Assembly: GCA_021845925.1 (NCBI GenBank)
Contig: JAJZUW010000007.1
Coordinates: 62,001 to 126,000 of the forward strand
Origin: Pseudomonadota bacterium
GTDB taxonomy: Bacteria > Pseudomonadota > Gammaproteobacteria > Burkholderiales > Sulfuriferulaceae
Direction of reading: 5' to 3'
DNA length: 64,000 nucleotides
In this document: in pieces, positions 1-64,000 of the stretch
Position numbering within the stretch: the stretch's first letter is position 1
Layout of the letters: every line of letters starts with the position of its first letter
Notes under the pieces: generated by a model
Told to the model about the DNA's origin: nothing
The model's input: the letters and a program-made list of their open reading frames with translations, nothing else
Databases searched by the model: none
Position numbers and translations under genes: made by a program

Positions 1-825
1 AATGGCGCTGGCATCGACCGGATAGCCGGCATGGACAAAATCTTCTGCCGCACGGATGGCGGGGTTGTCCATCATTTCCAGGCCGGCAGGAATGATGCCG
101 GCAGCAATGATCCGGCTAACCGCATCCGCAGCCTGGTGAGTGCTGTTGAACGCAGCCATCACCAGTCGGGTGTGCTCGGGCAGTGGCAGCAGGCGCAACG
201 TGACTTCGGTAACGATACCCAGCAATCCTTCCGAGCCGGTCAGCAGCGCAGTCAGGTCATAGCCTGCGCTGTCTGGTGATGTACCACCGAGGGTGAGAAT
301 CTCACCATCCATGCACACCAGGCGCAGGGACTGGATGTTGTGCACGGTAAGTCCGTACTTGAGACAATGCACCCCACCGGAGTTTTCTGCGACATTGCCG
401 CCAATGGTGCAGGCAATCTGTGATGATGGGTCCGGCGCATAGTACAGGCCCCATGGGCGAGCGGCCTGCGATACGGACAGATTGCGCACACCCGGTTGCA
501 CGCGTGCCGTACGCAGCAATGGGTTGAGTTCAAGGATGGATTTCATGCGTGCCAGACTCAGCACAATGCCCTGTTCATGCGGCAGGGCGCCTCCCGACAG
601 TCCAGTGCCCGCGCCACGTGGTACAACCGGAATGCCATGCCGCAGACAAAGCCGCAGCACCGCCTGTACTTCGGATTCTGCTGTTGGCAGCACCACGGCC
701 AGCGGAACCCGCTTCATGGCGGACAGCCCGTCACATTCCCAGGCAGGCAGCGTGGATTGCCGGCTGACAATGGCGTCCGCCGGCAACAGTTCGCGCAATT
801 CGGCCAGAAAGCTTGCTGGATTCAT
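1..825 (-). CDS. glcD: GlcD-type FAD-linked oxidase (partial, 3' end outside window)
   Basis: An open frame runs from an ATG at 825 leftward off the edge without a stop (275 codons seen). The translation has the FAD-binding type 4 (VAO/PCMH) signature: a PRGAGTGLSGG loop near residues 69-79 and GGNVAENSGG near 142-151, as in the GlcD subunit of glycolate oxidase and related D-2-hydroxyacid dehydrogenases. Family members oxidise a 2-hydroxyacid to the 2-oxoacid and pass electrons on through GlcE/GlcF-type partners. Its start overlaps the stop of the upstream DUF1537 kinase gene by 4 nt (ATGA), so it belongs to that operon. The substrate may be the acid sugar handled by that operon rather than glycolate; partner subunits would lie outside the window. 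Confidence 0.85.
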   Translation of the reverse strand, partial: MNPASFLAELRELLPADAIVSRQSTLPAWECDGLSAMKRVPLAVVLPTAESEVQAVLRLCLRHGIPVVPRGAGTGLSGGALPHEQGIVLSLARMKSILELNPLLRTARVQPGVRNLSVSQAARPWGLYYAPDPSSQIACTIGGNVAENSGGVHCLKYGLTVHNIQSLRLVCMDGEILTLGGTSPDSAGYDLTALLTGSEGLLGIVTEVTLRLLPLPEHTRLVMAAFNSTHQAADAVSRIIAAGIIPAGLEMMDNPAIRAAEDFVHAGYPVDASAI

Positions 826-2150
826 GTTGCGGACAGGCGTTGCCATACGGTGACCAGGGCATTGGCATCACCGACATTGCCGGGAAAAATCACCACCGGC
901 AGTCCCGGATAACGTGGATGGTCGTCCGGGCAGCGCACCACCGAACAGCCAGCCAGAATCTGGCCGACTACCCGTGAGGCAGCAAGCGCGAGCCCGTCGC
1001 TCAGCACGTCGTTGGATGTGATGCCGCCCTTGCTGACCAGATAGCCAATGTCGGATGGCAATCCGCGTACGATATCCATCAGCAGCGCCGATACCTGCTC
1101 GCCAAATGCCAGACGGGTGGACTGGTCGGCAAAGGTTTTTTCCGTGCGGCTGGTATAAATGACCGGCGATTTGCCCAGATCATATGCCTGCTGTGCCAGG
1201 GTGAGCACCTCGACCAGCAGGTGGTCACGGTCATCGGCAATCCGGTTGACATCCACCATGATGCCGGTGACGCCAGGCTCGCGCAGCAGGGATTCCAGTT
1301 GTCGGGTGGTGGTTGGTACATGAGAACCCACGATGACGGCGCCCGGTTTGTTGCCGCGAACAAACCGGTGCATGTCGGCGGCTGCAACCGGCTGGGGCGG
1401 CAAATCGGCCAGAGCCGTGAGCAGACTGGCAGCGCTGCGGAACAGCAAGCGTTTGCCTTGTGCAACGGCGGCGCGAACATGCGCGGCAAAACGTTGCAGG
1501 TCGTCCGCCGATTCGGCATCCACCACCACACAGGCGTAATCGTGCAGGTCGGCCAGCGGTTGCCCGGCCGGCGCAAGCAGACTCTGGCGATCGAGGTGGC
1601 GCACATCGCTGGCGCGTATCCGGCCAGCGGTCTTTTCTTCCACATACGCCGGCAGATAGCTGTTCTGGTAGCCAAATACCGAATCGCGCGCGAATTCGGT
1701 CTGGTGCACTGGTACCGGTTCGCCATTCACCATCAGATAATGGGTGCCGCTGCGGGTGATGCGGCCACCTTCGAAAAAGGCCGGTACCAGAAAGTGGGCA
1801 TCAAACGGGCCGAGTTCCGCGTTGATGATATCGGTTTCCACCGGATAATGGCCGCGCAGCGTTGAATCCGAACGGCTGACCACCACCGGCAGGAGTGCGT
1901 CGCCAGCGGCCTGCAGTTCATCGAGCGCCTGGCGCAGGTTGCGGCAAACGGTGCGTGTGACATCCGCTGCCCGTGCTGCCGACATGCCCCGTGTGTTGGT
2001 CAGGACAAAGAACAGGGGCGAAGCATCGGTCAACCCCTGCTTGAGGGTGGCGACATCCCATCGGGTCAGCAGCAGGCAGCCGTGCACCGTTTGCGAACCG
2101 GTCGGGTCGTCATCCAGAACGATGATCTTGCTGCGCATGCTCTGGTTCAT
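822..2150 (-). CDS. four-carbon acid sugar kinase family protein (DUF1537)
   Basis: This 442-aa protein begins with the nucleotide/substrate signature DDDPTGSQT near residues 13-21 and has the SRSDSTLRGHYP segment near residues 93-104, both typical of the DUF1537 (OtnK/DtnK/LtnK) kinases. Characterised members phosphorylate the terminal hydroxyl of erythronate, threonate or 2-oxo-tetronate. Length matches the family. The start overlaps the stop of the upstream phosphoketolase-like gene by 4 nt and its own stop overlaps the glcD start, so translation is probably coupled. The usual partners (PdxA2-type dehydrogenase, class II aldolase, OtnI isomerase) are not seen next to it, so the exact substrate cannot be named. 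Family assignment is firm; function is inferred. Confidence 0.88.
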   Translation of the reverse strand: MNQSMRSKIIVLDDDPTGSQTVHGCLLLTRWDVATLKQGLTDASPLFFVLTNTRGMSAARAADVTRTVCRNLRQALDELQAAGDALLPVVVSRSDSTLRGHYPVETDIINAELGPFDAHFLVPAFFEGGRITRSGTHYLMVNGEPVPVHQTEFARDSVFGYQNSYLPAYVEEKTAGRIRASDVRHLDRQSLLAPAGQPLADLHDYACVVVDAESADDLQRFAAHVRAAVAQGKRLLFRSAASLLTALADLPPQPVAAADMHRFVRGNKPGAVIVGSHVPTTTRQLESLLREPGVTGIMVDVNRIADDRDHLLVEVLTLAQQAYDLGKSPVIYTSRTEKTFADQSTRLAFGEQVSALLMDIVRGLPSDIGYLVSKGGITSNDVLSDGLALAASRVVGQILAGCSVVRCPDDHPRYPGLPVVIFPGNVGDANALVTVWQRLSAT

Positions 2151-4351
2151 GACTGCTGTTCCGGCAACAGCTGACGGACTCGCGCGGCCATGGCATCTGC
2201 CGTCAGTCCGTTGAATGCCATCAGTTCGTCGGCCGATGCGGTGGTTTCACCACGCTTCCAGCAGAAGACGTCGCGCCGAGGCGCGCGGGTGCGCAGGAGT
2301 ACTGGCTCCAGTGGTGCGCTGGGCCCGCCGCTGACGCCAATCAATACATCGCCATCAAAGAGGGCATTGAAATCGCTGTCGGACATGAATTCGCCATCTG
2401 GCTGCGCCACGCTGTCCCACGCCACATCGCCTGCGCGATAGAGTTTGCGCGGATTGACGACCGACACCACGCGTACGGCATGTCCTTCGCTTTCCAGCTG
2501 GTGTGCTGCCTGCATGACTGGCAGCAATACCATGTCGCCGGTCACGGCAAACACAATGCGCCTGCCCTGGCCATCGTTGCCGGCATGCACCACGCCGGCG
2601 CCGGTGCGTACGGCAGTGCGTGCCTGGTCCGGGGTCATGTACACCGGCAGCGGGCTCTTGGAAGCCACAATCACCATACCCTTGTTGACGCTGTCCAAGG
2701 CATGGGCATAAGCCGCCTGAATGGCGTTCGCATCCGGTGGAAACAGCAGGTAGACGTTGCCGTTGCGCATCATGGCGCCAAAAAAGTTTTCGATTTCCGG
2801 CCGCTGGTGCGTCCAGCCATTGCGGCCCTGCTCCAGTGCGCCGGCAGTGAACATGCAAACCACTGCTGGTGTGCGACGGCGCAGTTCGGCCATGGCCTGC
2901 GTCACGGTCTGGATGATCGGCCAGCCGTTGATGGCAAACGATTCGTAGGACAGCCACAGTGACCGGCTGCCAAACAGTGCCAGGCCGGCGGCAAGCCCGG
3001 CACAGGCGTCTTCATTGAGCGGCTCGTAGACCTGACCACCGGGTTCCTGGTTGTACAGGGGGTCCGGAGTCGGGTGGCGGATCTTGAGCGCGTCGTTGAT
3101 GTTTTTCATGGCTGAGGCTTCGTTGCCGTCAGCGTTGGTGACCACAAAGCGCCGGTCGGCCAGGCCAACCTGTGCCACCATCGCGCCCATGGCAGTCGCC
3201 GGCACGGCCTTGTCGCCCACGTTGAAATTCTGCCATTCGAGAGCTGGCAATGGCGTGAGTGCCAGTTCCTGCTCGGTGACGGCGGTCTGGCAGGCCGGGC
3301 CGCCACCGGCACGCGACAGGTTGTCGCGCACGATGGCCCATGCCTGTTCGGGCAGTGCACGCTTCTGCAGGCTTTCGTAGATGTGCGGTTGGTCGAGGGT
3401 ATCCTTGGGATACAGGTTGTGCGATTTGGCACCGCTGGCGTGCACGCCAGCTCCCTTGAGTTGCTTGATGATGAAGGCGGTCAGTTTTCCGCCCAGGGCG
3501 CTTCGCGCGGCATGATCCACGCCAGCCAGTACCGCAGCGGTGAATTTGAGTCGCTGACCATGCGAAAACAGCGTGCTGTCGACATAGGCGCCAGACTGAC
3601 CGGCGTCGTCAAATTCTTTCGCATCGACCAGAATGACGTCTTCGAAGCCATGACCACGCCAGTAATCGACCATTGCCTGGTTGTCAAACAGGGATACCAT
3701 GGAGTGGTGTTCCTGCGAGTAGCCGTTCCACACCAGTACCGGCAGGAAATTGGTGATTTCCGGATAGGCAGTATGGAAGTGCATCATGCTGTTGAGAACG
3801 TAGGGCTCGCCCATGCCGCCGTCGCCAATCGTCACCGGGAACAGCTTGCCGGGGTGAAGCAGTGCGCCGGCCATGGCGAAATGCTGGCCCTGGCCCAGAG
3901 GGCCGGCGGGTGCCAGCAGGCCGGGAATGGCGCCGGAAAGATGGCCGAGCAGACCGTGACGTTCGCGAAAACGCGTCATCATGTCATCCATGTTGTGGAT
4001 GCCCATCTCCGTCAGGGAACCATCCAGGAACATGGCGGAGTAAAACCCGGGAGCATGGTGCCCCACTTCGGTGACAATGTTGGTATGGCCCAGCATCATC
4101 AGCGAAGCGTGTGCTTCTGCGCTGGATGCAAAACCGCCCGGGTGGCCGGAACCCTTGGAGCCGGTCACCTGCAGTGTGACATAGCGCAGCGCATCGGCTG
4201 CAAGCAGGGTTTGGTACACGGCGCGCGGGTCCTGGCTGTCGGCGATTGCCGACTGGCCTTCGCCGATAACGGGACTGGCTGCCATGGAATCGAATTGCGG
4301 CCACGGCTGGCCAAATGACAGGATACCTTTGCAGAAGGCGGGGGCGCTCAT
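2147..4351 (-). CDS. phosphoketolase/transketolase-like ThDP-dependent enzyme
   Basis: 734 aa, first gene of the operon, with a good ribosome site (AAGGAG) before the ATG at 4351. The N-terminal half carries a transketolase-like SGHPGG near residues 68-73 and a ThDP/Mg motif GDGG with a following N about 25-30 residues on (near 197-230), in the context ITNFLPVLVWNGYS, which resembles phosphoketolase. The middle (YNQEPGGQVYEPLNED, WLSYESFAING, NGWTHQRPEIENF, LFPPDANAIQAA) also aligns by eye with the phosphoketolase XFP family, but the protein is shorter than the usual 790-800 aa. Some database entries call such proteins xylulose 5-phosphate 3-epimerase. The real reaction is not obvious. Co-transcription with a DUF1537 kinase and GlcD suggests sugar-acid breakdown. 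Confidence 0.75.
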   Translation of the reverse strand: MSAPAFCKGILSFGQPWPQFDSMAASPVIGEGQSAIADSQDPRAVYQTLLAADALRYVTLQVTGSKGSGHPGGFASSAEAHASLMMLGHTNIVTEVGHHAPGFYSAMFLDGSLTEMGIHNMDDMMTRFRERHGLLGHLSGAIPGLLAPAGPLGQGQHFAMAGALLHPGKLFPVTIGDGGMGEPYVLNSMMHFHTAYPEITNFLPVLVWNGYSQEHHSMVSLFDNQAMVDYWRGHGFEDVILVDAKEFDDAGQSGAYVDSTLFSHGQRLKFTAAVLAGVDHAARSALGGKLTAFIIKQLKGAGVHASGAKSHNLYPKDTLDQPHIYESLQKRALPEQAWAIVRDNLSRAGGGPACQTAVTEQELALTPLPALEWQNFNVGDKAVPATAMGAMVAQVGLADRRFVVTNADGNEASAMKNINDALKIRHPTPDPLYNQEPGGQVYEPLNEDACAGLAAGLALFGSRSLWLSYESFAINGWPIIQTVTQAMAELRRRTPAVVCMFTAGALEQGRNGWTHQRPEIENFFGAMMRNGNVYLLFPPDANAIQAAYAHALDSVNKGMVIVASKSPLPVYMTPDQARTAVRTGAGVVHAGNDGQGRRIVFAVTGDMVLLPVMQAAHQLESEGHAVRVVSVVNPRKLYRAGDVAWDSVAQPDGEFMSDSDFNALFDGDVLIGVSGGPSAPLEPVLLRTRAPRRDVFCWKRGETTASADELMAFNGLTADAMAARVRQLLPEQQS

Positions 4352-4422
4352 GGATGCTCCTTGGCAATCGGTTGGTTGATGGGATTACCTTAGCAAATTT
4401 GTCTTCTTTTCGCAATACAAAA

Positions 4423-4451
4423 TTTGATTTCACGATATGAAATGATATACT
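4423..4451 (+). promoter_or_regulatory. iclR promoter with overlapping 17-bp palindromic operator
   Basis: A -35-like TTTGAT (4423-4428) and a -10 TATACT (4446-4451) are 17 bp apart. Between and over them lies a perfect inverted repeat ATTTCA-CGATA-TGAAAT (4427-4443), the size and symmetry of IclR-family operators. The region sits in the only intergenic gap between iclR and the divergent minus-strand operon, so it probably serves both. Transcription from this -10 would begin almost at the iclR ATG at 4459. Confidence 0.55.
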
Positions 4452-4458
4452 GCCCGGC

Positions 4459-5199
4459 ATGAACGATACATCTTCCATTCAGGTTATTGATCGCATGGTG
4501 GCAGTGCTGGATGCGCTGGCCAGCGTTGACAAGGCTTCGCTGAAGCAGCTGGCCGGCATGACCGGCCTGCATCCGTCGACCGCACACCGCATCCTGGCGG
4601 CAGTGGCGGCGCACGGATGGGTCGTCCGCAGTGCGGACGGCGGTTACCAGCTTGGCAGCGGGCTGTCCCGCTATGCCAGACGAACCGATCAGCAGGATCG
4701 CCTGCGTCAGCTGGCTTTGCCGTTGATGGCCGCCCTGCGCGACCAGACCGGAGAAACCGTCAACCTGGTGATGCGTGACGGCGACGAAGTGGTGTACACC
4801 GAACGGGCGGTCTCGCGCCAGATGATGCGCGTGGAGCAGATGATCGGCTCCCGTGCGCCGTTGCATGTCACGGCGGTCGGCAAGCTCATGCTGGCTGACG
4901 CCGGACGGGAAGCCTGCATGGCTTATGCCGAGCGGACCGGCCTGCCTGGATTTACCGTTCATACGCTCACGTCTCCGACCTTGCTCTGGCAGGATGCCAG
5001 CCGGGCGCTGGTGCGAGGATATGCTTTTGACAACGAGGAAGCGGAATCCGGAATCGGCTGTATTGCTGTGCTGGTGCGTGACAGCGAAGGACGGGTTCTG
5101 GCTGGTTTGTCAATTTCCGCACCACGGGAAAGGCGCCGTGACGAATGGGCAGGCAATCTGCTGGAAGTGGCGGGCAGGTTGTCCGGTCAGATGGGATGA
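4459..5199 (+). CDS. IclR-family transcriptional regulator
   Basis: 246 aa. Residues 7-65 form the winged helix-turn-helix (IQVIDRMVAVLDALA, then LKQLAGMTGLHPSTAHRIL as recognition region), followed by the IclR effector domain with the typical GSRAPLHVTAVGKLMLA near residues 128-145 and a late AFDNEEAESGIGCIAV. The start at 4459 gives the family's usual N terminus. No Shine-Dalgarno sequence is visible and the -10 box ends only 7 bp upstream, so the mRNA may be leaderless. It is divergent from the ThDP/DUF1537/GlcD operon and most likely controls that operon in response to a sugar acid or its breakdown product. The effector is unknown. Confidence 0.9.
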   Translation: MNDTSSIQVIDRMVAVLDALASVDKASLKQLAGMTGLHPSTAHRILAAVAAHGWVVRSADGGYQLGSGLSRYARRTDQQDRLRQLALPLMAALRDQTGETVNLVMRDGDEVVYTERAVSRQMMRVEQMIGSRAPLHVTAVGKLMLADAGREACMAYAERTGLPGFTVHTLTSPTLLWQDASRALVRGYAFDNEEAESGIGCIAVLVRDSEGRVLAGLSISAPRERRRDEWAGNLLEVAGRLSGQMG

Positions 5200-5207
5200 T
5201 TGGTATG

Positions 5208-5337
5208 ATGCCTGCGCCTGACGTCGCGGTTTTTATGCCTGCGCCTGACGTCGCGGTTTTTATGCCTGCGCCTGACGTCGCTGTTTTTTATGCCTGCGCC
5301 TGACGTCGCTGCTTTTTATGCCTGCGCCTGACGTCGC
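5208..5337. repeat. tandem repeat made of copies of the comM 3' end
   Basis: Five copies of the 20-bp core ATGCCTGCGCCTGACGTCGC start at 5208, 5235, 5262, 5290 and 5318, each of the first four followed by a 7-8-bp T-rich spacer (GGTTTTT, GGTTTTT, TGTTTTTT, TGCTTTTT). The last copy is the actual 3' end of comM: with the preceding TT it encodes the final residues and the TAA stop. The array fills the space between the convergent ends of iclR and comM. It looks like local slippage duplication of the gene end; the T-runs might affect transcription termination. Confidence 0.9.
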
Positions 5338-6812
5338 AGGTGAACCGCCTCGGCCATGTGCTGTCGGGTAATGCAGTCGCTGCCAGCCAGATCGGCAATG
5401 CTGCGGGCCACGCGTAAACTGCGGTGCCAGGCGCGGGCAGACAGGTTCAGCTGGCGGATAGCCCGGGATAACAGCTCAAGGGCGGCAGGGGCGGCATGGG
5501 CGTGGGTGTCGATTTCACCGCTGCTCAGCAGGTTGTTCGGTTTGCCCTGGCGGTGCAACTGCTGCAGGCGGGCATCATTGACCCGCATGCGGATGCTGGC
5601 GCTGGCTTCGCCGGTGGGCGCGGCCAGCAGGTCATCCGGATCGATGGCCGGCACATCGATCTGCAGGTCGATCCGGTCCAGAAACGGTCCGGACAGTTTG
5701 CTGCGATAGCGTTCAATCCGGTCCGGCGTGCAGCGGCAGCGTCCGGTCTTGTCGCCCAGATATCCGCACGGGCAGGGGTTCATGGCCGCCACCAGCTGAA
5801 AGCGGGCTGGAAATTCAGCCTGTTGCGCTGCACGCGAAATGCAGATATGGCCGGTTTCGAGCGGCTCGCGCAGCACTTCAATCACGTGTCGGGCAAACTC
5901 CGGTAATTCATCCAGGAACAGGATACCCTGGTGGGCCAGGGAAATTTCGCCTGGGCGCGGGTTGGTGCCACCCCCGACCAGCGCCACCGCCGATGCCGTG
6001 TGATGTGGATTGCGGTATGGGCGGCTTTTCCAGGATTGCGGATCAAAATGACCAGCCAGCGAAAGAATGGCGGCACTTTCCAGTGCCTCGCTATCGGTCA
6101 TGGGTGGCAGGATGCCGACCAGCCGCTCGGCCAGCATGGATTTTCCACTGCCGGGCGGGCCGGACATCAGCAGGGAATGGCCGCCGGCAGCCGCGATTTC
6201 AAGCGCCCGTCGGGCAGCGTGTTGTCCGCGCACATCGGCTAGATCGGGTCGCGCGATCGCCGACTTGCATGTATCTGCAAGTAACGGTGTCTGTAGCAGG
6301 CACTGGTCGTTGAGATGTGCGCAGACCTCCAGCAGGGAGCTGGCGGCCAGAACTCGCCCCGGTGCGGCAAGCACCGCTTCTGCAGCGCTCCGGACTGGCA
6401 GAATGAACTGGCGGGTGCTGGTGGCCGAACCGATCAGCATGGCCATGGCTCCGCGAACCGGACGCAGTTCACCGGTCAGGGCCAGTTCGCCAGCAAATTC
6501 ATGATTGGCCAGCAGTCGGTCCGCAATCTGACCGGAAGCGGCCAGAATGCCCAGGGCAATCGGCAGATCATATCGGCCAGATTCCTTGGGCAGGTCGGCA
6601 GGTGCAAGGTTGACGGTAATCCGGCTGACCGGAAATTCAAAACGGGAATTCTGGATGGCGGCACGAACCCGGTCTCGCGACTCGCGGACTTCCGCTTCCG
6701 GTAGCCCAACCACGGTAAAGGAGGGCAATCCGTTACCCAGATGCGCTTCCACGACCACCTCCGGCGCATGCACCCCGGCCAGGGCGCGGCTGCGCACGAT
6801 GGCGACCGCCAT
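5316..6812 (-). CDS. comM: ComM/YifB-family Mg-chelatase-like AAA ATPase
   Basis: 498 aa from the ATG at 6812, the start that gives the family's MAVAIVRSRALAG N terminus; a longer in-frame reading from 6935 has no family-like sequence. The N-terminal ChlI domain (residues 1-~170) is followed by the ATPase with Walker A GPPGSGKS (~218-225), Walker B ILFLDELPEF and the zinc-like CPCGYLGDKTGRCRC segment, then a C-terminal Mg-chelatase domain. Known role: hexameric helicase promoting branch migration during integration of transformed DNA. It starts 2 bp after the ubiK stop, so both are likely cotranscribed. Its last 20 bp are repeated downstream. Confidence 0.93.
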   Translation of the reverse strand: MAVAIVRSRALAGVHAPEVVVEAHLGNGLPSFTVVGLPEAEVRESRDRVRAAIQNSRFEFPVSRITVNLAPADLPKESGRYDLPIALGILAASGQIADRLLANHEFAGELALTGELRPVRGAMAMLIGSATSTRQFILPVRSAAEAVLAAPGRVLAASSLLEVCAHLNDQCLLQTPLLADTCKSAIARPDLADVRGQHAARRALEIAAAGGHSLLMSGPPGSGKSMLAERLVGILPPMTDSEALESAAILSLAGHFDPQSWKSRPYRNPHHTASAVALVGGGTNPRPGEISLAHQGILFLDELPEFARHVIEVLREPLETGHICISRAAQQAEFPARFQLVAAMNPCPCGYLGDKTGRCRCTPDRIERYRSKLSGPFLDRIDLQIDVPAIDPDDLLAAPTGEASASIRMRVNDARLQQLHRQGKPNNLLSSGEIDTHAHAAPAALELLSRAIRQLNLSARAWHRSLRVARSIADLAGSDCITRQHMAEAVHLRRQAQA

Positions 6813-6813
6813 G

Positions 6814-7083
6814 TCAGTCGGTGACAGAAGGGCTGGAAGGAGCCGGATTGGCCAGCCGTTCGAGCTCGACGATGCGGGTTTCCAGTGTGGCCAGTTGTTC
6901 ACGGGTGCGCAGCAGGACTTGCTGCTGTACGTCAAATTCTTCTCGTGTGACCAGGTCCAGTTTTTGCAACAGGCTGGCGATCAGCGCACGCAAATTGCTT
7001 TCCATGTCCTTGATGGGACCACCCTGCAAGGTCTGGGCAAGCCGGTTGCTGATGTCTTCGATCAGGTTCTGGTTGAGTTTCAT
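6814..7083 (-). CDS. ubiK: ubiquinone biosynthesis accessory factor UbiK (YqiC/BMFP family)
   Basis: 89 aa from the ATG at 7083 (MKLNQNLIEDISNRL). It is almost entirely helical: an amphipathic N-terminal region and a C-terminal coiled coil (LVTREEFDVQQQVLLRTREQ, LETRIVELERLA), the standard layout of the BMFP/YqiC family. UbiK trimerises and assists aerobic ubiquinone synthesis with UbiJ. A longer reading from 7188 adds a non-conserved stretch and is not preferred. It lies directly upstream of comM, an arrangement common in betaproteobacteria. Confidence 0.88.
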   Translation of the reverse strand: MKLNQNLIEDISNRLAQTLQGGPIKDMESNLRALIASLLQKLDLVTREEFDVQQQVLLRTREQLATLETRIVELERLANPAPSSPSVTD

Positions 7084-7170
7084 GACAATTCCTGTGTGCT
7101 GTGGCGGCTGACGATATTGTAACTGGCGGAAGCAGGCTCGAACAGGGATAACTTGCGTAGATTCTGATTT

Positions 7171-7269
7171 GCACTGCCAGAGTGCCAAAGTGGACCAGAC
7201 AGTTGCGTGCGCACTGATCTGGTGCGCGAAAGCTGTGCATCGGTGCGTGGTGGTGCATCAGTCTGGTGC
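7171..7269 (+). promoter_or_regulatory. three NtrC-like enhancer sites
   Basis: Three matches to the NtrC half-site pattern GCAC-N7-GTGC occur in the 309-bp gap before the porin gene: 7171-7185 (GCAC/GTGC, exact), 7211-7225 (exact, extended to GCGCAC/GTGCGC at 7209-7227) and 7255-7269 (GCAT/GTGC, one mismatch). Their centres are 40 and 44 bp apart, about four helical turns, so all would lie on one face of the DNA. They sit roughly 95-180 bp upstream of the expected start from the sigma-54 promoter at 7333, a normal enhancer distance. The same gap holds the ubiK leader on the minus strand. Confidence 0.72.
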
Positions 7270-7332
7270 GACGGATTAGTGATAAAACGCAACTCCGTTA
7301 GATAACGTATTGTATTGCTGTCAAAATTTATC

Positions 7333-7348
7333 TGGCACGGTTGCTGCT
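7333..7348 (+). promoter_or_regulatory. sigma-54 promoter of porin-glnK-amtB
   Basis: TGGCACG-GTTG-CTGCT matches the sigma-54 consensus TGGCACG-N4-TTGCW with one difference; the GG and GC doublets are 10 bp apart as required. It lies 45 bp before the porin ATG and downstream of three NtrC-like sites, fitting activation under nitrogen limitation. Confidence 0.75.
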
Positions 7349-7392
7349 AGAGCTAAATCCGCAATGTTGCACTTTTTTACCGGGAGATATTG

Positions 7393-8565
7393 ATGCAAAA
7401 GATGAACAAAACCCTGTTGGCAGTTGCTTTGGCTGGCCTGTCTGCTTCTGCGCTGGCTGACAGCACACCGGCTGCACCTAGCCTCGGATCAGTGATTGCA
7501 GCCACCCCCGGTCTTGCCATTACCGGTTATGTGGCTGGCACCTATGATTACTTCAACACCGACAAACCGGCCAACCGTCAGTTCGAAACCACATCAAACG
7601 GGTTTACCGCCAATCAGGCAGCCCTGACAGTGGCGTATCTGCCAGCCAGCGGTGCAGGTGCCCAGGTGACGGCAATTGGTGGTTCGGATGCCCAGATCCT
7701 GCGTTCGGGTGAAACCTACCCGACGGCAACGCCGAATGCCCAGTTCGACCTGTTCAATGCGTTTGCCCAGTACGCCGTGGATACCTACACGCTGATGGCA
7801 GGTAAATTCTCGACCCTGACGGGTGCTGAAGTGGCGACCCCGAATGCAGACAATGAAATCTCGCGTTCGCTGCTGTATACCGATATGGAACCCATTACCC
7901 ATACCGGCGCCCGTGTTGTCGATGCCATTTCTCCGGCATTCACCATCACTGCAGGAGTGAACAACGGCTGGAACTACACCAGCTCGCCATCAACTGCCAC
8001 AGGCACCTCCGGCAAGACCTTCGAACTGGGCGTGTCTGGTACACCGGACAAGGCATTTGCCTATTCGCTGGCTTACTACAATGGCGATTCTCCCCTGTTT
8101 GATGGCTTGGGTAGTGGTGTCAACAGCAGTCTGCAATTGTTCGATGCTGTGCTGACCTGGAATGCAACCGATAGCCTGACTTTCATCCTGAATGACGATT
8201 ATCTGTCCAAGGACAACGTCGGATTGCTCAATGGCACCACCGGTACCGGTACCGCCAACGGTATCGCCCTGTATGCCAACTATGCACTGACACCGGAATG
8301 GATGCTGTCGTTGCGTGGCGAATATGTGAATGACTCCGACGGCATGCTCACCATGAACAGCGGAGTGGCAGCAGCCACCTTTGCTGGTGCAACATCCAAC
8401 ACGCTGAAGGAAGGCACGATTGCACTGAACTATACCCCGGTGAAAAACCTGAAGCTGTCAGGCGAACTGCGGGAAGATGAATCCAGCGTCAACATGTTCG
8501 TGAAGAACGGTACTGCCGCATCCAGCCAGACATCGGTCGAATTCCAGGCCATGTACATGTTCTGA
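7393..8565 (+). CDS. outer-membrane beta-barrel porin (BBP2/OmpL-like)
   Basis: 390 aa. The ATG at 7393 follows a GGGAG ribosome site by 6 nt; a TTG directly before it is not needed. Residues 1-~21 are a signal peptide ending ALA-D. The rest alternates short hydrophobic/aromatic strands and ends in an aromatic C terminus (FQAMYMF), as for outer-membrane barrels. The content resembles the beta-barrel porin-2 family (GYVAGTYDYFNTD near the start, LKLSGELREDESS near the end). As the first gene of a glnK-amtB operon it probably assists entry of ammonium, nitrate or small nitrogen compounds; betaproteobacteria such as Herbaspirillum also carry an extra exported-protein gene in this operon. Confidence 0.8.
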   Translation: MQKMNKTLLAVALAGLSASALADSTPAAPSLGSVIAATPGLAITGYVAGTYDYFNTDKPANRQFETTSNGFTANQAALTVAYLPASGAGAQVTAIGGSDAQILRSGETYPTATPNAQFDLFNAFAQYAVDTYTLMAGKFSTLTGAEVATPNADNEISRSLLYTDMEPITHTGARVVDAISPAFTITAGVNNGWNYTSSPSTATGTSGKTFELGVSGTPDKAFAYSLAYYNGDSPLFDGLGSGVNSSLQLFDAVLTWNATDSLTFILNDDYLSKDNVGLLNGTTGTGTANGIALYANYALTPEWMLSLRGEYVNDSDGMLTMNSGVAAATFAGATSNTLKEGTIALNYTPVKNLKLSGELREDESSVNMFVKNGTAASSQTSVEFQAMYMF

Positions 8566-8582
8566 AGCGGTTTCCATCCTGA

Positions 8583-8939
<357 letters not shown>

Positions 8940-8952
8940 AGTGGAGAGCAAA

Positions 8953-10458
8953 ATGAAAAAATGGCTCGTAGCATTAAGTATGATGTTTGCCTTCGGGGCG
9001 CAGGGGGTGATGGCGGATGATACGCCGGCAGCACCAGCTGCAGCGCCTGCTGCCACAGCGCCTGCTCCGGCAGCTGCTCCAGCCGCAGCGGCACCGGCTG
9101 CTGCTGCAACCGCAGCTCCAGCCGCAGCGGCACCGGCTGCAGCTCCTGCGGCACCACCTGTGGCTGACAAGGGTGATACCACCTGGATGCTGATTTCCAC
9201 TGTACTGGTGATTGCCATGACCATTCCCGGTCTGGCGCTGTTCTACGGCGGACTGGTCCGCTCGAAAAACATGCTGTCCATGTTGTCGCAGGTGTTTGTC
9301 ATTTTCTGCCTGATCTCGGTGTTGTGGATGGTATACGGCTATTCGCTGGCATTTACCGCCAACGATTCGGCCAGTCTCAACAACTGGATAGGCGGAACGT
9401 CGCGGCTGTTCATGAAAGGCATCATGGATCCGTCAGCGATGTCGGAAACCTTCACCAAAGGGGTGTACATTCCCGAAGTCGTATTCATGGTGTTCCAGCT
9501 GACCTTTGCTGCGATTACCGTGGCACTGATCGTGGGTGGCATGGCTGAGCGGGTGAAATTCTCTGCCCTGCTGGTGTTCTCGGTGCTCTGGTTCACGCTG
9601 GTGTACATCCCTGTCGCCCATATGGTCTGGTTCTGGGGTGGTCCTTCGTCCTACCAGAGTCCTGCCGGCTTCCTGTTCAACAAGGGCGCGCTGGACTTTG
9701 CCGGTGGTACGGTGGTGCACATCAACTCTGGTATGGCCGCACTGATGGGTGCCATCGTGCTGGGCAAGCGGATTGGTTATGGCAAGGAATCCATGGCTCC
9801 GCACAGCATGGTAATGACCATGATCGGCGCCTCGATGCTGTGGGTGGGCTGGTTTGGCTTCAATGCCGGTTCCAACCTGGAAGCTGCGCCGACCGCTGTG
9901 CTGGCCATGGCCAACACCATTGTCGCTCCGGCGATGGCCGCCCTGACCTGGATGTTCATCGAATGGATCATGCATGGCAAACCCAGCCTGCTGGGTGCCT
10001 GTTCCGGTGCGGTTGCCGGTCTGGTCGCCGTGACCCCTGCCGCTGGCTTTGCCGGCATCATGGGCTCGCTGGTCCTCGGCGCGGTCGTGTCTGTCGTCTG
10101 CTACTGGAGCGTGAACTCGCTGAAGAAGATGCTGGGCTATGACGACTCGCTGGATGCCTTCGGTGTGCATGCTGTGGGTGGTTTCATCGGGTCGATCGGT
10201 ACCGGTATCCTGGTCAACCCGGCTCTGGGTGGTTCGGGTGTGTTCGACTACGGTGCCAACAAAGTCGCCGCCTTCGATCTGGGTGCGCAACTGATCAGCC
10301 AGTTGTGGGATTCGGGCGTGGTGATTGTCTGGTCCGGCCTGGTCAGCTTCATCCTGTTCAAGGTGATCGACATGGTGATGGGCCTGCGCGTGACTGAAGA
10401 AGAAGAACGCGAAGGTCTGGATATTACCAGCCACGGCGAACGCGCCTACAACCTGTAA
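8953..10458 (+). CDS. amtB: ammonium transporter AmtB with Ala/Pro-rich N-terminal linker
   Basis: 501 aa from the ATG at 8953, behind a GGAG site. A signal peptide (residues 1-~22, ending VMA-DD) is followed by an unusually long Ala/Pro-rich low-complexity stretch to about residue 70, then the Amt core of about 11 membrane helices. Core signatures are present: MTIPGLALFYGGLVR near the start of the core, FAGGTVVHINSGMAAL with the first pore histidine, and DAFGVHAVGGFIGSIGTG with the second. The C-terminal tail VTEEEEREGLDITSHGERAY is the PII-binding tail. It moves ammonium across the inner membrane. The Ala/Pro segment would sit in the periplasm if the signal peptide is used. Confidence 0.95.
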   Translation: MKKWLVALSMMFAFGAQGVMADDTPAAPAAAPAATAPAPAAAPAAAAPAAAATAAPAAAAPAAAPAAPPVADKGDTTWMLISTVLVIAMTIPGLALFYGGLVRSKNMLSMLSQVFVIFCLISVLWMVYGYSLAFTANDSASLNNWIGGTSRLFMKGIMDPSAMSETFTKGVYIPEVVFMVFQLTFAAITVALIVGGMAERVKFSALLVFSVLWFTLVYIPVAHMVWFWGGPSSYQSPAGFLFNKGALDFAGGTVVHINSGMAALMGAIVLGKRIGYGKESMAPHSMVMTMIGASMLWVGWFGFNAGSNLEAAPTAVLAMANTIVAPAMAALTWMFIEWIMHGKPSLLGACSGAVAGLVAVTPAAGFAGIMGSLVLGAVVSVVCYWSVNSLKKMLGYDDSLDAFGVHAVGGFIGSIGTGILVNPALGGSGVFDYGANKVAAFDLGAQLISQLWDSGVVIVWSGLVSFILFKVIDMVMGLRVTEEEEREGLDITSHGERAYNL

Positions 10459-10476
10459 CCTCCGGTCTTCCGGCTC

Positions 10477-10504
10477 AAGGGCACCCTGCGGGGTGCCCTT
10501 TTTT
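10477..10504 (+). terminator. rho-independent terminator after amtB
   Basis: A perfect 10-bp stem AAGGGCACCC / GGGTGCCCTT with loop TGCG is followed by more T residues. It ends the porin-glnK-amtB operon. Confidence 0.92.
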
Positions 10505-10529
10505 GTGGTGTGCCCAACCCTCCCACCTT

Positions 10530-10620
10530 CGTCATTCTGCGCGGAGCGAAGCGAAGTCGCAGAATCTTATATGGAGCATGAACAAGAACGACAGATTCCG
10601 CGACTGCGCGCGGAATGACG
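10530..10620. repeat. interspersed double-hairpin repeat (REP-like), copy 1
   Basis: Two hairpins: ATTCTGCG (10534-10541) pairs with CGCAGAAT (10558-10565), and ATTCCGCG (10595-10602) with CGCGGAAT (10609-10616); both have outward-facing CGTC/GACG ends. Near-identical modules occur at 45052-45250. The rest of the 406-bp gap after amtB (10505-10864) holds only a further GCGACTGCGCGCAAAAG fragment and the leader of the efflux operon; no gene is seen there. Confidence 0.85.
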
Positions 10621-10758
10621 ATACCCTCAACGCGACTGCGCGCAAAAGACGATACTCCGTAGGCAGTCAGCCGCCCAGCCTGATCCGTACGATGTTCAGG
10701 ATAGGTCGCGTTCATGGTTCGTAATGGAATGGTAATCCGCGCGGCAACGGGGCTTCGG

Positions 10759-10864
10759 TAGAATGTCAGCCGGTGTTGATCCGGCACAGTGACAGCCGGT
10801 GTGAATCCTGCGCGGAAGTCATGTTGTTCCGCCGGACAAGCAGAACGATTGCGGGAGTGTGGAA
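10759..10864 (+). other. structured leader of the RND efflux operon, with -10-like box
   Basis: TAGAAT (10759-10764) could be a -10 box. Downstream, GCCGG (10769-10773) pairs with CCGGC (10781-10785) and GCGGAA (10812-10817) pairs with TTCCGC (10827-10832). The segment CAGCCGGTG appears twice (near 10767 and 10793), each followed by (T)GATCC or GAATCC, recalling part of the cobalamin riboswitch core, but the other conserved boxes are not seen. It may be a regulatory leader; its type is unproven. Confidence 0.35.
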
Positions 10865-12007
10865 ATGATGGGTGTACGACGCAAGCTGGGATGGGTTTGG
10901 ATCATATTCTGGATGCTTGCAGCAGTTTGCGCTAATACGATGGCATTCGCAGACAACACTGGCGAAGTGGATCTGACGCCAGCCCAGCTGCAGTTTGTGA
11001 CAGTCGTGCCGGTTCGGCTGATCGATTTTTCGGTTGACCGTAACGCGGTGGGAAATACCGATTTCAACCAGGACCGCACGGTGCAGATTTCGCCGCCCTA
11101 TGCGGGGCGGATTGTGGAGGTTGCGGTCAACGCCGGGCAGGATGTGCGCAAAGGGCAGTTGCTGTTCACCATCGACAGTCCGGACCTGGTGCAGGCCGAA
11201 TCCACTCTGCTGTCGGCCGCTGGTACGCTGGAGGTGACAACGGCCGCGCTCAGACGCGCAAAAGAATTGTATGCCGTGCAGGGCATGGCACAGAAAGACT
11301 ATCAGCAGGCGGTGGCCGACCAGCAGGCCGCAGAAGGCAATGACAAGGCGGCAGTGGATGCCGTTCGCATTTTTGGCAAGACCGAAGCCGAGATTTCGGC
11401 GGTGGTCAAAAACCGTCATATCGATTCGGTCATGCCTGTGCGCAGTCCCATCAGTGGCCGTGTGGTGACACGGAATGCCGCGCCCGGCATGCTGGTGCAG
11501 CCGGGTTCGACACCCGTCCCGCTGGTGGTGGCGGATCTGGCGACCAAATGGCTGGTTGCCATGCTGCCCGAGGCCGACCTGCCGCTGGTGCGGCTTGGTG
11601 AAACCATCGATGCGCATCTGATGGCTTATCCCGATAAGGTCTTTCATGGCCGGATCAGTTACGTTTCCACGTCGGTCGATCCCAATACCCACCGGATCAC
11701 CGTACGGGCCGAGATTCGCGACCCGGACAACCTGATCGCGCCGCAGATGCTGGCCACGTTTACGTTGCACACCGGCAAGGTGATGCATTCCGCCGGCATA
11801 CCGCTGAATGGCGTGGTGCGCGAAGGCGACGGCACAATGACTGCATGGATCACGACTGATCGCCGGCACTTTTTCCGCCGGCAGATCCGCATCGGTATCG
11901 AACAGAATGGCATGCGTCAGGTGCTGGCTGGTCTGCAGCCTGGCGACCTGGTGGCCGGTGATGGTGCGTTATTCCTGAGCAATGCCTGGGCGTTAGGGCT
12001 CAAATGA
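10865..12007 (+). CDS. RND efflux periplasmic adaptor (HlyD/CusB-like)
   Basis: 380 aa from the ATG at 10865 (GGGAG ribosome site 7 nt upstream). A signal peptide (about residues 1-30, ending AFA-D) is followed by a biotinyl-lipoyl-like half (QISPPYAGRIVEVAVNAGQDVRKGQLLFTID), a helical hairpin, the second lipoyl half (VRSPISGRVVTRNAAPGMLVQPG) and a beta-barrel/membrane-proximal part. This is the membrane fusion protein order. It links the inner-membrane pump at 12049 to the outer-membrane factor at 15219. Similarity to CusB/CzcB-type adaptors suggests a metal or other small-cation substrate, but no metal-binding N-terminal cluster is obvious. Confidence 0.88.
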   Translation: MMGVRRKLGWVWIIFWMLAAVCANTMAFADNTGEVDLTPAQLQFVTVVPVRLIDFSVDRNAVGNTDFNQDRTVQISPPYAGRIVEVAVNAGQDVRKGQLLFTIDSPDLVQAESTLLSAAGTLEVTTAALRRAKELYAVQGMAQKDYQQAVADQQAAEGNDKAAVDAVRIFGKTEAEISAVVKNRHIDSVMPVRSPISGRVVTRNAAPGMLVQPGSTPVPLVVADLATKWLVAMLPEADLPLVRLGETIDAHLMAYPDKVFHGRISYVSTSVDPNTHRITVRAEIRDPDNLIAPQMLATFTLHTGKVMHSAGIPLNGVVREGDGTMTAWITTDRRHFFRRQIRIGIEQNGMRQVLAGLQPGDLVAGDGALFLSNAWALGLK

Positions 12008-12048
12008 GCGCAATCCCGCCATTCTGTCGTTTTTGAGAAAGAACTCCT

Positions 12049-15000
12049 GTGCTGCAAGGTATTCTGTCATTCGCCCTGTCCAGACGACCCATTGTCCTGC
12101 TGTTCCTGCTGGTATTCGCAGGCATCGGACTGGCGGCATTCTACAAGCTGAATATCGAAGCCTATCCAAACCCGGCGCCGGTGATTCTGGAGATCACTGC
12201 GCAGGCACCCGGTCTTTCGGCCGAAGAAATGGAGCGTTACTACACCATTCCGATGGAAGTGGGGCTGGCCACGACACCAGGGGTAGAGAACATCCGTTCC
12301 ACTTCGTTCTATGGCCTGTCGTTTGTCCGCGTGACATTCAAGTATGGCATTGACTATTATTTTGCCTATACCCAGGCAGCCCTGAACCTGCAACAGAATG
12401 TGTCCCTGCCCAACAACGTGCAGCCACAGATCCAGGCTTCCAGTCTGGTGGGCGAAATTTACCGCTATCAGGTCAAGGGGCCGCCTCATTTCGGACTTAC
12501 AAATCTGCGGACATTGCAGGACTGGGTCATCCAGCGCCGTCTGCTCAATGTCCATGGCGTCGCGCAAGTGGTGGCATGGGGCGGCACCACGAAGGAATAC
12601 CAGGTCCGGATCAATCCGGACAAGCTGGAAGCCTACCATGTGACCGTTCCGCAAGTGCTGACGGCACTGGGCAATGCCAACATCAATGTGGGCGGTCGCA
12701 CGGTTGATTTCGGTCAGCAGTCGGTCAATGTGCGTGGCATCGGACTGATCCACAGCGTGAAAGACATTGAAAACGTCGTGCTTGCCCAGACAAACGGCGT
12801 GCCGGTCACGGTGGGCGATGTCGCGCATTGCCAGATTGGTTATGTGCCGCGGCTGGGCGAGGCCGGTCGGGACAATCAGGATGACGTGGTGACGGCGATT
12901 GTGGTGATGAACCGCACCATGCAGACCAATGAAGTGGTGGCCAGCGTCAAGGAGGCTATCCACCAGATCAATACCGACGGCACCCTGCCGGCTGGTGTGC
13001 ATATCGATCCGTATTATGATCGTTCCACACTGGTGGCGGTGACCACGCACACGGTTCTGCATAACCTGGTGTTTGGCGTGCTGCTGGTCTTTCTGATTCA
13101 GTGGGTGTTTCTGGGAGATCTGCGCAGCGCGATCATTGTCAGCGTCAATATCCCGTTCGCATTGTTTTTCAGCATCATGATACTGGTGCTGGCGGGTGAG
13201 TCTGCCAACCTGTTGTCGCTGGGAGCCGTGGATTTTGGCATTATTGTCGATTCGGCCGTCATCCTGGTGGAAAACATTTTTCGCAATTTCCAGCTGTCCA
13301 ATGAAGAACGCAGCGAACTGCTGCATGGTTTCAGTGAGCACGGTATCCATGGCGCGCGTGATGAACACGGTTTCTGGCCAGAGCGGTTACGGCTCATTTT
13401 TGCGAGTGTGCTGCAGGTCGATCGGGCTGTGCTGTTTTCCAGCATGATTACTGTCGCTGCGTTTATTCCGCTGTTCACCATGCAGGGTGTCGAGGGACAG
13501 ATTTTCGGGCCCATGGCACGCACATACGGGTATGCGCTGGCTGGTGCGCTGATCGCCACCTTTACAGTCACGCCGGTGCTGGCATCGTTTCTGTTGCCGC
13601 GCCATGTTGAAGAAAAGGAAACCTGGCTGGTTGAAAAATTGCGCCATGTCTATCGGCCGGTTCTCACATGGGCGCTGGATAACCGATGGAAAACCGTGTT
13701 GCTGGGTGGCGTGTTCTTCGCGATTTCCGGCATCATGCTGGCGTTGAGCGGGTCCGAATTCCTGCCAGCGCTGGAAGAAGGCAATCTGTGGATCCGTGCC
13801 ACCATGCCACCGACCATTTCGCTGGAGGCGGGTAACCGTGAAGTGGCCCGCATGCGGCAGATTCTCGACAAGTATCCGGAAGTGATCACTGCCGTATCGC
13901 AGCATGGCCGGCCGGATGATGGCAGCGATGCTTCCGGATTCAACAATGTGGAATTGTTCGTCCCGCTCAAGCCGTTCGATGACTGGCCACGCGGATTGAC
14001 CAAGGAGCAGCTGGTCGCGCAGATCCAGGCAGAATTCAGGAACGAGTTCAAAGGCACCGAGTTCAATTTTTCGCAGTACATTCAGGACAACGTCGAGGAA
14101 GGATTGTCTGGTGTCAAGGGCGCCAATTCGGTCAAGATCATGGGGCCGGATCTCAATGTGCTGGAAAAGCTGGCCAATCAGGTGATGCAGCAGATGGGGC
14201 AGGTCAAGGGTATCCAGGATCTTGGCGTGTTCCGCGTCATGGGGCAGCCCAATCTGGATATCCGGATCGACCGGGCACGCTGCGCGCGTTACGGGCTGAA
14301 CACCGGCGATGTGAATGCAGTGATCCAGGCGGCCATGGGCGGCACCACGGCGACCACGATCTACGAAGGCGACCGGACGTTTAACCTGACCGTCAGGCTG
14401 GCGCCGGAATTCCGCCAGAATGTCGATGCGATTCGCCAATTGCCAGTGGGATATCAGAATGCGGCGGGCGGTACCAGTTACATTCCGCTGGGCGAGCTGG
14501 CAGATATCTCGCTCGATACCGGCGCTTCGTATATTTACCATGAAGGCGGCGAGCGTTTTATCCCGGTCAAATTCAGTGTGCGCGGGCGCGACCTGGGCGG
14601 AACGGTGGAAGATGCCCAGCAGCGCATTGCTAGACATGTGGTGTTGCCGCGCGGTTACCGGATGGTCTGGGCTGGTGAATTTGGTGAAATGCAGAAAGCG
14701 CGCCAGCGTCTGATGGTGATCCTGCCAATTGCGATTATTGCCATCATGGTTTTATTGTATGCGCTGTTCAATAATATTCTGGACAGTTTTCTGACACTGG
14801 TTTCCATTCCTTTTTCCATCGCTGGCGGAATCATTGCGCTGTTTCTGACCGGACTGGATCTCAGCGTGTCTGCTGCGATTGGTTTTGTTTCGCTGTTCGG
14901 GGTATCCGTGATGAACGGGATTTTGGTGATGACCTACTATAACCAGTTGCGACAGACCGGGCAGGGAATCCGGGAGGCCATGTTCAATGCGGCTGATCAA

Positions 15001-15222
15001 CGGATGCGACCGATGCTGATGACCGCTTTGTCAGCCTGTATCGGGTTGCTGCCGGCCGCGTTGTCGCATGGCATTGGCAGTCAGGTCCAGCGCCCCCTCG
15101 CTGTGGTGGTGGTGGGTGGCATGTTTATCGGCCCCCTGACCTTGCTGGTGGTTGGTCCGGCCATGCAGTACATCATTCTGCAGTGGAAGGCATCGGCGAT
15201 CGCGCGCGGAGGACATCAATGA
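12049..15222 (+). CDS. RND efflux pump permease (CzcA/CusA-like)
   Basis: 1057 aa with a GTG start. The layout is that of an RND permease: first helix (RRPIVLLFLLVFAGIGLAAF), a large periplasmic loop, helices 2-6 with the proton-relay motif GAVDFGIIVDSAVILVENIF around residue 395-415, a second periplasmic loop and a second helix group (FGVSVMNGILVMTYYNQLR). The D-F-G-I-I-V-D motif is typical of the heavy-metal (HME) branch rather than AcrB, and a short cytoplasmic insertion with several His residues (SEHGIHGARDEHG) follows. Substrate unknown; Co/Zn/Ni/Cu/Ag are all possible. It overlaps the outer-membrane factor gene by 4 nt. Confidence 0.9.
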   Translation: MLQGILSFALSRRPIVLLFLLVFAGIGLAAFYKLNIEAYPNPAPVILEITAQAPGLSAEEMERYYTIPMEVGLATTPGVENIRSTSFYGLSFVRVTFKYGIDYYFAYTQAALNLQQNVSLPNNVQPQIQASSLVGEIYRYQVKGPPHFGLTNLRTLQDWVIQRRLLNVHGVAQVVAWGGTTKEYQVRINPDKLEAYHVTVPQVLTALGNANINVGGRTVDFGQQSVNVRGIGLIHSVKDIENVVLAQTNGVPVTVGDVAHCQIGYVPRLGEAGRDNQDDVVTAIVVMNRTMQTNEVVASVKEAIHQINTDGTLPAGVHIDPYYDRSTLVAVTTHTVLHNLVFGVLLVFLIQWVFLGDLRSAIIVSVNIPFALFFSIMILVLAGESANLLSLGAVDFGIIVDSAVILVENIFRNFQLSNEERSELLHGFSEHGIHGARDEHGFWPERLRLIFASVLQVDRAVLFSSMITVAAFIPLFTMQGVEGQIFGPMARTYGYALAGALIATFTVTPVLASFLLPRHVEEKETWLVEKLRHVYRPVLTWALDNRWKTVLLGGVFFAISGIMLALSGSEFLPALEEGNLWIRATMPPTISLEAGNREVARMRQILDKYPEVITAVSQHGRPDDGSDASGFNNVELFVPLKPFDDWPRGLTKEQLVAQIQAEFRNEFKGTEFNFSQYIQDNVEEGLSGVKGANSVKIMGPDLNVLEKLANQVMQQMGQVKGIQDLGVFRVMGQPNLDIRIDRARCARYGLNTGDVNAVIQAAMGGTTATTIYEGDRTFNLTVRLAPEFRQNVDAIRQLPVGYQNAAGGTSYIPLGELADISLDTGASYIYHEGGERFIPVKFSVRGRDLGGTVEDAQQRIARHVVLPRGYRMVWAGEFGEMQKARQRLMVILPIAIIAIMVLLYALFNNILDSFLTLVSIPFSIAGGIIALFLTGLDLSVSAAIGFVSLFGVSVMNGILVMTYYNQLRQTGQGIREAMFNAADQRMRPMLMTALSACIGLLPAALSHGIGSQVQRPLAVVVVGGMFIGPLTLLVVGPAMQYIILQWKASAIARGGHQ

Positions 15223-16781
15223 CCGCGTCGCGTCTGTTTGCCCGGCATCCCCGGTTACATCCACGTTTTTTGCGGCTGACGCTCGGGATCAGCCTCGCTG
15301 GCATGCTAACCGGTTGTGCTGTCGGGCCCGACTTCAAGACACCGTCGGCACCGGCCAGTTCGGCATATACCGAACACGGTCAGCCGGGGCGAACAGTAGC
15401 AGCCGATGGCATTGCGCAGCATTACGCCATCGGACGGAACATACCGGCCGACTGGTGGACGGTGTTTCATTCCAGCCATCTGAACCAGCTGATCCAGCAA
15501 GCACTGACGGCCAACCCGGGCATTGCCGCTGCCGACGCGGCATTGCGTCAGGCGCAGGAATATGTGGCTGCGCAGAAAGGATATTTTTATCCCACGGCCA
15601 GCATCGGCTATTCGTTGACCCGGCAGCAGCTGGCCGGCAACATGGGCGGCAATTCTCCTGGCCTGCAGGGCAATGGTTCTGTGGTGTCGGTGACCAACAA
15701 TGCCAGCCCGCCGTATGTCAAACCGATCATCTATAACTGGCATACCGCCAATCTGTCGGTTGGTTATACGCCGGATGTGTTTGGCGCCAACAGCCGGCAA
15801 GTGGAATCCCTGCAGGCCCAGGCGGATGCCCAGCAGTTCCAGCTGGAAGCAGCCCGCATTACCCTGGTGTCCAATCTGGTGGCGGCTGCATTGCAGGAAG
15901 CGGCATTGGTCGAGCAGGTCAAGGCAGCCCGGCAGGTGGTCAGCGACAACCGGCAAGCCCTGGATATTGTCAAAAAGCAGTTTGCCACCGGCTACGCCAT
16001 GCGCATGGATGTGGCTGCCCAGGAATCTGCGCTGGCGGCAGCCGAAGCCGTTTTGCCACCACTGGACAAGCAGCTGGAACAGACCCGCGACCTGATTCGT
16101 GTGCTGGTCGGCAAGCCACAGGACCAGTCTGTCGGTCCTGATTTCAGCATGGCCGAATTCAGCCTGCCCGAAACGTTGCCACTCAGCCTGCCGGCCGATC
16201 TGGTCCGGCAACGGCCGGATGTGCGCGTGGCGGAAGCGCAGTTGCATGCGGCCAGTGCCAATGTCGGTGTTGCCATTGCAGCGCGCCTGCCCCAGTTCAG
16301 CATCAATGGTATCTATGGCGGTGAAGCCACCGAGTTCGGACAGATGTTCCAGACGGGCGGTCCGTTCTGGATGCTGCTGGGCAATGTCACCCAGCCGGTG
16401 TTCGATGGCGGCACGCTGCTGCACCGCAAGCGCGCGGCTGATCAGGCGCTGGTTCAGGCGGCTGCGCAGTATCGTGCGACGGTTCTGACCGCCTTGCAGA
16501 ATGTTGCGGACACCTTGCATGCGATTCGTGCGGATGCGGATGGTCTGGCTGCTGCCGATCGGGCCGAACAGGCTGCACGGGTGACGCGCGACCTGACTCG
16601 GAAGCAGCAGGAATCCGGCTATGTCAGTGCGCTGGTCTGGCTGCAGGCCGAACAGGCCTGGCAACAGGCGCGCATGGCCCAGGTGCAGGCGCAAAGCCAG
16701 CGGCTGGGTGATACGGCCGCCTTGTATGAGGCTCTGGGCGGTGGCTGGTGGCAGCGGCCAGCGGTGCACAAACATCCCTAG
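15219..16781 (+). CDS. outer-membrane efflux lipoprotein (NodT/OprM family)
   Basis: 520 aa from the ATG at 15219, which overlaps the permease stop (ATGA). The signal peptide ends in a lipobox LTGC with acylated Cys33, followed by AVGPDFKTP, the usual start of NodT-type factors. The two OEP repeats are visible with long helices (RQAQEYVAAQKGYFYPTASIG; QRPDVRVAEAQLHAASANVG). A trimer would form the outer-membrane channel for the RND pump. A longer reading from 15183 lies inside the permease gene and is not preferred. Confidence 0.92.
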   Translation: MTASRLFARHPRLHPRFLRLTLGISLAGMLTGCAVGPDFKTPSAPASSAYTEHGQPGRTVAADGIAQHYAIGRNIPADWWTVFHSSHLNQLIQQALTANPGIAAADAALRQAQEYVAAQKGYFYPTASIGYSLTRQQLAGNMGGNSPGLQGNGSVVSVTNNASPPYVKPIIYNWHTANLSVGYTPDVFGANSRQVESLQAQADAQQFQLEAARITLVSNLVAAALQEAALVEQVKAARQVVSDNRQALDIVKKQFATGYAMRMDVAAQESALAAAEAVLPPLDKQLEQTRDLIRVLVGKPQDQSVGPDFSMAEFSLPETLPLSLPADLVRQRPDVRVAEAQLHAASANVGVAIAARLPQFSINGIYGGEATEFGQMFQTGGPFWMLLGNVTQPVFDGGTLLHRKRAADQALVQAAAQYRATVLTALQNVADTLHAIRADADGLAAADRAEQAARVTRDLTRKQQESGYVSALVWLQAEQAWQQARMAQVQAQSQRLGDTAALYEALGGGWWQRPAVHKHP

Positions 16782-16803
16782 CCGGTATCTTGCTGCGCCT
16801 GTT

Positions 16804-17307
16804 TCAGTGCACCGGACGGTAGCGCTGATTGGTCAGTGGCGGAAAGACCGGTCGCTGGATGATGATGTCGTCATGACCGGTTGCGGTGTGGCAGGTGGAA
16901 CAGGAACCGGACAACTGGTCAAATGACCTGCGAAACGCAGCTTTGTCGTGGTGCGCAATGGATTGCTGCAGCCCCAGCATGGCTGCGCCGGTCATCGGAT
17001 GGATCAGCCGGGCAACCGGATGGCCCTGCCAGACAGGCGTCCACCGGTTGATGTCTTCAAAGATTTCGCTGATTTCCCCCAGTTCATAACCGGCCAGTGA
17101 CCAGTTGCCGGACTTGCCGGCAAACCACAGTTTGGCATGGTGTTGCTGGACAGACATCATGAATTCGCCAAGTCCCGGCGTATAGGTTTCTGTGGCGGGT
17201 TGGGCTGCGGCCTGGGCCGCTGTCTCCGGAAAATGGCCGTCGTCGGCCAGCAATGACTGACGGGAGCAGACCAGCAGGAGCAGTGTTGCCAGCAGGATGT
17301 GACGCAT
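16804..17307 (-). CDS. exported monohaem cytochrome c-like protein
   Basis: 167 aa. A signal peptide (residues 1-~21, ending LLA-DD) precedes a mostly helical domain with a single haem motif CSTCH at residues 136-140 near the C terminus. Candidate distal ligands are several His and Met residues (QQHHAKLWF near 54-62, HPMTGAAM near 103-110). The late position of CxxCH recalls cytochrome c'-like four-helix bundles, but I do not recognise a named family. It is periplasmic by its signal. It lies between the efflux operon and hda and shows no clear functional link to either. Confidence 0.7.
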   Translation of the reverse strand: MRHILLATLLLLVCSRQSLLADDGHFPETAAQAAAQPATETYTPGLGEFMMSVQQHHAKLWFAGKSGNWSLAGYELGEISEIFEDINRWTPVWQGHPVARLIHPMTGAAMLGLQQSIAHHDKAAFRRSFDQLSGSCSTCHTATGHDDIIIQRPVFPPLTNQRYRPVH

Positions 17308-17342
17308 CGGGGGCTCCGGCGAAAACGAAAACTGCCAGTGTT

Positions 17343-18023
17343 TCAGCCATTGATGACAGACTGATGAAGTTGCAGCACTTCGCGCAACAAAGGCAGGGTC
17401 ACTGGCCGCTGGCGTACCAGGGAGTGCCGGTCAAGCTGTTCCAGCAACCAGATCAGCGAGGGCAGGTCACGCCGCCAGTGCGTCATCAGGTAGTCGATGA
17501 TCGGGGTTTCCAGCCGGAAACCCAGTTGTTCCGCGCGCGCCTGCAATGCCGACTGCTTGGCTTCGTCGGTCAGGCCGTGCAGCTGAAAAACCAGATGCCA
17601 GCCCAGTCGGGAGGTGACATCATCGCGCAACGCGAGTCGGGCCGGAGGTTCGCGTCCGGCCACCAGCAGCCGGCCTTGTCCTTCGCGCGCGGCATTGATC
17701 AGACTGAACAGTCTGCGCTGGCTGTCGTCGTCCAGCTGATCGACATGGTCAATGGCCAGCAAACCGGATGGCAGGAATTCCGGGCAGGCTGCACTGGTGT
17801 AATCAGCCGGCCTGCCATCTGCGCTGGCATGCGCCACTGCTGCCTTGAGCAGATGGGTTTTGCCGCTGCCGGATGGCCCCCAGAGATAAACCAGCGGTTC
17901 GGCAAACCGGCCTTCGGCCATCGCATGCACCACCTGGCAGGCTTCCTGGTTGCCAGTGCTGACAAACCGGGACAGTGTCTGCGCGGATTCGGGCGAGATG
18001 TCGAGCAGCAGTTGTTGCATCAT
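17343..18023 (-). CDS. hda: DnaA regulatory inactivator Hda
   Basis: 226 aa. The ATG at 18023 overlaps the DUF971 stop by 4 nt. The N terminus MMQQLLLDI contains a beta-clamp binding motif (QQLLLDI), followed by a DnaA-like AAA+ domain with Walker A GPSGSGKT near residues 49-56 and a sensor/box region (LDDDSQRRLFSLINAAREGQGRLLVAGR). No C-terminal DnaA DNA-binding domain is present, as expected. Hda with the sliding clamp promotes ATP hydrolysis by DnaA after initiation. Confidence 0.9.
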   Translation of the reverse strand: MMQQLLLDISPESAQTLSRFVSTGNQEACQVVHAMAEGRFAEPLVYLWGPSGSGKTHLLKAAVAHASADGRPADYTSAACPEFLPSGLLAIDHVDQLDDDSQRRLFSLINAAREGQGRLLVAGREPPARLALRDDVTSRLGWHLVFQLHGLTDEAKQSALQARAEQLGFRLETPIIDYLMTHWRRDLPSLIWLLEQLDRHSLVRQRPVTLPLLREVLQLHQSVING

Positions 18024-18394
18024 GCCTGGCGGGCGTGTCCTGCTGCTGCCAGTTGTTGCAGGTAGTCCTGCCATAGTTCGGTCTGGTGTCGTCCCAGGTT
18101 GTACAGATAATCCCAGGAGTAAATGCCGGTATTGTGTCCGTCGGAAAACGTGGGCTGGACCGCGTAATTGCCGACCGGATCGATGCCGGTGATGGTGACG
18201 TTTTCCTTGCCGGTCTGCAGGGTTTCCTGGCCCGGACCATGACCGCGCACTTCGGCCGATGGGGAGTAGACGCGCAGGAATTCATACGGCAAACGGAATA
18301 CCGAGCCATCGTCAAAGCTGATTTCCATCACCGCAGAACCCTGGTGCAGCGTGATGCCGGTCGGGATTGGTGTGTCCTTGGTCAGTCCTGCCAT
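18020..18394 (-). CDS. DUF971 family protein (GBBH-like N-terminal domain)
   Basis: 124 aa. The core LHQGSAVMEISFDDGSVF, LPYEFLRVYSPSAEV, and the ending GIYSWDYLYNLG are the conserved pattern of the DUF971 / gamma-butyrobetaine hydroxylase-like N-terminal domain. Short stand-alone members are common in betaproteobacteria; their role is not established, though some relatives act near Fe-S proteins or ubiE. Here it is translationally coupled to hda by an ATGA overlap. Confidence 0.82.
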   Translation of the reverse strand: MAGLTKDTPIPTGITLHQGSAVMEISFDDGSVFRLPYEFLRVYSPSAEVRGHGPGQETLQTGKENVTITGIDPVGNYAVQPTFSDGHNTGIYSWDYLYNLGRHQTELWQDYLQQLAAAGHARQA

Positions 18395-18482
18395 GTGTAT
18401 TCCTTGCTGTTTTCCGGGCTGACATGATACAACGAGCCACCCCGAAATGCAGCAGTTCCCGACCGGCTGACCGCAGCCGGAA

Positions 18483-20234
18483 TCAGCGCACCTTGACCTG
18501 GATCAGCTCTTCTCCGGCAGGATCGACCACATGGACCGCGCAGGCGATACAGGGGTCAAAGCTGTGTATCGTACGCAGGATCTCAATGGGCTGTTTTGCA
18601 TCAAACAGGGTATGTCCCTTGAGGGCAGCCTCGTAGGGGCCCGATTGGCCCTGCACGTCACGTGGACCGGCATTCCAGGTGGAAGGCACCACCGCCTGGT
18701 AGTTGTCGATCAGGCCGTCCTTGATCACCACCCAGTGCGCCAGCGCTCCGCGCGGCGCTTCCATGAAGCCGACCCCTTTGGCTGTGGCAGGCCAGCTGGA
18801 CGGATCCCAGCGGGCTTCGTTGAAGGTTTTCAGATCGCCACTGCGGATGTTGGCGATCAGGTGATCATACCAGCGCTGCATGTTGTCGACGATGATCTTG
18901 GTTTCCAGGGTGCGGGCGGCAGTTCGTCCCATCGTCGAGTAGAGTGCCTGGACTGGCAAGTCCAGTTTGTTGAGCGTCATGCCGACCAGCTCGCGGGTTT
19001 GGGCATGTCCGCGCGCATAGAGCATGAGCACGCGGGCGAGCGGGCCCACTTCAACTGGCTTGCCCTGCCAGCGCGGCGATTTGAGCCAGGAATAGGATTG
19101 TTCGACATCCAGGTGTTCGTAAGGCGGCTGGGGGCCGCTGTAATTCAGGCTGGTTTCGCCCACCCATGGATGAAGACCCTTGTCCTTGCCCGTTGAATAG
19201 TCGTACCAGGAGTGGGCGACAAACTCCTGGATCTGGTCGCCGGCTTCCAGGCTGACCGGGTGGATGGCAGACAGATCGCGATTGAGAATGACTCCCGATG
19301 GAATCAGGAAACTGGCCGGATCATTCATGCCATGCTCCGGAAAATCGCCATACGTCATGAAGTTGCCCACGCCTTCACCCTGTCTGAACCAGTCCTTGTA
19401 GAAACCGGCAATGGCCAGGGTGTCCGGTACATAGACCTGATCGACAAATTCGCGCATGGTCGAGATCACGGATTTGACCAGTGCAAGACCATCGTCGTTT
19501 ACGGCCGTCATGCCGCTGCCACTGCCGTGATCCGATGTGCCATGGGTACTGATGGCACAGGGAACGCCGCCAACCAGAAAGTTGGGGTGCGGATTCTTGC
19601 CGCCAAACACTGCATGCAGACGGGCCACATCGCGTTGCCAGGACAGTGCTTCCAGATAGTGGGCCACCGCCATCAGATTGGCTTCTGGCGGCAGTTTGTA
19701 GGCCGGATGCCCCCAGTAGCCATTGGCAAAAATGCCGAGCTGGCCCGATTCGACGAAACCTTTCAGCTTGGCCTGCATGTCGGCAAAGTAGCCGGGGGAG
19801 GACTTGGCATAGCTGCTGATGGATTGCGCCAGCTGCGATGTGGCTTTCGGGTCTGCTTTCAGTGCCGAAACCACATCCACCCAGTCGAGGGCATGCAGGT
19901 GGTAGAAGTGCATGACATGGTCATGCACATGCTGGGCAGCGATCATCAGGTTGCGAATGATCTGCGCATTGGCCGGAATGTCGATGGCCAGTGCGTTCTC
20001 GACTGCGCGCACCGATGCGATGCCATGCACCAGGGTGCAGACGCCACAGATACGCTGGGCAAACGCCCAGGCGTCGCGCGGATCGCGTCCGCGCAGGATG
20101 ATCTCGATGCCACGCACCATGGTGCCGGCGCTGGAAGCGCGGGTGATTTCGCCGTTTTCCGTGGTTTCGGCTTCGATGCGCAGATGGCCTTCGATACGGG
20201 TGATCGGATCGACCACAACGGTACGGGTATTCAT
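18483..20234 (-). CDS. hynL: [NiFe]-hydrogenase large subunit (Isp-type, HynL-like)
   Basis: 583 aa. The nickel site is complete: RICGVCTLVH (C63, C66) near the N terminus and DPCIACAVH (C562, C565, H568) near the C terminus. The 15 residues after H568 are the peptide removed by the maturation protease after nickel insertion. The enzyme splits H2 at the Ni-Fe(CN)2CO centre. The gene order small subunit - isp1 - isp2 - large subunit is that of the HynS-Isp1-Isp2-HynL enzymes of Thiocapsa and Allochromatium (often called group 1e). It overlaps isp2 by 4 nt. Confidence 0.95.
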   Translation of the reverse strand: MNTRTVVVDPITRIEGHLRIEAETTENGEITRASSAGTMVRGIEIILRGRDPRDAWAFAQRICGVCTLVHGIASVRAVENALAIDIPANAQIIRNLMIAAQHVHDHVMHFYHLHALDWVDVVSALKADPKATSQLAQSISSYAKSSPGYFADMQAKLKGFVESGQLGIFANGYWGHPAYKLPPEANLMAVAHYLEALSWQRDVARLHAVFGGKNPHPNFLVGGVPCAISTHGTSDHGSGSGMTAVNDDGLALVKSVISTMREFVDQVYVPDTLAIAGFYKDWFRQGEGVGNFMTYGDFPEHGMNDPASFLIPSGVILNRDLSAIHPVSLEAGDQIQEFVAHSWYDYSTGKDKGLHPWVGETSLNYSGPQPPYEHLDVEQSYSWLKSPRWQGKPVEVGPLARVLMLYARGHAQTRELVGMTLNKLDLPVQALYSTMGRTAARTLETKIIVDNMQRWYDHLIANIRSGDLKTFNEARWDPSSWPATAKGVGFMEAPRGALAHWVVIKDGLIDNYQAVVPSTWNAGPRDVQGQSGPYEAALKGHTLFDAKQPIEILRTIHSFDPCIACAVHVVDPAGEELIQVKVR

Positions 20235-21619
20235 GCAGATTCTCCTTGCGAACCGGTGGTGGCGGTGGTGTCAATCAGTTGGTCGGAAACCAGCTCAAGC
20301 AGGCTCAGCATGGTCTTGTCCCAATGAAAATGAGCCTGTCCGTCATCAAAGGTTTGCCGGCAGTTGGAACAGCTGCTGACCAGCAGTTCGGCGTTGGCGT
20401 CATCGACCTGGCGCATCTTGTTCTGGAACACCTTGTAACGCAGGCTGTCGGCACGGTGGATGGTGACGACGCCGCCGCCACCGCCACAGCACCAGTTGAC
20501 GTCGCCGGTGGGTGTCATTTCGTGCAGGTCGGTGCCCAGGGCGTTCAGCACATCGCGCGGTGCCCGGGTCGCCCCGCCCCGTCGGCTGACCTGGCAGGGA
20601 TCATGGAACGTGACCGACTTCTGCAGCGGTTTCAGACGCAGACTGCCGTTTTGCACCTGTTCGGCCAGAAATTCGGAAATGTGCAATACGCGGAACGGCA
20701 ACGGTTTGCCGTACATGTTGGCACCTTGCCAGCGCAGGGCGCCGTAGGCATGTCCGCATTCCGGCAGGATCAGGGTGTGCGCACCGCAGGCGATGGCGGC
20801 ATTGACCAGTTTCAGGCTACTGTCTTTCTGCCAGTCGGCGTTGCCGGCCAGCATGCCAAAATTGGTGGCTTCATAACCATCAGTGCGGAACGTCCAGCTC
20901 AGACCGAGATGGTTCAGCACGCGGGCAGTGGCGACAATCGAATCCGGGTATTTCATGATTTCGATGGAAGACATGCTGACCAGTATATCGGCGCGCGGCA
21001 GATCGACATGGATCGGCGTGTTGTGTTCATCGGCCAGCCATTCACAGCGTTCGCGAAACACCTTGGCGGTGGCGCCCAGCGGGCTGCCTTCGCGTTTGGC
21101 GCGTTCGGCAACCGCCCACAGTTCATGGGGAACCAGGCCGGCTTTGGCCATGCCGTGGCGTGCCAGCGAGATCAGTCTGGCGATGTCGATGCCCATGGGG
21201 CAAATCAGGCTGCAGCGACCGCACAGGGTACAGGAATCGTAGATCAGTTCCTGCCAGGATTCCAGTTCGGCAGCCGTGACCGGCTTTTTCAGGCCCAGTG
21301 CGCGATAGATCGGCGCAAAAGGTCCGGATTCGCGCTTGTAAGCCTGTTTGAACGGTTCCAGTTTCCAGATCGGCGTGTATTTGGCCTCCCCGGTCTGCAC
21401 GTAGTAGTGGCAGGCATCTGCGCACTGGCCGCAGTGGATGCAGGCTTCCATCCAGGTAGCGGCCGTGGCGCCGAAGTCACGCACAAAATGGCGCATCGCC
21501 TGTTCGACACGTTGCCCATCGGACAGATCGCCTTGTTTGTCATACCGTTGGAGTGGCGCCTTCACCGTCAGGCGCGGTGTATCCAGAGTCAATGGGTGTT
21601 CGGATTCCAGCGTGCTCAT
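20231..21619 (-). CDS. isp2: Isp2: HdrB/HdrC-like iron-sulfur electron-transfer protein
   Basis: 462 aa. Two [4Fe-4S] ferredoxin-type motifs (CIHCGQCADAC near residues 60-70 and CTLCGRCSLICP near 131-142) precede two CCG-type cysteine regions (FHDPCQVS; NWCCGGGGG; SCSNCRQTF) as in heterodisulfide reductase subunits HdrC and HdrB fused. Such Isp2 subunits are cytoplasmic and pass electrons between the membrane cytochrome (Isp1) and a thiol/disulfide or quinone partner. ATGA overlaps join it to isp1 upstream and hynL downstream. Confidence 0.9.
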   Translation of the reverse strand: MSTLESEHPLTLDTPRLTVKAPLQRYDKQGDLSDGQRVEQAMRHFVRDFGATAATWMEACIHCGQCADACHYYVQTGEAKYTPIWKLEPFKQAYKRESGPFAPIYRALGLKKPVTAAELESWQELIYDSCTLCGRCSLICPMGIDIARLISLARHGMAKAGLVPHELWAVAERAKREGSPLGATAKVFRERCEWLADEHNTPIHVDLPRADILVSMSSIEIMKYPDSIVATARVLNHLGLSWTFRTDGYEATNFGMLAGNADWQKDSSLKLVNAAIACGAHTLILPECGHAYGALRWQGANMYGKPLPFRVLHISEFLAEQVQNGSLRLKPLQKSVTFHDPCQVSRRGGATRAPRDVLNALGTDLHEMTPTGDVNWCCGGGGGVVTIHRADSLRYKVFQNKMRQVDDANAELLVSSCSNCRQTFDDGQAHFHWDKTMLSLLELVSDQLIDTTATTGSQGESA

Positions 21620-22269
21620 ATCGCGGCTCCTTTACGGGTCAGCAGGGCACCCGAAGTGCCGCGTGACAGGAAGATCAGACTGGCATGCATCAGTTTGCCG
21701 AAGGGAAACCAGACCAGCAGCAGTTCGGCGGACAGGATGTGTATCGCCAGCAGGTTTTCGTAACGACCACCCAGGTGGGCTACCGCCAGCATGCCGGTGG
21801 CGACGGGCAGAAAGGCGACCAGCCAGCTGAAGTAATCGTCGAAATTGGAAATCAGGCGCAATACCGGGTGAGACAGACGTCGAATCAGCAGGGCAACCAT
21901 GGCTGCGGCCGTGACGGCAGCGGCCAGGTTGACCAGGCCGCTGGGCAGGTTGCTCCAGCTGATACCGGTGTAGGTGCGCAACAGTAGAATATGCTGGTTG
22001 AGACCAAACAGAATGATGACCAGCCCGATATGGAACAGATAGCTCAGCGCGAGCGGATAGCCAGTCGCGCTGGCGAATTCCCTGCGCGGCAGCGAGCGCT
22101 GCACGATCAGCCTGAATGCGCCAAACCACCAGTCGCCGGTTCTGGCCACGCTGAAATCGGTTTTGCGTCTGAGCAGCAGGATGCCGGCCAGCCGCCAGGT
22201 CATGCCGAACAGAAATATTGCCAGTGCGCCTTGCAGACCCGGGCCTCGGGCAAAATCGAGCAGGTTCAT
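21616..22269 (-). CDS. isp1: Isp1: membrane cytochrome b subunit (NarI/DsrM-like)
   Basis: 217 aa from the ATG at 22269, 1 nt after the small-subunit stop. Five or so hydrophobic helices are visible (GALAIFLFGMTWRLAGILLL; LALSYLFHIGLVIILFGLN; LVNLAAAVTAAAMVALLI; WLVAFLPVATGMLAVAHLG; IHILSAELLLVWFPFGKLMH) with His residues in helices suited to haem b. This matches NarI-like Isp1, which anchors the hydrogenase and exchanges electrons with quinones. A reading starting at 22344 lies inside the small-subunit gene and is rejected. Confidence 0.88.
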   Translation of the reverse strand: MNLLDFARGPGLQGALAIFLFGMTWRLAGILLLRRKTDFSVARTGDWWFGAFRLIVQRSLPRREFASATGYPLALSYLFHIGLVIILFGLNQHILLLRTYTGISWSNLPSGLVNLAAAVTAAAMVALLIRRLSHPVLRLISNFDDYFSWLVAFLPVATGMLAVAHLGGRYENLLAIHILSAELLLVWFPFGKLMHASLIFLSRGTSGALLTRKGAAI

Positions 22270-22270
22270 G

Positions 22271-23338
22271 TCATTTCTCCCCGTTCGTTGGTGACTGACT
22301 GGTGCTGTCCTGACGATGACGCGATACCACAGCCGCAACCGCACCGACGGCTACGCCGGCGCCGGCTGCAATTGCCAGTGCCGGAATGTCATGCCATGTG
22401 GATGCCGACAATGGTTGGTAGAAGCTGCCCTTGTCCCAGAAACCGGGTTCGGAACAGCCCAGGCAGCCGTGACCGGACTGGATCGGAAAACTGGTTCCTT
22501 CGTTCCATTTCAGCGTGGCGCAGCTGTTGTAGGTGATGGGACCCTTGCAGCCTAGTTCGTACAGGCACCAGCCATTGCGTGCACCTTCGTCGTCAAAGGT
22601 ACGGGCAAACTTGCCCTGGTCATAGAATGGCCGCCGGTAGCACCGGTCGTGGATGGTGTCGCCGTAAAACACTTTCGGGCGCTTGTGCAGATCGGTTTCC
22701 GGCAGGGCGCCAAATGTCAGGAAATGGGCCACCATTCCGGTGATCACCACCGGAATGGGCGGACAGCCAGGTACATTGATCACCGGTTTGTCGGTGATGA
22801 TGTCGGACACGGCCACCGCGCCGGTCGGATTGGGATTGGCCATTGGCAGGCCGCCAAAGGATGAGCAGGTGCCGACCGCGACTACTGCGGCCGCGCCGGC
22901 GGCGACTTTTTTCAGGGTGTCCAGATTGCTGACCCCGGCAACCGTGGAATATGCACCACCGTGACCTAGCGGAATCGACCCGTCAACCAGCAGGATGTAT
23001 TTGCCGTAATGCTCGCGCATGGCGTTTTCGCGCGCCTGTTCGGCGGCCGTTCCCGCCGCTGCCTGCAGTGTTTCGTGGTAGTCGAGCGAAATGCTGTTGA
23101 AAATCAGATCTTCCAGCGAGGGAGAGTTCGATCTGGTCAGAGATTCCGTGCAGCCGGTGCATTCCTGGAACGACAGCCAGATCACCGATGGACGCTGTGC
23201 CTTGCCAAGCGCCGCTGCCATGGCTGTCGCGGCCGATGGCGGCAGAGCCAGCAGTGAAGCCAGCGTGGTGCAGTACTTCAGGAATGCGCGCCGGCTGATG
23301 CCGTGGCTGCGCAGGTTCTGTTCCAGGGTTTCAGACAT
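22271..23338 (-). CDS. hynS: [NiFe]-hydrogenase small subunit (Tat-exported, HynS-like)
   Basis: 355 aa. A twin-arginine signal (SRRAFLK, residues 15-21) indicates export with the large subunit. The proximal cluster motif is ECTGCTES (C60, C63); there is no extra cysteine here, unlike the CTCC of oxygen-tolerant Hyd-1/MBH enzymes, so a standard oxygen-sensitive proximal [4Fe-4S] cluster is expected. Medial and distal cluster cysteines follow (GTCSSFGG; VPGCPP; DRCYRRPFYDQG; CLYELGCKGP; NSCATLKWNEG; HGCLGCSEP). The C-terminal helix (IPALAIAAGAGVAVGAVAAVV) would anchor it in the membrane. It overlaps hupH by 8 nt. Confidence 0.95.
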   Translation of the reverse strand: MSETLEQNLRSHGISRRAFLKYCTTLASLLALPPSAATAMAAALGKAQRPSVIWLSFQECTGCTESLTRSNSPSLEDLIFNSISLDYHETLQAAAGTAAEQARENAMREHYGKYILLVDGSIPLGHGGAYSTVAGVSNLDTLKKVAAGAAAVVAVGTCSSFGGLPMANPNPTGAVAVSDIITDKPVINVPGCPPIPVVITGMVAHFLTFGALPETDLHKRPKVFYGDTIHDRCYRRPFYDQGKFARTFDDEGARNGWCLYELGCKGPITYNSCATLKWNEGTSFPIQSGHGCLGCSEPGFWDKGSFYQPLSASTWHDIPALAIAAGAGVAVGAVAAVVSRHRQDSTSQSPTNGEK

Positions 23339-23768
23339 GGGATTCCTCCTTGGCGCCGGATGCTTTGCCGAGTTGTTGTTGTAACCGGCTCAGGCCATCG
23401 CTGATATCCGCGTGCTGGCTGGCCAGAATGTCTGGAAATCGGGTGATCTCGATGATTTCGGTGATGATGTCACCATCATGGGTGTAATGGGTGTGCCACC
23501 AGACACCGGGAATCGCGGTTTCCAGGATTTCCAGGCGTCCGGCTGCCTGCACGCTGGCAGACACTTCTCCACGTCCCAGCTGGTCGCGCAGGATGGCGAA
23601 GTCTGCGTTGTTGAGCGGGAGTCCGCGCAGGTCGATGGCCCCGCCGGGCTGTCCGTCGGCCAGCTGGCCGAGCATGGTCAGGATTTCATGCAGCACGGCA
23701 TGGGCGTTACCGGAAGGCAGCGCTGGCGCTGCAACCACCGAAACAGCGATACCGGCAAGCGAGCTCAT
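23331..23768 (-). CDS. hupH: HupH/HyaF-type hydrogenase accessory protein
   Basis: 145 aa. The segment IDLRGLPLNNADFAILRDQLGRGEVSASV followed by ETAIPGVWWHTHY is the HupH/HyaF C-terminal domain signature. Full HupH/HyaF proteins are about 280 aa, so this is a short form with mainly that domain. HyaF/HupH assists maturation of the small subunit. It is joined to hupD by ATGA and to hynS by an 8-nt ATGTCTGA overlap. Confidence 0.75.
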   Translation of the reverse strand: MSSLAGIAVSVVAAPALPSGNAHAVLHEILTMLGQLADGQPGGAIDLRGLPLNNADFAILRDQLGRGEVSASVQAAGRLEILETAIPGVWWHTHYTHDGDIITEIIEITRFPDILASQHADISDGLSRLQQQLGKASGAKEESHV

Positions 23769-24265
23769 GATTGCCAGGCTCCAATCAGTGCACGCGCCTG
23801 CTCGCAGGCCTGCCCGATGGCGGCATGTACCGGCGGTGTTGGTTGTTCGCCCAGGCTGATGTCCTGCGGCTGGATGCCAATCAGTGCGCGTTGCGATGGC
23901 AGGGTGCCGGTGAGGTGGGCAATGTGCATCAGATCGGTCAGGCCGATTTCGTGCGCACTGCGTTTGCCGTAACCGATAAACTGGTCCATGTCCTCATTCA
24001 GGAACAGGCGGACTGTGCCTGGGCTGGCATCCAGCCAGGCGGCATCGATCACGATCAGGTGGCTGGCGGCGGCAATCGGAGCGGCGAGGGTAAAGCCCAG
24101 CGTGCCGCCATCCATCAGGGTCAGGTTGTCTTGCGCAGGCAACTGGCTGGCCAGCTGCCGTATCGCCAGAACCCCTGCGCCCTCGTCACTCAGCAGAGTG
24201 TTGCCCATGCCAAGAACGAGGATATGGGGATTGCCATGTCCATTGCTGTTGTCTGCGAGAACCAT
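23765..24265 (-). CDS. hupD: hydrogenase maturation protease (HupD/HybD family)
   Basis: 166 aa. The family start VLGMGNTLLSDEGAGVLAI (nickel-sensing E and the GxGN loop), LMDGGTLGF with the second acid ligand, and the late His of ISLGEQPTPPVH match the HybD/HyaD/HupD endopeptidases. It removes the C-terminal peptide of the large subunit once nickel is inserted. It is the first gene of the minus-strand hydrogenase operon and faces hypC across a 191-bp gap. Confidence 0.92.
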   Translation of the reverse strand: MVLADNSNGHGNPHILVLGMGNTLLSDEGAGVLAIRQLASQLPAQDNLTLMDGGTLGFTLAAPIAAASHLIVIDAAWLDASPGTVRLFLNEDMDQFIGYGKRSAHEIGLTDLMHIAHLTGTLPSQRALIGIQPQDISLGEQPTPPVHAAIGQACEQARALIGAWQS

Positions 24266-24395
24266 GACTGCCTGCCACCGTGAGGTGTTGGGAATGCTCA
24301 GGCTAGCATAGTGGTTTTACAAAAACAAGCGGCCGGTCATCGGCTTGCGTCATTCGATTCGTTTTGCGGGCATCGGCCGGGTGAAGCTGGTCGGG

Positions 24396-24425
24396 TTGTA
24401 TTTCGGCAGCGGCTGTGGCTATACT
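24396..24425 (+). promoter_or_regulatory. possible sigma-70 promoter of hypCABDFE
   Basis: TTGTAT (24396-24401) and TATACT (24420-24425) are 18 bp apart and 31 bp before the hypC ATG. The gap 24266-24456 must also hold the promoter of the divergent hupD-hynL operon, which I cannot place. Confidence 0.4.
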
Positions 24426-24456
24426 CCCCGCATGGATTGCAAGCAAGGGGGACATC

Positions 24457-24699
24457 ATGTGCCTGGCCATTCCGATGCAGGTGGTGGAAGTCAGCGGATA
24501 CAACGCGCGCTGCCAGGCGCGAGGCATCGAGCGGGATGTGAGTCTGTTCCTGTTGCAGGACGAGGTTGTCGCGCCGGGCGACTTTGTCATGGTGCATGTC
24601 GGACATGCCATCCAGAAGATGTCGGCCGAACACGCTGCTTCGGCCTGGGAGCTGTACGATGACATGCTGCAACGGCTAGGAGAATCCGGCAGTGCATGA
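24457..24699 (+). CDS. hypC: hydrogenase maturation factor HypC
   Basis: 80 aa starting MCLAIPMQV, the invariant HypC N terminus with the functional Cys2. The ATG at 24457 follows AAGGGGGAC. HypC (with HypD) carries the Fe(CN)2CO unit to the large subunit. Its end overlaps hypA by 8 nt (GTGCATGA). Confidence 0.95.
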   Translation: MCLAIPMQVVEVSGYNARCQARGIERDVSLFLLQDEVVAPGDFVMVHVGHAIQKMSAEHAASAWELYDDMLQRLGESGSA

Positions 24700-25072
24700 G
24701 CTGGCGGTCTGTCAGGCCCTGCTCGGACAGGTGATTTCCGTGGCAGCCGCACAGGCAGCCAGCTCGGTTGAATCTGTCACGGTTGCTGCGGGCGCATTGT
24801 CTGGCGTGGAACCGGCCTTGCTGGAAAGAGCGTGGCCGCTTGCTGCGGCAGGAACACTGGCGCAGACAGCACGGCTGGAGATTCGCGTGTCGCCAGTCCG
24901 GGTGCGTTGCCGCCTGTGTGGACAGGAAACCGAAACCGGTCCCAACCGTCTGCTGTGTGCTGGCTGTGGCAGCTGGCAAACCACGGTTCTGGCCGGTGAT
25001 GAACTGATGCTGCTCAGCGTGACGCTGGTGCGGCCGGATGCTTCTCAAGCCGGGGAGGAAACGCATGTGTAA
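24692..25072 (+). CDS. hypA: hydrogenase nickel insertion protein HypA
   Basis: 126 aa with a GTG start inside hypC. The N terminus MHE supplies the nickel-binding His2, and a zinc ribbon is formed by CRLC near residue 71-74 and CAGC near 89-92. HypA works with HypB to deliver nickel to the large subunit. Somewhat longer in the middle than usual but within the family range. It overlaps hypB by 8 nt (ATGTGTAA). Confidence 0.93.
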   Translation: MHELAVCQALLGQVISVAAAQAASSVESVTVAAGALSGVEPALLERAWPLAAAGTLAQTARLEIRVSPVRVRCRLCGQETETGPNRLLCAGCGSWQTTVLAGDELMLLSVTLVRPDASQAGEETHV

Positions 25073-25853
25073 CACCTGTGGCTGTAATATCACACCGGGC
25101 AATCGACATCTGGCAAACCGTCCGGTGGCGTCAGGCACCACCGCGGTGCATGTGCTGCAACGGCTGCTGGCGGGCAACGAAGCCCAGGCGGCGGCAAATC
25201 GTGCCCGTTTTCATGCCGCACGGGTCCTGGTGATCAATCTGATGTCTTCGCCCGGCTCTGGCAAGACCGCCTTGCTGGAGGCGACCATTGATGCGCTGAA
25301 ATCGCGCTGGCGCATCGCCGTGGTCGAGGGAGACCTGGAAACCGAAAACGATGCTGCCCGTATCCGGGCGCATGGCGTCCCGGCGATCCAGATCAGCACC
25401 GGCAGCGCCTGTCATCTGGACGCACACATGCTCGCCGGCGTGCTGGCCGGACTACCACTGGCCGAAATCGACATCCTGTTTGTCGAGAACGTCGGCAATC
25501 TGGTCTGTCCGGCCGGATTCGACCTTGGGCAGAATCACAATGTCGTGTTGCTATCGACCACCGAAGGCGAAGACAAACCAGCCAAATATCCGGTCATGTT
25601 CCGTCAGGCCGACCTGGTTCTGGTGAGCAAAGCCGATCTGTTGCCGGTGCTCGGCGATTTCCGGCCGGAAATCGCCCGACAGGCAGTCCGCAATCTGGCC
25701 AATCCTGCTCCGGTATTGCCGGTGTCCGTGCGTGGCGAACCCGGCATTCATGACTGGCTGGACTGGCTGGAACAGGCGCTTGCCGCTCTGGCCGACAAAC
25801 CGCAGCTGGCCACATCGACCGGCTTCCGCTATCGGGTGTCAAGCCATGGCTGA
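25065..25853 (+). CDS. hypB: hydrogenase nickel GTPase HypB
   Basis: 262 aa from the ATG at 25065. It begins with the high-affinity nickel motif CNTCGC (residues 2-7) but has no His-rich stretch, so nickel storage is not expected. The G domain has MSSPGSGKTALLE (P-loop), EGDLETENDAARI and the dimer-interface Cys/His pair (GSACHLDAHML), VENVGNLVCPAGFDLG and NKxD-like SKADLLPV. GTP hydrolysis drives nickel release from HypA/HypB. It overlaps hypD by 8 nt (ATGGCTGA). Confidence 0.95.
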   Translation: MCNTCGCNITPGNRHLANRPVASGTTAVHVLQRLLAGNEAQAAANRARFHAARVLVINLMSSPGSGKTALLEATIDALKSRWRIAVVEGDLETENDAARIRAHGVPAIQISTGSACHLDAHMLAGVLAGLPLAEIDILFVENVGNLVCPAGFDLGQNHNVVLLSTTEGEDKPAKYPVMFRQADLVLVSKADLLPVLGDFRPEIARQAVRNLANPAPVLPVSVRGEPGIHDWLDWLEQALAALADKPQLATSTGFRYRVSSHG

Positions 25854-26973
25854 CCGCGAAGCGATAGCCCGTCAGTGGTTGTCGGCCATTCACCGGTTGC
25901 CGCTTGAACGGCCCGTACGCATCATGAATGTGTGCGGGGGGCACGAACGCGCGATCAGCCAGGCCGGATTGCGCAGTGTCCTGCCGGAGCAGGTTGGCCT
26001 GATTGCCGGTCCGGGTTGTCCGGTATGTGTTTGTCCGGAACAGGACGTCTGGCTTGCCATTCGCCTGGCGCTGGACCAGGGCGTGACCCTGGTGGCATTT
26101 GGCGACATGCTGCGCGTACCGGTCAATGTACCAGTGGGCGAGCCACGTTCGCTGGCAGAAGCAGCCGCGTCCGGTGCGGACGTGCGTCCGGTGGCCACGC
26201 CGGTGGAAGCGGTGCGGATTGCCCGGCAGGAACCGCACCGGCAGGTGGTGTTTTTTGCGGCTGGCTTTGAAACCACCATGGCGCCGGTGGCCGCTACCCT
26301 TGCCGAAGCTCATCTGTCCGGGCAGATGCCGGACAATTTTTCCGTGTTGTTGTCAGGGCGGCTGACCTGGCCGGCGGTGGCGAAATTGCTGGACAGTGGT
26401 CAGGCGGCATTTGATGCCCTGATTGCGCCGGGCCATGTGGCTGCGGTCATGGGTGCGGACGAGTGGCAATTTGTGCCGCAGCAGCACGGTCTGCCGGCCG
26501 CGGTGGCCAGTTTTGAGCCAGCAGGTCTGCTGGCTGCCATGCACTCGGTGCTGGCGCAGGTCATTGATGGCGTGGCCCGGCTGGACAACTGTTACCCGGA
26601 AGTGGTCCGCCCCGCCGGCAATCCGGTTGCCCGGCGCTGGCTGGGCGAGGTATTCCGCGTGACGGATGCTGGCTGGCGCGGCATCGGCACAATGCCTGCT
26701 TCCGGTTATGACTGGCACGATGACTGGCGGGAGCTGGATGCACGCGTTCGCTTTCCGGTCAGTGAAGATCCGCAGCGCCGACGCGCAGGAGACATGCCGC
26801 CGGGTTGTGATTGTGCGAAAGTGGTGCTCGGGCAGATCGATCCGGACCAGTGCCGGCTGTACGGGCGTGCCTGTACGCCGCGCAAACCGGTTGGGCCTTG
26901 CATGGTGTCGGATGAAGGAGCCTGTCATATCTGGTGGATGAGTGGCCGGCGTCATGCGGAACAGGTTGCCTGA
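25846..26973 (+). CDS. hypD: hydrogenase maturation protein HypD
   Basis: 375 aa from the ATG at 25846 (MADREAIARQW). Conserved motifs are intact: NVCGGHERAI, GPGCPVCVCP, GFETTMAPVA, the late [4Fe-4S] and zinc-like cysteines (PPGCDCAKVVLG, RLYGRACTP, GPCMVSDEGAC). HypD with HypC assembles the Fe(CN)2CO moiety using thiol chemistry. hypF follows after 2 nt. Confidence 0.95.
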   Translation: MADREAIARQWLSAIHRLPLERPVRIMNVCGGHERAISQAGLRSVLPEQVGLIAGPGCPVCVCPEQDVWLAIRLALDQGVTLVAFGDMLRVPVNVPVGEPRSLAEAAASGADVRPVATPVEAVRIARQEPHRQVVFFAAGFETTMAPVAATLAEAHLSGQMPDNFSVLLSGRLTWPAVAKLLDSGQAAFDALIAPGHVAAVMGADEWQFVPQQHGLPAAVASFEPAGLLAAMHSVLAQVIDGVARLDNCYPEVVRPAGNPVARRWLGEVFRVTDAGWRGIGTMPASGYDWHDDWRELDARVRFPVSEDPQRRRAGDMPPGCDCAKVVLGQIDPDQCRLYGRACTPRKPVGPCMVSDEGACHIWWMSGRRHAEQVA

Positions 26974-26975
26974 GC

Positions 26976-29237
26976 GTGGCTGCACAACGCTGGCTGCTGG
27001 ATGGCCGGGTACAAGGTGTGGGATTCCGGCCTTTTGTCCATCGTCTGGCAACAGGTGTCGGTGTATCCGGTACGGTGCGCAACCTGGGAAGTAAAGTCGA
27101 GATCATCGTGCGCGGCGAGCCGGCACAGCTGGCCTTGCTGCAAGACAACATCCTGCATCATGCGCCTCCACTGGCCAGGCCGCATTGGCTGTCCTGCGAA
27201 GACTGGCCGCACCATATCGATGCGGGTTTTGCCATCCTGGCCAGCGCGCCGGACAGTGAAATTGCTGCTGGTGTGCCGCCAGACTGCTTCACCTGTCCTG
27301 ACTGTCTGGCCGAGCTGGCGGATGAACGAAATCGCCGTTACCGTTATCCATTCATCAACTGCACCCAGTGCGGACCACGCTACACCATCATTCGTGGGTT
27401 GCCTTACGACCGCTCTGCAACCACCATGGCAAGCTTTGCGCTTTGCCCGCGATGCCTGACGGAATATCTTGATCCGGCCGACCGGCGTTTTCATGCCGAA
27501 CCGTTGGCCTGCCCGGATTGCGGGCCGCAGCTGTCATGGCGGGCTGCCGATGACAGCCGGTCACCGAGGGAATCGGCTCAGGGAGAAGCGGCCCTGGCCA
27601 GTGCGGTGGCCGCCATCCGTGACGGACGGATTATCGCGGTCAAGGGCGTGGGTGGCTATCATCTGATGTGTGATGCATTGCAACCGGAAACGCTGCGTCG
27701 TTTAAGACAGCGCAAACAGCGTCAGCACAAACCATTCGCACTGATGTGTCCATGGCAAGGAGCCGATGGACTGGATGGCGTGCGCAAACTGGCAGAACTG
27801 ACAGACGTGGAAGCCGGCTGGCTGACTGATCCCGTGCGGCCTTTGCTCTGGTTGAACCGGCGGCCGGACAGCGGTTTGCCGGACGAGCTGGCGCCAGGTC
27901 TCGCCAGCGTTGGCGTGATGCTGCCCTACAGCCCGTTGCACCAGCTGCTGTTGCAGGCCTGCGATCGGCCGCTGGTGGCTACTTCCGCCAACCGGTCTGG
28001 CGAGCCGGTGGTGTTTGACAATGCCGATGCGGAACAACGGCTGACGGATATTGCCGATGGCTGGCTGCATCACGACCGCATCATCCTGCGACCTGCCGAG
28101 GACAGTGTCTGGCGGCGTGCCGGCCAGCACGCGATGATCATTCGTGCCGGGCGTGGCATGGCCCCACTGGAATTCAGGCTGCCGTTCCGGCTGTCAGCTC
28201 CGCTACTGGCACTGGGTGGGCAGCTCAAGGTCACGGTTGCCCTCGGGTTTGATGACCGTCTGGTGGTATCGCCGCATCTGGGTGACATGGACAGTCCGCC
28301 AGCGCTGGATTTGCTGACGGATACCGTGGTCAGTCTGCAGCAGTTGTATGCGGTCCGGGCAAGCCTTCTGGTGAGCGACGCCCATCCGGATTATGCCACG
28401 TCGCGCTGGGCGGCTGGTTCGGGCCTGCCGGTTGTGCGGATCTGGCATCATCACGCACACGCCAGTGCGCTGGCGCTTGAACATCCGGATGTGCGGCAGT
28501 GGCTGACCTTCGTCTGGGACGGTAGCGGACTGGGCAATGATGGCAGCCTTTGGGGAGGCGAAAGCCTGCTGGGGCGCCCGGGAAACTGGCAACGGATTGC
28601 CAGTGTGCGCCCGTTTTGTCTGCCGGGCGGTGAACGGGCAGCGCGGGAGCCCTGGCGCTGTGCGGCCGCCCTGCACTGGCAGGCCGGCCTGCACTGGCCG
28701 GATGTCGGCGATGATGGCGCATTGCTGCACGACATCTGGCAACGGCGTATCAACAGTCCGGCCAGCAGTTCGGTCGGACGTCTGTTCGATGCCGCGGCCG
28801 TCATGCTGGGCGGCATGCGCAAAACCACGTTCGAAGGTCAGGCAGCATTGTGGCTTGAACAGCAGGCGATGGAAGGCGGACAGGTGACCGAATTGCCGTG
28901 GTTGCGCGGCGAATCGGGCATCAAGGCGCTCGACTGGGCGCCTTTGCTGGGTATGCTGGCCGATGCCAGCCGCCCGGTGGCCGAGCGTGCCGCAGGGTTT
29001 CATGCCAGTCTGGTGGATGCGGTGCTGCGACAGGCCGAGGCGCAGTGCAGACAACATGCTGGCCTGGTGGTCGGACTCGCCGGTGGCGTGTTCCAGAATC
29101 GCTGGCTGGTTGAAGGTATTGTGGCCGGTTTGCAGGCAAAAGGCATACCATTCCGGCTGGCTGGCCGTCTGCCGGTCAATGACGGCGGACTGGCAGCGGG
29201 TCAGATCGTTGAGGCAGGGAGTCTGGAACATGGATGA
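26976..29237 (+). CDS. hypF: carbamoyltransferase HypF
   Basis: 753 aa from a GTG at 26976, chosen because it is 2 nt after the hypD stop and gives the acylphosphatase-like N terminus (DGRVQGVGFRPFVHRLA). Then come the zinc-finger pairs (CFTCPDCLAEL, FINCTQCGPRYT, LCPRCLTEY, ACPDCGPQ), a YrdC-like domain (IIAVKGVGGYHLMCDA, SANRSGEPVV) and the Kae1-like carbamoyl domain (HHHAHASALAL, DGSGLGNDGSLWGGE, GLAGGVFQN, DGGLAAGQ). It makes the thiocarbamate on HypE, the source of the CN ligands. Its end overlaps hypE by 8 nt (ATGGATGA). Confidence 0.95.
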   Translation: MAAQRWLLDGRVQGVGFRPFVHRLATGVGVSGTVRNLGSKVEIIVRGEPAQLALLQDNILHHAPPLARPHWLSCEDWPHHIDAGFAILASAPDSEIAAGVPPDCFTCPDCLAELADERNRRYRYPFINCTQCGPRYTIIRGLPYDRSATTMASFALCPRCLTEYLDPADRRFHAEPLACPDCGPQLSWRAADDSRSPRESAQGEAALASAVAAIRDGRIIAVKGVGGYHLMCDALQPETLRRLRQRKQRQHKPFALMCPWQGADGLDGVRKLAELTDVEAGWLTDPVRPLLWLNRRPDSGLPDELAPGLASVGVMLPYSPLHQLLLQACDRPLVATSANRSGEPVVFDNADAEQRLTDIADGWLHHDRIILRPAEDSVWRRAGQHAMIIRAGRGMAPLEFRLPFRLSAPLLALGGQLKVTVALGFDDRLVVSPHLGDMDSPPALDLLTDTVVSLQQLYAVRASLLVSDAHPDYATSRWAAGSGLPVVRIWHHHAHASALALEHPDVRQWLTFVWDGSGLGNDGSLWGGESLLGRPGNWQRIASVRPFCLPGGERAAREPWRCAAALHWQAGLHWPDVGDDGALLHDIWQRRINSPASSSVGRLFDAAAVMLGGMRKTTFEGQAALWLEQQAMEGGQVTELPWLRGESGIKALDWAPLLGMLADASRPVAERAAGFHASLVDAVLRQAEAQCRQHAGLVVGLAGGVFQNRWLVEGIVAGLQAKGIPFRLAGRLPVNDGGLAAGQIVEAGSLEHG

Positions 29238-30228
29238 CAGTCATATTCAGCTTGCGCATGGCAATGGTGGTCGTTACATGCGCGAACTGATCGAACAGGT
29301 GTTTGCCGCCCGGCTGGGCACGGTCGATCCGAGCCTGGACGCCGCTCCGGTACAGATGGACGGCAAGCGGCTCATGCTGACGACAGACGGGTTTACCGTG
29401 CAGCCGCTGGAATTTCCCGGCGGCAGCATCGGATCGCTGGCTGTGCATGGCACGGTGAATGATCTGGCAGTGTCTGGCGCAGTGCCGCGGCACCTGACTT
29501 TGGCAGCCATGATCGAGGAAGGTCTGGAAATTGCGCTTCTACAACGCATTGTCGCCGATTTTGCCAGGGCGGCCAGCGAGGCGGGCGTGACCGTGGTGGC
29601 GGGCGACACCAAGGTGTTGCGGCGCGGCGAAGGTGGCGGGGTGTATCTGGCAGTCACCGGTATTGGCGAAGCCTGGCCGGGCGTGCATCTGGGCATGTCG
29701 CAGATCCGGGCAGGGGATCGTGTGCTGGTCAGTGGTCCGGTCGGTGACCATGGTACCGCAGTGCTGCTTGCGCGCGAGCAGTTTGGCCTGCGCGGGGACC
29801 TGCAATCGGATTCGGCCAGTGTGTTGCCGCTGGCGCAGTCGATCTGGGCGTTGCCGGGATTGCGTTTCATGCGTGACCCGACCCGTGGCGGACTGGCAAC
29901 TGTGGCGCACGAAATCGCCCGTGCTACCGGTTATCGGGTTGCGCTGGACCAGCCCGCGATTCCGGTACGTGACCAGGTTGGTGCCATCTGCGACATGCTG
30001 GGTTATGACCCCTGTTTCCTGGCATGCGAGGGCCGTGTCGTGGCTGTCGTGGCGGCGGCGGAAGCAGATGCCGCACTTGCCTGCTGGCGCTCGCTGCCGC
30101 AGGGTGCCGACGCTGCCATCATCGGTGAAATCCGTGCCGCATCCCCGCTGGTGACGCTGGCCACCGGACTTGGTGGTGAACGTGTTTTGCAGGAGCTGGA
30201 GGACGATCCGTTGCCGCGCATCTGTTAA
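29230..30228 (+). CDS. hypE: hydrogenase maturation protein HypE
   Basis: 332 aa. PurM-like ATP-binding folds are seen (LAHGNGGRYMRELI, TTDGFTVQPLEFPGG, GSLAVHGTVNDLAVSGA, RDPTRGGLATVAHEIA). The protein ends PRIC; this C-terminal cysteine is carbamoylated by HypF and dehydrated to the thiocyanate that donates CN. The TAA stop lies inside the left end of the inverted-repeat element that follows, so the element meets the gene right at its end without removing the essential Cys. Confidence 0.95.
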   Translation: MDDSHIQLAHGNGGRYMRELIEQVFAARLGTVDPSLDAAPVQMDGKRLMLTTDGFTVQPLEFPGGSIGSLAVHGTVNDLAVSGAVPRHLTLAAMIEEGLEIALLQRIVADFARAASEAGVTVVAGDTKVLRRGEGGGVYLAVTGIGEAWPGVHLGMSQIRAGDRVLVSGPVGDHGTAVLLAREQFGLRGDLQSDSASVLPLAQSIWALPGLRFMRDPTRGGLATVAHEIARATGYRVALDQPAIPVRDQVGAICDMLGYDPCFLACEGRVVAVVAAAEADAALACWRSLPQGADAAIIGEIRAASPLVTLATGLGGERVLQELEDDPLPRIC

Positions 30229-30373
30229 CAGGCTGTTGAAAAACGATTGCGCTTGGCAATACTTTGTTGAAAAAGTGGCTCAAAATCCTCATTTACTACC
30301 TGTAAACTGCGGTGTTTCACCCCTTTTCGCCTCGTCTTGCCTGCGCTCATAACGTTTTTCAACGGCCTGTTAA
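30225..30373. mobile_element. 149-bp element with 21-bp terminal inverted repeats (MITE-like)
   Basis: The left end TTAACAGGCTGTTGAAAAACG (30225-30245) and the right end (30353-30373) are inverted repeats with a single mismatch (AGGCTG versus AGGCCG). TTAA occurs at both outer ends and could be the target duplication. There is no coding capacity. A shortened copy of the end motif, TTTGTTGAAAAAG, is found near 30262-30274. It separates hypE from the convergent minus-strand gene ending at 30406. Confidence 0.8.
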
Positions 30374-30405
30374 TGGTGGCGCCTGCGGGCGGATCGAGGT
30401 TTGGG

Positions 30406-32244
30406 TCAGTCTATCGTCGAAGGAGTGTATTCCGGTAACCAGCGTGCAAGCTGTGCCTTGACGGCCGCCTCATCGGTAATGCCGGGCTGACCAAGCCAGC
30501 GGGAGGCTTCAGCCAGCCAGCCCGAATCCACGGCGCGCGCACGGGCAATGCGCAGTTTCTGATGTGGCGTTGGCAGGGTGGTTTCGTTGTCGGCCAGCAG
30601 TTCTTCGTACAGTTTTTCGCCGGGACGCAAACCGGTATAGACAATGCGGATATCCTGCTCGCTGTAGCCCGACAGACGGATCATGTCGCGTGCCAGATCG
30701 GCAATGCGTACCGGTTCGCCCATGTCGAGCACGAATATTTCGCCACCGTTGCCCATCAGGCCGGCCTGCAGAACCAGCTGGCAGGCTTCCGGAATCGACA
30801 TGAAGAAGCGTGTGATATCGGGATGGGTGACTGTGACCGGTCCGCCGCGAGCGATCTGTTCCTGGAATTTCGGAATCACGCTGCCCGAACTGCCAAGGAC
30901 ATTGCCGAAACGCACGGACACGAACCGGGTGCCTTCCGGATCGTTGTGTTGCAGGCTCTGGCAGACCATTTCGGCCAGCCGCTTGCTGGCCCCCATGACG
31001 TTGGTCGGGTTGACGGCCTTGTCGGTTGAAATCATGACGAAACGGCCGACGCCGCTTGCCTGTGCCGCGCGCGCCAGAATCAGGGTGCCCAGGATGTTGT
31101 TGCGCATGGCCTGCCAGGCATTGTTGCGCTCCATGAGTGGCACATGTTTGTAAGCGGCAGCATGAAACACGACTGCCGGACGCCATGTGGCCAGCGTGGC
31201 ATGCACCAGCGCTTCGTCCTTGATGTCACCGATCACGCAATGAATGGCAATGTTGGCAAAATCGCGGCTGAATTCCTGTTCGATGCGGTAGAGTGCAAAT
31301 TCGTTGAGTTCGAACAGGATCAGCCGGGCGGGCTGGAAGCGTGCGATCTGGCGGGCGAGCTCGGAACCGATCGAGCCGCCGGCTCCGCTGATCAGAATGG
31401 TTTGTCCGCCGACCAGTCCCTGCAATCCGGCATTGTCCAGCTGGACCGGATCGCGGCCGAGAAGGTCGTCCAGCTCCAGTTTGCGCAGGGTGGATACCGT
31501 GACCTTGCCGCTGGCCAGTTCTTCCAGGGTGGGCACCATCAGTGGCGTGATGCCGGCATCATTGCACAGCTGTGCAGCGCGACGACGTTCCTGGTGGGTT
31601 GCTGTGGGCAATGCAATGACGGCATGGCGGACCGCGTGGCGCCGGGCCAGCGCGGCCAGGTCATCCAGGGTGCCCAGCACCGGAATGCCATACAGCTCGC
31701 GTCCTTGACGTGTCTGGTGGTCATCCAGCAGTCCGGCGACTCGCCACTGCCGGTTGCCGGCCAGGTCGCGCGCCAGCGACGCCGCAGCCTGGCCGGCGCC
31801 CAGAATGAACAGCGGTTCCTTGGCGCCGTCCAGCAGTCCGAGCCGCTGTTCCCTCCACGCTCGATAGGCAAGCCTGCTGCCGCCCATGCCCAGCAACAGC
31901 AGCAAGGGGTCCAGCACGAGAACCGTGCGTGGTACCACCGAATGCACCCGGAACAGCACCAGGATCAGCGGGATCAGCAGGGCGGAAAAACCAACGGCAG
32001 CGAGGATGCGACGCAGATCGGGCAGGCTGGCGAAACGCCAGATGCCGCGATACAGGCCGAAGCGGATGAAAGTGGCTGCCTGGAGCGGGACGACCCAGAT
32101 CAGGGTATGCCACATCGGTGCGATGAATTCGGCTGGCAGGCTCAGGTTGAAACGCAGGGCGTACGCTGCCAGCCAGGCCAGGGTGGCAACCAGCAGGTCA
32201 TGCAGGATGGCGGACAGGGTACGAAGGCTCGGAGTCTGGGGCAT
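30406..32244 (-). CDS. membrane NDP-sugar 4,6-dehydratase/epimerase (CapD/WbpM-like)
   Basis: 612 aa from the ATG at 32244 (MPQTPSLRTLSAILHDLL); an upstream in-frame ATG at 32346 adds a non-conserved stretch. Four membrane helices (residues ~10-130) are followed by a Rossmann CoA-binding-like domain (FILGAGQAAASLARDL) and a C-terminal SDR domain with the NAD motif ISGAGGSIGSELAR and conserved HAAAYKHVPLMERN and STDKAVNPTNVMGASKR. In this family (FlaA1/WbpM/CapD) the SMK/SxK variant replaces the SYK triad. It makes UDP-4-keto-6-deoxy sugars for surface polysaccharide or glycan. No other glycan gene is beside it. Confidence 0.9.
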   Translation of the reverse strand: MPQTPSLRTLSAILHDLLVATLAWLAAYALRFNLSLPAEFIAPMWHTLIWVVPLQAATFIRFGLYRGIWRFASLPDLRRILAAVGFSALLIPLILVLFRVHSVVPRTVLVLDPLLLLLGMGGSRLAYRAWREQRLGLLDGAKEPLFILGAGQAAASLARDLAGNRQWRVAGLLDDHQTRQGRELYGIPVLGTLDDLAALARRHAVRHAVIALPTATHQERRRAAQLCNDAGITPLMVPTLEELASGKVTVSTLRKLELDDLLGRDPVQLDNAGLQGLVGGQTILISGAGGSIGSELARQIARFQPARLILFELNEFALYRIEQEFSRDFANIAIHCVIGDIKDEALVHATLATWRPAVVFHAAAYKHVPLMERNNAWQAMRNNILGTLILARAAQASGVGRFVMISTDKAVNPTNVMGASKRLAEMVCQSLQHNDPEGTRFVSVRFGNVLGSSGSVIPKFQEQIARGGPVTVTHPDITRFFMSIPEACQLVLQAGLMGNGGEIFVLDMGEPVRIADLARDMIRLSGYSEQDIRIVYTGLRPGEKLYEELLADNETTLPTPHQKLRIARARAVDSGWLAEASRWLGQPGITDEAAVKAQLARWLPEYTPSTID

Positions 32245-32389
32245 GCAGGAATGTCGGTTTGGCAAATCGGCTGGATTTGCGCGGGATTCTAGCACACCGG
32301 GTGGTATTGTGACCTGCTGTCGGCATTCCGGCAGCGAATTTGTCATCTTCGGCTGCTAGGCTGGATTTTTTCGCAACGGGGAGTGGCTG

Positions 32390-32785
32390 ATGCGATGGAG
32401 CTGGCTTGTCATGCTGATCACTGGTCTGATGCTGGTTCAGGTTTCCGGTTGCGCCACGTATCGCGAAAGCGACAGCGTCACGGTCATCAGTCCGCTGGCC
32501 GGGCGTTCAGGGTATGCCGCCGCCAGAAACGTCCTGCTCAGCGAAAATGGCTGGCCGGAACGTTCGTGGCAGAGTCTTGGTCTGATCCGTGTCTCGGTAA
32601 GCAAGCGTTCGGTATTTGATGCCGATCCGACCGTGGCCCAGGTAGACCGTGTCCTGCGCGAGCGCGGCATGGCTCTCGGTGCCGATGCCGTGGTTGACAT
32701 CCGTTACACTTCCGGCATCGGGTGGGCCACATGGGGCTATCTCGAAGCGCGCGGAACGGCTGTCCGCTTTGTCGGGGCCGGCTGA
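32390..32785 (+). CDS. small putative lipoprotein, heavy-metal-binding/RcsF-like fold
   Basis: 131 aa behind an ACGGGGAG ribosome site. The signal peptide ends VSGC, giving a lipidated Cys21. The mature part (GLIRVSVSKRSVFDADPTVAQVDRVLRERGMALGADAVVDIRY) resembles the YbjQ/RcsF/DUF4156 type of small alpha-beta domain. Function unknown. It is divergent from the dehydratase gene and lies upstream of pyrG with its own orientation, probably as a single gene. Confidence 0.7.
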   Translation: MRWSWLVMLITGLMLVQVSGCATYRESDSVTVISPLAGRSGYAAARNVLLSENGWPERSWQSLGLIRVSVSKRSVFDADPTVAQVDRVLRERGMALGADAVVDIRYTSGIGWATWGYLEARGTAVRFVGAG

Positions 32786-32819
32786 ACCCGCCGGCAGGCG
32801 TGCATCTTGCATCGCCTAA

Positions 32820-32848
32820 TTGTGACACGCAGCAGATTAGGCTAAAAT
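32820..32848 (+). promoter_or_regulatory. sigma-70 promoter of pyrG
   Basis: TTGTGA (32820-32825) and TAAAAT (32843-32848) are 17 bp apart, 27 bp before the pyrG ATG. Confidence 0.6.
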
Positions 32849-32869
32849 TCAGCATTACCTGCACAGTAA

Positions 32870-35343
<2,474 letters not shown>

Positions 35344-35360
35344 ACCAGCGTAGGAACTGA

Positions 35361-36659
<1,299 letters not shown>

Positions 36660-36680
36660 TGTCTGTCCGGGAGCGTGCGA

Positions 36681-36998
36681 GTGCGCTGGGTGACCGGAAT
36701 TCTGCTGGTTTTGCTGGTCTGGCTGCAGTATCCGCTGTGGCTGGGACCGGGAAACTGGCGCCAGGTCTGGCACCTGCGCGGACAGCTTGCCCAGCAGAAC
36801 GCCCTCGATGGTCGTCTTGCTGTTCGCAATGAAGCCATGCGCGCCGAAGTGCAGGATTTGAAACAGGGGCTGGCAGCCGTTGAAGAACGGGCGCGCATGG
36901 AGCTCGGGATGGTACGCAAGGATGAAGTGTACTTTCAGATTCTGGAAGGGCCGCCCGTAACCACGGGTGGTCAGGAACAAGTTGGACAGGCCAAATGA
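36681..36998 (+). CDS. ftsB: cell division protein FtsB
   Basis: 105 aa. A single N-terminal helix (VTGILLVLLVWLQYPLWLG) is followed by a coiled coil (QLAQQNALDGRLAVRNEAMRAEVQDLKQG) and ARMELGMVRKDEVYFQIL, the FtsB/DivIC pattern. The GTG at 36681 is preferred because a GGGAG site lies 7 nt upstream; another GTG at 36675 is too close to it. FtsB acts with FtsL and FtsQ at the septum. Overlaps zipA by 4 nt. Confidence 0.92.
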   Translation: MRWVTGILLVLLVWLQYPLWLGPGNWRQVWHLRGQLAQQNALDGRLAVRNEAMRAEVQDLKQGLAAVEERARMELGMVRKDEVYFQILEGPPVTTGGQEQVGQAK

Positions 36999-38242
36999 GT
37001 GCGTTGCAGATCAGTCTGATTATCCTGGCGGTGGTAGTGGTGGTGGGACTTGCCTTCTGGAACTGGTGGCAGGAACGCAAATACCGCAAACAGTGGATGT
37101 CCACCTTCGGACGTTCGGCGCAAGTGGTCCGTAATGGCAGCGGGCCGACGGAAGATTTTGCGGACGAAGAAGTGGTGGTTCGCGTCACCCGTACCGTTAC
37201 CCAGATGGAGCCGGTGGACGAGAGCCTGATCGACGGCAGTGATGCGTTGACCGGGCATCCGGTGGCGGACGAACCATTTGACGGATTTTCCGGAGCGACC
37301 GTCACGCCTGCGGCGGAACGGCATCAGCCGGTCGACGAGCCGCTCGAAATGACCAGCATCGATCCGGCAATACCGGTGCACGAAATGCATGAATCCGGAT
37401 TGTCTGGGCAAGACCTGCCTGCTCCGCCAGTGGACGAAATGCTCGAATACGTGGTTCGGGTCGAAGCACGCGAAGCCATACCGGGCACGGCATTCACCAC
37501 GCTGATCGAAGGTCAGCGGATTGAAGGACGGCACATTCGCTGGCTCGGCTATGCCGATGGACAGGGTAAATGGACCGATATCAGTCCGTGGCGCAATCAG
37601 TCGTTTCATCATGCGGCCGTGGCGGTTCAGCTCGCCGACCGTCAGGGTGCGGTGACGGCAGATCTGCTGGAATCGTTGTGCCATGACCTGCGCGTGCTGG
37701 CAACCCGTTTTCATGGCGGCATCGAATGTGATCCGGCCGATGTGGCGGCTGCCCGGGCAGCCAGACTCGACCGTTTCTGCGTGGAAGTCGATGTGCTGAT
37801 CGGTCTGAATATCGTCGCGCCGGATGGCCGCAGTTTTTCGGGGGCGGTCATCGATCAGGTAGCCACCGACAGCGGACTGGAACTGGACACCACGGGTGTG
37901 TACCAGCGCAGGAACGAAAGAGGCGATGTGCTGTATTCGTTGTGCAACCATGAAGATATGCCCTTTGCCCGTGGACAGGTGACAAACATGACCACGTCTG
38001 GCGTGACCTTGCTGTTTGAAGTGCCGCGCATCGAGAATGGCGTGGCCGTGTTTGCCGATATGGCACGGCTTGCCCTGCAGATGGCTGACCGGCTGGATGG
38101 TACGCTGGTTGATGACACCGGCCGCACGCTGACCGGGCCAGGGCTGGAAAAAATCCAGGGTCAACTGGTGCAGATCTACCAGCAGATGGAAGCCGGACAG
38201 GTGCCGCCAGGCGGCCGTCGTGCCCAGCGACTGTTCAACTGA
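36995..38242 (+). CDS. zipA: cell division protein ZipA (C-terminal FtsZ-binding domain)
   Basis: 415 aa. One N-terminal membrane helix (ISLIILAVVVVVGLAFWNWW) faces the periplasm, then an acidic Pro-rich linker (residues ~50-150) and the ZipA FtsZ-binding fold (YSLCNHEDMPF near 315, VTLLFEVPRIENG, FADMARLALQMADRLDGTLVDDTGRTLT). Position next to ligA is the classic zipA-ligA pairing. Gammaproteobacterial ZipA is shorter in the middle; here the domain between linker and FtsZ-binding fold is expanded. Confidence 0.88.
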   Translation: MSALQISLIILAVVVVVGLAFWNWWQERKYRKQWMSTFGRSAQVVRNGSGPTEDFADEEVVVRVTRTVTQMEPVDESLIDGSDALTGHPVADEPFDGFSGATVTPAAERHQPVDEPLEMTSIDPAIPVHEMHESGLSGQDLPAPPVDEMLEYVVRVEAREAIPGTAFTTLIEGQRIEGRHIRWLGYADGQGKWTDISPWRNQSFHHAAVAVQLADRQGAVTADLLESLCHDLRVLATRFHGGIECDPADVAAARAARLDRFCVEVDVLIGLNIVAPDGRSFSGAVIDQVATDSGLELDTTGVYQRRNERGDVLYSLCNHEDMPFARGQVTNMTTSGVTLLFEVPRIENGVAVFADMARLALQMADRLDGTLVDDTGRTLTGPGLEKIQGQLVQIYQQMEAGQVPPGGRRAQRLFN

Positions 38243-40312
<2,070 letters not shown>

Positions 40313-41203
40313 ATGTACAAGGTAACCAAGGCAGTATTTCCGGTGGGCGGCATGGGAACCCGTTTCTTGCCGGCTACCAAGGCCATGCCGAAAGAGATGC
40401 TGCCAGTGGTGGACAAGCCACTGATCCAGTATGCAGTCGAAGAAGCCGTTGCAGCAGGCATTACCGACCTGATTTTCATTACCGGCCGTAACAAGCGGGC
40501 AATTCCGGATCATTTCGACAAGGCATACGAGCTTGAAACCGAACTGGAAGCCCGGGGCAAAACGGCGTTGCTGGATCTGGTGCGCAATATTGTGCCGGCG
40601 GGCGTCAACTGTATCTATATCCGCCAGTCCGAGGCCCTTGGTCTCGGCCATGCCGTGTTGTGCGCCAAACCTGTGGTCAACAACGAACCCTTTGCCGTGA
40701 TTCTGGCTGACGACCTGATCGATTCGCAGGACAAGCCAGCCATGCAGCAGATGACTGAGCTGTTCAACTATTATCAGTGTTCCATTCTCGGCGTGCAGCA
40801 GGTTGCGCGCGAGGAAACCGGTTCTTACGGCATTGTGGCGACCCAGCAAATGAATGACAAACTGGGCAAGGTCGACCGGATTGTCGAAAAACCAGCGCCA
40901 GCTGTCGCACCTTCGACGCTCGGCGTGGTGGGACGATACATTCTGACACCCCGTATTTTCAGCCACCTGGAAAACATCCCGTTTGGCGCCGGTGGCGAAC
41001 TGCAGCTGACGGATGGCATTGCACGTCTGCTGGATGAACAGCAGGTACTGGCGTATTCGTTCGATGGTATTCGTTACGATTGCGGCAGCAAGCTAGGCTA
41101 TCTCAAGGCAACCGTGGAACATGCCCTGCAGCATAAGGAAGTTGGCCGGGAATTCCGCGAGTATCTGGACAAGTATTGCCAGGGGCTGGTTCTGCCGGAA
41201 TAA
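40313..41203 (+). CDS. galU: UTP-glucose-1-phosphate uridylyltransferase
   Basis: 296 aa. The nucleotidyltransferase start [61 protein letters not shown] and [14 protein letters not shown] match GalU. It makes UDP-glucose for surface polysaccharide. The ATG directly follows the ligA TGA, so the two are adjacent and probably cotranscribed. Confidence 0.97.
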
Positions 41204-41248
41204 GTCCGCACGGGGTTCGCGGTCGAAACAGGCTGACGGGCTGCGCGA

Positions 41249-43819
41249 TTACAGGTTGAGTACCTGCAGCAGGCTGGTTTCCAGGCGCACCCGTCCTTGC
41301 GGGTTTTCCAGTGGTTCACCACGAATCATGAACGTGTCTTCGGCCCGTTCGCCCAGCGTACTGATCTTGGCCGAACAGAGATCAATGCCTTGCTGGTTGA
41401 GCACGCTGGCGATGGAAGACAGCAGGCCTGGCCGGTCGCCCGCAACCAGATTCAACACATAGAAGCGGCCTTTGTCGTCTGCGCGCAGACTGACTTCCGG
41501 CGTCAGCGGAAAATGTTTCATCTGTCGGCTGATGCGCACCTTGCCACCGCCCGGTTTTGGCGTGATGGGGCTGCGCAGCACATTGCCCAGTTCATGTTCG
41601 ATGTAGTTCAGAAAATCCCGGTAGTTGGTGCTGGTTCGTTGCTGTTCGAGCACCACGAAACTGTCCAGTGCATGGTTGTGACGGGTGGTATGGATCTGGG
41701 CATCGACGATGTTGTACTGGATCTGCTCGAAAAAAGCGCAGATCTGGCTGAACAGGTTGGGTTGATTGGGCATGTAAACCAGCACCTGTACCCCTTCGCC
41801 GCTGGTGCTGGGGCGGGCTGATACCACGGGTTCCCTGCTGTTGACCCGCCACCACAGCTTGCGCGTATGCCAGGAAATTTCACGTGCGTCGTGGCGCATG
41901 AAATAGCGGCTGTCCAGTTGATTCCACAACGCATCCTCCGTATGCGGTCGCAATCCATACAGACGCAACAGACGGGACGCTTCGTTTTTGGTGTCGTCAA
42001 TGCCGGAGCGCAGTGCGGTGCCCCCGGTCAGGCATTTGCGGGTGAGATGGAACAGGTCATCAATCAGTTTGGCTTTCCAGGCATTCCAGACGGACGGACT
42101 GGTGCCGCGAATATCGCAGACCGTCAGCAGGTAAAGGGCGATCAGGTGGCGTTCGTCCGGCATACGGCTGGCAAACGCCTGGATCACGTCGGGATCGCCA
42201 AGATCCTGCTTTTGCGCGGTGGACGAAAAACCCAGGTGTTCGCGAACCAGCCAGACCACCAGGCTGGTATCTTCGTCCGGCAGGCCATGCTGATGACAGA
42301 ATCGCCTGGCATCACTCATGCCGAGCTGCGAGTGATCGCCCCCCCGTCCCTTGGCAATGTCATGAAACAGTGCGGCCAGATACAGCAGTTCCGGTTTGTC
42401 GAAAGCCAGTATCAGCTGACTGGCCAGCGGAAATTCGTGCGTGAATTCGGGGATGCCCAGACGGCGGAGATTGCGCAACACGGTCAGGATGTGTTCGTCA
42501 ACCGTGTAGATATGAAACAGATCATGCTGCATCTGTCCGACGATGCGGCCAAATGCCGGTATGTAACGGCCGAGAATGTCGTAACGGTTCATGCTGCGCA
42601 TCACCCGGACCAGGGCATTGCCGGTGCGCAGGATCTGCAGGAACAGTGACTGGTTGCGCGGATCGCGCCGGAAGGCTGGATTGATCAGCTTGCGCGCACG
42701 CCACAGCGCGCGCAGGGTGGAGGCGCTCATGCCGGACAGGTTGGGATGTTGCTGCAACAGCAGGAAACATTCGAAGATGGCTTGCGGCTCACGTTCGAAC
42801 AACTGGTCATCCATCGCCTTGAGCAGGTTGTCGCGGACCTGGAAACGCGAATTGAGCGGAATGATGGGCAACTGCGGATTGCCAAACGCACGGGCACGCA
42901 GGCTGGGTAGGAGGATGTCGCGCATCTGTGCGACAAACCGGGTGGCCAGGTAATAACGCTGCATCAGCATTTCGCTGGCGCGTCTGTGGGCAGTGTCGTG
43001 GATCTGGTACAGCTCGGTCAGCTGGGTCTGGTAGTTGAACAGCAACCGGTCTTCCCGGCGGCCGGCCAGAAAATGTAATCGCGCCCGCAGTTTGAACAGG
43101 CGTGTTTCAATTTTGTGCAGCTGCTGGCATTCATCGGGGTTGAGCAATCCTGCACTGACCAGATCGCTCCACCGGCTGCCAATGCCGGTGGCATGAGCCA
43201 GCCAGCGCAGATTGTTGAGATCGCGGATGCCGCCCGGGCTTTCCTTGATGTTCGGTTCGAGCTGGGCGGTGCTGTCGTTGTAGCGGGCATGCCGCTGTTC
43301 CTGTTCGGCCAGCTTGCCTTCGAAAAACTGGCGCGCGTCCATGCTGGTCATGAACCGGGCGCGGAACTCGCGGTACAGTCGGCCGTTGCCGGTCAGCCGG
43401 CGGGATTCCAGCAGATTGGTCTGTACAGTGAGATCGCGCCCGGCTTCGCTCAGGCATTCGTCGAGTGTGCGGACGCTGTGGCCCACTTCGAGACCGATGT
43501 CCCACAGCAGCCCGACCAGCTTTTCGATGGCGGCGGTTGTGGCTTCGTCTGGTGCATCCGCCAGCAGAATCAGCAAATCGATATCCGACCAGGGAAACAG
43601 CTCCTTGCGACCATAGCCACCCACCGCAACCAGGCAGGAGCGAACGGGCATCGACAGGCTGCGCCAGATGTCGCACAGCAAGGTGTCAATGACCCGACCG
43701 TGTCTTGCCAGCATGCGGCGAACCGGCAGGTTGCCGGTGAATGCCAGGCGCAGGGACTCGCGGTGCTCATGCAGGCGATTGCGCCAGTTGGTCACACGGG
43801 CCTCCACTGCCATCGGCAT
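41249..43819 (-). CDS. glnD: bifunctional uridylyltransferase/uridylyl-removing enzyme GlnD
   Basis: 856 aa. The N-terminal nucleotidyltransferase has VGGYGRKELFPWSDIDLLIL (two catalytic aspartates), then a GlnD linker, an HD hydrolase (LAALFHDIAKGRGGDHSQLG), and two C-terminal ACT domains (VQVLVYMPNQPNLFSQICAFF; VLNLVAGDRPGLLSSIASVL) that sense glutamine. It uridylylates PII (such as the GlnK at 8601) when nitrogen is low. A GGAG site lies 7 nt before the ATG at 43819. It follows map in the same direction. Confidence 0.98.
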   Translation of the reverse strand: MPMAVEARVTNWRNRLHEHRESLRLAFTGNLPVRRMLARHGRVIDTLLCDIWRSLSMPVRSCLVAVGGYGRKELFPWSDIDLLILLADAPDEATTAAIEKLVGLLWDIGLEVGHSVRTLDECLSEAGRDLTVQTNLLESRRLTGNGRLYREFRARFMTSMDARQFFEGKLAEQEQRHARYNDSTAQLEPNIKESPGGIRDLNNLRWLAHATGIGSRWSDLVSAGLLNPDECQQLHKIETRLFKLRARLHFLAGRREDRLLFNYQTQLTELYQIHDTAHRRASEMLMQRYYLATRFVAQMRDILLPSLRARAFGNPQLPIIPLNSRFQVRDNLLKAMDDQLFEREPQAIFECFLLLQQHPNLSGMSASTLRALWRARKLINPAFRRDPRNQSLFLQILRTGNALVRVMRSMNRYDILGRYIPAFGRIVGQMQHDLFHIYTVDEHILTVLRNLRRLGIPEFTHEFPLASQLILAFDKPELLYLAALFHDIAKGRGGDHSQLGMSDARRFCHQHGLPDEDTSLVVWLVREHLGFSSTAQKQDLGDPDVIQAFASRMPDERHLIALYLLTVCDIRGTSPSVWNAWKAKLIDDLFHLTRKCLTGGTALRSGIDDTKNEASRLLRLYGLRPHTEDALWNQLDSRYFMRHDAREISWHTRKLWWRVNSREPVVSARPSTSGEGVQVLVYMPNQPNLFSQICAFFEQIQYNIVDAQIHTTRHNHALDSFVVLEQQRTSTNYRDFLNYIEHELGNVLRSPITPKPGGGKVRISRQMKHFPLTPEVSLRADDKGRFYVLNLVAGDRPGLLSSIASVLNQQGIDLCSAKISTLGERAEDTFMIRGEPLENPQGRVRLETSLLQVLNL

Positions 43820-43822
43820 GTG

Positions 43823-44626
43823 TCAGCTCCTGGCGAAGTCTGGCGGTAGTGGCGTCCCCTCCGAAACGGTGAGGACTTCGTAACCGGATTCGGTGACCAC
43901 CAGCATGTGTTCCCACTGCGCGGACAGGCTGCGATCGCGGGTCACAATGGTCCAGCCATCGGCCAGCTGGCGGATTTCGCGCCGTCCGGCATTGATCATC
44001 GGTTCAATGGTGAACACCATGCCGGATTGCAGGGTCAGCCCCTGGCCTGGCCGGCCATAATGCAACACCTGCGGTTCTTCGTGAAACCGGCGTCCAATAC
44101 CATGTCCGCAGAATTCACGCACCACACTGTAGCCGTTGGCTTCGGTAAAGGTCTGGATGGCATGGCCAATATCACCCAGCGTAGCGCCAGGCCGAACCTT
44201 GACAATGCCATGCCACATGGCCTCGTAAGTGATTTCGCAAAGCCGTCTGGCGTGGGGACTGGTTTCTCCGACGCAGAACATGCGGCTGCTGTCGCCATGC
44301 CAGCCATCTTTGATGACCGTGACATCAATGTTGATGATGTCACCCCGTTTGAGCACCTTGTCGCCAGGTACGCCATGACAGATCTGCTGGTTGACCGAGG
44401 TGCAGATCGATTTCGGGTAGGGCGTATGGCCGCCGGGAGCGTAGTTCAGCGGAGCCGGGATGGTGTGCTGGACATTCACCATGTAGTCGTGACACAGCCG
44501 GTCGAGTTCGTTGGTTGTGATACCGGGTTGCACAAATGGAGTGATGTAATCGAGCAGCTCGCCGGCCAGGCGGCCGGCAACGCGCAGATGCTCGATGTCT
44601 TGCGAAGATTTGATCTGTACGGGCAT
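43823..44626 (-). CDS. map: methionine aminopeptidase type I
   Basis: 267 aa from the ATG at 44626 (MPVQIKSSQDIEHLR); a longer reading from 44686 is not conserved. The metal ligands are in NIDVTVIKDGWHGDSSRMF (two Asp), EFCGHGIGRRFHEEPQ (His), FTIEPMINAG (Glu) and SAQWEHMLVVTESG (Glu). It removes the initiator Met. No strong ribosome site is visible. The neighbour order map-glnD is common in proteobacteria. Confidence 0.96.
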   Translation of the reverse strand: MPVQIKSSQDIEHLRVAGRLAGELLDYITPFVQPGITTNELDRLCHDYMVNVQHTIPAPLNYAPGGHTPYPKSICTSVNQQICHGVPGDKVLKRGDIINIDVTVIKDGWHGDSSRMFCVGETSPHARRLCEITYEAMWHGIVKVRPGATLGDIGHAIQTFTEANGYSVVREFCGHGIGRRFHEEPQVLHYGRPGQGLTLQSGMVFTIEPMINAGRREIRQLADGWTIVTRDRSLSAQWEHMLVVTESGYEVLTVSEGTPLPPDFARS

Positions 44627-44818
44627 TGGAAATGATTGATTGCAGCTTGATGACGATAGAGTAGAGGATGGTGATGCGCCGGTCAATCAAAAATGAGACT
44701 GATTCTCCGGTTAGGCGCGCATGATGGGGGGATCGCCTTGTTTTGCGCGATATGATGATTCCGATACTGTGGCGGATGCGTGGATTCAGATATACCGTGC
44801 CGGATCTGTGGATTCCGC

Positions 44819-45028
44819 GACTTCGCGCGGAATGACGAAGTGGCCTGTGGCTTCGCGACTGCGCGCGGAATGACGAAGTGGCCTGTGGCTTCGCGACTTC
44901 GCGCGGAATGACGAAGTGGCCTGTGGCTTCGCGACTTCGCGCGGAATGACGAAGTGGCCTGTGGCTTCGTGACTTCGCGCGGAATGACGAAGTGGCCTGT
45001 GGCTTCGTGACTTCGCGCGGAATGACGA
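44819..45028. repeat. tandem 38-bp hairpin repeat, five full units plus a partial
   Basis: Units begin at 44819, 44857, 44895, 44933 and 44971, with a partial sixth at 45009. Each holds a palindrome (CGCGA...CGCGGAAT with neighbouring ATTCCGCG) and a second hairpin CGAAG-TGGCCTGTGG-CTTCG. Differences between units are single bases (ACTTCG/ACTGCG; TTCGC/TTCGT). The array is part of a 656-bp gene-free stretch (44627-45282) between map and maf. No spacers vary, so this is not a CRISPR array. Confidence 0.92.
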
Positions 45029-45051
45029 TTATTTGCACGATACACCCACCC

Positions 45052-45250
45052 CGTCATTCTGCGCGGAGCGAAGCGAAGTCGCAGAATCTATGTTTTGTGT
45101 GTGCGAACGTCACCGGATCTGTGGATTCCGCGACTGCGCGCGGAATGACGATTATTTGCACGACACACCCATCCCGTCATTCTGCGCGCCCCCCGTCATT
45201 CTGCGCGCCCCCCGTCATTCTGCGCGAAGCGAAGCGAAGTCGCAGAATCC
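45052..45250. repeat. cluster of REP-like hairpin modules (same family as 10530-10620)
   Basis: The module CGTCATTCTGCG...CGCAGAATC occurs at 45052-45088, again at the right end (45221-45250) and in two truncated forms (45175-45188, 45194-45208). Its partner GATTCCGCGACT...CGCGGAATGACG lies at 45123-45150. A stretch of about 60 bp (GGAATGACGATTATTTGCACGA... to the next CGTCATTCTGCG) is present twice, at about 45018 and 45141. This shows duplication of whole modules. Confidence 0.88.
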
Positions 45251-45282
45251 ATCCGTTCTGTTGGCAACCTGGCACAGGACAA

Positions 45283-45885
45283 TCAGTTCGGATTGCCCAA
45301 CTGTCCAAGCAGTCGATAGACATCGTGCAACGGCAGTCCCATGACGCCGGAATAGCTGCCGGACAGATGGCTGATGAAAGCTGCCGCCGCCCCCTGGATG
45401 GCATATCCGCCCGCTTTGTCTAGCGGTTCTCCGCTGTTGATGTAGGCGTCTATGACCGCAGTGCTCAATCTGGCAAAACGAACCTGCGACACGCTGATCG
45501 AAGTGAGTATTTGCTCTTGTGTGGCAATCGCAATTGCGGTCATCACGTCATGCGTTCTGTTGGAGAGTCGTTCGAGCATCTCGCGCGCAACCTCGGCAGT
45601 GCCTGGCTTGCCGAGGATCTGCTGATCCAGGATCACGCTGGTGTCGGCAGCCAGCACCGGACGTGGTTCGAGAGCTTGCTGCTGCATGATGCGCACACCG
45701 GCAAGTGCCTTTTCGCGCGCGATGCGTGTGACATAAGCAGATGGCGCTTCGCCTGGCAGTACGGATTCATCGGTATCGATGTCGAGTGGCTGATGTCGGA
45801 TGCCGAGCTGGTCGAGCAGTTCGCGGCGACGTGGGGAGCGGGAAGCAAGCCAGACTGGCGGCAGATTGAAGATGGCTGTAGTCAT
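45283..45885 (-). CDS. maf: Maf-like nucleotide pyrophosphatase
   Basis: 200 aa from the ATG at 45885, which overlaps the rlmH stop by 4 nt. Family marks: VWLASRSPRRRELLDQLG, VLAADTSVILDQQILGKP, HDVMTAIAIA, and GGYAIQGAAAAFI...GSYSGVMGLPLHDVYRLL. Maf proteins hydrolyse dTTP/UTP or modified nucleotides and may limit septum formation. Longer reading from 46089 lies in rlmH and is rejected. Confidence 0.93.
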   Translation of the reverse strand: MTTAIFNLPPVWLASRSPRRRELLDQLGIRHQPLDIDTDESVLPGEAPSAYVTRIAREKALAGVRIMQQQALEPRPVLAADTSVILDQQILGKPGTAEVAREMLERLSNRTHDVMTAIAIATQEQILTSISVSQVRFARLSTAVIDAYINSGEPLDKAGGYAIQGAAAAFISHLSGSYSGVMGLPLHDVYRLLGQLGNPN

Positions 45886-46352
45886 TCGCGGTGATAAGGA
45901 TGATTTTGCAGGATGCTGAAGGCGCGGTACAGTTGTTCGGCGACCACAATCCGGACCATCGGATGGGGTAGTGTCAGTCGCGACAGGGAAACCAGCCGGT
46001 GCGCCCGCTGCTTGATGGCTGGATCGAGTCCGTCCGGTCCGCCGATCACCAGACACAGGTCCTGTCCTGACTGCAGGGCATCCCGGCACCAGTCGGCTAG
46101 CTGGCGGGTGTCCGGGATTGTGCCGTGTTCATCGAAGACCCATAACTGACAATCCGGAGGAATGGACGACAGTATGCGCTCACTTTCTGCGGCCATGAAT
46201 TGCTGGGCCGTTTTGCCGGCAACCCTTTTTTCCGCCTTCAATTCGGTGAGTTGCAGACTTGCTTCTCGCGGCATGCGCCGGCTGTATTCTTCGTACCCCT
46301 GAACAACCCAGTCCGGCATCTTTTGCCCGACTGCCAGCAGGTGAATTTTCAT
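45882..46352 (-). CDS. rlmH: 23S rRNA pseudouridine1915 N3-methyltransferase RlmH
   Basis: 156 aa from the ATG at 46352 (MKIHLLAVGQKMPDW). SPOUT-fold SAM site LCLVIGGPDGLDPAIKQRA and the C-terminal LPHPMVRIVVAEQLYRAFSILQNHPYHR are invariant. It methylates the pseudouridine in helix 69. It overlaps rsfS and maf by 4 nt each, forming a nadD-rsfS-rlmH-maf run. Confidence 0.96.
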   Translation of the reverse strand: MKIHLLAVGQKMPDWVVQGYEEYSRRMPREASLQLTELKAEKRVAGKTAQQFMAAESERILSSIPPDCQLWVFDEHGTIPDTRQLADWCRDALQSGQDLCLVIGGPDGLDPAIKQRAHRLVSLSRLTLPHPMVRIVVAEQLYRAFSILQNHPYHRE

Positions 46353-46711
46353 GGCGATGGAGGACTGCCGGCTTGCCGGCGCTGGTCGGCTCCGGCTGTC
46401 CACAGGGCTTCCAGGCTGTAGTACTGACGCACGGCTGGTTGCATGACATGCACGATGACCGATCCGAGATCCAGCAGGACCCACTCGCCATGACCCATGC
46501 CTTCGGTTCCTTGTCCGCTGATGCCATGTTCCTTCAGTTTTTCGGCAACGTGCTGGGCAATGGCGCGTGTCTGGCGGGATGAATCCGCGCTGGCAATCAC
46601 CATGCGTTCAAACAATGGGCTTTGCTGGGAAACGTCGAGAACGACAATATCCTTTCCCTTGATGTCTTCAATGGCGTCAACCACGGCGGCGACGATCTGG
46701 TCAATGTTCAT
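46349..46711 (-). CDS. rsfS: ribosome silencing factor RsfS
   Basis: 120 aa from the ATG at 46711 ([27 protein letters not shown]). The RsfS/Iojap core is clear: DSSRQTRAIAQHVAEKLKEHG and GEWVLLDLGSVIVHVMQPAVRQYYSLEALW. It binds L14 and blocks subunit joining in poor nutrient conditions. It overlaps nadD by 4 nt. Confidence 0.95.
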   Translation of the reverse strand: MNIDQIVAAVVDAIEDIKGKDIVVLDVSQQSPLFERMVIASADSSRQTRAIAQHVAEKLKEHGISGQGTEGMGHGEWVLLDLGSVIVHVMQPAVRQYYSLEALWTAGADQRRQAGSPPSP

Positions 46712-47388
46712 GCAGGTTCCGGTTGGTAGAGGTGATGTTGGTGAATGTAATCCCGCACCTGCTCGGGTAGCAGGTAGCGGGGAGAGCGCCCATGGGTCAG
46801 GGCGTCCCTGATGCTGGTGGCAGAAATGTCCAGTGCCGTGATCGGGCAAGTCACGATCTGTCCGGCAGCAGACGTGTGGTCGGGCTGCCGGATCCAGCGT
46901 TGTTCGAACTGCTCGCGCAGGCCCATGGTCATGGCATCCTGCCATTGGGTTTGCGGATAGCCGGGACGGTGGGCGATGGCGATGTGAGTCAGGTCAAACA
47001 GGTGTTGCCAGCGGTGCCAGCCCGGCAGACCCAGAAAGGCGTCTGCGCCAAGCAGGAGATACAGCGGTTGCTGGTCACCCAGTTCCGCGCGCAGGGATTC
47101 CAGGGTGTCCACGGTCCAGGATGGCGTCGCGCGCCTGATTTCCCGGTCGTCAACATCAAAGCGCGGATTGTCGGCAGTGGCCAGGCGGACCATGGCGAGC
47201 CGGTGTGTTGCGCTGGTCTGTGGCCGGCGACGATGTGGCGGCTGTCCGGCTGGTATGAAGCGCACCTGCCTGAGCACGATGCTTTCGGCCAGTTCTTCGG
47301 CCAGGCGAAGATGGCCGAAATGGATCGGATCGAAGGTGCCGCCGAAGATGCCGATGGCTGCCTGAGATTCAGCCACGCACGTGTCCAT
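46708..47388 (-). CDS. nadD: nicotinate-nucleotide adenylyltransferase
   Basis: 226 aa. The HxGH motif lies in [19 protein letters not shown], with [17 protein letters not shown] and the C-terminal [28 protein letters not shown]. The start is taken as the ATG at 47388; a GTG just before it (47391) is possible. It overlaps the end of proA by 20 nt. It makes deamido-NAD from NaMN. Confidence 0.95.
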
Positions 47389-48625
47389 CACCCAGCACGA
47401 TCCATTTTTGCGAGGTCAGCCCTTCCAGTCCGACAGGGCCGCGGGCATGGATCTTGTCGGTTGAAATGCCGATTTCGGCACCGAGACCATATTCAAAACC
47501 GTCTGCAAAACGGGTGGATGCATTGACCATGACACTGCTGGAATCGACTTCACGCAGAAAACGGCGCGCCAGCGTGTAGTTTTCGGTGACGATGCTGTCG
47601 GTATGCTGCGAGCCGTAATGGTTGATGTGATCAATGGCTGCGTCAATGCCATCAACCACCCGGATGGCAATGATGGGTGCCAGGTATTCGGCATGCCAGT
47701 CATCTTCTGTGGCCACAATGGAATCGGGAACCAGCGACCTGGTCACCGGGCAGCCACGCATCTCGACGCCCTTGCTGCGGTAGATTTCGGCAATGGCGGG
47801 CAGAACGGAAGCGGCCCGGCTGGCAGCCACGAGCAGGGTTTCGGCCGTGTTGCAGGTGCCATACCGGCTGGTTTTGGCGTTGTCGGCAATGCGGACCGCC
47901 TTGTCGAAATCCGCCGTATCATCGATGTAGACATGGCAGACGCCGTGCAGGTGCTTGATGACCGGAATGCGCGATTCGGCAATCAGCCGCTCAATCAGTC
48001 CTTTGCCGCCGCGTGGTACGATGACATCCACATACTCGCGCATGGTGATCAGTTCTCCGACCGCGGCACGGTCGGTTGTGTCGATCACCTGGACACAGGT
48101 GTCCGGCAGGCCGGCTGCGCGCAGGCCTTCACCCACGCAGCTGGCGATCAACCGATTGCTGCGGATGGCTTCGGAACCACCACGCAGGATGGCTGCATTG
48201 CCGGATTTGAGACACAGGCCTGCTGCATCTGCAGTGACATTCGGACGTGCTTCATAAATGATGCCGATCACGCCCAGCGGCACGCGCATCTTGCCAACCT
48301 GGATGCCGGAAGGACGGAACTTGAGATCGGTGATTTCGCCAACAGGATCGGGCAAGCCAGCAATCTGGCGCAAGCCTTCCGACATGGCTGTTACACTGTT
48401 GCGGGAGAGTGCCAGGCGGTCCAGCAGTGCGGCGCTCAGTTCGCGCTGACGTGCGTCAGCCAGATCTTCCGCGTTGGCGGCGAGCAGGTCGTTCGCGCGA
48501 CGATCAATGGCATCCGCCATCGCCAGCAGGGCCGCATTCTTGCGGTTGGCATCGGCACTGGCGAGGGTGCGTGAAGCAAGCCGGGCAGCTTGCCCCAATT
48601 GTTGCATATAGGTTCTAATATCCAT
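47369..48625 (-). CDS. proA: gamma-glutamyl phosphate reductase
   Basis: 418 aa. An aldehyde-dehydrogenase-like fold with the NADP region ([29 protein letters not shown]) and the catalytic Cys in [12 protein letters not shown]; also [14 protein letters not shown] and [17 protein letters not shown]. Second step of proline synthesis. No proB is adjacent. Its end overlaps nadD, so the proA-nadD-rsfS-rlmH-maf genes form one operon. Confidence 0.97.
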
Positions 48626-48654
48626 TCCGGCAACAGACAGACAGTTTGCAAATC

Positions 48655-50337
48655 ATGATTCTAACCCAAATCCGACGAAACACCCGACTTTTGCTGTTGC
48701 TTGCCGGCCTGTCAGCCATCCCTGCCGTGCATGCCGATGACATGGCGCGGGCACGCCAGCTGCTGGCCGACGGCGCTGGCCGTCTGGCCATGCAGACACT
48801 GGAAGCGATGCCTGATCCGGCAGATGTGCAGGAGCGCATCGACAGATATCGCCTGCTGTGGCAGGCATTGGCCATGTCCGGTACGCCGCAGGAAATTCTG
48901 GATGCGGCAGGCGGGTTGCCGCCGGACAGCGACCTGCGGTTGCGTCGACAGGTGGCTGTGCAGGCGGCCCAGGCTGCATTGACGCTGGGACGGCCTGCCA
49001 TTGCGCGTGAATACCTGCGCTCGCTGATCTGGCAGCTGTCGCCGAATGCAGCAGGTCTGCCTGCCTTGCGGGCAATGGTTGTGCAAAGCCATCTGATGCC
49101 AGTGCCGGATGACGAAGCGTTCAGTCTGTGGCAACGGTTTGTCCAGGACTACGGCCACGATGCCGATCTGGATTCGGCAGTTGCGCTGGCCGAGCTGAAG
49201 GCCGGACGTACGGCGGGGCTGGACAGTTTGCGTGCCGCCCTGAAGCCGGGAGACCGGCTGGCGTTGCTGCTGGATGTCTGCAATGACGGTCTGCCTGCTG
49301 ATGCACGCCGGCAGGCGCTGGCTACCTTGTTGCAGAATCCGCTGCAGCCTGGCGAAATGGATGTGCTGCGTCATGCGCTGGACTCGGCGCACGATACCCG
49401 GATGCAGACCATGTTGCTGGAAGTGGCGCTCAACCAGAAACAGCCACCGGCAGGCATGACGGCGACCGCACTCTGGACCGGCTGGCATGATCTGGCACAG
49501 GGTTTTGGCAATGTCAGTCTGCTCCTGTTCGGTTCCGACAAGGGCTGGGCAGAACAGGCCGACAAGGTGGCGGTATCCGATCCGTTGATGAGTCGGGCCA
49601 TCTGGGCGCATCTGGCCAGGTCGGCCAATGATGCGGCGCTACGGGATCTGGCGGCTGGCCATCTTCTCGATCAGTTGCATCAGGCTGGGCTGGACCGGAC
49701 CGCGCTGGCTGTGTTTGATGCGCAGTGGCCGGAGCGAAAGCCGGATGATTTTCCGGCAGAGATTCGCTGGCGGCTGGGTACGGCAGCCTTTGCTGTCGGT
49801 CAGTTTGGACTGGCTGACGCGATGTGGCGCCATGAACCGGCTGCCAGCGTGCCGGAAAGCCAGATGGACTGGCAGTGGCGCAGGGCAATGGCTGCCAGCC
49901 GTTCGGCTGACTGGCCGGTTATGGCCGATGCGGTAGCAGCCTGGCTGTCCAGCGTCCAGCACCCTTCCGCCAGCGATGTCTGGGCAATCCTGTTTGGCTT
50001 GCAGCGTGCCGCCGCTGCCGGAGTTGCCGGGCAGACCCTGTCACCCTTGCTGGAGGGATTGATGCCACTGGCCGATGATGCGGCACGGGCAGACATCCTG
50101 CGCGAGCGGGCGCAGCTGGCCTCGCTGGACGAGGCGCCGGCGTGGTATCTGGATGCGGCAGCGCACGCGGTTTCGCCTGATGCCGCCTGGCAGGATCGTC
50201 TGGATGCCGCCCGTGCGCTGGAACGAGCTGGCAACACGCAGGATGCGTTGCGCATCTATCAGACGGTCGTGGCCGGATCCACGCTTGAATCGCAACGCGA
50301 ACAGGCCCGGTATGCAGTGGAAGGTCTGGCTGAGTGA
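48655..50337 (+). CDS. exported helical-repeat (TPR-like) protein of unknown function
   Basis: 560 aa from the ATG at 48655. A signal peptide (residues 1-~25, RRNTRLLLLLAGLSAIPAVHA-DD) is followed by Ala/Leu-rich helical pairs throughout, as in TPR/Sel1-like solenoids (for example RARQLLADGAGRLAMQTLEAM and RLDAARALERAGNTQDALRIYQTVV at the end). It is a periplasmic or outer-membrane-associated scaffold by its layout. No named family is recognised. It is divergent from proA (29-bp gap) and overlaps xerD by 1 nt. Confidence 0.7.
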   Translation: MILTQIRRNTRLLLLLAGLSAIPAVHADDMARARQLLADGAGRLAMQTLEAMPDPADVQERIDRYRLLWQALAMSGTPQEILDAAGGLPPDSDLRLRRQVAVQAAQAALTLGRPAIAREYLRSLIWQLSPNAAGLPALRAMVVQSHLMPVPDDEAFSLWQRFVQDYGHDADLDSAVALAELKAGRTAGLDSLRAALKPGDRLALLLDVCNDGLPADARRQALATLLQNPLQPGEMDVLRHALDSAHDTRMQTMLLEVALNQKQPPAGMTATALWTGWHDLAQGFGNVSLLLFGSDKGWAEQADKVAVSDPLMSRAIWAHLARSANDAALRDLAAGHLLDQLHQAGLDRTALAVFDAQWPERKPDDFPAEIRWRLGTAAFAVGQFGLADAMWRHEPAASVPESQMDWQWRRAMAASRSADWPVMADAVAAWLSSVQHPSASDVWAILFGLQRAAAAGVAGQTLSPLLEGLMPLADDAARADILRERAQLASLDEAPAWYLDAAAHAVSPDAAWQDRLDAARALERAGNTQDALRIYQTVVAGSTLESQREQARYAVEGLAE

Positions 50338-51251
50338 TGGCGCCAGATCAGGCGGGCGACACGGAGAGTCTGGCAGACCGGTTTTGTGATGCCTTGTGGC
50401 TGGAGCACGGGCTGGCGCGCAATACGCTTGAAAGTTACCGGCGGGACCTGACCGGTTTTGCCGCATTTCTGGCTGGCGCCAGCCTGGTTTCGGTGCAACG
50501 CGATGCTGTCGAACGCTTTCTGCACCAGCGTTTTGTGACTGGTTACAGTCCGCGCAGCACTGCCCGCATGTTGTCCACGCTCAGACGGTTTTATGTCTGG
50601 GCGGTGCGCGAGCGGCTGACGGACACGAATCCACTGTCCGGTGTGGCATCGCCACGGCAACCGCGCAGTCTACCGAAGTCGCTGGGCGAGGCCGATGTGG
50701 ATGCCCTGCTGTCCAGTGCGGGCGGTGATGCGCCACTTGACGTGCGTGACCGGGCGATGCTCGAATCCCTGTACGGAAGCGGTTTGCGGGTCAGCGAGCT
50801 GGTGGGTTTGCGTTTGCGGCAGATGGATCTGGTGGCTGGCGTGATCAGGGTGATGGGCAAGGGCAGCAAAGAACGGCTGGTGCCTTTGGGAGAACCGGCG
50901 GTCGATGCGTTATCCCGTTATTTGCGGGAAGCACGTCCGCTGCTGATGGCCGGACGCCAGGACGACGCCATTTTTGTCAGCCAGCGCGGGGCTGCCATGA
51001 CCCGGCAGGCGTGTTGGCACATGATCCGGAGGCGTGCGCGTCAGGCTGGCCTGGCGAGCCTGCCATCGCCCCACGTGCTGCGGCATGCGTTTGCCACCCA
51101 TCTGCTGAACCATGGCGCCGATTTGCGCGTGGTGCAACTTCTGCTGGGGCATGCGGACATTTCAACCACCCAGATTTACACCCATGTCGCCAGGGAACGG
51201 CTGAAACAGTTGTATGCCAGACATCATCCACGGGCTGGTCAGGCCGAATAA
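50337..51251 (+). CDS. xerD: site-specific tyrosine recombinase XerD
   Basis: 304 aa. The ATG at 50337 shares one base with the upstream stop (TGATG). The N-terminal SAM-like core-binding domain (residues ~10-100) precedes the catalytic domain with R151 (YGSGLRVSEL), K175, H246-x-x-R249 (SPHVLRH), H272 (LLGHADIS) and the nucleophile Y281 (IYTHV). With XerC it resolves chromosome dimers at dif. Closer to XerD than XerC by its RVMGKGSKERLVPLG and ISTTQIYTHV. Its position outside a mobile region supports the housekeeping role. Confidence 0.93.
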   Translation: MAPDQAGDTESLADRFCDALWLEHGLARNTLESYRRDLTGFAAFLAGASLVSVQRDAVERFLHQRFVTGYSPRSTARMLSTLRRFYVWAVRERLTDTNPLSGVASPRQPRSLPKSLGEADVDALLSSAGGDAPLDVRDRAMLESLYGSGLRVSELVGLRLRQMDLVAGVIRVMGKGSKERLVPLGEPAVDALSRYLREARPLLMAGRQDDAIFVSQRGAAMTRQACWHMIRRRARQAGLASLPSPHVLRHAFATHLLNHGADLRVVQLLLGHADISTTQIYTHVARERLKQLYARHHPRAGQAE

Positions 51252-51286
51252 CGCGGCGTGTTGTCTGGCTGATCGGTTTGCGCTGA

Positions 51287-51643
51287 TCAGTATGCGCTGC
51301 GTTCGATGGTGATGCCCAGGCGGCCGACCCCGCGAACAACGGCTGGCTTGGTGGCGCTGACGCTCACCCAGGGTGCGTGGAAATCGCGCAGGATGAGGGT
51401 GGCAATCTGTTCGGCAAGCGCTTCAATCAGGTGGAACTCGTGCGCGGCAATATAGTTGCGGATATGTTCGGCGACTTCGGCGTAATTGATGGCGTCTTTT
51501 ATGTTGTCGCTCTGGCCGGCACGGCAGCTCTCGGGCAAGCCAATTTCCAGGTCAAGCTTGACGCTTTGCGGCGTGGTGCGTTCCCAGTCGTACACGCCGA
51601 TGATCATGTGTACGCCAAAATCGTGGAGAAACAGTTTGTCCAT
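51287..51643 (-). CDS. folB: dihydroneopterin aldolase
   Basis: 118 aa from the ATG at 51643 (MDKLFLHDFGVHMIIGVYDWER). The FolB signature is complete: IGVYDWERTTPQSVKLDLEIG, INYAEVAEHIRNYIAAHEFHLIEALAEQIA and VSVSATKPAVVRGV. It converts dihydroneopterin to hydroxymethyl-dihydropterin in folate synthesis. It converges with xerD. Confidence 0.95.
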   Translation of the reverse strand: MDKLFLHDFGVHMIIGVYDWERTTPQSVKLDLEIGLPESCRAGQSDNIKDAINYAEVAEHIRNYIAAHEFHLIEALAEQIATLILRDFHAPWVSVSATKPAVVRGVGRLGITIERSAY

Positions 51644-51750
51644 GCTTGCTGCCTGTCGGAAGATGAAAATGGAAAGCGTTCCGGCGCCAGAACCGGCGGT
51701 CCCGCAAAGTGTCGATTCTATCGTGTTATGCTTCCGTTTGGGCAAAGTGT

Positions 51751-51778
51751 TTGACAAATCCGCAGAGCGTGCTAGAAT
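51751..51778 (+). promoter_or_regulatory. strong sigma-70 promoter of the tRNA-Gly gene
   Basis: Consensus TTGACA (51751-51756) and TAGAAT (51773-51778), 16 bp apart, 19 bp before the tRNA-Gly gene. Confidence 0.8.
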
Positions 51779-51797
51779 GCACAACTCGATAATGCAT

Positions 51798-51873
51798 GCG
51801 GGAATAGCTCAGCTGGTAGAGCGATACCTTGCCAAGGTATAGGTCGCGAGTTCGAACCTCGTTTCCCGCTCCA
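51798..51873 (+). tRNA. tRNA-Gly (GCC)
   Basis: 76 nt including encoded CCA. GCGGGAA acceptor pairs with TTCCCGC; anticodon loop CTTGCCAAG carries GCC; TTCGAAC T-loop present. Confidence 0.97.
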
Positions 51874-51895
51874 GATACAATGCCCGAGAAAGAAG

Positions 51896-51922
51896 AGGGA
51901 AAGCGGTATGCTTTCCCTTTTT
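51896..51922 (+). terminator. terminator between tRNA-Gly and tRNA-Cys
   Basis: GGGAAAGC (51897-51904) pairs with GCTTTCCC (51910-51917), loop GGTAT, followed by five T. It may be partial read-through, since two more tRNAs follow. Confidence 0.8.
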
Positions 51923-51950
51923 AGTTGCTGTGGTGGTTCGCCGAGAGACT

Positions 51951-52024
51951 GGCGGGGTGGCAGAGTGGTTATGCAGCGGCCTGCAAAGCCGTGGACGCCG
52001 GTTCGATTCCGACCCCCGCCTCCA
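51951..52024 (+). tRNA. tRNA-Cys (GCA)
   Basis: 74 nt with encoded CCA. GGCGGGG acceptor pairs with CCCCGCC; anticodon loop CCTGCAAAG gives GCA; TTCGATTCC T-arm. Confidence 0.96.
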
Positions 52025-52026
52025 GA

Positions 52027-52115
52027 GCCCGGGTGGTGAAATTGGTAGACACATGGGACTTAAAATCCCTGGCTGAGAAATCGGCGTGCCGGTTCGACCC
52101 CGGCTCCGGGCACCA
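52027..52115 (+). tRNA. tRNA-Leu (TAA)
   Basis: 89 nt with encoded CCA, 2 nt after tRNA-Cys. GCCCGGG acceptor pairs with CTCCGGGC region; anticodon loop ACTTAAAAT gives TAA; a long variable arm is present, as in class II tRNAs. Confidence 0.96.
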
Positions 52116-52161
52116 GTATCCGGATTGTTGGCCACATGGTGGCCTTGGCATGAAAAAGAAT

Positions 52162-52183
52162 ATGGGCGTTGCGCCCATTTTTT
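52162..52183 (+). terminator. terminator after tRNA-Leu
   Basis: ATGGGCG (52162-52168) pairs with CGCCCAT (52172-52178), loop TTG, followed by a run of T. It lies just before the rimP ribosome site, so rimP mRNA may start downstream or read through it. Confidence 0.8.
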
Positions 52184-52198
52184 GTTTGTGGAGTGCGC

Positions 52199-52627
52199 AT
52201 GACACTGGAAACCAGACTGGAAGCGACGCTGGCCGGACTCGGGTACGAGCTGGTCGATTTGTCCTTTTCGGTCAAAAGTGGCCTGATGCGTGTTTTTATT
52301 GACCGCCCGGAAGGCATTACACTGGATGACTGCGTGCTGGTCAGCAATCATCTGGGTCATTGGCTTGGTGTCGAAAATGTCGATTATGACAGGCTTGAGG
52401 TGTCGTCGCCCGGTCTGGATCGGCCATTGAAAAAGCCGGCTGCTTTTGAGCGGTTTGCCGGTCGGTCGGCGCATGTGCGTTTGCGCATGGCTCATGCCGG
52501 ACAGCGCAGGTTTACCGGCGTGATTGCCGGCGTGGAAGGAAAATCGCTGCTGCTGGACGTGGAAGGCCAGCGGATGACGTTTGAAATGGACAATATCGAT
52601 CAGGCACGCCTGGTGCCAGACGTGTAA
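52199..52627 (+). CDS. rimP: ribosome maturation factor RimP
   Basis: 142 aa from the ATG at 52199, behind GTGGAG; an in-frame reading from 52169 overlaps the terminator and is rejected. Core: [35 protein letters not shown] and [26 protein letters not shown]. It helps 30S assembly. First gene of rimP-nusA-infB-rbfA-truB, a conserved order. Confidence 0.95.
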
Positions 52628-52655
52628 ACAAACAGGGGCTGGAGGAATTTCGGGA

Positions 52656-54128
52656 ATGAGTCGCGAGATTTTGTTGCTGGTGGATGCGCTGGCACGGGAA
52701 AAAAACGTCAATCGCGAAATCGTGTTTGGCGCCCTGGAGCAGGCGCTGGCATCCGCGACCAGGAAGCGCTTTCAGGACAATGCCGACATCCGGGTCGAGA
52801 TTGATCGCGAAACCGGCGATTATCGCGCCTGGCGGTGCTGGGAGATCGTGGCGGACAATGACCATGAGTTTCCGGACAGCCAGATTGCCTGGACCGACGC
52901 GCAGGTATCCCATCCCGGCATGCAGATCGGCGATGTGGTGCGCGAGCCGCTGGAAGCAGTGGAATTTGGCCGCATTGGCGCTCAGGCGGCCAAGCAGGTC
53001 ATTCTGCAGCGAATCCGCGATGCCGAGCGTGAACAGATCCTGAACGATTTTCTGGATCGCAAGGAATCCCTTGTTACCGGTACCATCAAGCGGATGGAAC
53101 GTGGCAACGCGATTGTCGAGTCGGGCCGGGTTGAAGCCTTGCTGCCACGTGACCAGATGATCCCGAAAGAGAATTTGCGGGTGGGCGACCGGGTGCGTGC
53201 TTACCTGTTGCGCGTCGATCGCGGTGGTCGTGGTCCGCAGCTGATCCTGTCGCGCACGGCGCCGGAATTCATCGCCAGGTTGTTTGAGCTGGAAGTGCCT
53301 GAAATCGAAGAAGGTCTGCTCGAAATCAAGGGCGCAGCCCGCGACCCCGGTATGCGCGCGAAAATTGCAGTAAAATCGAACGATGCCAGACTGGATCCCA
53401 TCGGGACCTGCGTTGGTATGCGCGGTTCGCGCGTGCAGGCTGTCACGGCCGAGCTGGCCGGTGAACGGGTGGATATCATTTTGTGGTCGCCGGATGCGGC
53501 ACAATATGTCATCAACGCCCTGGCGCCTGCCGAAGTCAGCAGTATTGTGGTGGATGAAGAGAAACACAGCATGGATGTCGTGCTGGATGAAGACCAGCTG
53601 GCTCAGGCCATCGGACGCAGCGGACAGAATGTGCGGCTGGCTTCCGAACTGACCGGCTGGGAACTCAACATCATGACGGTGGAAGAAGCCCAGCGCAAGA
53701 ACGAATCGGAAGCGCTGGCCTTGCGCGAGCTGTTTGTCCGCAAGCTGGATGTCGATGAAGAAATTGCCGATATTCTGGCCCAGGAAGGATTCAGCAGCAT
53801 TGAAGAAGTTGCTTATGTGCCGATCAACGAGATGCTCGAGATCGAAGGATTTGACGAAGATCTGGTCAATGAATTGCGTGCCCGTGCTCGTGACGCCCTG
53901 CTGACCGATGCCATCGTCAACGAAGAAAAGGTCGAGCACGACGTGATCGATCTGGCCGGACTGGACGGCATGGATGGTGATCTGCTGCAAAAGCTTGCCG
54001 AACACGGTATCACCGATACCGAAGCGCTGGCCGAGCTTGGTGCGGATGAACTGGTTGAAATGACGGGTGTGGATGCGACTCGTGCCTCCACACTGATTAT
54101 GGCGGCGCGTGCGCCGTGGTTTGCCTGA
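52656..54128 (+). CDS. nusA: transcription termination/antitermination protein NusA
   Basis: 490 aa from the ATG at 52656 ([24 protein letters not shown]), 10 nt after GGAGG. N-terminal RNAP-binding domain, S1 domain ([30 protein letters not shown]), two KH domains ([49 protein letters not shown]) and two C-terminal acidic repeats as in E. coli. It controls pausing, termination and antitermination. Confidence 0.97.
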
Positions 54129-54161
54129 TACAAAGGCTGAAAAGGCGTTGGTAACCTGCTC

Positions 54162-56951
54162 ATGAATGTAGAACAGTTTGCTCAGGAACTGAAACTCTCC
54201 ACCGGACTGCTGCTGGAGCAGCTGCGCGCGGCGGGGCTGGACAAGTCCGCGGCCGGCGATGATATCACCGAGCAGGACAAGGCGCGCCTGCTTGACTATC
54301 TCAGCCGCAAACATGGGGCGCGCGAACAGAAGGGCAAAATTACGCTCACCCGGCGTGAAACGAGCGAGATCCGTCGTGCCGACAGCGCGACGGGCAAAGC
54401 ACGTACGATTCAGGTTGAGGTCCGCAAGAAGCGGGTGCTGATCAAGCGTGAAGCGCCAGGCACCACTGCGGAAGCAGGCGTTGCTGTACTTGAAGAACCG
54501 GTTCTGGTTCCGGACGAAATGGTTGCTCCGGAAGTGGTCGAGGCGGAAGCGATTCCGGTTGTCGAGACACCGGTTGAGCCCGTTGCAGAACAGCCGGTTG
54601 TGCAGGAAGCTGCGCCGGAAGAACCTGCCGAACCTGTCGTCGAGATCGAACAGGAGCTGCCACCGGCTGTCGCCGAAGAAGCCGTGGCCGAAGATGCCGA
54701 AGCCACTACGCCTTCCTTGCGCCGCGCCGCACGGCCAATTCTGGATGAACAGGAACTGGCCCGCCGCGCTGAAGAAGCTCGCCGTCAGGCGGCCCTGCAC
54801 GAACGGCAAGCCGAAGAACTGCGTCAGAAACAGGAGCGGGAACAGCGCAGGAAGCAGGTACAGGAACAGCAGGCGGCACAGGCCAGGTCATCTGCGGCAG
54901 CTGCCAAACCTGCCGCTCCGGAAGGCACTTTGCACAAGACGCCTGCCCGGACTGAACCAGCCACTGCTGGCGCTGCGGCAGCTGCCAAACCGGCTGACAA
55001 AAAGCCGCGCGATGGCGACAACCGTACCCGCGACAATGCCTGGAACGACATGCAGGCCCGTAAACGTGGCATCAAGTCGCGTGGCGATGCGGGCGGACCA
55101 GGTGGCGATACCTGGCGTGGCGGCCGCAAGGGTGGCGGTCGTCATCACAAGTCCGGACAGGATGGCGCGAGCAGCTTCAACATGCCAACCGAACCAGTGG
55201 TGCAGGAACTTCTGATTCCGGAAACCATCACGGTTGCCGAGCTGGCGCACAAGATGTCGGTCAAGGCGGCAGAAGTCATCAAGATACTGATGAAGCTGGG
55301 TTCGATGGTCACCATCAACCAGGTGCTTGATCAGGAAACCGCCATGATTGTGGTGGAAGAAATGGGGCACGTTGCCAAACCAGCTCCGCTGGACACACCG
55401 GAATCATTCCTGGAGGCCAGCGAACAGGTCGAGCACGAGATGCTGCCACGCGCTCCCGTGGTCACTGTGATGGGTCACGTTGACCATGGCAAGACCTCGC
55501 TGCTGGATGCCATCCGCAGAGCGCGGGTTGCCAGTGGCGAAGCCGGCGGTATCACCCAGCATATTGGTGCCTATCACGTTGAAACCGATCATGGCATCGT
55601 CACCTTCCTGGATACGCCGGGTCACGAGGCCTTTACTGCCATGCGTGCCCGTGGCGCGCGGGTCACCGACCTGGTCGTGCTGGTGGTTGCAGCAGACGAT
55701 GGCGTGATGCCACAGACCATCGAGGCGATCCATCATGCCAAGGCGGCTGGCGTACCAATGGTGGTGGCGGTCAACAAGATCGACAAACCGGAAGCCAATC
55801 CCGAGCGTATCCGGCAGGAACTGGTTGCCCAGGGCGTTGTGCCGGAAGATTGGGGTGGCGATACCCAGTTTGTCGAAGTGTCTGCCAAGAAGAACATCAA
55901 CATTGCCGGTCTCATCGAGGCAATCCTGTTGCAGGCCGAAGTGCTGGAACTGAAGTCAGCCCGCGATTCCCTGGCGCGTGGCGTCATCATCGAAGCCCGT
56001 CTGGACAAGGGACGTGGCCCGGTGGCGACCATGCTGGTGCAGTCTGGCACCTTGCGTCGTGGTGACGTCTTGCTGGTCGGTGAAGTGTACGGTCGTGTAC
56101 GCGCCATGCTGGATGAAGATGGCAAGAATGTTCAGGAAGCCGGCCCGTCGATTCCGGTTGAAATTCAGGGTCTGTCGGATGTTCCGCGTGCCGGCGAAGA
56201 CGCCATTGTGCTGCAGGATGAGCGCAAGGCGCGCGAAATCGCCTTGTTCCGCCAGGGCAAGTTCCGCGATGTCCAGCTGGCCAAGCGTCAGGCAGCCAAG
56301 CTTGAAAACATCATGGACCAGATGGGCGAGGGCGAGGCAAAACGCCTGCCGCTGATTATCAAGGCGGACGTCCAGGGTTCGGTGGAAGCGCTGTCTGCAT
56401 CCCTGCAGAAAATTTCCACCAGCGAAGTCAAGGTGGATATCCTGCACAGTGCCGTTGGTTCGGTATCCGAATCCGACGTGAATCTGGCCATGGCATCCAA
56501 GGCAGTGATCATTGCCTTCAATATCCGGCCGGATGCACAGGCACGCAAACTGGCGGAATCGCTGGGTGTGGATATTCGCTACTACAACATCATCTACGAG
56601 GTGGTTGATCTGGTGAAGGCAGCCTTGTCGGGCATGCTGACGCCAGACCTGAAGGAAAACATTACCGGTGCGCTGGAAGTGCGCGAGGTGTATGTGATTT
56701 CCAGAGTGGGTACGGTGGCGGGCTGTCACGTGACGGAAGGCATCATCAAGCGTGGTGAACGCATCCGGGTGTATCGCAACGATGAATTGCTGCACGATGG
56801 TGAAATGGATTCGCTCAAGCGTTTCAAGGATGATGTGAAGGAAGTCCGCGAAAGTTACGACTGCGGCATCTCTCTGAAAAGCTTCCATGATCTGCAGGTT
56901 GGTGACCGTCTTGAAGCCTACGAAATCGTTCAGGTTGCCCGTACACTCTGA
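54162..56951 (+). CDS. infB: translation initiation factor IF-2
   Basis: 929 aa. Two IF2-N modules are visible (residues 1-~50 and again before the G domain) with an Ala/Glu/Pro/Arg-rich middle of low complexity. The G domain has [12 protein letters not shown] near residue 437, [16 protein letters not shown] and [11 protein letters not shown], followed by domains II-IV ([20 protein letters not shown]-like region, [15 protein letters not shown]). It brings fMet-tRNA to the 30S subunit. Confidence 0.97.
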
Positions 56952-56953
56952 TC

Positions 56954-57331
56954 ATGGCGCGCGAATTTTCTCGATCTCAGCGTGTGGCCGAACAGCTGCA
57001 GCGCGAACTGGCCGACATCATTCGCAGTGGGGTTCATGATCCGCGCGTTGGCATGGTGACGATTACCGAAGTGGTCGTCACACGCGATCTGGAATCAGCC
57101 AAGGTCTATTTCACATTGCTGGGCCCGCAGGAACAGGCGTTGCAGTCAATGGAAGCGCTCAACCGCGCCAGCGGATTCATCCGTTCACAGTTGGGGCCGC
57201 GCATGCGGTTGCGTCTGGTACCCCAGCTGACCTTCATTTACGATACTTCGGTTGCGCGAGGCGCTTACCTGTCCCATCTGATCGATGAAGCGGTTGGCAA
57301 GCCTGCGGAGCCCGACGATTCATCCCGGTGA
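56954..57331 (+). CDS. rbfA: ribosome-binding factor A
   Basis: 125 aa, 2 nt after infB. The RbfA KH-like fold is recognised by RVAEQLQRELADIIRSGVHDPRVGMVTITEVVVTRDLESAKVYF and LRLVPQLTFIYDTSVARGAYLSHLIDEA. It helps 16S 5' end maturation and cold adaptation. Overlaps truB by 4 nt. Confidence 0.96.
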   Translation: MAREFSRSQRVAEQLQRELADIIRSGVHDPRVGMVTITEVVVTRDLESAKVYFTLLGPQEQALQSMEALNRASGFIRSQLGPRMRLRLVPQLTFIYDTSVARGAYLSHLIDEAVGKPAEPDDSSR

Positions 57332-58254
57332 CCCCGCGCAGCAAGCGAAGGCCCGTTCATGGTGTGCTGCTGGTCGATAAGCCGGCAGGCATGAGTTCCA
57401 ATGCGGCCCTGCAAAAAGCCCGCTATCTGCTGAATGCTGAAAAAGCCGGACATACCGGAACACTGGATCCGTTTGCCGATGGCCTGCTGCCGGTCTGCTT
57501 TGGCGAAGCAAGCAAGTTTGCATCATGGCAGCTGGATGCCGACAAGCGTTATCGCGCACGACTGTGTCTGGGGGTGACGACAACCACCGGAGACCCGGAA
57601 GGCGAGATCCTGAGCCAGATGGTGCCGCAGGTCGATCAGTCCGGTCTGCAGGCTGTCCTGGCCGAATTTCGCGGTGAAAGCATGCAGACACCGCCGATGT
57701 ATTCGGCCCTTAAGGTGAATGGAAAGCCACTCTACGAATATGCCCGGGCAGGTATCGAATTGCCCCGACAGGCAAGGCCGATAAACATCCACGAGATTCA
57801 TCTGCTGTCGTTTGATCTGCCGTATGCCGAGATCGAGGTGCTGGTCAGCTCAGGTACTTATGTGCGGACTCTGGCGGAAGACATCGGTCGCCGGTTACAA
57901 TGTGGTGCGCATCTGGTAAGACTGACCCGGCTGGCGAGCGGCGGTTTTAGTCTGGATCAGGCGATTGGCCTGGCGGCGTTTGAAGCCTGGTCGATCGAAC
58001 AGCGCGAATCCAGGCTGTTGCCAGCAGATGCACTGGTGGGACATCTGCCCCGACTGGATCCGGGAGAGACCGTGGCCAGCCGGCTGCAGCAAGGTCAGCG
58101 CGTGCGTCTGCCGGATCAACCGGTGCCCGAAGGTCGTTACCGTATTTATGCTGAGGCAGGTTTTGTTGGCCTGGCAGACCTGGTGGATGGCGGACTGGTG
58201 GTGCCTCTGCGCATGATGCAGTCCCCTGGCGTGAACAGGCAAGGAAATGTATGA
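57328..58254 (+). CDS. truB: tRNA pseudouridine55 synthase TruB
   Basis: 308 aa, GTG start inside rbfA. The catalytic Asp lies in KAGHTGTLDPFADGLLPVCFGEA; other motifs are GVLLVDKPAGMSS, TGDPEGEI, PPMYSALKVNGKPLYEYARAGIE and VSSGTYVRTLAEDIG. C-terminal PUA-like tail. It modifies U55 in the T loop of tRNA. Overlaps the NUDIX gene by 4 nt. Confidence 0.97.
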   Translation: MTPRSKRRPVHGVLLVDKPAGMSSNAALQKARYLLNAEKAGHTGTLDPFADGLLPVCFGEASKFASWQLDADKRYRARLCLGVTTTTGDPEGEILSQMVPQVDQSGLQAVLAEFRGESMQTPPMYSALKVNGKPLYEYARAGIELPRQARPINIHEIHLLSFDLPYAEIEVLVSSGTYVRTLAEDIGRRLQCGAHLVRLTRLASGGFSLDQAIGLAAFEAWSIEQRESRLLPADALVGHLPRLDPGETVASRLQQGQRVRLPDQPVPEGRYRIYAEAGFVGLADLVDGGLVVPLRMMQSPGVNRQGNV

Positions 58255-58796
58255 GATTCTGCAGTGAGTGCGGCGCTCAGGTCGAGCGCAGAATTCCGGA
58301 TGGCGACAATCGCGAACGCGATGTCTGTGGGTCTTGTGCCACCGTGTTCTATTCGAATCCCAAAATGGTGGTCGGCTGCCTGCCCGAATGGGAAGACAAG
58401 ATCCTGCTGTGCCGGCGCGCCATCGAGCCGCAATACGGGAAGTGGACACTGCCAGCGGGATTCATGGAAAACCATGAAACGACAGAGCAGGGTGCATTGC
58501 GAGAAACCATGGAAGAGGCCGGGGCATCCGTCGAAGCGCTGCACCTGTACACGCTGTGCAATCTTCCCCATATCAGCCAGGTGTATCTCATGTTCCGCGC
58601 ACGGCTGCTCAACCTGGATTTCGCTCCGGGTGAAGAAAGTCTGGAAGTTCGCCTGTTTGCCGAACAGGAGATTCCCTGGGATCAGATCGCGTTTCGCACG
58701 ATTGAATACACATTGCGTCAGTACTTCAATGATCGCAAGACCGGATTGTTTCCGCTGCGGATTGCCGACATTCCGCGCCGCAACCATGGAGACTGA
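58251..58796 (+). CDS. NUDIX hydrolase with N-terminal zinc ribbon
   Basis: 181 aa. Four cysteines in CSECGAQV and CGSCATVF form a zinc ribbon, then the NUDIX box GFMENHETTEQGALRETMEEAGA follows near residues 71-92 (GX5EX7REUXEEXGU pattern). This combination resembles NudC-like or ADP-ribose pyrophosphatase relatives, but the substrate is not clear. It ends the rimP-truB operon. Confidence 0.9.
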   Translation: MRFCSECGAQVERRIPDGDNRERDVCGSCATVFYSNPKMVVGCLPEWEDKILLCRRAIEPQYGKWTLPAGFMENHETTEQGALRETMEEAGASVEALHLYTLCNLPHISQVYLMFRARLLNLDFAPGEESLEVRLFAEQEIPWDQIAFRTIEYTLRQYFNDRKTGLFPLRIADIPRRNHGD

Positions 58797-58811
58797 GCGG
58801 AAGCCGCCTGT

Positions 58812-60377
58812 TCAGTGACGTGCGGTCAGGCCGGCAGGCAGATGTGGCGCGGGTCCGAGGCGCGTGCGGCTGAGCCGGATGACCGGAAACAGCAGCCATT
58901 GCGGATTGGAATCCAGCGCCGCCAGTGGTTTGACACGATACAGGGCATCGTTTTCGGTGACGTCCAGCCAGCGATGCTGGACGGCATGAAAACCAACCAG
59001 CGCTGTCGGACTGGACAGCGCAACAGCCAGGGCATCCGTATCTTCTTCCCGCGCAAGCAAACGCGGATCGGTGGACGGGTCCTCGACCGGACGGTATGAA
59101 ACCACGCGCGGTGACTGGCCGAGTCTTTCCATGCCGAGCGTGAGTAGTTGTTCCCCTTTTTCATCGATCCAGCGAACGGTGGCCAGAATCGTCGGCGTCG
59201 AAGGCCCGGTATCGACAACCAGCAACTGGTTGAGCTGCAGTTTCAGTTCGCTGTGCGATTCAACAATATTAATGATGAACCAGGGTTCGTCCGGATGACC
59301 TGCGGTATGACACCGCCCCTGAACCCGGCTGCACTGATGCGGGTTGACCAGGCTGTCAATAATGTTGGTTTGCGAACAGCGGATCTGCACATAGACCGGC
59401 AGGTGGGAAGCGCCATGGTGCAGGTGGCACTTGGCCGCCAGATGGGTATTGATGCGTTGCAGCACGCTGATCCGGTCGGTCACACATGGCAGGCCGTACA
59501 GGTTGATCAGATTGCCGGGCTCGTTTTCCAGCTTGATCTGGCAAGAACGCAGTCCTTGCAGGGCCGGCGTGATGTCAAAGCAGATCACTTCTCCCCTGGC
59601 AGGGGTTTTGCCATAGGTTTGTGGCGGGTTGCCGCTGCTCAGGTCGACAAAGTGGCTGCGTGTTCCTGCGCTGCCGGCGGATTCGAAATGGATGGCATCG
59701 CGCCATTTCCATGACCAGTAGGCCGCCAGTTCAACCTGAATGGCATCAAAATCGAATGGATGCATCAAATGCAGCAGCAGGATCCGGGCATAGACTGCTT
59801 CGCAGGTTGCGTAGGCGCTACCTTTGAGGACCATGTTTTGCTGGGCAAAATTCTGGTCCAGCGCAATGCGGTACAGCCGGTGCAGATTTTGCCAGACGTG
59901 CGGCAACGGCAGAATGAACTGGATGTAATGCCACTGGATCAGTTTGCCATGATAGTGCAGCGCCCGCAGCACATTGACTGACAATGACGCGGGCAGTTCT
60001 TCCTGGGCCAGATCGAGATCCACCAGAACCTGATAGTTTTTGGCCATCAACTGGTAGAAGTTGACGATGCGCGTCCAGTAGCGGGTCTGTGCCGATTTGT
60101 CGATCCGGTTGCCAAGGTACTGGCGAATCAGCTCGTACTGAAGCTTCGAACCTTTCTGCTCGATCAGGCCGAACACCTGGAAACGCATGTCCGATGGCGG
60201 AACCGGCGTTTGCAGGTGTTGCTCCAGCAAAGTGGTCACATTGCGATGCGCCTCCATGTCCGGCATTCTGGCGAGACCCGCCAGCCATTGGTTGGCAGCA
60301 TCCAGATTGGCAAACAGCGAGTCTTCCTGTGGCTGGAACTTGCGCCCCAGCATGTCAGCCAGATGTTTGAGGACCAT
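58812..60377 (-). CDS. conserved hypothetical 521-aa protein
   Basis: No signal peptide or membrane helix is seen. The N-terminal half is helical (NLDAANQWLAGLARMPDMEAH, RNVTTLLEQHLQTPVPPSDM, RIVNFYQLMAKNYQVLVDLD), the C-terminal half rich in short strands (PTILATVRWIDEKGEQLLTLGMERLG), which weakly recalls a PilZ-like barrel. I cannot name a family or function. It converges with the NUDIX gene and lies upstream of, and opposite to, the tRNA-Ser gene. Its reading frame and codon use look like the surrounding genes. Confidence 0.6.
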   Translation of the reverse strand: MVLKHLADMLGRKFQPQEDSLFANLDAANQWLAGLARMPDMEAHRNVTTLLEQHLQTPVPPSDMRFQVFGLIEQKGSKLQYELIRQYLGNRIDKSAQTRYWTRIVNFYQLMAKNYQVLVDLDLAQEELPASLSVNVLRALHYHGKLIQWHYIQFILPLPHVWQNLHRLYRIALDQNFAQQNMVLKGSAYATCEAVYARILLLHLMHPFDFDAIQVELAAYWSWKWRDAIHFESAGSAGTRSHFVDLSSGNPPQTYGKTPARGEVICFDITPALQGLRSCQIKLENEPGNLINLYGLPCVTDRISVLQRINTHLAAKCHLHHGASHLPVYVQIRCSQTNIIDSLVNPHQCSRVQGRCHTAGHPDEPWFIINIVESHSELKLQLNQLLVVDTGPSTPTILATVRWIDEKGEQLLTLGMERLGQSPRVVSYRPVEDPSTDPRLLAREEDTDALAVALSSPTALVGFHAVQHRWLDVTENDALYRVKPLAALDSNPQWLLFPVIRLSRTRLGPAPHLPAGLTARH

Positions 60378-60527
60378 GGGATTACATTCGGTTGTCGTGA
60401 GAATCTTTCGATTCCGGCGTTGCCGACATTTGACGTCAATACCGCAGGCGCGTCAAGTGGAGGAGAAGGCCGAATTGGGATAGAATACGGCTTCGTCGTT
60501 GCAAGGTCATGAACGACCAGTTTTTCC

Positions 60528-60617
60528 GGAAGCGTGGCAGAGCGGTTTAATGCAGCGGTCTTGAAAACCGTCGTCGGTGCGAGCCGACCGTGAGTTCGAA
60601 TCTCACCGCTTCCGCCA
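60528..60617 (+). tRNA. tRNA-Ser (TGA), host of the island
   Basis: 90 nt with encoded CCA. GGAAGCG acceptor pairs with CGCTTCC; anticodon loop TCTTGAAAA gives TGA; long variable arm as expected for serine. A TAGAAT box at 60481-60486 may be its -10. The last 18 nt plus one more base are repeated at 63594-63612. Confidence 0.96.
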
Positions 60618-60618
60618 A
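60600..60618 (+). other. attL, 19-bp tRNA-Ser 3' end
   Basis: ATCTCACCGCTTCCGCCAA overlaps the tRNA-Ser T-stem and acceptor end, and is found again exactly at 63594-63612. Tyrosine-recombinase islands typically leave such a copy. Confidence 0.85.
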
Positions 60619-60626
60619 TACACTGT

Positions 60627-60654
60627 AACCCCTTGATTTATCAAGGGGTTTTTT
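60627..60654 (+). terminator. terminator of the tRNA-Ser gene
   Basis: AACCCCTTGA / TCAAGGGGTT (10 bp, loop TTTA) followed by T residues. It lies inside the island side of attL. Confidence 0.9.
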
Positions 60655-60670
60655 ATCGACCTCTTCCCTA

Positions 60671-60694
60671 GGTGGTTCACTCTGGTGGTTCACT
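60671..60694. repeat. GGTGGTTCACT repeats at island ends
   Basis: GGTGGTTCACT occurs at 60671-60681 and 60684-60694, and again at 63499-63509 near the right end. Position at both ends suggests integrase arm-type binding sites or a duplicated junction. Confidence 0.5.
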
Positions 60695-60709
60695 CCACGA
60701 GCAGAAACC

Positions 60710-61285
60710 ATGGATATTCCAGCCCATCTCTGGGTCTCACGGCACGGGGTCTACTACTTCAGGCAGACGAGTCGGGTCGCAGGAACCCGTATCAAATTCA
60801 AAGCCGGTCAGTCCGGTGAAGATGGCAACAGCTATCTGCGTAGCAAGCGCATAGAAATCCGTACCAGCCCGCAAGAGTATGCTCAGTTGGAGCAACGTGC
60901 CCAGCAGATGGGCTATCACAATCTGGCGCAGTATCTGAGAGAGGCCGGTTTAAGCCGTGAGTATCTGGTTTCACCCACCACCCGTCAGAAGCAAAAATCC
61001 GACTGGTTGTTTGCCATCAACCGCATTGGCAACAATCTTAACCAGATTGCCCGTCAGTTGAATGCCGGTCATGAAGCCGATGCTGAAATCTTGCTGGTGC
61101 TTGCCCAGATTCAGGAAATGGTGCATCAGGTGTTGAAGCAGGTACCCGTGTCACCAACCACAAGCTGGGGTACGCCCAGGTGGTTGCCGATCCGCTCAAA
61201 ATGGCCTTCACCGATTTTGAAAGGAAAACCCCGTTCGGCAGGAAGGAACAATCCGATAAACGCTGGGTGCACAGACATCTGGTGA
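60710..61285 (+). pseudogene. integrase N-terminus apparently fused to MobC-like mobilisation protein
   Basis: The 191-codon frame starts MDIPAHLWVSRHGVYYFR, which resembles the N terminus of tyrosine integrases found beside tRNA genes. From about residue 45 the sequence changes to a MobC pattern: RIEIRTSPQEYAQLEQRAQQ, LAQYLREAGLSREYL, and AINRIGNNLNQIARQLN. MobC helps open the oriT for the relaxase. After about residue 145 (EMVHQVLKQV) the remaining tail is out of frame with the relaxase segment behind it. It therefore seems a product of two deletions. It could still be translated but an intact mobilisation function is unlikely. Confidence 0.65.
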
Positions 61286-62109
61286 GTGCCGTTGCCAACG
61301 GGGACGTTCAGACCCGTGACGACTTGTGTCGTTATCTGGTTGAGGAACTGGGTATCACTATTACCCGACAGGGTGAGGATTACTTATCGGTGAAATTCCC
61401 CGGTGGCAAGAAAGCCAAACGCTTGCGCGGGGCGTTATATGGCAAGGATGCCGATTATCGCTCTCTGCTGGAGCAATCCAAGCAAGCCAAACAGCCGAAA
61501 TTTCTCACCCCGCAGGAGTTGGAAACTGAGCAGGCTCGCCTGAACCAGTTCATTCAGGAGCGCGAGCAGTTCAATGTGCAAACCTACCTTGCACCCCGAA
61601 CCTTACGCACACTGGCAAAACCAAGTCGCCCCGTCAAAACCCGCAACCCCGTGGCCAATACAACACCAACAACAAGGAGCCCAACCATGAAAACCACGAT
61701 CCGCTTACCCGCCATCAGAAGCATGATTCTGCAGGCATTGAAAATCGCCCGCGAGAAAATCAGGGAAGAACATCACCAACAGCCCGCCCACCCAGTCCAG
61801 GTCATCCAAGCAAAAGACAGAAAAAAATCCATACAGGCCATCAGCCAACTTCGTGATAAAGCCTTCGGGGGAACTGCTCCTGAGATCAGCACCGGCTTTG
61901 CCGAACTCACCATTGCTATCACCGAAGTGGAAACCAGCTTGAGCGAAGCTATCGGTCAACTCAGTCATGCCAAACCCGAGCAGGCGGAAAAGCTCAGACA
62001 GCGCATCTTCCAGCTTCAGCAGCAATTGGTAAAGCTCAAAGCCCAGAAAATGAAACTGCCTGTGCAGGATGAAGAACAGGTTGCGAAGGGAATTAAGTTC
62101 AAGAAGTAG
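61150..62109 (+). pseudogene. C-terminal fragment of a MobA-type relaxase/mobilisation protein
   Basis: A long open frame without a usual N terminus reads VTNHKLGYAQ, then DPLKMAFTDFERKTPFGRKE, KRWVHRHLVSAVANGDVQTR, and GGKKAKRLRGALYGKDADYR, which resembles the region after the nuclease domain in plasmid relaxases. The catalytic tyrosine and HxH region are missing. The last part (from ATG 61687 behind an AAGGAG site, in the same frame) is a Gln/Lys-rich coiled coil (LRQRIFQLQQQLVKLKAQKMK), which may be a separate internal product of about 140 aa. The start is therefore uncertain and 61180 (GTG) could also be used. Confidence 0.6.
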
Positions 62110-62281
62110 CGAGTGGGTACCGCTGGGGAGGGAGGCTGGGATTGAAACGAATTCCCTTGGCTGTTCTCCGAACCACCCAAGGATCAAGTGCCCAGCGCCA
62201 GACCTTCCTGAGTTGGACGGCTACGCCGTGGAGCGCGTAAGATTTGAGCAAAATATTAGCACATCATGGATGGGAGGCATT

Positions 62282-63343
62282 GTGAAGTTAAAGAGAGAAG
62301 CCAAGACACTAAAAGCTAAAGCTATCGCATCGCTGAAACGCGGACTAGAAGCGTTTAATAACCACGACGATGATGGAAGACCGGAGACTGTCTTGCTCAT
62401 GCTCCAGCATGCTTGTGAAATGCTGACCAAAGCATTATTGCTGCAGAAAGGGCAGAACATCTTCGATAAAGAAAAAGGCACCTCCATCGGTCTCGAGAGA
62501 GCATTGAACATTGCCTGCTCAAAAGGTTGGATGAATGCCGCGCAAGCAGGTTCAATTCGCGTAATTGATGCCATGCGCGACCAGGCCCAGCATTGGATGA
62601 TTGTCGTTCCCGAGGACACGCTCTATATAAATTCAAGGGCATTGATCACCACCTTGGATGAGATCTTGACTGAACATTTCGATGACGCACTTGCCGACAA
62701 TCTTCCGGTGAGGGTTCTACCTCTATCTACCCAGCCTCTCCCTGATTTCCTAATGTTAGTGAATCGAGAATACGCTCAGATTCGGGACTTGCTTGCACCT
62801 GGGCGCAGAGCTAGAGACGAGGCCAGAGGGCGCATAACGGCACTACTAGCAATGGAAGCCCATGTCAGTGAAGAAGTGGCTGTTTCCAAAAGAGACTTGG
62901 ACAGAATTGAAGAGGCTATCAAGTCGGACACGCCGGTGGAGCAAGTATTTCCTCGGTTGTTAACTCTGGCGACAAACATTGAAGGAGAAGGGCCGACGAT
63001 TCGTGTCCGAATCACTAGAGATGCCGATGCTCCTGCGGTTCGCTATGTGTCAGGGGATGATCCTGCTGGAGCGGCTGCAATCCGTGAAGTAGATCTTCAG
63101 AAAAAATATCACTGGAGTCCAAGAGCCTTGGCTGAAAAGCTGGAGCTGAACGTTAACAAAGCCAAGGCCGTACGCGACCTCCTGCGAATAGATGAAGACC
63201 CAGCCAACGTCATGGTGTTTGAGTTTGGGTCGCAGAAGCATCCTAGATACTCTGATAACGCGTACCGCGTTCTTCGGGATGCCATTACCCCTGAGCTGGT
63301 TGAACAAGCATGGCGTGAGCATCAGGAGCGTCGACGAAGATAG
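62282..63343 (+). CDS. DUF3644/HEPN-like putative ribonuclease, possible defence gene
   Basis: 353 aa from a GTG at 62282 that follows GGGAGG by 4 nt; earlier ATGs have no such site. The N-terminal ~130 residues are helical and carry R99-D-Q-A-Q-H104, which matches the R-x4-H HEPN ribonuclease motif, placed after a helix-rich start (PETVLLMLQHACEMLTKALLL) as in DUF3644 proteins. The C-terminal part (KYHWSPRALAEKLELNVNKAKAVRDLLRI near 275-303) looks like a winged-helix DNA- or nucleic-acid-binding unit. Many HEPN proteins are toxins or anti-phage RNases. It is the only intact cargo of the tRNA island, and has no antitoxin-like partner. Family match is by eye. Confidence 0.65.
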   Translation: MKLKREAKTLKAKAIASLKRGLEAFNNHDDDGRPETVLLMLQHACEMLTKALLLQKGQNIFDKEKGTSIGLERALNIACSKGWMNAAQAGSIRVIDAMRDQAQHWMIVVPEDTLYINSRALITTLDEILTEHFDDALADNLPVRVLPLSTQPLPDFLMLVNREYAQIRDLLAPGRRARDEARGRITALLAMEAHVSEEVAVSKRDLDRIEEAIKSDTPVEQVFPRLLTLATNIEGEGPTIRVRITRDADAPAVRYVSGDDPAGAAAIREVDLQKKYHWSPRALAEKLELNVNKAKAVRDLLRIDEDPANVMVFEFGSQKHPRYSDNAYRVLRDAITPELVEQAWREHQERRRR

Positions 63344-63593
63344 TGTGTTAATTGGGTGGGTGTCGTGGTAGCAGGAATGGGTTTGGCACTATGTTAAGGC
63401 AGTTGCTTGGGGGGCAAGAAAACCTAATCACCAGGTACAGCTCCGGCTAGATGTCTTAAGTGTACGGGGTATAATGATCCTACCGATAAACTACATCAGG
63501 TGGTTCACTTTGGGGTGTCACGACTTCTTCCAAGATTGAAGAAATCGTCAAACAAATCAAATTGTTACAGATGGTTGGCGCTGAGTCGGGCAG
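63344..63593. other. gene-free right arm of the island
   Basis: No gene is recognised in this 250-bp stretch. A TATAAT at 63470-63475 has no good -35 partner. GGTGGTTCACT lies at 63499-63509. CGACTTCTTC (63521-63530) and GAAGAAATCG (63538-63547) form a 10-bp inverted repeat with one mismatch. Confidence 0.6.
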
Positions 63594-63612
63594 ATCTCAC
63601 CGCTTCCGCCAA
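63594..63612 (+). other. attR, copy of the tRNA-Ser 3' end
   Basis: Exact copy of the 19-bp attL sequence, about 3.0 kb downstream of the tRNA. Confidence 0.85.
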
Positions 63613-63686
63613 ATCAACCTCCAAAGACCTCCAAAAAATCCAGAGATAAACATAAAAACATGGGGTTGTGCAAATGTCAGCGTGTA

Positions 63687-63788
63687 TCTCGGCGACGGGT
63701 ATTTCAAAGCGCTATGTGGATGTTCCGTGTTGTACCGCTCAAACCATTCCGGCAAAGGTTTTTTAACAGGCTTCGAAGTGTCTAGCAA
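63687..63788 (-). pseudogene. IS3-family transposase C-terminal fragment
   Basis: On the minus strand PEWFERYNTEHPHSALKYPSPR resembles the end of IS3-type OrfB transposases (W-x-x-x-Y-N-x-x-H/R-P-H-S-A-L). The frame goes on into unrelated sequence after SPR. The remainder of the element is absent on either side within this window. It lies just outside attR. Confidence 0.5.
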
Positions 63789-63896
63789 ATCCGGGGCAAT
63801 TCACTGGTAAAATTGACGTGCCTGACCTCAACCGGCTCCCTTCATCAACAAAACAGCAGACACCGTTTCCAGCCATGCCGGAAAATCCGTATCATC

Positions 63897-64000
63897 ATGT
63901 CCTACCGCCAAGATACAGACTGCACCGCCATGGCCTCGCGTGACCACGACAACAATTTCAACTTTCTGCGCCTGCTTGCCGCAAGCATGGTCATTTTTGC
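63897..64000 (+). CDS. acyltransferase family protein (partial, 5' end only)
   Basis: From an ATG at 63897 (or the in-frame ATG at 63930) the frame reads toward NNFNFLRLLAASMVIF, which is the usual first helix of membrane acyltransferase-3 (OafA-like) proteins that O-acetylate surface sugars. It runs off the window at 64000, so only about 34 codons are seen. Confidence 0.6.
   Translation, partial: MSYRQDTDCTAMASRDHDNNFNFLRLLAASMVIF

Follow-up and report, generated by a model that had tools for sequence, protein, structure and literature searches.

What does a ThDP-dependent enzyme of the transketolase/phosphoketolase superfamily do in an operon that it shares with a DUF1537 kinase and glycolate oxidase? 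The question arises at the very start of the window, i.e., the whole stretch of 64,000 nucleotides analysed here, where ORF calls confirm an iclR gene divergent from a minus-strand tdp-kin-glcD run. The answer put forward below is that this gene set, common to many CO2-fixing bacteria, looks like an undescribed means of recovering the two-carbon waste of Rubisco oxygenation. Its central pair, tdp and kin, is also present in most cyanobacteria.

The operon and its regulator

The first gene, tdp (2147..4351, minus strand), encodes a 734-aa protein (TDP) placed in a separate conserved branch of the superfamily from its ORF, its XFP domains in Pfam, NCBIfam and a structure model. Next comes kin (822..2150, minus strand), recognized from its ORF and the Pfam domains SBD_N and NBD_C, whose 442-aa product (KIN) belongs to the DUF1537 (four-carbon acid sugar kinase) family. 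The third gene, glcD (1..825, minus strand), codes for the FAD subunit of glycolate oxidase according to Pfam (FAD_binding_4) and NCBIfam, and runs off the window start, with the first 275 of its 491 aa inside. The tdp/kin and kin/glcD junctions are both ATGA overlaps (..CAGTCATGAACC.. and ..GCAACATGAATCC..). An earlier note had described three ATGA-joined genes, a divergent iclR and a palindrome, all confirmed here by ORFs, Pfam and the junction sequences. The three genes that it placed in 822-4451 are real, but the set is incomplete, as it stops at glcD: the remainder of this gene, then glcE and glcF, follow to the left of the window (G000:C3:59107-61548, G000 being the window genome). The last two are NCBIfam equivalogs on the minus strand (L063:14322-15548 for glcE and L063:13107-14318 for glcF), and the full operon in the genome reads tdp-kin-glcD-glcE-glcF, with iclR divergent. 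GlcE and GlcF pass their equivalog cut-offs (443.2 vs 284 and 595.6 vs 333). GlcD scores just under its own (543.1 vs 567.9; 775.2 vs 897), and the operon context supports its assignment. Since glcE and glcF continue the operon beyond the window, a complete glycolate oxidase is encoded.

The IclR-family regulator (4459..5199, plus strand), identified by Pfam and NCBIfam, has BhcR as its best NCBIfam match, under the equivalog cut-off (159.7 vs 350). A 17-bp palindrome at 4427..4443, ATTTCA-CGATA-TGAAAT (ATTTCACGATATGAAAT; no strand assigned), overlaps a promoter-like site of iclR. It is a predicted operator kept in homologous intergenic regions: of the 44 homologous iclR-tdp spacers, 25 contain the core TTTCA-N5-TGAAA, where shuffles expect 0.025. 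The regulator is probably a repressor that keeps the operon off in the absence of glyoxylate and glycolate. The coupling of a ThDP enzyme with a DUF1537 kinase under an IclR regulator, as claimed in the earlier note, extends to the homologues: each of the 44 proteobacterial loci whose sequence continues past tdp has kin as the next gene, and a divergent iclR stands on the opposite side in 44 of the 47 loci with sequence there. A likeness to the BhcR-regulated beta-hydroxyaspartate cycle is reinforced in some loci by a BhcA-like class V aminotransferase near tdp-kin (L012, L037, L052, L058 and L124). These matches nevertheless lie below the equivalog cut-offs, and the remaining enzymes of that cycle are absent among the identified neighbours. 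Immediately past iclR, a 28-bp tandem repeat (4.9 copies of the unit ATGCCTGCGCCTGACGTCGCTGGTTTTT, window 5208-5341) extends into the 3' end of the adjoining ComM/YifB-like gene.

The ThDP enzyme and its kinase partner

The NCBIfam cut-offs place TDP outside both the phosphoketolases and the transketolases, and it is best described as a third branch. It reaches 117.7 bits with the best phosphoketolase model (962 required under the PRK05261 cut-offs) and 48.2 bits with the best transketolase model (488 required). The Pfam gathering scores of XFP_N, XFP and XFP_C are barely passed (38.5, 50.6 and 29.5 vs 23.7, 22 and 23.4), where the genome's own XFP attains 606, 304 and 335 bits. This separate full-length phosphoketolase of 786 aa (L064:8144-10504, on G000:C13) is about 22% identical to TDP, and its existence agrees with the earlier view of TDP as something other than an ordinary phosphoketolase. 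Across phyla, members of the TDP branch are 63-78% identical.

Enzymes of the transketolase branch of ThDP enzymes move C2 units from a ketose to an aldehyde. The AlphaFold2 model of TDP (mean pLDDT 84.5, pTM 0.87, with several active-site loops at low confidence) finds its best structural matches among phosphoketolases (TM 0.74-0.78, 16-19% identity), followed by transketolases. With XFP it has the fold, the ThDP site and most of the catalytic residues in common. The ThDP/Mg and catalytic residues H70, H98, H137, H311, E447, Y469 and H515 are kept in 37 of 37 aligned TDPs, as is K565 (XFP K605), and the positions aligned with XFP H64, H97, H142, H320, E479, Y501, Q546, N549, H553 and K605 are all invariant. 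Two differences from XFP are just as constant: His548 (Bifidobacterium numbering) is replaced by Arg510, and the Asp two positions past H553 by Arg517, each in 37/37. In addition, the Arg at XFP position 442 is absent from the TDP alignment. The published list of XFP substrate-pocket residues includes His548, and does not contain K605, R442 or D555 (PMC10547157). From the alignment, the machinery for handling C2 units is retained in TDP, in a pocket that has gained two invariant arginines, which may bind a carboxylate.

The phosphoketolase-like fold also invites another reading, in which TDP is a second phosphoketolase (PKET2/Xfp2) forming acetyl phosphate from Xu5P or F6P and phosphate, its link with KIN and GlcDEF being purely regulatory. 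The top fold and sequence matches of TDP are indeed phosphoketolases, and its likely homologue in Synechocystis, sll0529 (matched by locus tag only), is described as such (PMC7744508, PMC11257934, PMC9034593). A test of this match through the neighbourhood on the sll0528 side did not reveal a peptidase M50 gene among the neighbours checked. One of these papers, however, states that the activity of sll0529 still requires verification (PMC7744508), and a figure in another paper, which shows NdhR/CmpR regulation by 2-phosphoglycolate, labels the same gene as a putative transketolase whose function is unknown (PMC7281370). No assay of PKET2 was found in open-licence papers. An xfp1/xfp2 double deletion has been constructed (PMC9034593), which implies that both genes are dispensable in the conditions of that study. 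Since TDP stays so far below the phosphoketolase cut-off, carries Arg in place of H548 and coexists with a true XFP, and since its near-obligatory pairing with a sugar-acid kinase would be left unexplained, a second phosphoketolase is an unlikely identity.

KIN itself is clearly above the Pfam gathering thresholds (189.9 bits for SBD_N and 134.3 for NBD_C). Its scores remain under the equivalog cut-offs of the characterized kinases (D-threonate kinase, 76.6 vs 450; OiaK, 32.5 vs 700), so that its substrate is not assignable from the models. Profile searching of solved structures retrieved 4xfm and 4xfr, and a single-sequence search gave no match. Two paralogues with 41-42% identity (G160:C30:116258-117556 and G277:C18:62979-64274) occur in one family that has no TDP.

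Autotrophic hosts and neighbouring genes

A scan of species genomes returned 59 TDP loci, most of them 63-78% identical across most of the length. The hosts include Thiobacillus, Sideroxydans, Thiococcus, Thiothrix, Imhoffiella, Sedimenticola, Thiogranum and Hydrogenophilus, other Chromatiaceae and Gammaproteobacteria, as well as Planktothrix, Scytolyngbya and Synechococcus, and 48 of the 50 TDP-containing genomes encode the Rubisco large subunit. In an even sample of 321 genomes from the window's class, a KIN orthologue accompanies TDP in 29/29 genomes. Strictly defined Rubisco is found in 28 of these 29 and in 125 of the 292 lacking TDP (Fisher 4e-9); counting any PF00016 match raises the latter to 137 (Fisher 4e-8), the genomes spanning about 24 families and the Fisher values ignoring kinship. 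The only TDP genome without Rubisco (G082) is 86% complete. The module's membership in the glycolate/glyoxylate metabolism of autotrophs is well supported.

The surrounding genes point in the same direction, in that most of the recurrent neighbours are predicted to make or use glyoxylate or to handle DHAP. Of the 43 loci with enough flank (a set that may overlap in genomes with the 44 tdp-kin loci), 26 have a glcD gene no more than 5 kb downstream of kin, and 16 have no glc gene within the stretch examined. In one locus the next gene past kin, in the same orientation, encodes malate synthase (L115:7010-8608, G290), and malic enzyme is a neighbour in L053 and L112. A class II aldolase gene stands immediately past kin in L004, L036 and L117, in the last case as a gene of its own overlapping kin by ATGA. 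A KIN-aldolase fusion suggested there by a 707-aa ORF was rejected, the first part being out of frame over kin. In cyanobacteria, tdp-kin occurs near GlcE- or GlcF-like genes (L083, L089 and L093) and divergent from a class I aldolase (L088).

DUF1537 kinases are known from the catabolism of acid sugars (PMC12540250), and the operon could serve a four-carbon or similar acid sugar taken from outside, which GlcDEF or another enzyme would oxidize, KIN phosphorylate and TDP cleave. Cleavage of an outside acid sugar by the ThDP enzyme, as supposed in the earlier note, is unsupported, and this catabolic role is quite improbable: the hosts are autotrophs, nearly all cyanobacteria among them, GlcE and GlcF satisfy the glycolate oxidase cut-offs, and several neighbours use glyoxylate. 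The mismatch with the described threonate and erythronate pathways, which the note had also pointed out, does stand, since Pfam/NCBIfam identified no LtnD, OtnI or OtnC in the operon; PdxA2 is likewise absent among the identified neighbours of TDP loci. Solute-binding proteins (phosphonate-type, SBP_bac_11 and DctP) are encoded near a few TDP loci only (L053:8776-9711, L053:7356-8438 and L031:13938-15083), so that those few genomes may import a substrate. The Calvin-cycle and cyanobacterial hosts, the complete glycolate oxidase and the glyoxylate-using neighbours rather argue for an internal source, the phosphoglycolate of Rubisco, and the same host range and neighbours suggest that TDP builds a four-carbon acid out of glyoxylate before KIN acts.

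Among 145 genomes of the Planktothrix class, 120 contain TDP and 142 KIN. The two genes are usually unlinked there, and adjoin in at least eight genomes (e.g., G416, G510, G387, G452 and G473). The cyanobacterial genomes with TDP have a full-length KIN that shares 54-65% identity with that of the window; in the 25 without TDP, KIN is mostly 38-56% identical or lacking altogether, G426 being the one clear exception. A loose threshold applied to 14 of the TDP-less genomes recovered at most true XFP or transketolase matches, and no TDP. Pairwise distances correlate between TDP and KIN (r = 0.82, 66 loci) and between TDP and GlcD (r = 0.66, 27 loci), shared species history contributing to both values. 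Four Planktothrix-type loci (L039, L040, L041 and L049) carry, upstream of tdp, a cytochrome P450 gene in divergent orientation.

Divergent KIN proteins without TDP are also seen in small cyanobacterial genomes of 1.6-2.9 Mb (L079, L081 and L082, in G459, G501 and G469), which indicates that KIN can have another role. Its neighbour is a GlcF-like gene in L081 and an FMN-dependent 2-hydroxyacid dehydrogenase in L082. Such contexts would suit a glyoxylate-linked housekeeping or damage-repair function, where KIN removes a toxic acid made from glyoxylate by ordinary transketolase and TDP plays some related minor part. The proteobacterial operon, with GlcDEF and a dedicated regulator, suggests instead a real flux pathway, and we consider repair a poor candidate, with little probability.

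A possible route from glyoxylate to triose phosphates

A scheme of carboligation, phosphorylation and decarboxylation is, with moderate confidence, the best fit for the operon, its reactions and ligands being inferred. GlcDEF would oxidize glycolate, derived from the phosphoglycolate of Rubisco, to glyoxylate. TDP would then transfer the C2 unit of a ketose phosphate (Xu5P or F6P) to glyoxylate, yielding 3-oxotetronate (2,4-dihydroxy-3-oxobutanoate) and GAP or E4P, and KIN would phosphorylate 3-oxotetronate at its C4 hydroxyl. The resulting phosphorylated beta-keto acid would lose CO2 to give DHAP, either spontaneously or through the class II aldolase-like protein that some genomes encode beside KIN. 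The net reaction would be glyoxylate + Xu5P + ATP -> GAP + DHAP + CO2 + ADP. A decarboxylase gene is absent from most tdp-kin operons. Decarboxylation of 3-oxo-4-phosphotetronate proceeds via the DHAP enediolate, a species that class II aldolases stabilize, so the aldolase near KIN may be the decarboxylase; alternatively, it may join DHAP with GAP.

The last two steps have a precedent in L-threonate catabolism (LtnD, OtnI, OtnK and OtnC), where 3-OtnK, from one characterized branch of the DUF1537 kinases, forms 3-oxo-4-phosphotetronate, which is then decarboxylated to DHAP (PMC12540250). The difference lies in the origin of the 3-oxo acid, proposed here to come from carboligation and not from threonate, in an operon without LtnD, OtnI and OtnC. 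The proposed TDP step itself resembles the xylulose-monophosphate cycle of methylotrophic yeasts, in which a specialized transketolase transfers C2 from Xu5P onto a small toxic aldehyde. The three-carbon product of that cycle is phosphorylated to DHAP, and an aldolase unites DHAP with GAP. The transketolase concerned, dihydroxyacetone synthase (DAS), condenses Xu5P with formaldehyde (PMC8879981). In the present scheme, by contrast, the aldehyde would be glyoxylate and the product a four-carbon keto acid, with CO2 lost after phosphorylation by the DUF1537 kinase.

The known ways of salvaging phosphoglycolate (C2 cycle, glycerate pathway, malate cycle and oxalate routes) share the oxidation of glycolate to glyoxylate by glycolate oxidase, and among chemolithoautotrophs the glycerate pathway and the malate cycle have been described in Cupriavidus (PMC7486775). 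The window genome has no match to glyoxylate carboligase (GCL), and malate synthase was not found in it; the glyoxylate step proposed here would be new. True GCL is found in none of the 29 TDP genomes, and is present in the relatives G156, G273 and G131, as expected if TDP were a GCL analogue converting two glyoxylates into tartronate semialdehyde and CO2, with KIN acting on the C3 product. However, true GCL occurs in only four of the 321 genomes, so that its absence tells little, and a depletion test for replacement was dropped for this rarity, most GCL matches being cross-matches of acetolactate synthase under the cut-off. Moreover, TDP sits in the C2-transfer branch and not in that of GCL and acetolactate synthase, none of the operon genes was identified as a tartronate semialdehyde reductase, and DUF1537 is not a glycerate kinase family, all of which makes a GCL analogue highly improbable.

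Malate synthase is encoded in seven of the 29 TDP genomes, and its frequency among Rubisco-containing genomes is no different with and without TDP (7/28 vs 24/125, p = 0.6). A broad claim that the module replaces the known glyoxylate sinks is therefore unsupported; the lack of GCL and malate synthase counts for the window genome only. Glycine decarboxylase family proteins are matched in all 29 TDP genomes (weakly in G290), including the window genome, where transamination of glyoxylate to glycine is accordingly possible.

The route proposed for TDP and KIN takes one glyoxylate at a time, without amino transfer or reduction. As glyoxylate and Xu5P give two triose phosphates and CO2, one carbon per glycolate is kept; this half is below the three quarters retained by the C2 or glycerate routes. 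Synechocystis mutants lacking the three known photorespiratory branches require high CO2, which means that a fourth route in this organism could not alone bear the full flux. It is conceivable, and we hold it tentatively, that C2-transfer assimilation of glyoxylate runs in most cyanobacteria and in many sulfur-, iron- or hydrogen-oxidizing or purple proteobacteria, and that this photorespiratory route has gone unnoticed because annotations present its key enzyme as a second phosphoketolase or a transketolase. The open-licence literature yielded nothing tying DUF1537 to glycolate in autotrophs, to photorespiration, or to phosphoketolase or Rubisco in such a system.

Rubisco oxygenation wastes fixed carbon, a central problem in photosynthesis research. 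If the scheme is true, nature would have a new salvage route that releases no ammonia, needs no reduction past glyoxylate and re-enters the Calvin cycle as triose phosphate. Flux models in which PKET2 figures as a phosphoketolase would change, and two widespread conserved proteins that have no assigned function, the cyanobacterial 'PKET2' and the cyanobacterial DUF1537 kinase, would gain a testable role.

Follow-up and report, generated by a model that had tools for sequence, protein, structure and literature searches.

What is a whole gene doing in a small island where every other reading frame is a fragment? We addressed this question in a window of 64,000 nucleotides (the whole stretch of DNA that was analysed) from a Pseudomonadota bacterium of the Sulfuriferulaceae (assembly GCA_021845925.1, contig JAJZUW010000007.1, positions 62,001–126,000, forward strand), the relevant features of which are collected in table 1. 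An initial annotation had described here an intact gene for 353 amino acids with an R99-x4-H104 motif, and both statements hold: the frame is open from a GTG start preceded by GGGAGG, and R99, D100 and H104 are present as claimed. A longer frame of 424 codons, opening upstream at 62069, was discarded, since position 62282 marks the codon at which nearly all homologues begin. Elsewhere in the window, two tandem repeats were noted, namely an array of approximately 5.8 copies of a 38-bp unit (CTGTGGCTTCGCGACTTCGCGCGGAATGACGAAGTGGC; 97% matches) at 44806–45028, and about five 28-bp units (ATGCCTGCGCCTGACGTCGCTGGTTTTT) at 5208–5341.

Table 1. Features of the island and of its single whole gene (positions in the window; L002 is a Vogesella contig described in the text).
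Feature	Position	Strand	Basis or remark
tRNA-Ser, anticodon TGA (UGA)	60528–60617	+	ARAGORN; integration target, left att core formed by its 3' end
attL core, 19 bp	60600–60618	+	exact direct repeat with 63594–63612
GGTGGTTCACTCT repeats near attL	60670–60695	+	partial copy near attR at 63498–63521
Tyrosine integrase N-terminal remnant, ~25 codons (MDIPAHLWVSRHGVYYFRQTSRVAG)	60710–60785	+	94% nucleotide identity to Vogesella over 60528–60785
Deletion junction 1	60781–60785		integrase codon ~26 fused to mobC over short GGAA overlap; ~14 kb gone
mobC (NikA/MobC-type relaxosome protein), without 3' end	60784–61142	+	96.1% nucleotide identity to L002 1006–1364
Deletion junction 2	61142–61143		465 bp gone; TTGAAGC on both sides
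MobA/MbeA-type relaxase C-terminal remnant, open frame	61143–62109	+	95% nucleotide identity to intact 467-aa relaxase, L002 1393–2796
Ribosome-binding-site-like GGGAGG	62272–62277	+	four bases 5' of GTG start; from sequence
PDC-S19 family HEPN protein gene	62282–63343	+	353 aa, intact; PADLOC PDLC04947 and homologue identity
HEPN domain, aa 1–143	62282–62710	+	AF2 domain model, PDB fold matches, conservation
R99 codon (62576–62578) to H104 codon (62591–62593)	62576–62593	+	presumed catalytic Rx4H
C-terminal region, aa 144–353	62711–63340	+	presumed sensing/regulatory part; conservation, low model confidence
attR core, 19 bp	63594–63612	+	exact direct repeat; homology to L002 stops at 63622, just beyond

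The protein is matched by the PADLOC model PDLC04947 (E = 7.3e-168, covering 1–351 of 355), one of the models PDLC04947–PDLC04955 of PDC-S19, a phage defence candidate consisting of a single gene. It resembles this family over its full length, with nothing in its sequence setting it apart, and PDC-S19 was matched by all 20 aligned homologues, the amino-acid identity being 98% for the homologue from Vogesella and 22–88% for 18 others. From these matches, we regard the gene as intact and as belonging to a candidate anti-phage family that is already on record. According to the passages citing it in PMC11811056 and PMC12988326, the PDC families are candidates from the ‘guilt-by-embedding’ survey of Payne et al.; they are largely without experimental validation (PMC12988326), and no paper naming PDC-S19 was found in the literature searched. 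The single-gene defence ribonuclease proposed by the initial annotation thus gains from a full-length match to PDC-S19, but the idea is not new, as the family is already listed. The setting differs, the gene standing alone in a truncated element and not inside a defence system.

The family named at the outset, DUF3644 (PF12358), was placed within the HEPN superfamily by Anantharaman et al. in 2013 (PMC3710099). Taken alone, the window protein falls below the Pfam gathering score (18.7 against 27.6 bits) and also below the HEPN cut-off; 19 of the 20 family members match DUF3644, with a best value of 4.3e-20. An hhalign comparison with five DUF3644 proteins (97.4%, E = 1e-11) aligned residues 2–139, including the R and H columns, so that the N-terminal helical domain and the R-x4-H are shared, whereas the profile match stops before the C-terminal part.

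A fold search with the full-length model was swamped by unrelated helical proteins, and the N-terminal domain was therefore modelled alone. In the resulting AF2 model (pLDDT 91.7, pTM 0.87), DSSP places helices at residues 2–26, 33–55, 86–103 and 111–133, with E46 and K50 in helix 2 and R99-D100-x3-H104 at the end of the 86–103 helix. HEPN ribonucleases are recognized by Ex3[KR], Rx4-6H and a polar residue following the R (PMC3710099), and the window protein displays all three, the first of them in helix 2. All 20 homologues, some with as little as 22% identity, retain E46, K50, R99 and H104, and D100 is kept in at least 90%; the conservation of R99 and H104, on which the initial assignment depended, is thereby confirmed. 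Compared with the PDB by Foldseek, the domain model found HEPN proteins in all of its best 32 matches, with probabilities of up to 1.00 and TM-scores of up to 0.74. The E-values are modest (0.02–0.3), which we attribute to the HEPN fold being a small helical bundle, but the matches are tellingly uniform. A sequence search of solved structures returned nothing relevant, and a search of a viral fold library nothing useful. Together, the fold matches and the DUF3644 profile match support the HEPN/DUF3644 identity first put forward from the letters alone.

The C-terminal region contains a conserved RYSDNA motif near residues 322–327 and, by eye, a helix-turn-helix-like stretch near residues 279–301. 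Its model has a pLDDT of about 40–75, and the best family signal, to HTH_23, is weak and comes from a single homologue. As this half is poorly modelled, a C-terminal winged helix stays a guess.

The island was originally described as some 3 kb long and bounded by tRNA-derived direct repeats, and this description proves accurate: the 19-bp att repeat (ATCTCACCGCTTCCGCCAA) consists of the last 18 bases of the tRNA-Ser gene plus one, and the two exact copies delimit 2,994 bp, measured repeat to repeat. No further copy of ATCTCACCGCTTCCGCCAA occurs in the window, even with up to three mismatches allowed, and the pair is far above chance (0.01 matches expected per shuffle). These statistics, together with homology to a Vogesella element, rule out an ordinary stretch of genome in which the repeat arose by chance. 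The GGTGGTTCACTCT repeats beside attL are possibly integrase arm sites. Among same-genus genomes, inspection of translations by eye revealed unrelated DUF4102-type integrases directly after the same tRNA-Ser in three loci (L041, L044 and L045), and a radical-SAM-like gene in that place in four others (L037, L038, L042 and L043); the gene upstream of the tRNA-Ser is also the same in several of them. From these arrangements, the tRNA-Ser gene is a used and recurrent integration hotspot in the genus. The right flank (63600–64000) had no match in the same-genus genomes, and a clean empty site beside the present right flank was not demonstrated. On the minus strand at 63597–63788, overlapping attR, a fragment was noted by eye that looks like the C-terminal end of an IS3-type transposase.

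The origin of the island becomes clearer from Vogesella urethralis YM-1, which carries an approximately 95% identical element split over two contigs. The first (L065) reads tRNA-Ser end, whole tyrosine integrase (535-aa frame), primase-like DUF5906 gene, MT-A70 methyltransferase, HsdM, HsdS, the anticodon nuclease PrrC (PADLOC match 1e-144) and the start of HsdR; the second (L002/L066) continues with the end of HsdR, mobC (150 aa) and relaxase (467 aa), both whole, the HEPN gene and att. Part of HsdR (approx. 0.9 kb) is absent between the contigs, and other parts may be missing at the break. Three blocks of the window match this element at 94–96%: 60528–60785 (tRNA and integrase start), 60784–61142 (mobC) and 61133–63622 (relaxase C-terminus to just past attR). 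For the first deletion, the length in table 1 is an estimate that adds the missing 0.9 kb of HsdR to the sequence of the two Vogesella contigs; the second, of 465 bp, took the end of mobC and, from the relaxase, its start and its catalytic part. The mobC remnant still matches Pfam (NikA-like 2.5e-12, MobC 2.2e-07); the relaxase remnant gives a weak NCBIfam MbeA match, the Pfam relaxase domain being found in the intact copy only.

These comparisons recover what characterizes a mobilisable element (IME), namely att repeats at a tRNA 3' end, an integrase, a relaxase and no conjugation apparatus, the integrase and relaxase being intact in Vogesella and reduced to fragments in the window. The window island is thus best described, on sequence grounds, as a tRNA-integrated mobilisable element truncated by two deletions. 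This history takes the gene content of Vogesella as that of the ancestral element from which the window copy descends, which is the simplest reading, not a proved one; under it, the neighbouring cargo, in Vogesella the HsdM-HsdS-PrrC-HsdR cassette, would have been lost together with the integrase. Two deletions, as seen against the nearly complete Vogesella element, account for what had been called a degenerate island, and the gene is its only intact cargo: of the other two reading frames, one fuses integrase to mobC and the other is the C-terminal end of a relaxase. In Vogesella, the HsdM-HsdS-PrrC-HsdR genes (L065, 7705–13208) form an EcoPrrI-like arrangement in the same tRNA-Ser element as PDC-S19, which gives that element two HEPN-type candidate effectors.

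Has the gene been kept for a function, or is it open only because the deletions are recent? Between the window and Vogesella, the HEPN gene shows 28 synonymous and seven non-synonymous differences, and its dN/dS of 0.074 is consistent with purifying selection. The corresponding values are 0.148 for the relaxase remnant and 0.277 for mobC, yet both of these frames are also still open and the contrast with the HEPN gene does not reach significance (Fisher p = 0.15 and 0.07); the deletions may, moreover, be younger than most of the divergence. The selective retention of the gene during decay of the mobility genes, as suggested in the initial annotation, is accordingly not borne out, since the dN/dS contrast lacks significance, the loss consists of two discrete deletions and the relaxase remnant is open; retention by selection is possible but unproved. 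At the other extreme, the gene could be a decaying remnant with no present function. The open mob remnants at ~95% identity to Vogesella would fit such a state, as would the failure to find a sigma-70-like promoter in the island and the decay of the gene elsewhere, the PDC-S19 homologues of Nesterenkonia (L014, 7986–8992) and Rhizobium (L026, 8001–8990) being frameshifted. Nevertheless, the catalytic residues are kept and the dN/dS lies below that of both remnants, albeit not significantly, and we hold a functionless remnant to be improbable.

No homologue was found in any of 17 same-genus genomes, and among 150 relatives only two besides the window genome have one, one of these matches being marginal. 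Phage records contained no homologue, nor did viral contigs when scanned with the protein alone; a profile scan of the viral contigs retrieved three, of which two (L056 and L054) resemble prophage on visual inspection. Where flanks were available, a recognised defence gene lay in the adjoining cassette or within ~3 kb in 11 of 23 cellular and plasmid loci. These 11 loci represent seven unrelated cassettes, and the window copy has no such neighbour left. An HsdS-HEPN-Mrr arrangement with overlapping reading frames occurs in L015; in L003 and L004, a cassette of MmeI-type IIG enzyme, helicase and GIY-YIG protein ends ~60 bp upstream of the HEPN gene, and in L003 GajA lies downstream of it. The MmeI homologue recurs in L005 and L012, and a GIY-YIG gene stands at the contig end in L006. 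Other homologues have as neighbours HsdR (L002), Eco29kI (L019 and L022), a CBASS cyclase (L011), RmrA (L020) or a ThsB-like TIR protein (L025). In the host control, one of 30 window genes matched any PADLOC model, a rough guide given that this control is small and unmatched and that its unit is the gene, not the neighbourhood. Roughly half of the loci with a homologue (L007, L009, L010, L013, L014, L024 and L026, among others) had no recognised defence gene close by, among the part of their neighbours that was checked. The predicted association with defence or mobile genes is nonetheless recovered, through the 11 of 23 loci and through homologues on a mobilisable element and on plasmids.

The MmeI cassette deserves separate mention. 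An MmeI-type IIG enzyme, a DEAD-like helicase and a T5orf172/GIY-YIG protein followed directly by PDC-S19 are conserved in L003 (1944–7943), and also in L004, L005, L012 and L006 in part. The helicase and GIY-YIG genes of this type match no PADLOC model, and the cassette may constitute an undescribed restriction arrangement. In L005 and L012, two large frames on the strand opposite the restriction cassettes were discarded as artefacts of the choice of the longest reading frame.

Such neighbourhoods raise the possibility that the protein is an auxiliary of restriction–modification, a guard ribonuclease triggered by the blocking of restriction, in the manner of PrrC with EcoPrrI, and here stranded and possibly silent. 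Homologues within or beside restriction operons (HsdS-HEPN-Mrr with overlapping frames; MmeI-helicase-GIY-YIG-HEPN) speak for it, as does HsdM-HsdS-PrrC-HsdR on the Vogesella element, and PrrC is likewise a HEPN ribonuclease allied to restriction (PMC3710099). However, the partners are unrelated (types I, IIG and II, CBASS, Rmr and ThsB) and none is conserved, PDC-S19 also occurs in viral contigs with no recognised restriction genes in their list of reading frames, and the window copy is open and conserved with no restriction genes adjoining. We judge this role to be unlikely, to much the same degree as the functionless remnant. Compared with PrrC, the window protein has neither an ABC-ATPase part nor a fixed restriction partner. 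No partner gene was conserved across the family, and the lack of a single conserved partner favours a self-contained effector.

A toxin-like addiction or stress ribonuclease, stabilising the mobile element instead of protecting against phages, is slightly less probable still: HEPN/MNT module toxins (SO_3166, PDB 5yep; 7bxo; 6m6w; 7ae8) are among the closest solved folds (Foldseek probability mostly 0.92–1.00, same Rx4-6H position) and the family is carried on a mobilisable element and on plasmids, but no antitoxin-like neighbour is conserved in 26 loci, the lone gene lies by relaxase and att with no visible antitoxin, and homologue neighbourhoods are rich in defence genes. The window protein differs from these toxins in having no nucleotidyltransferase antitoxin alongside and an extra C-terminal part of 210 residues.

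The reading that we favour, and consider fairly probable, is that the gene encodes a self-contained HEPN ribonuclease-type abortive-infection effector of the PDC-S19/DUF3644 kind. Family membership, the HEPN fold, the invariant active-site residues, the ancestry of the element and the two deletions are shown by computation; ribonuclease activity, dimerisation, C-terminal gating and an anti-phage role are what we infer from them. The N-terminal helical bundle would probably dimerise and so pair the R99/H104 sites for metal-independent RNA cleavage, E46 and K50 helping to form the site. Until an infection cue arrives, the C-terminal half would hold the effector silent; the active enzyme would then degrade cellular or phage RNA, and the infection would be aborted. 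At this locus, the HEPN gene is the last whole gene of a mobilisable element integrated at tRNA-Ser, from which the two deletions took the integrase, a presumed restriction–PrrC cassette and half of the transfer genes.

By description, this effector can be likened to ApeA, Tha and DS-11, in which a single protein likewise joins a HEPN effector to a sensing part, the non-HEPN domains being other ones. Tha is activated by phage tail proteins (PMC11087260), and DS-11 requires its HEPN catalytic residues (PMC13092281). A broader and distinctly more speculative proposal is that PDC-S19 might be a stand-alone HEPN immune ribonuclease with its own infection sensor in an undescribed C-terminal domain, moving from one element to another, serving as an interchangeable second line beside varied first-line systems and able to persist alone once the remainder of its element has gone.

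The locus offers a compact test case for the candidate PDC-S19: a single gene without partners, its active-site residues invariant, from beside which a restriction–PrrC cassette appears to have been lost naturally. Should the gene prove protective alone, PDC-S19 would become a validated single-gene HEPN system. In any case, the island illustrates that defence genes can be stranded on chromosomes through the truncation of a mobilisable element at a tRNA hotspot.
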